Source: a bacterium (GTDB taxonomy: Bacteria > RBG-13-66-14). Taken from it: a DNA stretch of 23,645 nucleotides. This document shows positions 1 to 23,645 of this stretch, piece after piece. The first letter of the stretch is position 1. Each line of letters begins with the position of its first letter. The translations under genes were made by a program, and so were the position numbers. The DNA is taken from the NCBI GenBank assembly GCA_035528375.1, contig DATKYS010000064.1:1-23645 (forward strand), in the 5' to 3' direction. Below the pieces are notes generated by a model. It searched no databases and was not told the origin of the DNA. It saw nothing but the letters and a program-made list of their open reading frames with translations.

Positions 1-213
1 GCCCGCGCCATCTCCGGCGACCCCGAGCTTCTGCTGGCCGACGAGCCGACGGGCAACCTGGATCCCGACCTCTCGCAGAAAATCATGGACCTGCTGCGCA
101 AAATCGCCTCGCGCGGGACCACGGTCATCGTGGCCACCCACAACTACGAGATGGTCAAGCGCATCGAGGCGCGCGCCATACATATCGAGGCCGGCCGGGT
201 GCTGGTGCAGTAG
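1..213 (+). CDS. ftsE: FtsE, cell-division ABC transporter ATPase (3' end only)
   Basis: The reading frame is open from the first base and ends in TAG at 211-213, giving the last 70 residues of an ABC ATPase. Visible motifs are the Walker B and D-loop stretch LLADEPTGNLDP and the switch histidine in VATHNYEMV. FtsE is the cytoplasmic ATPase that works with the permease FtsX to control peptidoglycan hydrolases at the septum. The identification rests partly on the neighbour: ftsX follows on the same strand, which is the usual ftsE-ftsX order. Here the pair is not adjacent as is normal, but separated by about 1.6 kb of extra genes. Without that neighbour the fragment could be any LolD/MacB-type ATPase. 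Confidence 0.85.
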   Translation, partial: ARAISGDPELLLADEPTGNLDPDLSQKIMDLLRKIASRGTTVIVATHNYEMVKRIEARAIHIEAGRVLVQ

Positions 214-225
214 AGGACCCGAACC

Positions 226-534
226 ATGTTCTACATCAAACCCTACATCGAAAAGCTCGAGGAGTTCTGCCGCCGGTGGCGGATTACCGAGGTGGCGCTT
301 TTCGGCTCGGCGCTGCGCGACGACTTCGGCCCGGATTCCGATATCGACCTTCTGGCCCGCTTCGAGCCCGAGGTTCACTGGACCATCCTGGACCACGTCC
401 AGATGGAGGACGAGCTGGCGGAAATTTTCGGGCGGAAGGTGGACCTGTGGAACCGGATGGCCGTGGAGGAGAGCGAAAATCCATACAGAAAAAAAGAGAT
501 ACTGAATACGGCTCGGGTGATATTTACCGCCTGA
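226..534 (+). CDS. MntA-like minimal nucleotidyltransferase (orphan antitoxin-type)
   Basis: 102-residue protein of the minimal nucleotidyltransferase (MNT, PF01909/PF18765-type) fold. The signature GSALRDDFGPDSDIDLL at about residues 27-43 contains the GSxxR and SDIDLL elements, including the paired metal-binding Asp residues. In the known HEPN-MNT toxin-antitoxin modules such a protein AMPylates and neutralises a HEPN ribonuclease encoded next to it. No HEPN gene is visible on either side: upstream is ftsE and downstream is a non-coding stretch with an ftsX fragment. It starts 13 bases after the ftsE stop, with AGAGGA upstream of the ATG, so it is probably co-transcribed with ftsE. It may be a solitary antitoxin remnant or have acquired another role. 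The family call is firm, the function is not. Confidence 0.8.
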   Translation: MFYIKPYIEKLEEFCRRWRITEVALFGSALRDDFGPDSDIDLLARFEPEVHWTILDHVQMEDELAEIFGRKVDLWNRMAVEESENPYRKKEILNTARVIFTA

Positions 535-699
535 CGGCGTTGGCTTTTCGATGGATGTTTGGGGATGGCAATGGACGCCCTCGCATTAGTAGTCGACCGA
601 AGCCTGCTTGAAAGAGCCGAGTGGCCGTGATTCCGCTGTAAAGAACGACGTGACGACGCTGCATATAACAATGAAGTCTTTTCTCGGCGAGGACTGACC
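535..699 (+). other. Non-coding stretch between the nucleotidyltransferase and the ftsX fragment
   Basis: No convincing gene was found. A 19-codon reading frame from the ATG near 571 is the only short open stretch on this strand and resembles nothing I know. The base composition is more mixed than in neighbouring genes. The final bases before position 700 contain GAGGA followed by six bases, which looks like the ribosome binding site of the ftsX fragment. This may be decayed sequence left by insertion of the cassette between ftsE and ftsX. Confidence 0.4.
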
Positions 700-807
700 G
701 TGGGCAACCTGGGCTACTACATCCGCGAGGGGTTCTCCGGCCTGCGGCGCGGCGGTACCGGCAGCGCCGGGGCGGTCCTCACCGTCGTGCTCTCCATCCT
801 GGTCTTG
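700..807 (+). repeat. Direct repeat copy A of the ftsX 5' end (copy B at 1854-1961)
   Basis: Two direct copies of about 108 bp, 98 of 108 bases identical by hand alignment, lie 1,154 bp apart and flank an AT-richer gene. Sequence upstream of the two copies is unrelated. The divergence is concentrated at silent positions. This suggests the downstream copy, together with full-length ftsX, entered from a related but not identical genome, or that the two copies diverged under coding constraint. Confidence 0.85.
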
Positions 808-816
808 GCTGAATAA
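700..816 (+). pseudogene. ftsX: 5' fragment of ftsX (first 36 codons, then a junction and stop)
   Basis: From the GTG at 700 the translation reproduces the start of the full FtsX encoded at 1854: 35 of the first 36 residues are identical, the exception being Thr for Ser at residue 20. At DNA level I count 10 differences in 108 bases, almost all in third positions. The similarity begins exactly at the start codon and breaks after codon 36, where two new codons and TAA (814-816) follow. It keeps a good ribosome binding site (GAGGA six bases before GTG). The stop lies 11 bases before the next gene's ATG, so the peptide could act as a translated leader that couples translation into that gene. It cannot make a working FtsX, since it covers only the cytoplasmic start and part of the first membrane helix. 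Confidence 0.85.
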
Positions 817-827
817 AGGGGGTTACC

Positions 828-1685
828 ATGAAAAGGCTTGCTTTGCTCATCTTGCTGGCGATATCAGTTTCCATTGCAGAGGCACCTGTTGTGGCTTTTC
901 TAGACCTCGAAGCGATTAACTGCGATACTGGTATAGTCAGAGCTATTTCAGAGACGTTTCGTACAGAGGTGGTATCCTCTTATAGTTTTGCTATGGTTGA
1001 ACGGGCTCAAATTGGAAAGGTTATGGAGGAGCTGGCTTTCCAACAATCGGGTATTGTCGACGCTAATACAGCCGTTGAGTTAGGTAGAATCGTAGGGGCA
1101 GATTACGTTGGCATAGGCAGCGTTAATCAGATTTCAGGCAGTTATTCCATAGCGGTTCGGTTGGTAAGCGTTGAAACATCTCTTGTCGTGGGCGCCGCGG
1201 TAGAAATGGCTAGAAGCGTCAATGACTTATGGGATGCATGCAGCACGATAGTCAAAAATATCGTCGAAATTGAACTGCCGGAAAGGGATATTTACGTTTC
1301 AAAAAGCGAAACGGCCCTCATGGCTACGACATCTGATGAATATATGGTGTTGGGTGTCAATATGGTGATAATAGATGATTTCTCCTTTCTTCCGTCTGAA
1401 ATTACAATTGAAGTAGGTACAAAATTGTGGTTTGTAAATAATAGTTATTTTGAAAATACCGCTACATTTGATTTCTTCTCTTCTCCCATACTAAATGCTG
1501 CATATTCAGATGTTCCTAGGATAAAGACGACGATTGATTGGGAAACCGGGTCTTACTCATCTCCTCCATATAATCCTTCAGATTTTCAGGGCCGTACATG
1601 GTCTCATGTATTTAATGAAGCTGGGGATTACTATTATTATTCGGCTGTTGCTGATGATATGGCTGGCGAAGTTCATGTTAAATGA
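828..1685 (+). CDS. Secreted CsgG-like domain protein with a C-terminal cupredoxin-like domain
   Basis: 285 residues. Residues 1-18 form a Sec signal peptide. About residues 22-150 resemble the CsgG/LpoB-type domain found in many lipoproteins: VVAFLDLEA, FAMVERAQIGKVMEELAFQQ, a GADYVGIGSV strand and RLVSVETSLVVGAA. About residues 175-285 resemble a plastocyanin/cupredoxin fold (FLPSEITIEVGTKLWFVNNS and a final HVFNEAGDYYYYSAVADDMAG). The type-1 copper Cys and His positions are replaced by Ser and Ala, and only the Met position remains, so copper binding looks unlikely. The ATG has AAGGGGG five bases upstream. The gene is visibly richer in A and T, with different codon use, than everything around it, which points to horizontal acquisition. 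It sits inside the ftsE-ftsX pair. Function is unknown; a periplasmic or cell-surface role is inferred from the signal peptide. Confidence 0.75.
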   Translation: MKRLALLILLAISVSIAEAPVVAFLDLEAINCDTGIVRAISETFRTEVVSSYSFAMVERAQIGKVMEELAFQQSGIVDANTAVELGRIVGADYVGIGSVNQISGSYSIAVRLVSVETSLVVGAAVEMARSVNDLWDACSTIVKNIVEIELPERDIYVSKSETALMATTSDEYMVLGVNMVIIDDFSFLPSEITIEVGTKLWFVNNSYFENTATFDFFSSPILNAAYSDVPRIKTTIDWETGSYSSPPYNPSDFQGRTWSHVFNEAGDYYYYSAVADDMAGEVHVK

Positions 1686-1715
1686 GCAGTCAATAACTTC
1701 GTATAATTTCGGTGA

Positions 1716-1844
1716 TTTACCGGTCGGGTGACCGGCGAGCAGACAGGCGACCATACCATGCTCTACGAAGCCGGGACCATCAACGTTTACAGTGGGGCGT
1801 ATCACCCCCTGGTCTCCTACTCCTCCTGGGCCTCCTCCCACTGA
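1716..1844 (+). pseudogene. Possible C-terminal remnant of a lost gene
   Basis: Right after the AT-rich gene the composition returns to high GC. A frame opens after a TGA at 1713 and runs to TGA at 1842-1844. It encodes about 42 residues ending in YSSWASSH, with the stretch MLYEAGTINVYSGAYHPL before it. It has no obvious start of its own apart from a GTG at 1728 without a clear ribosome binding site. It resembles the tail of a secreted protein, perhaps left when the inserted gene replaced most of an earlier one. Its stop lies nine bases before the ftsX ATG, so translation of this tail could help initiate ftsX, which lacks a good ribosome binding site. It could also be non-coding. Confidence 0.3.
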
Positions 1845-1853
1845 TGGCGGCGC

Positions 1854-2723
1854 ATGGGTAACTTAGGCTACTACATCCGCGAGGGGTTCTCCGGCCTGCG
1901 GCGCGGCGGGTCCGGCAGCGCCGGCGCGGTGCTCACCGTCGTCCTCTCCATCCTGGTCCTGGGCGTCGTGCTCCTGATCGTGCGCAACCTCCAACTCCTG
2001 GTGGAAGAGGCCCGCGCCGAGGTCGAGGTCGAGGCGTACATCGCCGGCAACCCCACAACGACCGAGCTCTCCTACATCGAGACCGCCATTACCGGCCTTC
2101 CCGGCGTCGAGGCGGTCCGCTACGTGTCCAAGGCCGAGGCCCTCGAGGAGCTTCGCATCATGCTCGGCGAGGACCAATACCTCCTCTCCGAGATTGAGGA
2201 AAACCCCCTTCCGGCCTCGTTCCGCCTCACGATGACCCCGGATTACCGCACCGACGAGCGTCTGGCCCAGACCGCCGAGCAGCTCGAGCTCGTCCCGGGC
2301 GTGACCCGCGTCTCCTACGGGCGGGAGTGGGTGGAGTCGTTGTCGGAGATCGTCCGCATCGCCGGGCTGGGGGGGCTGGTCATCGGCGGGGTGCTGGCGC
2401 TGGCCTCGGTCCTGGTGGTGGGTAACGCCGTGGCGCTTTCCGTTTACATGCGGCGGGATGAGATAACGATTCTCAAGGTCGTCGGCGCAACGCACGGCTT
2501 CATCCGGCGACCCTTCGTCGTCGAGGGCTTTCTGGTGGGAATCCTGGGAGGGGCAATCGGGGTGCTGCTCGTTTACGTCCTCTACGCCACGGTGGGCCGG
2601 CTCGTCGGGGCGAGCGTATTCCTGCCCTGGGAGTGGTGGCTGGGGCTGGTGGGCCTGGGTGCGCTCGTCGGCGTCATCGGGAGCTTCTTCGCCGCCGCAG
2701 GCCACGTCCACCGCGCGAAGTGA
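1854..2723 (+). CDS. ftsX: FtsX, permease-like cell-division protein
   Basis: 289 residues, normal length for FtsX. It has a cytoplasmic start, a first membrane helix at about residues 22-48, a periplasmic domain of about 120 residues, and three more helices at about 172-195, 222-250 and 260-285. The stretch LSVYMRRDEITILKVVGAT between helices 2 and 3 is typical of FtsX. FtsX couples ATP hydrolysis by FtsE to activation of peptidoglycan hydrolases during division. The ATG at 1854 is supported by the duplicated fragment at 700, whose similarity starts at the same codon. The full gene has only a weak ribosome binding site (GGCGG close to ATG), whereas the upstream fragment kept a good one. A terminator follows the stop, so this closes the transcription unit. 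Confidence 0.93.
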   Translation: MGNLGYYIREGFSGLRRGGSGSAGAVLTVVLSILVLGVVLLIVRNLQLLVEEARAEVEVEAYIAGNPTTTELSYIETAITGLPGVEAVRYVSKAEALEELRIMLGEDQYLLSEIEENPLPASFRLTMTPDYRTDERLAQTAEQLELVPGVTRVSYGREWVESLSEIVRIAGLGGLVIGGVLALASVLVVGNAVALSVYMRRDEITILKVVGATHGFIRRPFVVEGFLVGILGGAIGVLLVYVLYATVGRLVGASVFLPWEWWLGLVGLGALVGVIGSFFAAAGHVHRAK

Positions 2724-2746
2724 TAATACGTTGATACGCTGGAATG

Positions 2747-2772
2747 GCGGGGAGGCGGCTCCCCGCTTTTTT
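2747..2772 (+). terminator. Rho-independent terminator after ftsX
   Basis: Perfect 8-bp stem (GCGGGGAG at 2747-2754 and CTCCCCGC at 2759-2766) with a four-base loop, followed by six T. It lies 24 bases after the ftsX stop. On the opposite strand no T tract follows, so it serves the plus-strand unit only. Confidence 0.9.
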
Positions 2773-2773
2773 A

Positions 2774-3301
2774 TTATCCGTTCAGCGCCTTCAACCGGCC
2801 CCAGGAGAGACGGACGGTCCCGGCGTCTCCCACCAATCGAACCCATACCTCGCGCCGGTCCAACTCCTCCCACACCGATCCCGCCGGTCCCTCGCAGGCG
2901 CCGACGACGAAAACCAGCCGCCGGTCGCCGCTCCGGTCGTCCGGCAGGAGGTAGAGGTCGGCGTGGTATGCGCCTCGCCCGGTGAGGGCCCGGTCGGTGA
3001 CGAAGCCCGACCAGCGGCAACCGTCCGGCGCGGGGTCGTTGAACTCCAGCCAGGCGGAGCAGCTCCGGCTGGGCTCGAGCCGTCCCGCGGCGTACCCGAC
3101 GTACCCTTCCGCCACGACCGACCAGTCGGAGGGCGTCAGGACGCCGAGGAAGCCGCTGGCCGTTTGGTCGGAGTCGGCCATCACGTGGAGCGTCACGGGG
3201 AAGCGCTCCCCGGGTGAAACGCACGGTGGTATTTCGATGGAGCTCAGGTCCAGGCAGCCCGTCGCCAGGACCGAGGCCAGCACCGCGCAGAACGCTTTCA
3301 C
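2774..3301 (-). CDS. Small lipoprotein of unknown function
   Basis: I place the start at the GTG at 3301 because GGAGG lies six bases before it and translation then begins directly with a lipoprotein signal peptide (MKAFCAVLASVLATGC; lipobox LATGC, acylated Cys16). The frame stays open upstream to an ATG at 3343 and beyond, but those starts lack a ribosome binding site and add arginine-rich sequence that looks non-coding. The mature part of about 160 residues is probably beta-rich, with several conserved-looking Trp and Cys residues, and I do not recognise the family. It converges on ftsX and is divergent from valS. A location in the outer or inner membrane facing the periplasm is inferred from the lipobox. 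Confidence 0.7.
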   Translation of the reverse strand: MKAFCAVLASVLATGCLDLSSIEIPPCVSPGERFPVTLHVMADSDQTASGFLGVLTPSDWSVVAEGYVGYAAGRLEPSRSCSAWLEFNDPAPDGCRWSGFVTDRALTGRGAYHADLYLLPDDRSGDRRLVFVVGACEGPAGSVWEELDRREVWVRLVGDAGTVRLSWGRLKALNG

Positions 3302-3388
3302 GGCGAACCTCCGGTACATTAAGGTTTGAAGAAGGTTATACATCACCGAAACGCGTTTCTCCCGGAAATGGTTCCCTCGGCGCCGCCC

Positions 3389-3417
3389 TTGACAGGTTCG
3401 GGGAGGCCCCGTAAACT
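3389..3417 (+). promoter_or_regulatory. Sigma70-type promoter for valS
   Basis: TTGACA at 3389-3394, a 17-base spacer, and TAAACT at 3412-3417. It points toward valS, whose ATG is at 3572. In such GC-rich DNA a perfect -35 box with ideal spacing is unlikely by chance. Confidence 0.7.
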
Positions 3418-3571
3418 TGGCGCCGACATGCGAAAGAGCACGACGACAGCCGAAGGTTTCCGGAGAAAGGGGGGCGGCGCGATGCCGCGCACGGTCGCCG
3501 GGGTGAGCTGAACCCCGACGGTCCGGCGATGGGCGCCGGTCGCCCAATCTCTTCATCCGGGAGACGAAGCC
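3418..3571 (+). other. valS 5' leader, about 150 bases
   Basis: Long untranslated leader predicted from the promoter to the valS ATG. It holds a short hairpin (CGGGGT and ACCCCG around a seven-base loop, roughly 3499-3517) and a 27-codon open frame starting at 3429 that is not enriched in valine codons. I found no T-box specifier or antiterminator pattern and no U tract after the hairpin. Regulation through this leader is possible but not shown. GGGAG about ten bases before the ATG is the valS ribosome binding site. Confidence 0.4.
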
Positions 3572-6556
3572 ATGACCGACAAGACTATTCCCTCAAAGTA
3601 CGACCAGACGGAGATCGAGTCCCGCTGGTACTCCCATTGGGAGCGGGAGGGGCATTTCCGTCTCAACGAGAACGCCCCGGGGCCGGTGTTCACCGTGGTC
3701 ATCCCGCCGCCCAACATCACCGGCTCCCTGCACATGGGCCACGCCCTGAACAACACCATCCAGGACATCACCGTCCGCTTCAAGCGGATGCAGGGTTGCA
3801 AGGTCCTCTGGCAGCCGGGCACCGACCACGCCGGCATCGCCACCCAGAACAAGGTCGAGCAGGCGCTGGCCGCCGAGGGGCTGACCCGGCACGACCTGGG
3901 GCGGGAGGCCTTCATCGCCCGCTGCTGGGCCTGGCGCGAGCAGTACGGCCGCGAAATCGTCGAGCAGTTGAGGATTCTGGGTTGCTCCTGCGACTGGGAG
4001 CGGGAGCGCTTCACCATGGACGAGGGGCTCAACCGGGCGGTGCGCACCGCCTTCAAGGCGTACTACGACGCGGGGATGATCTACCGCGGCGTGCGCATGG
4101 TCAACTGGTGCACCCGCTGCCATACCTCCATCTCCGACCTCGAGGTGGAGTACGAGGACCAGAGCTCCCACCTGTGGTATGTACGCTACGGGGGCCTCGT
4201 CGTGGCCACCACGCGGCCGGAGACGATGCTGGGCGACACGGCGGTGGCGGTCCATCCCGAGGACGAGCGGTACGAATCCTTCATCGGCAAAGAGGTGGAC
4301 CTGCCGCTCACCGGACGGCGCATCCCGGTCATCGCCGACGAGCGCGTGGACCCCGCCTTCGGCACCGGGGCGGTGAAGGTGACCCCGGCCCACGACCCCA
4401 ACGACCACGAGATGGCCGGGCGTCACGGCTTGGCGAGCGTGGTGGTCATAGACTTCGAGGGAAGGATGACCGCCGACGCAGGGGCCGGTTACGCGGGGCT
4501 CGGCGTCCTGGAATGCCGGAAAAAAGTGGTCGCCGACCTCGATAAGTTGGGCCTCCTGGAAAAAACCGAGGATTACTCACACTCGGTGGGCACCTGCTAC
4601 CGCTGCCACGAGACCATCGAGCCGCTGGTGAGCGAGCAGTGGTGGATGGACATGAGCCCCCTGAAGGAGCCCGCCATCCGTGTCGTGGAGCGGGGCGAGG
4701 TGAAGTTCATCCCCGAGCGCTGGACCAAGGTCTACCTCGACTGGATGGAGAACCTGCGGGACTGGAACATAGGCCGCCAGCTCTGGTGGGGCCACCGGAT
4801 GCCGCTCTGGCACTGCGACGCCTGCGGCGGAATCGTGGTGGAGATAGAAACGCCCGAGCGGTGCCCTGAATGCGGCGGAGCCCTGCGCCAGGATGAGGAT
4901 GTCCTGGACACCTGGTTCTCCTCGGCGCTCTGGCCGCTCTCGACCCTGGGCTGGCCCGACGACGAGGAGCAGTTGAAGAGACTCTACCCCACCGCCGTCC
5001 TCTCCACCGCGCCGGACATCATCTACCTCTGGGTGGCGCGGATGATTATGAGCGGTATGCACTTCCGCGGGGAGAAACCCTTCAGCCACGTGTACCTCCA
5101 CGCCACCGTCCTGGCCCAGGACGGCCGGCGGATGAGCAAATCCCTGGGGACCGGCGTGGACCCGCGCGAGGTCATCGGCGATTACGGAACCGACGCCCTG
5201 CGCTTCACCCTGGTCATTCTCACCGGCCAGGGGCAGTCGGTGCGGCTGTGGGAGGACCGCTTCACCGTGGGGCGGAATTTTGCCAACAAGGTCTGGAACG
5301 CCGCCCGCTTTCTCCAGCTCAACCTCGCCGGGAGCCGCCTCGCCGACGAGGCTCCGCTCACCACCGGGGAGCTGCCCGACGACCGCGAGCTCACCCTGGA
5401 GGACCGCTGGGTCATCTCCAAGCTGGGCCGGCTCGCCGGGGAGGTGACCGACGCGCTGGAAGCGTACCGCTTCAACGAGGCGGCGCACCTCGTATACGAG
5501 GCCTTCTGGCACGACTACTGCGACTGGTACCTGGAGCTCGTCAAGCCGCGCCTCTACGGCGACGACCCCAAGGCCAAGGGGGTGGCGCTCGCGGTGGCGC
5601 TCCACGGGATGCGCCTGCTGTTGAAGCTCCTGCACCCGATCATGCCCTTCATCACCGAGGAGCTTTTCCACCGCCTGTTCCCCAACGCGCCCGCGGACCT
5701 CATGGTCTCGCCCTGGGAGGACCACGAGGACTGGCCGGGGTACGCGGGGGACGAGGAGCACGTGGAGCGGCTGCAGAAGCTGATAGACGCCGTGCGCAAC
5801 ATCCGGGGCGAGATGGGAGTCCCGCCCGGGGCCAAGGTCAAGCTCCTGGTGAAGACCACCGACGGCGACCTGGCCGCCCTGGTCGAGGCCCAGGCAGGCT
5901 TCTTCGCAAATCTGGCCGGCGTGGTGGAAATCGAGGCCGGTCCGGAGGTGGTCAAGCCCAGGGGGGCCGCCGTGGGCGTGGAGGGCGACGTGGAGCTCTA
6001 CGTGCCGCTGGCCGGGGTGGTGGACTTCACCGCCGAGCTGGAGCGCGTGAAAAAGGAGCTGGGGAAGGTCCGCGAGCGGTTGTCCAAAGTCGAGAAGAAG
6101 CTGGCCGACGCCCAGTTCAGGCAAAAGGCCCCCGCCGAGGTCGTCAGGGGTGAAGAGGAGAAGCGGGACCGGCTGGCGGCCGAGCTCGAGGCACTGGAAC
6201 GGCACCTGCGGCAGGTGGAGGAGATGCTCTGGATGAGCACCGATGACCTTTTCGATGGGGTGCTCAAGAAGATTCCTGAATTAGCTCAAGAGCACCTGGG
6301 TGGTTTTCTGAATGAAGCCCTCGCGGATTCACGTCAGTTCTGCGAGGAGATACGGGGGAGGCTGGATAAATGGGTGGGCCAGTACCAACGGGGCGAGCTC
6401 AACCGGGAGGAGTTCGAGTGGCTGTTGAAGAGCCTGAAATCCCTCGCCCAAGGCCAACTTCTCAGTGAGGCCGGTATTGGCCAGGTCAGAGCACAGAATT
6501 TCTTCGAAGGTGTACTCAAGCTTATGATCAGGATTGCTATCGCCACGATGTTATAA
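3572..6556 (+). CDS. valS: Valyl-tRNA synthetase with an in-frame C-terminal fusion to a 107-residue module
   Basis: 994 residues. Residues 1 to about 887 are a complete class Ia valyl-tRNA synthetase, charging tRNA-Val with valine in the cytoplasm. Visible are the HIGH-type motif PPNITGSLHMGH (about 46-57), the editing (CP1) domain, Cys pairs of zinc-ribbon type (CDACGG and CPECGG), the KMSKS-type loop RMSKS (520-524), the anticodon-binding domain, and the C-terminal coiled coil (about 815-885). Most bacterial ValRS end there, at roughly 880-950 residues. Here the frame continues from Met888 with 107 residues matching the separate protein at 7140-7463, 77 of 107 identical without gaps. An ATG at 6233 with GGAGGAG upstream could also start this module independently. 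It has its own promoter and is followed by a terminator at 6592. The ValRS call is certain; the role of the extra module is unknown. Confidence 0.96.
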   Translation: MTDKTIPSKYDQTEIESRWYSHWEREGHFRLNENAPGPVFTVVIPPPNITGSLHMGHALNNTIQDITVRFKRMQGCKVLWQPGTDHAGIATQNKVEQALAAEGLTRHDLGREAFIARCWAWREQYGREIVEQLRILGCSCDWERERFTMDEGLNRAVRTAFKAYYDAGMIYRGVRMVNWCTRCHTSISDLEVEYEDQSSHLWYVRYGGLVVATTRPETMLGDTAVAVHPEDERYESFIGKEVDLPLTGRRIPVIADERVDPAFGTGAVKVTPAHDPNDHEMAGRHGLASVVVIDFEGRMTADAGAGYAGLGVLECRKKVVADLDKLGLLEKTEDYSHSVGTCYRCHETIEPLVSEQWWMDMSPLKEPAIRVVERGEVKFIPERWTKVYLDWMENLRDWNIGRQLWWGHRMPLWHCDACGGIVVEIETPERCPECGGALRQDEDVLDTWFSSALWPLSTLGWPDDEEQLKRLYPTAVLSTAPDIIYLWVARMIMSGMHFRGEKPFSHVYLHATVLAQDGRRMSKSLGTGVDPREVIGDYGTDALRFTLVILTGQGQSVRLWEDRFTVGRNFANKVWNAARFLQLNLAGSRLADEAPLTTGELPDDRELTLEDRWVISKLGRLAGEVTDALEAYRFNEAAHLVYEAFWHDYCDWYLELVKPRLYGDDPKAKGVALAVALHGMRLLLKLLHPIMPFITEELFHRLFPNAPADLMVSPWEDHEDWPGYAGDEEHVERLQKLIDAVRNIRGEMGVPPGAKVKLLVKTTDGDLAALVEAQAGFFANLAGVVEIEAGPEVVKPRGAAVGVEGDVELYVPLAGVVDFTAELERVKKELGKVRERLSKVEKKLADAQFRQKAPAEVVRGEEEKRDRLAAELEALERHLRQVEEMLWMSTDDLFDGVLKKIPELAQEHLGGFLNEALADSRQFCEEIRGRLDKWVGQYQRGELNREEFEWLLKSLKSLAQGQLLSEAGIGQVRAQNFFEGVLKLMIRIAIATML

Positions 6557-6618
6557 CTGAATGGAGATTCGGGTAGCGGGTTTTCGAACAGGGGCGGGTT
6601 TGGTACCCGCCCTTTTTT
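6233..6618 (+). repeat. Duplicated unit copy A: 107-codon module plus terminator, fused to valS (copy B at 7140-7521)
   Basis: Copy A comprises codons 888-994 of valS, the short spacer and the terminator. Copy B is a free-standing gene of identical length with a terminator of nearly the same sequence (GGCGGGT/ACCCGCC stem). Protein identity is about 72 percent, highest in the central stretch GQYQRGELNREE, and the DNA of that stretch is nearly identical. The direct duplication is separated by a lipoprotein gene. In copy A the in-frame Met aligns with the start Met of copy B, so the fusion joins a complete module to the synthetase end, as would happen if the valS stop codon was lost. Confidence 0.9.
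6592..6618 (+). terminator. Rho-independent terminator after valS
   Basis: Perfect stem GGGCGGGT (6592-6599) and ACCCGCCC (6605-6612), five-base loop, then six T (6613-6618). It is closely related in sequence to the terminator at 7499-7521. Confidence 0.93.
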
Positions 6619-6621
6619 ATA

Positions 6622-6650
6622 TTGACAGTCCGTCGGAGGGGTAGTATTTT
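6622..6650 (+). promoter_or_regulatory. Sigma70-type promoter for the lipoprotein / 107-residue gene pair
   Basis: TTGACA at 6622-6627, a 17-base spacer and TATTTT at 6645-6650. It starts four bases after the valS terminator's T tract and points to the gene at 6717. The same terminator-then-promoter layout recurs at 7499-7551. Confidence 0.75.
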
Positions 6651-6716
6651 TATAGCTTCCGTGTAAGTCTTTGTTGGCATGATACTTATAGTCATCACCA
6701 GACAAAAGGAGGAAAG

Positions 6717-7127
6717 ATGCGTCGGTTTTGGATGCTACTGGGCCTGCTGGCTGTAACGGCCGTGCTCACGACGGGATGCGTCCCCGGCGATCCTGCGGCC
6801 CTGGCGGAGGCCAAGCTGCTAAAGGTGGATTCGCTGGAGCTCATGGGGAAGGCCGTGGAGCCTTTCACGGACCACGAAACCGAAGTGGAGGCTCTGACGA
6901 CGCGTCTGAAGGCGGCTCTGGCAGATAACGCCGCCAAGTGCTGCAACGAGACGTTGACTGACCAGTGGCGCATACTGCTCGATACCGAAACGAATCAGTT
7001 GGGCGCGTTTATTGAGCGATGGGAAACCAAAGGCATCCTCGGCGCTACGTTCATCGAGGAAGCCAAGTGGGTGGTTGATAAGAGCTTCGACCAGATCATC
7101 AATGTCGAAGAGGAACGTTGCAAGTGA
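6717..7127 (+). CDS. Small lipoprotein of unknown function
   Basis: 136 residues. The signal peptide ends in lipobox LTTGC (Cys21 acylated). The mature part of about 115 residues is predicted mostly helical and carries an adjacent Cys pair (AKCCNE) and a Cys near the end. No family is recognised. AAGGAGG lies four bases before the ATG, one of the best ribosome binding sites in the window, and a consensus-like promoter lies upstream, so expression may be strong. The next gene, for the 107-residue protein, starts 12 bases after its stop with no terminator between, so the two form an operon. This suggests the envelope lipoprotein and the 107-residue protein work together (inference). Confidence 0.8.
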   Translation: MRRFWMLLGLLAVTAVLTTGCVPGDPAALAEAKLLKVDSLELMGKAVEPFTDHETEVEALTTRLKAALADNAAKCCNETLTDQWRILLDTETNQLGAFIERWETKGILGATFIEEAKWVVDKSFDQIINVEEERCK

Positions 7128-7139
7128 AAGGGGTGAATT

Positions 7140-7463
7140 ATGAGCCTTGAAGAGCTTTTCGAAGAGGTGTTCAAGAAGATTCCCGAATTGGCCCAGGAGT
7201 ACCTGGGAGGTTTTGTTGAAGAAGCCCTCTCGGATTCGAAAAAGTTTTGCATCGAGATCGAAGGGAGGTTGGAGAAATGGTTGGGCCAGTATCAACGGGG
7301 CGAGCTCAACCGGGAGGAGCTCGAGTGGTTGGTGAAAAGCCTTAAATCGCTTGCTCATGGGCAACTCCTCAGTGAAGCCGGCATCGCCCAAGCCAGAACA
7401 CAGAACTTCTTCGAAGGCGTGCTCGAGTTCCTGGTCAAGATCGCCATCACCGCGCTGTTATGA
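7140..7463 (+). CDS. 107-residue protein of unknown function, paralogue of the ValS C-terminal module
   Basis: Free-standing copy of the module fused to ValS. It looks all-helical: an N-terminal charged helix (EELFEEVFKKIPELAQEYLG), a middle region with GQYQRGELNREELEWLVKSL, and a hydrophobic C-terminal helix (about residues 89-107) that could lie on or in a membrane. There is no signal peptide and no recognisable catalytic motif. It is co-transcribed with the preceding lipoprotein and followed by its own terminator. I do not recognise the family. The conservation of length and of the central stretch between the two copies indicates selection on the protein. The ATG is set by alignment with the internal Met of ValS and by GGGG shortly upstream. 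Confidence 0.8.
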   Translation: MSLEELFEEVFKKIPELAQEYLGGFVEEALSDSKKFCIEIEGRLEKWLGQYQRGELNREELEWLVKSLKSLAHGQLLSEAGIAQARTQNFFEGVLEFLVKIAITALL

Positions 7464-7498
7464 CGGAACGAGGTTCGGAAATCAGGCTTTTTCTCAAG

Positions 7499-7521
7499 GG
7501 CGGGTTTGATACCCGCCTTTT
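7499..7521 (+). terminator. Rho-independent terminator after the 107-residue gene
   Basis: Stem GGCGGGT (7499-7505) and ACCCGCC (7511-7517), loop TTGAT, then TTTTG. Its sequence parallels the valS terminator at 6592-6618, as expected for a duplicated gene-plus-terminator unit. Confidence 0.88.
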
Positions 7522-7522
7522 G

Positions 7523-7551
7523 TTGACCCCGAGGAAACAGCACCGTAGAAT
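7523..7551 (+). promoter_or_regulatory. Sigma70-type promoter for the diaminopropionate ammonia-lyase gene
   Basis: TTGACC at 7523-7528, 17-base spacer, TAGAAT at 7546-7551. It abuts the preceding terminator, and the start codon at 7577 follows after 25 bases. Confidence 0.7.
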
Positions 7552-7576
7552 CGCTCTCGAATAAAGGGGTTACTTC

Positions 7577-8719
7577 GTGAGAGAAGCCTGCGACTTCTTT
7601 ATCAACCCGAGAAACCCGGCGGGGGTGTTGGAATCCCCCGTCGCGCAGTTCTGCTTAGGTGAGGACGCCCTCGACTTCCACCGGAAAATCCCCGGTTACG
7701 CGCCAACGCCGCTCCTCCAATTACCGGGGCTGGCGGCGGAGCTCGGCCTGGCCGCCCTTTACGTCAAGGACGAGGCGCACCGCTTCGGGACCAAGGCCTT
7801 CAAGGCGCTGGGCGCGTCCTACGCCATTCATCGCTACATAGAGGATAATCCCGGCGACCACGTCTTCTGCACCGCCTCGGACGGGAACCACGGCATGGCG
7901 GTGGCGTGGTCGGCGCGGCTGTTCGATCAAAAGGCCGAGGTCTTCATGCCGCGGGGGACCGTTCCGGCCCGCGTCCGGCGCATCGTGGATTTTGGCGCCC
8001 GGGTGACGGTCGTGGACGGCGACTACGACGCCACGGTGCGCACCGCCGCCCGCGAAGCGGAAAAGCGCGGCTGGGTCCTCGTCCAGGACACCGCCTGGGA
8101 GCTTTATGTCGAGATACCGGCCCGCATCATGGCCGGTTACGTCACGATGTTCCGCGAGCTGGAGGAAGAATTATTCCCACCCGGCGGGCCCGGTGTGAAC
8201 GCGGTTTTCCTCCAGGCCGGTGTGGGGAGCTGGGCCGCGGCGGCGGTCGCCTACCTCGCCGGGCGCTACGGCGACCGGATGCCGAAAATCGTCTGCGTGG
8301 AACCGGTGGGGGCGGACTGCTGCCTGGCCTCGGCGCGGGCCGGCCGGCGGGTGAGCCTTCCGGGGGCGGAAACCATCATGGCCGGGCTGAACTGCGGCAC
8401 GCCGTCGCTTTTGGCCTGGCCGATTCTCGCCGCCGGGACGGACCTCTTCCTCACCTTGACCGACGATTACGCCCGCGAGGCGATGCGGGCCTATTTCCTC
8501 CCGTTGGACGGCGACCCGCGTGTCATCTCCGGCGAGTCGGGGGCGGCGGGGCTGGCCGCGCTTTTCGCCCTTCTACGCACCCCGGAATTGGAAGAGCCCA
8601 GGGGATTCCTGGGCCTGGACGCAACTTCGCGGGTCCTTCTCGTCAACACCGAGGGCGACACCGACCCGGCGGGTTTTTCCAAAATCGTCGGCGCCCGGGC
8701 TACCACTCCTCCGGGCTAG
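7577..8719 (+). CDS. dpaL: Diaminopropionate ammonia-lyase (PLP-dependent)
   Basis: 380 residues, close to the roughly 400 of E. coli YgeX/DpaL. This fold-type II PLP enzyme converts 2,3-diaminopropionate to pyruvate and two ammonia in the cytoplasm. Typical family stretches are YVKDEAHRFGTKAFKALG, containing the probable PLP lysine Lys76; TASDGNHGMAVAW; LVQDTAWELYVEIP; FLQAGVGSWAAA; ETIMAGLNCG; and VISGESGAAGL. It starts at a GTG with AAAGGGG seven bases upstream; no better start exists. It has its own promoter and is probably monocistronic. Its last 20 bases overlap the end of the convergent gene at 8700. No partner genes for diaminopropionate uptake or synthesis are in the window. A related threonine-synthase-like activity is less likely given the DpaL-specific motifs. 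Confidence 0.9.
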   Translation: MREACDFFINPRNPAGVLESPVAQFCLGEDALDFHRKIPGYAPTPLLQLPGLAAELGLAALYVKDEAHRFGTKAFKALGASYAIHRYIEDNPGDHVFCTASDGNHGMAVAWSARLFDQKAEVFMPRGTVPARVRRIVDFGARVTVVDGDYDATVRTAAREAEKRGWVLVQDTAWELYVEIPARIMAGYVTMFRELEEELFPPGGPGVNAVFLQAGVGSWAAAAVAYLAGRYGDRMPKIVCVEPVGADCCLASARAGRRVSLPGAETIMAGLNCGTPSLLAWPILAAGTDLFLTLTDDYAREAMRAYFLPLDGDPRVISGESGAAGLAALFALLRTPELEEPRGFLGLDATSRVLLVNTEGDTDPAGFSKIVGARATTPPG

Positions 8720-9845
8720 GTTCCTCGGCGGGGGCGGTGAAGAGGTCGTCGGGGGTCATCCCGGCCAGAATCATCTCCCGTAAATCCGTGTAGCTGAAAA
8801 TCGTCACGCCGTCCGCGCCCGCCGCCCGGACGGCTTCGATGTGCGACCGCACCACGGCCGGGTCCAGGGGCTTCGACCCGTCGTTATAATTCCGCAGGGC
8901 GATGCCGGTGTAGACCAGGCCGTCGCCCGCGTGCGTCACGGCGTCCGCCGTCTGCCGCCCGATTTTATCCGCGTTGAGCGAGTAGGACATGGGGAGCGCC
9001 AGGTCTATCAGGCCCTCCTCCAGCCAGCGGCCCCAGTCCTGACACACCCCGTCGTAGGCGTCCCCGGCGCGGTCGGCGAACACCGCAGCCGAGATGATTA
9101 TTTCCGGGTTTATCTCCCGCGCCTCGCGCTGCACCCGGTCCACGAAGTCGGTGACGTTGTCCCGCCGCCAGGTATTCCACTCCTCGTCCTCCGGGTTCGC
9201 TTTCAGCCCCGTCCGCACCCAGTACTCGCTGACGGCGATGGGCGCGAAGCCCATGTCCGGGCCCTCGTAGCGCACGTAATCCAGGTGCAGCCCGTCCACC
9301 TCGTAGTTGGACACGATGTCCAGGAGCACCGAGGCGGTGTAGTCCCGCACCTCGGGGATGCCCGGGTCGAGCCAGGCCCGGTGCCCGACGCCCATCCGGT
9401 TCCCCCACCGGTCGCAGGAGACCCACTCGGGATGGCGGTTGACCACGTGGTTCTCGTCCTTGGGGGCGAAGCCGCCGGTGACCTCGAAGCAGGTGACCCA
9501 GGCGTGGACCGACAGGCCCCAGGCGTGGCCCTCCTCCACGGCCAGCGCCAGGGGGTCGAAGTCCTCGGGCCGGCCCTTCATATAGATGGAGCGCGGCTCG
9601 GGGTTGGCGTAGTAGGAGGTGTAGCGGTGGGGGATGTACAGGGCGTCGCCGCGGTAGCGCACCTGGACGAAGACGGCGTTGAAGCGGTACTCGGCGGCCT
9701 GGATGATTGCGCTGCGGACGGCGGCGGGACTGGTGAGCTCCCAGGCGGGAATCCAGAGCCCCCTCCCCTCGACGACGGGCTCGGTCCCGGCCGTCGCCGA
9801 GGTCAGGAGGGCGTGTAACAATAAAATCGCGGCTGCCCGCTTCAC
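8700..9845 (-). CDS. Secreted GHL10 (DUF187-type) glycoside hydrolase-like protein
   Basis: About 381 residues with a Sec signal peptide and a TIM-barrel domain of the GHL10/DUF187 (PF02638, YngK-like) family. Characteristic stretches are EGRGLWIPAWEL near the mature N-terminus, FNAVFVQVRYRGDALY, the strand-end motif VDGLHLDYVRYEGPD, and LALPMSYSLN. The family is associated with hydrolysis of carbohydrate polymers outside the cytoplasm; the substrate is unknown. I prefer GTG at 9845, followed by AAGCGG and the hydrophobic signal, over the TTG at 9857, because AAGGA directly abuts that TTG and leaves no spacing. It overlaps the end of dpaL by 20 bases tail to tail. It lies downstream of the phoH cluster and is possibly its last gene. 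Confidence 0.85.
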   Translation of the reverse strand: MKRAAAILLLHALLTSATAGTEPVVEGRGLWIPAWELTSPAAVRSAIIQAAEYRFNAVFVQVRYRGDALYIPHRYTSYYANPEPRSIYMKGRPEDFDPLALAVEEGHAWGLSVHAWVTCFEVTGGFAPKDENHVVNRHPEWVSCDRWGNRMGVGHRAWLDPGIPEVRDYTASVLLDIVSNYEVDGLHLDYVRYEGPDMGFAPIAVSEYWVRTGLKANPEDEEWNTWRRDNVTDFVDRVQREAREINPEIIISAAVFADRAGDAYDGVCQDWGRWLEEGLIDLALPMSYSLNADKIGRQTADAVTHAGDGLVYTGIALRNYNDGSKPLDPAVVRSHIEAVRAAGADGVTIFSYTDLREMILAGMTPDDLFTAPAEEPSPEEW

Positions 9846-9909
9846 GCCGGTGGGCAATCCTTGTGGATGGGCGGACGGGCCCTCGCCCGCTGTAACCGCC
9901 GGGGCGGCT

Positions 9910-10359
9910 TTAATACCCCAGGTAGTGGAAGTACTCGGTCAGCGATTCGCAGTTGCGGCGCAGCGAGGCGATGAAATACGCCCCCCGCTCGTACTGTCCG
10001 TCCAGGAAGACGGCGATGGTGGTGGACACCTTATCGAAGATGTCGTAGATCAGGTTTTTCAGCGCCGCGTTGACGTCCCCGGGGGTGTCGAGAATCCCGC
10101 GGTCGGTCAAGTCCGCGATCCAGAAGGACAGGTCGGCGTTGAGGCGCTCCAGGAGGTCCTTCGTCCGGGGGAAGAGGGCCAGAATCTCCTCGTCGGTCTT
10201 CTCGGCCACGATTCCGTAGGCGCGGGTGAGGTCGAAGAGCTCGTTGGCGTACCCCCAGAGCACACTCTCGTTGGCCGGCAGCTCGTAGTCATCCGCCTCG
10301 GCGGCCACCGTGGACAGGGCCGCGACGAGGAGAGCGATTGTCAATAGGCGTATTTTCAT
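9910..10359 (-). CDS. Small secreted helical protein of unknown function
   Basis: 149 residues. Signal peptide at residues 1-20 (cleavage probably after VAA/EA). The mature part is predicted helical and rich in acidic and aromatic residues, with a single Cys. No family is recognised. A short segment (LTDRGILDTP) vaguely recalls WETKGILGAT in the lipoprotein at 6717, too little to claim homology. It begins 13 bases after the end of the kinase-phosphatase gene and has no clear ribosome binding site, which suggests translational coupling in the phoH-pgpH-ybeY-dgkA unit. A periplasmic or secreted location is inferred. Confidence 0.75.
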   Translation of the reverse strand: MKIRLLTIALLVAALSTVAAEADDYELPANESVLWGYANELFDLTRAYGIVAEKTDEEILALFPRTKDLLERLNADLSFWIADLTDRGILDTPGDVNAALKNLIYDIFDKVSTTIAVFLDGQYERGAYFIASLRRNCESLTEYFHYLGY

Positions 10360-10372
10360 GATAGGCTTTGGT

Positions 10373-11134
10373 TTAAGTCAGGAATAGCCAGTAGTTCAGG
10401 GTGACCATGCCGATGCCTAAAAGAGCCCCGGCCACGATCTCTCTCCAGGTGTGTACGCCGCGACGGATGCGGGCGTCGGCAATAATGAGCGCCAGGAGGA
10501 ACACGAGCACCGACACCAGCGGGTTCTCGGTCACCAGGGTGACGATGGCGAATACGGCGAAGCTGACCGCGGAGTGGCCCGAGGGCATCCCCCCGTGGAG
10601 CGGCGCCCCGCGACCGACCAGCACCTTGCCCAGGATGACCAGCACTATCACCAGGGTGAAGCTGATCAGGGTGACGTACTCGGGGCTGCCCTTGACGGCG
10701 CGGATGGCCGAGAAGATGTGAGGCTTCAGATCCTTGAACAGGACCAGATAGCCGACGATGATCGCCGTGATGGCCGCGATGAAGACCGCCCCCGCCGAGA
10801 TGTCCTTCACCAGCTTGGCCAGGGGGTGGTAGGTGGTGGTCATCAGGTCCAGCGCCTTCTCCACCGCCGTGTTGATGAGCTCCGTCACCAGGACGAAAGC
10901 CACCGACAGGATGAGCAGGACGAGGTCGCTCCGGTCTATGTTCAAAAACAGCGACCCGGCGATGACCAGGACGCCGACGAGGAAGTGGACGCGGATGTTG
11001 CGCTCGGTCTTGAGGGTGTAGATTATCCCCTCGAGGGCGTTGTTGAAGGACTGGGACATCCGGGGCTTTGTCCCGATCGTGCTCCGACGCCGCTCTGGCT
11101 TCTTCCCCTCGGGCGCAATCGTACCTTTGGTCAT
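10373..11134 (-). CDS. dgkA: DgkA-type (diacylglycerol/undecaprenol) kinase fused to a PAP2 lipid phosphatase
   Basis: 253 residues. Residues about 26-133 are a DgkA family integral-membrane kinase with three helices and the motif ELINTAVEKALDL (Glu85, Asn88, Glu92) followed by KDISAGAV (Asp111). In many bacteria this family phosphorylates undecaprenol. Residues about 150-253 are a PAP2-type phosphatase, with GGMPSGHSA (His187) and ARIRRGVHTWREIVAG, where His228 is the nucleophile-type residue and Glu232 replaces the usual Asp. The first PAP2 motif is represented by KVLVGRGAP. A single chain could therefore both phosphorylate and dephosphorylate lipid-carrier intermediates at the membrane. 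The gene lies directly after ybeY, as dgkA does in many genomes. The first 25 residues are charged and poorly conserved; Met26 is an alternative start. Confidence 0.9.
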   Translation of the reverse strand: MTKGTIAPEGKKPERRRSTIGTKPRMSQSFNNALEGIIYTLKTERNIRVHFLVGVLVIAGSLFLNIDRSDLVLLILSVAFVLVTELINTAVEKALDLMTTTYHPLAKLVKDISAGAVFIAAITAIIVGYLVLFKDLKPHIFSAIRAVKGSPEYVTLISFTLVIVLVILGKVLVGRGAPLHGGMPSGHSAVSFAVFAIVTLVTENPLVSVLVFLLALIIADARIRRGVHTWREIVAGALLGIGMVTLNYWLFLT

Positions 11135-11206
11135 TCCACCGGGCGCTTTTACCTTATGCCGGGGCGTAACTCGCCTCGCTTCGTTTTACCGGGGCATCGG
11201 CAATCC

Positions 11207-11683
11207 TCAAACCCTCTTCGTATAGGCGGACAGCCACTCGTGGTCGGCCGTCAACACCGCCTTGGCCATCATCTCGTCCCGCCCCCGTACATCGGTGTCC
11301 GAGTATCCCAACAGGTGCAGCACCCCGTGGGCGACGAGGATGGCCAGCTCACGCCCCAGGCTGTGGCCCTGCTCCCGGGCCTGTCGCACGGCGGCCTCCA
11401 CGTTCACGAAGACGTCTCCCAGGAGCTCCGGCTCCTCCCCGGGCGGATCCTCCCCGCCGCCTGGCTGCAGATCGAAGGCCAGCACGTCGGTGGTTTCGCC
11501 CGTCCCGGTGTAGGTCTCGTTGAGCCGGGCCATCTGGACGTCGTCGAAGAGCACGACGGCGATGCTGCGCTCCGGCGCCTCCTCGAGGGTGAGCGTCAGC
11601 ACCGCCGCCCGCCGGGGCAGCTCGGGGTCTATCCAGACCACCTTTTGGTGGTCGTGTATCAGGACTTCGTAGTTCCGGCTCAA
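11207..11683 (-). CDS. ybeY: YbeY endoribonuclease / rRNA maturation factor
   Basis: 158 residues, normal length. YbeY is a zinc-dependent RNase that matures the 3' end of 16S rRNA and takes part in ribosome quality control. Visible are the TDVLAF stretch (about 65-70), the GDVFVN strand and the metal motif HGVLHLLGY (His119, His123). The third zinc ligand, normally His ten residues after the first, is Asp129 here (sequence GYSDTD). This may keep metal binding or weaken it. It starts at TTG 11683; no ATG or GTG lies upstream in frame before a stop, and GGGGGA lies upstream. The position between the 7TM-HD gene and dgkA matches the widespread phoH-yqfF-ybeY-dgkA cluster. Confidence 0.92.
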   Translation of the reverse strand: MSRNYEVLIHDHQKVVWIDPELPRRAAVLTLTLEEAPERSIAVVLFDDVQMARLNETYTGTGETTDVLAFDLQPGGGEDPPGEEPELLGDVFVNVEAAVRQAREQGHSLGRELAILVAHGVLHLLGYSDTDVRGRDEMMAKAVLTADHEWLSAYTKRV

Positions 11684-11758
11684 CCGCGTTCCCCCGGTCG
11701 GTTGTTCTTCAGGCGCGGGATCGGCGTTCCACTTTTAATCCGCTGCCGCGCGGTCCTC

Positions 11759-13999
11759 TCAAACCTCTTCTTCTTCGGAATCTTTGTCCTCTTCCTCGTC
11801 GTCGGCGTCCTTAGTCGGAATATCCTCCGGGTACTCCACCCGGGAGTGGAGTATGCCGGTGAGGGTGCTGGCGAAGGAATCGCTGATGGTCGAGAGGTCG
11901 GCCAGGGTGAGGTCGCACTCGGCCAGTTGACCGTCCATGAACCGCGAGTTCACGACGTTGCGCACCAGGAGGCGGATGGCGGATACGCTCGTGTTCGACA
12001 GGGTGCGGCTGGCGCTCTCCACGGCGTCGGCCAGCATGACGATGGCCGTCTCCTTGGACTGGGCCAGGGGACCCGGGTAGCGGAAGTCGTCCTTGTCGAG
12101 GCTCTTGTGCTCGTCCAGGCGGAGCGCCTGCTGGTAGAAGAAGCTGATGAGGCCGGTCCCGTGGTGCTGCTCGACGAAGTCCACGATGCCCCGGGGGAGC
12201 CGGTGCCGCTTCGCCAGCTCGATCCCCTCCTTGACGTGGCTCTTGATGACCAGGGTGCTCATCGAGGGCGAGAGGTTCTCGTGCTTGGACGCCTGCTCGG
12301 GGTTGTTCTCGGAGAAGTACTCCGGTTTGGTCAGCTTGCCGATGTCGTGGTAGTAGGCCCCCACGCGGGCCAACAGGGCGTTGGCTCCGACGGCCCCCGC
12401 CGCCGCCTCGGCCAGTATGCCCACGTTCAGGCTGTGGTAGAAGGTGCCCGGCGCCTCCTGTTTCAGCCGCGCCAGGATGGGCTGGTTCAGGTCGGAGAGC
12501 TCGAGGAGCTTGACCGGCGTGGTGACGTGGAAGAGGTTCTCGAAGAGTGGCAGGACGAGGCTGGCCAGGAAAACGCCGATGATGGCCCCCACGGTGCCCA
12601 GAACGGCGTTGGAGAGGGTGGCGGACCAGGTGTCGGAGACGGAGAGGCCGATGGCGGCGATGATCAATAACTTGGCCCCGGCCACCTTGAGGGAAATCCA
12701 GTAGAGCGAGCTCCGGTGCCGTAGTGTGCTGGCCGAAAGAACCGCCGCCAGCCCGCCGGTCAGAAAGACGAAGAGGTAGCGGACCTCGAAGCCGGTCAAG
12801 AGCCCCAGAAGCACGCTCGTGACCAGCACGCCGACGACGGCGATGGAGACGTCCAGGAGGGTGGCCAGGAGCACCCCGGCCAGGGCGGCGGGCAGGAGGT
12901 ATCCGATCTGGGGCACCCGCTGGAAGAAGGCCGTGACCAGCGCCTGGGACAGACCGACGGTCAGGATTAAAACCAGGCCGATGAGTATCCAGGACCGCGT
13001 GTCCGAAAAGGTTTCCCGGCGGTACTTGTAGAGGAAGAAGCCGAAGATGAAGAGGAACACGGCTATTATCGCCGCCCGCCCCAGCGTGACGTAAACGATG
13101 CCCTGGCTGGTGCGGAAGGCCTCCAGGGCCTCCAGCTTGCGGTACACCTCCGGGGTGACGACCTCGTGGTCCGTGGCGATTCGCTCGTTCTCGCTCACCC
13201 AGAAGGCGACGCGGTCCACCGATGCCTCGGCCGCTTCCAGGCGTTCCCGGGTCGCCTCCTCATCGAGGTAGATGGTCGGGCGACAAAAGCCCACAGCGAG
13301 CGTCACGAGCTCCTCGGTCAGCTCGGGCGAATTAAGCTGGGGCTCCAAGAGGTCCGTTGTCTCCCCCCGGACCGTTTCGAGATCGGCGATCTGTGAGTAG
13401 TTCAACCCGTAGTAGAGCTCGTCGCCGGGGTAGCGCAGGAGAATGCCGTTGGCGATGTCCGCCTCGGAGAGCCGTTTCCGATCGGCGATTACCCCCCCCT
13501 TGAACGTGTCCTGCAGGCTAAGGGGGAGGTTGGCTAGCTCGTCGAAGAGCTCGTCGTTCCTGTCCAGCCTTCTCAAGAGCTCGGTGGAGATGGAGAGGCG
13601 ATAGCGCCCCTCCAGACTCATCGCCAGATCTTTGTAACCCTGCGCCTCCGCCCCCCCCGGCTCCTCGAATGCCTGTTTGAGGTCGTCAATGAGGTTGGCG
13701 AACTCGCGCCAGCTCCCCTGAAGCTCGTCCTCGGAGTAAACGTAAGCCGAGCGCACCGAGGCGCGTTTTATGGCGAGCTCGCCTTCGAGCTCCTCCGGGG
13801 TTTTCAGCACGGGGTATTTGATCGGGCTGATGACGTCCTCGGACGCCACGTCGCCCACCTGGAGATCGAAGGAGTAGAGGGTCTTTGAGGGGAAGGTTAT
13901 CACGGCGAGGACCGTGATGATCCCGACGCCGATGACGAGCCGCTTGAAAACGTCGGGCCCGGAGAGGCGAAGGGGCTGGATTTTATTTTCCCGGCTCAT
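11759..13999 (-). CDS. 7TM-HD family (PgpH/YqfF-like) c-di-AMP phosphodiesterase-type membrane protein
   Basis: 746 residues: an N-terminal anchor (about 18-38), a large extracytoplasmic 7TMR-HDED-type domain (about 45-300), seven membrane helices (about 305-505) and a cytoplasmic HD hydrolase domain (about 515-720). HD motifs include FYHSLNVG, AYYHDIGKLTKPEYF, SHVKEGIELA, EQHHGTG and ADAVES. Listeria PgpH, of this architecture, hydrolyses cyclic di-AMP; this activity is inferred here. The C-terminus is a very acidic tail (EEEEDKDSEEEEV region). Its ATG overlaps the phoH stop by four bases (ATGA), so the two are translationally coupled. No di-adenylate cyclase gene is in the window. Confidence 0.92.
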   Translation of the reverse strand: MSRENKIQPLRLSGPDVFKRLVIGVGIITVLAVITFPSKTLYSFDLQVGDVASEDVISPIKYPVLKTPEELEGELAIKRASVRSAYVYSEDELQGSWREFANLIDDLKQAFEEPGGAEAQGYKDLAMSLEGRYRLSISTELLRRLDRNDELFDELANLPLSLQDTFKGGVIADRKRLSEADIANGILLRYPGDELYYGLNYSQIADLETVRGETTDLLEPQLNSPELTEELVTLAVGFCRPTIYLDEEATRERLEAAEASVDRVAFWVSENERIATDHEVVTPEVYRKLEALEAFRTSQGIVYVTLGRAAIIAVFLFIFGFFLYKYRRETFSDTRSWILIGLVLILTVGLSQALVTAFFQRVPQIGYLLPAALAGVLLATLLDVSIAVVGVLVTSVLLGLLTGFEVRYLFVFLTGGLAAVLSASTLRHRSSLYWISLKVAGAKLLIIAAIGLSVSDTWSATLSNAVLGTVGAIIGVFLASLVLPLFENLFHVTTPVKLLELSDLNQPILARLKQEAPGTFYHSLNVGILAEAAAGAVGANALLARVGAYYHDIGKLTKPEYFSENNPEQASKHENLSPSMSTLVIKSHVKEGIELAKRHRLPRGIVDFVEQHHGTGLISFFYQQALRLDEHKSLDKDDFRYPGPLAQSKETAIVMLADAVESASRTLSNTSVSAIRLLVRNVVNSRFMDGQLAECDLTLADLSTISDSFASTLTGILHSRVEYPEDIPTKDADDEEEDKDSEEEEV

Positions 14000-15006
14000 C
14001 CCGTAGGCTCGTTCTCGAAGTGCTCGTAGGCCTCGACGATGCGGGCCACGAGGCCGTGGCGGACGATGTCGGCCTTGGTCAGGTATACGAAGGCGATGCC
14101 GTCTATCCCGGCGAGGATTTTCTGGGCCAGGACCAACCCGCTCGCCGCCGGGTCGGGGAGGTCAATCTGGGTGATGTCCCCCACCACCGCCGCCCGGCTG
14201 CTCTGCCCCAGGCGGGTGAGGAACATCTTCATCTGGGGTTGGGTGCAGTTCTGCGCCTCGTCGAGGATGACGTAGGCGTTGTCCAGGGTGCGACCGCGCA
14301 TGTAGGCCAGGGGAACTATCTCGATCACTCCGTGCTCGATGAGGTTGCGGATGCGCTCGCCCCGTAGCATGGCGTAGAGGGCGTCGTAGAGCGGCCTCAG
14401 GTAGGGCGCGATTTTCTCCTCGGGCGCCCCGGGCAGGTAGCCCAGGCTCTCCCCGGCCTCGACCGCCGGACGGGCCAGCACCAGGCGGCTGACCGCACCG
14501 CGGTGGAGGTAGGAGAGCCCCGTCGCCACGGAGAGGTAGGTTTTCCCCGTACCCGCCGGACCGATGGCCAGGGTGATGTCGTGGGCGAAGAGCGCCTCTA
14601 TCAAACGCTTCTGCCCGGCGGTGCGCGGCTTGACTATCCTGCGGGCGCCCACGGGGATGTCGGTGCCCACGACCTCGTCGAAGCCCTGCCGCCGGTGGAC
14701 CGGTTCTTCGAGGTTGGCCACCGCCGCCCGGATTTCTACCTCGGTCACGGTGTGGCCCCTGGCCGCCGCCAGCGCGAGGTGGGTCAGCAGGTCTCCGGCG
14801 GCCGCCACCGCCTCCTCGTCGCCGCTCAGGGTGGCCCGGTCGTCCCGCAGGACCAGGCGCACGCCGGTGAGCTCCTCCAGCAGGCGCAGGTTGGCGTCGG
14901 CGGGTCCGCAGAGCTCGGCGTAGCGGCCGTTCAGGTCCAAATCCAGAGTCGTCGTCCGCACGGTCGTTCTCGGGGGTTGGTTTCGCGCCGGGGCGGACCC
15001 CGGCAC
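13996..15006 (-). CDS. phoH: PhoH family ATPase
   Basis: 336 residues. There is an N-terminal KH-like region (about 20-90) of the kind found in PhoH-like proteins, then the PhoH P-loop domain with Walker A GPAGTGKTY (about 154-162), LVLARPAVEAGESLGYLPG, and Walker B VILDEAQNCT. PhoH-family proteins are RNA-linked ATPases often encoded with ybeY, consistent with a shared role in RNA or ribosome metabolism. It starts at GTG 15006 with GGAG nine bases upstream; GTG at 14961 is a weaker alternative. It is the first gene after a good promoter and is coupled by overlap to the 7TM-HD gene. Confidence 0.93.
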   Translation of the reverse strand: MPGSAPARNQPPRTTVRTTTLDLDLNGRYAELCGPADANLRLLEELTGVRLVLRDDRATLSGDEEAVAAAGDLLTHLALAAARGHTVTEVEIRAAVANLEEPVHRRQGFDEVVGTDIPVGARRIVKPRTAGQKRLIEALFAHDITLAIGPAGTGKTYLSVATGLSYLHRGAVSRLVLARPAVEAGESLGYLPGAPEEKIAPYLRPLYDALYAMLRGERIRNLIEHGVIEIVPLAYMRGRTLDNAYVILDEAQNCTQPQMKMFLTRLGQSSRAAVVGDITQIDLPDPAASGLVLAQKILAGIDGIAFVYLTKADIVRHGLVARIVEAYEHFENEPTG

Positions 15007-15055
15007 TCGAAGTTACTCCGCCCCAAGACTGAGCCGGAGCCGGTGTTGCGCCTGA

Positions 15056-15084
15056 ATTATACCCCAGGGCCGCGGGATAGGCAA
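15056..15084 (-). promoter_or_regulatory. Sigma70-type promoter for the phoH cluster
   Basis: On the minus strand TTGCCT (15084-15079), a 17-base spacer and a perfect TATAAT (15061-15056), 49 bases upstream of the phoH GTG. It lies in the 94-base gap between phoH and the DUF2062 gene. Confidence 0.72.
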
Positions 15085-15100
15085 CCGACGGGGATTGGAG

Positions 15101-15628
15101 TCACCGGGGGGCGGGGTCGGGGAGGCTCGATGGACGGCGGAGCGCGCGCTTCTTTAGGTACGCCCCGACCGCCTTATACCCCAGGAAGTAGAATACCAGG
15201 GCCAGCCCGACGGCCAGGACGGTGTTGCCGGCCAGGTAGGTCCAGACGACGTCGCCGGCGGCGGTCCAAATTTTCCCCTCGTCGAGCATCTGCGCCAGAC
15301 CGCCCACCTCCGCCCCGGTGAACCAGGAGCCCAGGGTGAAGGACAGGCCCCAGAAGAAGGGGGAGGTGACGGGGTTCATGATGGCCGAGCCGACGACGGC
15401 GGACACCTTGGAGAAGCGGAAGAGAAAGGCCAAGCCGAGGGCCAGGAGCGCCCCCAGGCCGAAGGTGGGGAAGATGCCGATGAAGACGCCCACGGCCAGC
15501 CCGATGGCCGCCTTGTGGGGCGAGGCGTCGGAACGCAGGAAGCGGAGGTACTGGAGCCGGAGCCAGCGCCTCGTCCGCTGCCGGAGATTCGCGCCCTTGA
15601 GGCGCCTGGGTTTCCTCTTTTCGGTCAT
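15101..15628 (-). CDS. DUF2062 membrane protein
   Basis: 175 residues. A basic cytoplasmic N-terminus is followed by a membrane domain with the family hallmarks SPHKAAIGLAVGVFIGIFP (about 36-54) and VVGSAIMNPVTSPFFWG (about 78-94), and three or four helices. DUF2062 proteins are small integral-membrane proteins of unknown function, sometimes fused to or near glycosyltransferases. It is the last gene of the minus-strand redox run, separated from the cytochrome gene by 55 bases that contain a strong hairpin, and it is followed by the phoH promoter. The family call is confident, the function unknown. Confidence 0.85.
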   Translation of the reverse strand: MTEKRKPRRLKGANLRQRTRRWLRLQYLRFLRSDASPHKAAIGLAVGVFIGIFPTFGLGALLALGLAFLFRFSKVSAVVGSAIMNPVTSPFFWGLSFTLGSWFTGAEVGGLAQMLDEGKIWTAAGDVVWTYLAGNTVLAVGLALVFYFLGYKAVGAYLKKRALRRPSSLPDPAPR

Positions 15629-15635
15629 GTCAGAA

Positions 15636-15655
15636 GGGGCTCGTCGAGGAGCCCC
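15636..15655 (-). promoter_or_regulatory. Hairpin covering the DUF2062 translation start region
   Basis: Perfect 7-bp stem (GGGGCTC and GAGCCCC) with a six-base loop, ending seven bases before the DUF2062 ATG. There is no T tract, so it is not a classical terminator. It could reduce translation of the DUF2062 gene or stabilise the 3' end of the cytochrome message. Confidence 0.45.
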
Positions 15656-15683
15656 GAGGTTGTGATTCGGACGGCGGATTGAC

Positions 15684-16751
15684 CTATTCCCCGGGGGTCG
15701 TCACCGTATGGCACGCCGTGCAGTCCGAGCCCTGGACGCCGTAGAGGCCGTGTACGTCGCCGTCCGCCGCGGTGAAGAGGCAGTTGATCCCGCCCGCCCC
15801 GGTCTCGGTCAGCTCATCGTGGCACGCCAGGCACCCCCGGCCGCCCAGCGGTGGATGCTCGCCCACCAGCCGCATGTCGGGGTATTCGAGTAAAACCTCG
15901 AGGGCTCCGCCGCGTTGGAAGCCGAACTCGTGGCAACGGAAGCAGGTGCTCACCGGCAGTGAGGGGTGCGCTTCGTCCGACGGGGTCCGCCGGTAGCCGA
16001 AGACATAGTGGTTGCCGCCGGCGCGCATCTTGTCCATGCGCGTATCCCCCGGCGTCACCGGCCGGCCTTTCGGCGCGTGGGGGTTGTGGCAGTCGGAGCA
16101 GCGGTGGGCGCCGGGGAAGAGGCCGGCGGGAGTCGCCTCGCCCTCGGCGGTGACCCGCTCCTCGGCGTGCCAGAAGTAGTTCACCAGCCGGGGGTCGTCC
16201 AGGTGGCACGTCATGCAGTTCTCATCGAGCACCGCCCCCCGGGCGGCGATGCCCACCGGATTCCGCGGACCCTCCCAGTGGCCGTGGCAACGGTAGCAGA
16301 GTCCCCACTCGGCTCCCGGCGTGTTGTTGGAGCCCTGGGGGACGGCGAAGAAACCGTAGGCCGCGTAGAGGCCGAGCCAGCCCAGGATGAACAGGCCGCC
16401 GAGGACGGCCGTCACCCGCTTCGCCTTGACCGTCCGGCGGTCGCCCGGGTCCAGGCGGGGGATGAAGAACAGCAGTATGACGAAGCCCGTGGCGAGGCCG
16501 ATGCCGACGGCCACCAGCCAGTCGGGAAGGGCGTTGAATTCGTGGAAGATGAAGCTTTCGGGCTCGCCGCCCCCCGACGGATCGGCCGCGGGTCCGGCGA
16601 CCCCGGGCCAAATTAGAGCGGCGACGACCAGGAGGACCACCAGGATGAGCCCCACCAGGAGCTCGAACATGGCGAATTCGGGGAAGAAGGGCTTGTCCTT
16701 GGGCGGCTCCTTCTCCTTGCGTTTGATAAGCTTTGAGGGTGGTTTCGCCAT
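15684..16751 (-). CDS. Cytochrome b subunit IV-like membrane domain fused to a six-heme cytochrome c
   Basis: 355 residues. Residues 1-135 resemble subunit IV / the C-terminal domain of cytochrome b: a basic start, helices at about 29-49, 77-97 and 114-134, and PAADP followed by ALPDWLV, where PEWY-type quinol-site sequence would be. Residues 150-350 carry six CxxCH heme c sites at Cys152, 179, 218, 270, 307 and 344 (CYRCH, CMTCH, CSDCH, CFRCH, CLACH, CTACH). The heme domain should face the periplasm. The ATG lies four bases after the stop of the cytochrome b6-like gene, so both belong to one complex. The pair probably oxidises or reduces quinone and exchanges electrons with periplasmic partners. 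No Rieske protein gene is in the window. Confidence 0.9.
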   Translation of the reverse strand: MAKPPSKLIKRKEKEPPKDKPFFPEFAMFELLVGLILVVLLVVAALIWPGVAGPAADPSGGGEPESFIFHEFNALPDWLVAVGIGLATGFVILLFFIPRLDPGDRRTVKAKRVTAVLGGLFILGWLGLYAAYGFFAVPQGSNNTPGAEWGLCYRCHGHWEGPRNPVGIAARGAVLDENCMTCHLDDPRLVNYFWHAEERVTAEGEATPAGLFPGAHRCSDCHNPHAPKGRPVTPGDTRMDKMRAGGNHYVFGYRRTPSDEAHPSLPVSTCFRCHEFGFQRGGALEVLLEYPDMRLVGEHPPLGGRGCLACHDELTETGAGGINCLFTAADGDVHGLYGVQGSDCTACHTVTTPGE

Positions 16752-16755
16752 CGGA

Positions 16756-17436
16756 TTACAGCGGTTCGGCGATGCCCTGGCGCCGGATCATCACGAAGTG
16801 GAACAGGAGTAAAATGAATATCACCAGGGGCAGCACGATCACGTGGTTGTCGAAGAAGAACCCCAGAGCCTCGCCGCCCACCGGCGTCACGCTGGTGACG
16901 ATTCCGGCGAGGAGGTCGCCGACGAGGGGTATCTGCTTGAGCGCCCCGACGATGGCGGAGGCGATTTCAAAGCTCCGCTGGTCCCAGGGGAGGACGAAAC
17001 CGGAGACGTAGAACCCGACGGTGGTGACCAGGAGCAGCACGCCGGCGATCCAGTTCAACTCGCGCGGCTTCTTGTAGGCTCCGGTGAGGAAGACGCGCAC
17101 CATGTGGGCCACGATCAAAACCATCATCACGTTGGCGGCCCAGTGATGGATGCCCCGGACGAGCCAGCCCAGCCACACGTCGTTCATTATATAGCCGATG
17201 GACTCCGCCGCCCCCGCGGGCGTGGGCCGGTAGTGCTGGAGGAGGATGAGCCCGGTGACCACCAGGACCAGGAAGGTGACCAGGGTCAGCCCGCCGAGGC
17301 AGTAGTACCACTTCCGGGCCCAGGGGTGGACCGGCTTCTTCATGGCCTCGACGACCCAGCGCTTCATGCGGAAACGCTCGTCGAGCCACTTCAGCCATCG
17401 GCTCTCGCCTATCTTCTCACGGGTGGCTTCGGACAT
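16756..17436 (-). CDS. Cytochrome b6-type subunit (diheme, plus probable heme c_n Cys)
   Basis: 226 residues with four membrane helices, the length of a b6-type N-terminal cytochrome b. Heme ligands are His97 and His111 (RGIHHWAANVMM...AH, 13 residues between) and His198 and His213 (14 between, the b6-type spacing). Cys46 in YYCLGGLTLVTFL sits where cytochrome b6 and Bacillus QcrB attach an extra heme (c_n/c_i) by one thioether bond. GFVLPWDQ is the conserved loop before the helix-cd region. It begins six bases after the stop of the repeat protein at 17443 and ends four bases before the cytochrome c fusion gene. The role is as the quinone-reactive core of a membrane complex. Confidence 0.9.
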   Translation of the reverse strand: MSEATREKIGESRWLKWLDERFRMKRWVVEAMKKPVHPWARKWYYCLGGLTLVTFLVLVVTGLILLQHYRPTPAGAAESIGYIMNDVWLGWLVRGIHHWAANVMMVLIVAHMVRVFLTGAYKKPRELNWIAGVLLLVTTVGFYVSGFVLPWDQRSFEIASAIVGALKQIPLVGDLLAGIVTSVTPVGGEALGFFFDNHVIVLPLVIFILLLFHFVMIRRQGIAEPL

Positions 17437-17442
17437 GATACC

Positions 17443-18294
17443 CTAGAAGGAGTCTAAGTACGTTTCCCAGCCGCCGTTCTCGCGCATCACGCGTAACCCG
17501 CCAGTCCCGTCCAGCGCCGCGATGTAGTAGCGGTCCTCGCCCTCGTGGACCAGGGACGCTACCTCGAAGGGCGGATCACCGGGGAAGGGTTCCCCCAGGG
17601 TGACGTAGCCGCCCCCCTCGTCGGAGCGAACCTGTCCCTCGCCGTCCATGACCATGACGAAGACGTTCAGGGACGTCGGTTCGTAGAAACCGGTCACGGA
17701 ATACGGGGCGGCCACGGTGTCGTGCGTTACCGCGTGGATTTCCCAGTTCTCCTCGAAGCGCGTATAGAGAGCGCCTATGGCATCCACGGCCAAAAAGAGG
17801 GTGACGCCGGTCGGGGCGTAGTGCAGGACGTCCAGGTCATAGGGTGGCGTTCCGATGATGGGGGTTGCGAAGACCTCCCAGGCGTCACCGTACCGCCAGA
17901 GCCGGCCCCCCGAGTCGAGGGCATAGAGCTCCACCGCGCCGTCGGCGTCCGCGTAACCCCCGAGGCTATAGGGGCTTTCCCCGGGGAGGGCGTCCCCCTC
18001 GATCCGCCACTCGTCGCCGTTGACTTCGTAGAGTTGGCCCGCGGAGTCCAGGACGAAGATGTTGACCATTCCGGGGACGTCGGTCCGGTTCAGCACCAAT
18101 AGGTCGCGGGGACCGTCGCCCGGGCAGGGGGTGTTCACCGCGCCCCAGCCCTCGGTCTTCCCCTGGTAGAGCTGCCCGGCGTCGTTCAGGGCGAAGATGA
18201 CGTCGGTGTCGGAGTCGGGGATGTAGACGGCGCTTAACCTCGCGGAAAAAACCGGCACCGCGAGGACCACCGTCAGCAAGAGAATGGTTTTCAT
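17443..18294 (-). CDS. Secreted repeat protein, probable beta-propeller
   Basis: 283 residues with a signal peptide (MKTILLLTVVLAVPVFSA). The mature protein has six repeats of about 45 residues, each with a core like ALNDAGQLY, VLDSAGQLY, ALDSGGRLW, AVDAIGALY, VMDGEGQVR or ALDGTGGLR. Each is followed by a Trp-containing strand and often a PGxxPY turn. The pattern suggests a six-bladed propeller (tectonin- or WD-like by appearance), possibly for binding rather than catalysis. I prefer ATG 18294 over the TTG at 18303. It is paralogous to the next gene upstream and lies directly before the cytochrome b gene, with a six-base gap, so it is probably in the same operon. No family is firmly recognised. 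Confidence 0.8.
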   Translation of the reverse strand: MKTILLLTVVLAVPVFSARLSAVYIPDSDTDVIFALNDAGQLYQGKTEGWGAVNTPCPGDGPRDLLVLNRTDVPGMVNIFVLDSAGQLYEVNGDEWRIEGDALPGESPYSLGGYADADGAVELYALDSGGRLWRYGDAWEVFATPIIGTPPYDLDVLHYAPTGVTLFLAVDAIGALYTRFEENWEIHAVTHDTVAAPYSVTGFYEPTSLNVFVMVMDGEGQVRSDEGGGYVTLGEPFPGDPPFEVASLVHEGEDRYYIAALDGTGGLRVMRENGGWETYLDSF

Positions 18295-18319
18295 TGTACG
18301 CAAGGTCCCGTTTACCTCG

Positions 18320-19327
18320 TCAGAAGGAATTGCAGAGCGTCACCCATTCTCCGTCGGTCTTCAGGAGAAAGAGAGATCCGTTGGAGTCCACGGCGAAAAC
18401 CCTGTACGTGCCGCAGTCCACTACCCAGTACACGGCCAGGTCAAGGGGGGGCGTGCCTCCGATCGGCTCGCCGTACTCAACGAACAAGTCATCCCGGGCA
18501 AGGAACAGCTGGCCGGCGCTGTCCAGGACCGGGAGGAAGGCTTTGGCCCCGCCCTCGACCGATTGCACGAAGCCGTCCAGTCTGTAGGGCGCCTCGCCGC
18601 CGGGGATTCGGGCGAACTCCTCCCAGCCTGTCTCGGTGCTCCGGCTGACGAGGCCCGTTTCGTCTACCACGTAGAGGCCCGTCTTCCCGAGGGCGGTGAC
18701 GTCCTGGCCTGTCAGGGCCAGGAAATCGGTGGGGGCGGCGCCGGTGTACGCCCGATGCATCATATCGGGGAGCAGCTCCCAGTCCGGCTGGGGGTAGTTG
18801 TAGAAGTTGTAGAACCACACTTGGCCTTCGCCGTCCAGGACGATGGGGAATACTCCGGCCACCTTCGGGTCCTGGGCGGATGATAAATAGTAGGGCGGCG
18901 GCCCCGGGACCGGTTCGCCCTTCGGGTTCCAGCTCACTTTAGTAATAGCGTAGAGCTGCCCCGCCCCGTCCAGGACGAAAAAATTCAAGCCGCCGGTCTG
19001 CGGATCCCAGTGCAGCAGGAGCTCGTACGGACCGTCGCCGGGGCACGGGTCCCCCGAGATGACCCAACTCCACCGCTTCCCCTGGACGTAGTACCCGCCC
19101 GCGGGGTCCCACCGCAGGACCTCGCCACGTTCCCCCGATGCATCCCCCTCCGCGAGACCGGCCAGCTCGAGCTCCTGATCGCTGCCGTAGCGGTGGTGAA
19201 AAACCCCGGAGTCGTCCACGACGCCGATGACGTTCTGGTTCGTCTCGGGGTTCCACGTCAGGTCCAGGTCCAGGGCGTGGCCCGAGACCGCGGTCAGAAT
19301 CAGAATGTAGACGGGGAGTCGTTTCAT
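18320..19327 (-). CDS. Secreted repeat protein, probable beta-propeller (paralogue of 17443-18294)
   Basis: 335 residues with a signal peptide (about 1-18, ending GHA). Repeats share the core seen in the neighbour: VVDDSGVF, VLDGAGQLY, VLDGEGQVW, VVDETGLV, VLDSAGQLF and AVDSNGSLF. The CPGDGP turn and the C-terminal W...SF ending are also shared with the neighbour. This shows a tandem gene duplication followed by substantial divergence and a longer N-terminal part. It lies 24 bases after the flavoprotein gene and 25 bases before the second propeller gene, on the same strand. A periplasmic or surface location is inferred; ligand and function are unknown. Confidence 0.8.
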   Translation of the reverse strand: MKRLPVYILILTAVSGHALDLDLTWNPETNQNVIGVVDDSGVFHHRYGSDQELELAGLAEGDASGERGEVLRWDPAGGYYVQGKRWSWVISGDPCPGDGPYELLLHWDPQTGGLNFFVLDGAGQLYAITKVSWNPKGEPVPGPPPYYLSSAQDPKVAGVFPIVLDGEGQVWFYNFYNYPQPDWELLPDMMHRAYTGAAPTDFLALTGQDVTALGKTGLYVVDETGLVSRSTETGWEEFARIPGGEAPYRLDGFVQSVEGGAKAFLPVLDSAGQLFLARDDLFVEYGEPIGGTPPLDLAVYWVVDCGTYRVFAVDSNGSLFLLKTDGEWVTLCNSF

Positions 19328-19351
19328 CCTTGTAAAACCGCCGCTCGGGGG

Positions 19352-21160
19352 CTAGCCCGCCTTGTACCGGTAATCGGGCAGGAGCATGGGGCTCCGGCGG
19401 TCGGTCTCGACGCCGGCCTCCTTCAACTCCCGTTCGTACTTCTCCACATGCCCGAGGGTGAGCTCGCCCACCTTGGCGCCGCGGGCGTATTTGGCCGCGG
19501 ATACCCCTGCGCGACGCCCGAAGACGGTGATGTCCAACAGGCTGTTGCCCATCAACCGGTTGCGCCCGTGTATCCCACCGGCGACCTCGCCGGCGGCGAA
19601 GAGCCCCGGGACCTCCGTCGAGGTGTCGGGCTTTATCGCCAGCCCGCCGTTCTGGTAGTGCAGAGTCGGGTACACCAGCATCGGCTCCTTGGAGATGTCT
19701 ATCCCGTGCCGCATGAACTGCTTGTACTTGGCCGGGAGCTCGCGCTGGATGGTGCCCTCCCCCTGGATGATCTCAATCATGGGCGAGTCGAGCCAGACGC
19801 CTTGACGGCCGGTGGGGGTCAGGATGCCCTTGCCGCGCTCCAGACACTCGCGCATGATGGCCGATGATTCCACGTCGCGGGGCTCGCTGGGGAAGACGAA
19901 GTCCTCGCCGTCCCGGTTGACCGGCTCGGCGCCCAGACCGCGGACCTTCTCCGTGATTAGGAGCCCTATGTTCTGCTCCGGATACGCCGCCCCGGTGGGA
20001 TGGTATTGGATGGAGTCCATGAAGCGCAGCTTCACCCCGGCCCGGTAGCCGAGAATCAGCCCGTCGGCGGTGGCGCCGTAGTGGTTGGTGGTGGGGAATC
20101 CCTGGATGTGCAGCCGGCCGAGGCCGCCGGTGGCCAGGATGGTTGACACGGCCCGCACCACCAGGTACTCGCCCGTCTCCATGTTCTTGAGCACCGCCCC
20201 GGAGCAACGATCCTCGTCGTCCAGGATCAACTCGACCGCCGGGGAGAACTCGATGACCTCTATTTCCGGGCGGTTGCGTATCTCGTCGCGGAGCGTGCGC
20301 ATGATCTCGGCGCCGGTCATGTCGCCGGCCGAGTGCATGCGCTTGCGGCTGGTGCCGCCGCCGTGGAGGGTGTACATGACTCCCTCGGCGTCCTTCCCGA
20401 ACATGACGCCCAGCCTTTCGAGCCACTCGATGACCAGGGGCGCGTCGTTGGTGAGCGCGGCGACCAGCTCCCGGTCGTTGGAGAAGTGGCCCCCGCCGAC
20501 GACGTCGAGGAAATGGATGACCGGGTTATCCTGGGGCTTGTCCGCCGCCTGGATGCCGCCTTCGGCCATGACCGTGTTGGAGTCGCCGTGGCGGAGCTTG
20601 GTTACCAAGAGGACCTTGGCTCCCTCCTCCTGGGCTATGAGGGCTGCCGCGGCTCCGGCGCCCCCGGCTCCGATAACCAGCACGTCCACGCTGCGGTGCA
20701 CCCGTTCGAGGTCCACCTGGGTGTCGGCCAGGATGGAGTGGGCCTCGATGAGGTCGGCGAACTCGTCGGGTACACGCTCGCCACTGTTCGGCCCCACCTT
20801 GAGTTCGCGCATCCCGGTGTCCTTGTAGTCCGGGTGAAATTTCTTCAGGATGCGGTCCCTCTCCTCCATGGTCATGGGCTTGAAGTAGCCGATACCGTCC
20901 AGCTTGGCCAGCTCCTGGGCGTCCGCGGTGTTGATGTTGGTCTTGCCCGGCTCGTCGGTGAGGGACACCTGGCCTCTAATGGCCTCGTAGATTTCCGCGT
21001 CAACGCCGAGTACGCGGGTCAGTTCGCGGATGTCGTGGAAGGGCCCTTTTTCCTCCCGGTAGGCGACGATGCGTTTGGGCGTTAAGCGCATGGCTATACG
21101 TTTCGGCCTCGTGGCCGCAACCTTCTCGATGAGCTCCTTAAGCTCGGGCGTGTAACCCAT
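19352..21160 (-). CDS. Fumarate reductase/succinate dehydrogenase-type flavoprotein with N-terminal helix-hairpin-helix sequence
   Basis: 602 residues from ATG 21160, chosen because AGGAG lies five bases upstream; TTG at 21163 is too close. Residues about 27-92 contain ComEA-like helix-hairpin-helix pieces (RIVAYREEKGPFHDIREL and TNINTADAQELAKLDGIG). The rest is the FAD-binding family: GAGGAG dinucleotide fold (164-169), AEGGIQAA, HGGGTSRKRMHSAGDMTGAEI region, QYHPTG, GLFAAGEVAGGIHGRNRL and NSLLDITVFGRRAG. At the position of the flavin-linking His of FrdA/SdhA stands Asn195 (DSNTVMAEGG), so FAD is probably non-covalent. An FeS subunit gene precedes it. The substrate is probably a fumarate-like dicarboxylate, but this is not certain; thiol:fumarate reductase TfrA and L-aspartate oxidase are relatives. 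Confidence 0.88.
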   Translation of the reverse strand: MGYTPELKELIEKVAATRPKRIAMRLTPKRIVAYREEKGPFHDIRELTRVLGVDAEIYEAIRGQVSLTDEPGKTNINTADAQELAKLDGIGYFKPMTMEERDRILKKFHPDYKDTGMRELKVGPNSGERVPDEFADLIEAHSILADTQVDLERVHRSVDVLVIGAGGAGAAAALIAQEEGAKVLLVTKLRHGDSNTVMAEGGIQAADKPQDNPVIHFLDVVGGGHFSNDRELVAALTNDAPLVIEWLERLGVMFGKDAEGVMYTLHGGGTSRKRMHSAGDMTGAEIMRTLRDEIRNRPEIEVIEFSPAVELILDDEDRCSGAVLKNMETGEYLVVRAVSTILATGGLGRLHIQGFPTTNHYGATADGLILGYRAGVKLRFMDSIQYHPTGAAYPEQNIGLLITEKVRGLGAEPVNRDGEDFVFPSEPRDVESSAIMRECLERGKGILTPTGRQGVWLDSPMIEIIQGEGTIQRELPAKYKQFMRHGIDISKEPMLVYPTLHYQNGGLAIKPDTSTEVPGLFAAGEVAGGIHGRNRLMGNSLLDITVFGRRAGVSAAKYARGAKVGELTLGHVEKYERELKEAGVETDRRSPMLLPDYRYKAG

Positions 21161-21245
21161 CAAAACTCCTCATGGCGTTGAATCTCGGGTAGAGTGGCGC
21201 ACACCTTCACCTGGGGGCTGATCCCATGCCTTTTGCGATGGACGA

Positions 21246-21944
21246 TCAGTTCGGCTCACGGTCGGCCTGTGTCTCCTTGTAGAGTCGCTCGATCTCCGCG
21301 TCGTCGGCGTTGATCAGTCGCTCGAGCTCCTCGTCGTACTTGCCGTTTTTTATCTCCTCGACCCGCGCCGCGAGGTCGGGGGCCAGGGGACGCAGATGGC
21401 GCGCGTAGAGGCGCCGGGCGAGGATGCCGATGTTGTACTGCACGTTCTCGCCGGGGCAGCGGCTGGCGCAAAGACCGCACATCAGGCACTCGAAGGAGAG
21501 CTCGGCCACCCGCTCCAGGTCGCCCTTCATCGCCGCCGACATGTACTCCATCACCTCCAGGTCCTGGGGGCAGACCTTCGAGCAGGCGTTGCACCCCATG
21601 CAGCGCAAGAGCTCGGGGTAGTGCTCGATGAGGGCCTCCGCCGTGGGCTCCAGCTTCTCGATGTCGTAGGTCGCCTTGTTGGCCGGGTAGAAGGGAATCT
21701 GGGCCAGGTACATCTCCGGCTCGACCACGGTCTGGCAGGCGAGGCCGCTCTTGAGCTTGTAGTCGCCGGCGGTGCGGTACACCGTCCCGCAGGCGCCGCA
21801 GATGCCCCCGCGGCAGCCGCAGCCCCGAATGAACTGGTAGCCGGAATACTCTATCGCCTTGAGGATGGTCAGCGTCTCGGGCACCTGGTACTTCTTGCCC
21901 ATGATGTAGATGTCTATCATCTTCGCTTTGCCCTCTTCACCCAT
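21246..21944 (-). CDS. Fumarate reductase-type iron-sulfur subunit ([2Fe-2S] plus two [4Fe-4S])
   Basis: 232 residues. The N-terminal plant-ferredoxin-like domain has Cys44, Cys49, Cys52 and Cys70 for [2Fe-2S] (GCGCRGGICGACG). The C-terminal domain has two full CxxCxxCxxxC sets, at Cys115-125 (CMGCNACSKVCP) and Cys153-163 (CLMCGLCASRCP). Standard SdhB/FrdB have one [3Fe-4S] site, so the all-Cys second set points to two [4Fe-4S] clusters, as in HdrC- and TfrB-related proteins. The CCG domain of TfrB is absent. It passes electrons between the flavoprotein and a membrane partner. The ATG has GGAG nine bases upstream. The flavoprotein gene follows after about 85 bases. Confidence 0.88.
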   Translation of the reverse strand: MGEEGKAKMIDIYIMGKKYQVPETLTILKAIEYSGYQFIRGCGCRGGICGACGTVYRTAGDYKLKSGLACQTVVEPEMYLAQIPFYPANKATYDIEKLEPTAEALIEHYPELLRCMGCNACSKVCPQDLEVMEYMSAAMKGDLERVAELSFECLMCGLCASRCPGENVQYNIGILARRLYARHLRPLAPDLAARVEEIKNGKYDEELERLINADDAEIERLYKETQADREPN

Positions 21945-22008
21945 GACTCTTGCTCCAGGTTTAATTGCGGTTGATAACGAAAGCGGTCCCGGCTAGGGAA
22001 AACCCGGC

Positions 22009-22479
22009 CTACCAGGCGATGAGGATGCCCAGAAGGATGCCGAACAGGAGCCCGATGAGCGCGGCGAAGTAGCGATCCAACTGGTTGAGGGTTTTGCTCT
22101 TAGGCAGGGTCTCCACCACCCGTTTGTCCACGATGTACTGCTTGATGTCCAGGTCGGTCTGGGGGCAGGCCAGGGCGCAGGAGTAGCACTGCTCGCAGTC
22201 CTCGCCCACGATGGACTCCAGCGCCATGGAGGTGCGCTGGGCCGTCCGCTCCAGCCTCTCCGGCTCTCGCCGCAGTACGGGGCAGGAATCCACGCAGTTG
22301 CCGCAGGCGATGCAACCCTTGTCCGAGGCGAGGTCCCGCCCCTCGGAGTGGAGGCGGTTGTAGAGCTCCATGCCGGTGGACAGGAGCCTGGTCCGCGCCA
22401 CCGGTGGCTCCTTCATGTCGAAGATGCGGTCCAGGGTCCGCTGGATTTTCTTCAGGTCGCGTTCTTTGATGGCTGGCAT
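22009..22479 (-). CDS. Membrane-anchored 2x[4Fe-4S] protein (HdrC/GlpC-like)
   Basis: 156 residues from ATG 22479. The frame is open far upstream but that part is the antisense of the lipoprotein gene, so it is excluded. Two cluster motifs are present: CIACGNCVDSCP (Cys56, 59, 62, 66) and CEQCYSCALACP (Cys95, 98, 101, 105). A single hydrophobic helix at about 137-156 forms the very C-terminus, so the FeS domain should sit on the cytoplasmic face as a tail-anchored protein. It is the first of the redox genes in transcription order and lies 64 bases before the [2Fe-2S] subunit gene. It may replace the cytochrome b anchor of ordinary fumarate reductases (inference). Confidence 0.85.
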   Translation of the reverse strand: MPAIKERDLKKIQRTLDRIFDMKEPPVARTRLLSTGMELYNRLHSEGRDLASDKGCIACGNCVDSCPVLRREPERLERTAQRTSMALESIVGEDCEQCYSCALACPQTDLDIKQYIVDKRVVETLPKSKTLNQLDRYFAALIGLLFGILLGILIAW

Positions 22480-22498
22480 GTTCGTTGACCGCTCGAAG

Positions 22499-22514
22499 AC
22501 GCCCCTCGGGGCGT
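22499..22514 (-). promoter_or_regulatory. Perfect inverted repeat between the lipoprotein and FeS genes
   Basis: ACGCCCC and GGGGCGT around two bases form a compact hairpin 6 bases after the lipoprotein stop and 19 bases before the FeS protein ATG. No T tract follows, so termination would be weak; it could be a processing or attenuation site. Confidence 0.4.
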
Positions 22515-22520
22515 GTGATT

Positions 22521-23267
22521 TTAAGGCGCCAGGGCCGCGGCGAGGTCCGTCGCCAGTTTGCCCAGGCAGTCGTTGGTCGCTGCGGAGACGACCCGGTTGT
22601 ACGCCTCCAGGTCCGCGTCCTCGGCGTAGCCGGTATATGTGCCGCTCATGACCGTCCGCCCTCCGCCGTCGGTGAGCGCGTAGTCTATCACCATCTCGCC
22701 GGCCAGATACTCGCTCGCGAAACCGCCGATGGTGCCCGCCGCGGTAGCTGCGGCTCCCCCGCCCATGGTCCACCAGATCCAGGCCGGGAAACCGATCTCG
22801 GAACATGTGGCGATGTTGGCGATGACGTAGATGCCAAAAGCCCCTATCCCGACGACGAAGGCGGCGGAACCGGCGATGGCCAGGATTATCCAGCCCGTCG
22901 GCGTGCGGACCGCCAGATAAAAGCTGGACAGGTTGCCCGTGAGAACGTAGTCGGCTTCTCCCTCGGCGGACACCCCGCCGAAGAGGCGGCCGGCTCCCAG
23001 GTAATCCGCCGTGGCCTGGGTCAGGTACTCCTCGAGATTTTCCACGTGTGGCGGCGGCTGTGTGATGATTTCGCCCATGTCCCGGGCGTACTTGGTCGGG
23101 CCGGTGACGATGAGCGGCTCGACCCGCAGGGTGCCGGAGGAGGCCGCCGCGCCCGGCTTCGCCGTCGGCACGAAGCCCGTTATCCTCTGGTACTGCGTGG
23201 CGCAGGAGGTCACCAGGAACACGTAGAGCGTCGCCGTACACGCCGCGCGCAGGAATGCTTTTCGCAT
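22521..23267 (-). CDS. Lipoprotein with two internal membrane segments, unknown function
   Basis: 248 residues. The lipoprotein signal ends in lipobox VTSC (Cys22). Between about residues 122 and 185 there are two hydrophobic stretches (GWIILAIAGSAAFVVGIGAF and a Gly/Ala-rich one), flanked by beta-type segments such as ADYVLTGNLSSFYLAV and EMVIDYALTDGGGRTVMSGTY. That alternation resembles CsgG/LpoB-like or surface-assembly lipoproteins in which a strand-rich domain carries a hydrophobic hairpin. I cannot name the family. GGAGGG eight bases before the ATG is a strong ribosome binding site. The neighbouring fragment upstream is probably CsgG-like, which hints at a shared envelope function. Confidence 0.75.
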   Translation of the reverse strand: MRKAFLRAACTATLYVFLVTSCATQYQRITGFVPTAKPGAAASSGTLRVEPLIVTGPTKYARDMGEIITQPPPHVENLEEYLTQATADYLGAGRLFGGVSAEGEADYVLTGNLSSFYLAVRTPTGWIILAIAGSAAFVVGIGAFGIYVIANIATCSEIGFPAWIWWTMGGGAAATAAGTIGGFASEYLAGEMVIDYALTDGGGRTVMSGTYTGYAEDADLEAYNRVVSAATNDCLGKLATDLAAALAP

Positions 23268-23485
23268 TTAATCACCCTCCCCGGGCTCGTTGATCATTCA
23301 GTTGACGAACAGGCCTCTGACCAACGCGTTTTTGGGGGGATAGAAACCGTCGTATTCTCGCATCCACCGTCGGGCGGCCGACCGGAACTTCAATGCTACC
23401 AGATGACGCCCCCCGGCGGAACCCCCGCCTTCGCGGGCCGATTAGGAGAGAAAAACGCCCGGCCCCGCGACCCCTCCGAATCCCG
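23268..23485 (-). other. Intergenic region, 218 bases
   Basis: No gene on either strand. It holds a small perfect hairpin (CCCGC/GCGGG with a four-base CTTC-type loop near 23427-23440) and, closer to the upstream gene, a GC-rich stretch followed by five T in the minus-strand direction that might be a weak terminator. I could not find a convincing -35/-10 pair for the lipoprotein gene. Confidence 0.4.
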
Positions 23486-23645
23486 TCACATGCCGCCAGC
23501 CTGGCCCGCCACCTTGCGCGCCAGGCGGTTGACCACCTCGGAGAGCTCCTCCACCGCCCCGGTGTGCTCCGCCGTCTCGTTCAGGACGACCCTGGCGTCC
23601 GACACGTCCACCCCGCGCACGGACAGGATGTACTTGGAGCCCAGC
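23486..23645 (-). CDS. C-terminal end of a probable CsgG-like protein (partial)
   Basis: The frame is open from the window edge to TGA at 23486-23488, giving 52 residues that end in AGQAGGM. The stretch YILSVRGVDVSDARVVLNET followed by AVEELSEVVNRLARKVAG matches the usual end of CsgG-type domains: a strand with a DV turn, a strand, then a helix ending RLA.KLAG. Such proteins are secreted or outer-membrane lipoproteins of curli-transport or related type. The call is from a short fragment and could be wrong. The rest lies outside the window. Confidence 0.5.
   Translation of the reverse strand, partial: LGSKYILSVRGVDVSDARVVLNETAEHTGAVEELSEVVNRLARKVAGQAGGM

Follow-up and report, generated by a model that had tools for sequence, protein, structure and literature searches.

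The window, that is, the whole stretch of 23,645 nucleotides that was analysed, carries a single open frame of 994 amino acids (3572-6556) that joins a valyl-tRNA synthetase (ValRS) gene, valS, to a 107-residue unit that we call module A; this and the features described below lie on the forward strand unless stated otherwise. The valS body covers codons 1-886 (3572..6229) and ends in the canonical coiled-coil arm of the C-terminus (residues 818-881), to which the tRNA-binding arm family PF10458 matches completely. The protein reaches 1119.6 bits with the valine--tRNA ligase model NF004349 (cut-off 704) and 1014.5 bits with TIGR00422 (cut-off 612) and, judged by these profiles, residues 1-886 make up a typical bacterial ValRS. 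No second ValRS was found in the genome of the window, the other matches being related class I synthetases of different specificities. After the arm the frame passes through a TGG codon (Trp887, 6230..6232) directly into the ATG of Met888 at 6233, giving the junction peptide ...QVEEMLWMSTDDLF..., and module A (6233..6556, stop codon included) is followed by a terminator-like hairpin (6590..6614) flagged by a terminator scan. The NCBIfam model NF011492 (PRK14900, 1044 positions) likewise describes bacterial ValRS with a C-terminal extension past the usual arm, but the match of the window protein stops at profile position 893 of 1044 (protein residue 882) and its bit score is below the curated cut-off. 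The extension in the window is thus not homologous to that of NF011492.

Downstream lies a two-gene operon, preceded by a sigma-70-like promoter candidate (TTGACA-17-TATTTT, 6622..6650) recognised solely by its match to the consensus. Its first gene (6717..7127) encodes a lipoprotein of 136 amino acids with the lipobox LTTGC (Cys21), and its second, module B (7140..7463), starts 12 nt after the lipoprotein gene and encodes a free protein of 107 amino acids. A terminator-like inverted repeat (7498..7517), recognised from the sequence and from the alignment of the 3' flanks and unflagged by the terminator scan, follows module B. The next gene (7577..8719) encodes a PLP-dependent enzyme (PF00291) that resembles diaminopropionate ammonia-lyase by inspection, and is referred to here as dpaL. 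Further on, the reverse strand encodes a small exported helical protein of lipoprotein-like size (9910-10359) with no Pfam or PADLOC family.

Module duplication and the missing valS stop

Comparison of modules A and B confirmed by recount what the sequence-only reading had claimed, namely that a 107-residue module runs on in frame from Met888 and aligns without gaps to the gene at 7140, with 77/107 identical residues (72%). At the DNA level 253/321 nucleotides are identical, and the match (E 5.6e-74) is far beyond chance, so that the module was duplicated, as that reading had also proposed. The differences between the copies fall mostly on third codon positions (23/8/37), and the divergence estimates (NG86 dN 0.16, dS 0.70; YN00 0.19 and 0.41, respectively) indicate, together with this pattern, that A and B evolve as coding sequence, although the dN/dS of about 0.23 (NG86) spans both copies and gives no proof of constraint on A alone. 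The 3' flanks, from stop to terminator, are also homologous (56/81 identical; alignment score 69, with no more than 47 in any of 500 shuffles), whereas the 60 nt upstream of the two copies show no homology (score 20, with shuffles reaching 32). The duplicated unit is therefore the module with its terminator, minus the lipoprotein gene. The hairpin after A is homologous to the repeat after B, but to call the two terminators near-identical, as was done at first, is somewhat strong given the identity of the flanks and a scan that flags that of A only.

To define the normal end of valS, the ValRS search covered 20 relatives and the 3' ends of their valS genes were read out. The stop lies exactly at codon 887, just past the arm, in a member of the same genus (G001, TAA) and in two members of the same family (G005 and G006, both TAG), and valS of more distant relatives likewise stops about where the arm ends, bearing out the expectation that the gene normally ends after the coiled coil. 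In G001 a terminator hairpin and a spacer separate the valS stop from the next gene, whereas in the window both are missing ahead of module A. The junction therefore took away or replaced stop, spacer and terminator together, which makes a point mutation not obviously the cause. The suggestion that a duplicated gene lost the valS stop is thus right in that the stop is gone, but it leaves out the disappearance of the spacer and terminator, and the lipoprotein gene was not duplicated. In searches of 386 genomes and one genome collection with a profile of the module, no fusion to ValRS was found in any genome besides that of the window. The normal valS end of G006, with its module relic apart, indicates that the fusion is specific to the species of the window.

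A Shine-Dalgarno-like GGAGGAG (6217..6223) lies within Val-Glu-Glu codons, 9 nt before the ATG of Met888, and had been read as part of a retained internal start. This reading does not hold, given that the motif is VEE coding sequence and that it also occurs in G001 with no gene start behind it; it could be used, but its being there is no evidence of use. Its position would also suit a separate module A gene, with a single wrong base from sequencing or assembly, or a strain variant, at codon 887 and a true TGA stop or a TGATG overlap with translational coupling. Both alternatives are one base away from the assembly (TGA to TGG is one substitution, TGATG one G fewer), and this counts against a fusion, as do the stop at codon 887 in every relative whose valS end is resolved, the congener G002 excepted, and the free state of the module in each other genome where it was found. 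However, the error would require a wrong assembled base, which is uncommon with adequate coverage, and the assembly record gives 100% completeness and 0.28% contamination. We consider a separate gene unlikely, though worth keeping in mind. The fusion itself looks real, species-specific and recent on the present sequence comparison; its usefulness is unproven.

A variable site between valS and dpaL

In G002, of the same genus, the codon TAC stands where the stop is expected and the valS frame continues (L005, about 4081-4117) into an unrelated gene of 177 amino acids without a family (L005 4117-4650). This gene is followed by a gene for a TIR protein (PADLOC TIR-TM, E 5e-47; Pfam TIR_2, E 9e-8), and the pair occupies the interval between valS and dpaL (L005 4117-5376). 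The same 177-aa gene and a homologous TIR gene are found between valS and dpaL of G001 (L026 2080-3340), there behind a normal valS stop. The outer neighbours agree, upstream with an ftsX-like gene (comparison made in G002) and downstream with dpaL and the next gene in both congeners. Since the same flanks enclose different gene content, lipoprotein and module in one case and the 177-aa and TIR genes in the others, the valS-dpaL interval is, by this comparison of gene order, a variable cassette site, with dpaL at its far edge. An in-frame extension of valS into unrelated genes is thus seen in two of the three members of the genus for which the end of valS is resolved; the genomes are few, and the two stop losses may be a coincidence. 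The dpaL-like gene of G002 is truncated, its C-terminal 64 residues alone giving a match (L084 6490-6681).

The more distant G006 informs on the older content of the site. Its valS contig ends in a degraded lipoprotein homologue (pieces 56-57% and 34-35% identical), and another of its contigs opens with a module relic, interrupted by stops and a frameshift, immediately ahead of dpaL. The simplest reading, made across the contig gap, is an ancestral order of valS, lipoprotein, one module and dpaL. Either module of the window is 35-37% identical to the G006 relic; A and B resemble one another much more closely, so their duplication is later than the split from G006. A second cassette site, next to a PHP/polX-like gene, is suggested by a solo distant module in G006 (L086 / L036 1474-1800), and in G004 the same neighbourhood holds a lipoprotein and a small unrelated protein (L038 1477-2304).

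The lipoprotein and module gene pair

Relatives of the module were sought by iterative profile searches of the 386 genomes and the genome collection. The module lies directly behind the lipoprotein gene in four other genomes, as module B does: a Nitrospinae bacterium (L044, L071), an Eisenbacteria bacterium (L045, L074), bacterium AUK196 (L073) and G279 (L056). At the protein level this arrangement, with a homologous lipoprotein gene in front, holds for module B and for the loci of P0007, P0008, P0015 and P0016; module A and the solo members P0005 (G006) and P0009 (G142) have no lipoprotein gene before them. Homology of the lipoproteins was indicated by pairwise E-values of 4.5e-32 (AUK196) and 3.6e-5 (G279) against alignment A4, which already contained P0010, P0011 and P0012. 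A scan of the contig collection with the lipoprotein gave four loci, and the same scan with modules A and B gave no relative. In G004 a homologous lipoprotein gene is followed by a gene for a small protein, which was rejected as a module homologue since a sequence relation was undetectable.

No family for either protein was found in Pfam, NCBIfam or PHROGs, where matches were weak and scattered; those to SHOCT (E 0.04) and RecG_N (E 0.043) were taken as chance. By gene order and sequence homology, the lipoprotein and the helical protein of about 107 residues form a conserved, previously undescribed two-gene operon that has no library entry. The early suggestion that the module is involved with the lipoprotein before copy B gains from this, the lipoprotein being its conserved operon partner in other phyla. 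Our best guess is that the module works in the envelope together with the lipoprotein, as a small helical protein that may self-associate; we read this role from a single clue, the lipoprotein signal of one partner.

A different role would follow if the pair were an anti-phage or stress cassette with a lipoprotein related to Csx23 and the valS-dpaL interval a defence hotspot. The lipoprotein of the window does match the PADLOC Csx23 profile (PDLC01072; E 4.9e-8, reproduced), that of G004 does so at 0.021, both Csx23 and the window protein are small and membrane-associated, and a TIR-TM defence gene in G002 and its homologue in G001 occupy the same site. However, the remaining family lipoproteins give no match to the profile, no type III Cas10, which a Csx23 would need for its supply of cA4, passed the cut-off in the genome of the window, and the solved Csx23 structure was not matched. 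Csx23 of V. cholerae has two transmembrane helices and a beta-grasp domain that binds cA4 (PMC11014256), the helices being N-terminal and the domain cytoplasmic and C-terminal, whereas the window protein has one lipoprotein signal. We thus rejected the lipoprotein as a Csx23, given the lack of Cas10, the different topology and the unmatched structure. Relatives of the lipoprotein or module were not found beyond chance in viral contigs, phages or plasmids (a plasmid match at E 6, to a citrate synthase, was taken as chance), and we regard a defence cassette as improbable.

Probable origin and meaning of the fusion

In an AF2 model built with an 8-row alignment the module is all helical with a mean pLDDT of 90; a model from 2 rows (pLDDT 74) has four helices, the last two of which are merged in the 8-row model, so that the topology of this last pair differs by model. 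Foldseek searches with the two models in two libraries gave no match with E under 0.5, and the top VIA-align score (Z 9.3; a T7 tail protein, designed bundles, phasin) lies in the range common to helical bundles, so no fold was assigned. No signal peptide was seen in the module by inspection. An amphipathic helix closes the module at its C-terminus (moment 0.53 in A), and the best 19-residue hydropathy, found in one segment, is 1.35 in A and 1.53 in B, compared with a transmembrane reference of about 1.6 and with 0.16-1.21 in other family members. The proposal that a hydrophobic C-terminal helix tethers ValRS to a membrane is not supported by these values, since 1.35 is below the reference, the helix is amphipathic and its hydrophobicity is not conserved (down to 0.16); judged by hydropathy, a transmembrane anchor in the module is unlikely.

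ValRS with appended domains are an already known kind of protein. The CAAD domain anchors ValRS of the cyanobacterium Anabaena to thylakoids (PMC4893482), and CAAD ValRS resembles the present protein as a ValRS of few species with an extra non-catalytic helical domain. This precedent, the amphipathic helix and the coding constraint that A shares with B in the pooled dN/dS would fit a functional fusion in which the module brings ValRS to the partner complex of the lipoprotein or to the membrane surface. CAAD, however, is a thylakoid anchor with two transmembrane helices, while the module has none by hydropathy, lies at the extreme C-terminus and has no sequence match to CAAD, for which a Pfam scan with E up to 1 gave no match in the module or in the entire protein. 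Moreover, the fusion occurs in one species only, and the body of the lipoprotein would sit outside the cytoplasm with ValRS inside. We hold such a function to be quite improbable. Very improbable is the further view that ValRS of this lineage gained a partner-binding domain out of a lipoprotein operon, with tRNA-Val charged beside an envelope or defence complex, and that repeated stop loss in the genus samples cassettes (module A; gene X of G002).

We consider it fairly probable that the fusion is real, specific to this species and due to cassette turnover, and that it yields a working ValRS with a folded tail that is mostly a passenger. On this view the site between valS and the dpaL-like gene exchanges its gene content over time, and in the family it originally held a single lipoprotein gene followed by a single module gene. 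In the lineage of the window the module and its terminator were duplicated, and one copy would have been joined to valS, replacing stop, spacer and terminator. No intermediate of this joining was seen among the relatives, and the G006 relics are split over two contigs, which both count against it. The sole ValRS of the genome, presumably made as a single fused product, probably bears a folded helical tail of 107 amino acids and would stay active, because the tRNA-binding arm is complete just before the tail starts. The terminator of module A would be where transcription of valS stops. Module B would stay unfused as partner of the lipoprotein, the two forming a working pair with an envelope role, and the fused copy would be mainly a tolerated passenger of neutral or mild effect.

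The locus offers a near-snapshot of an essential housekeeping enzyme gaining a domain by stop loss beside a site of gene turnover, with a sister species (G002) showing a like stop loss with a different partner. It also brings to light an uncharacterised operon of a lipoprotein and a small helical protein that occurs in several phyla.
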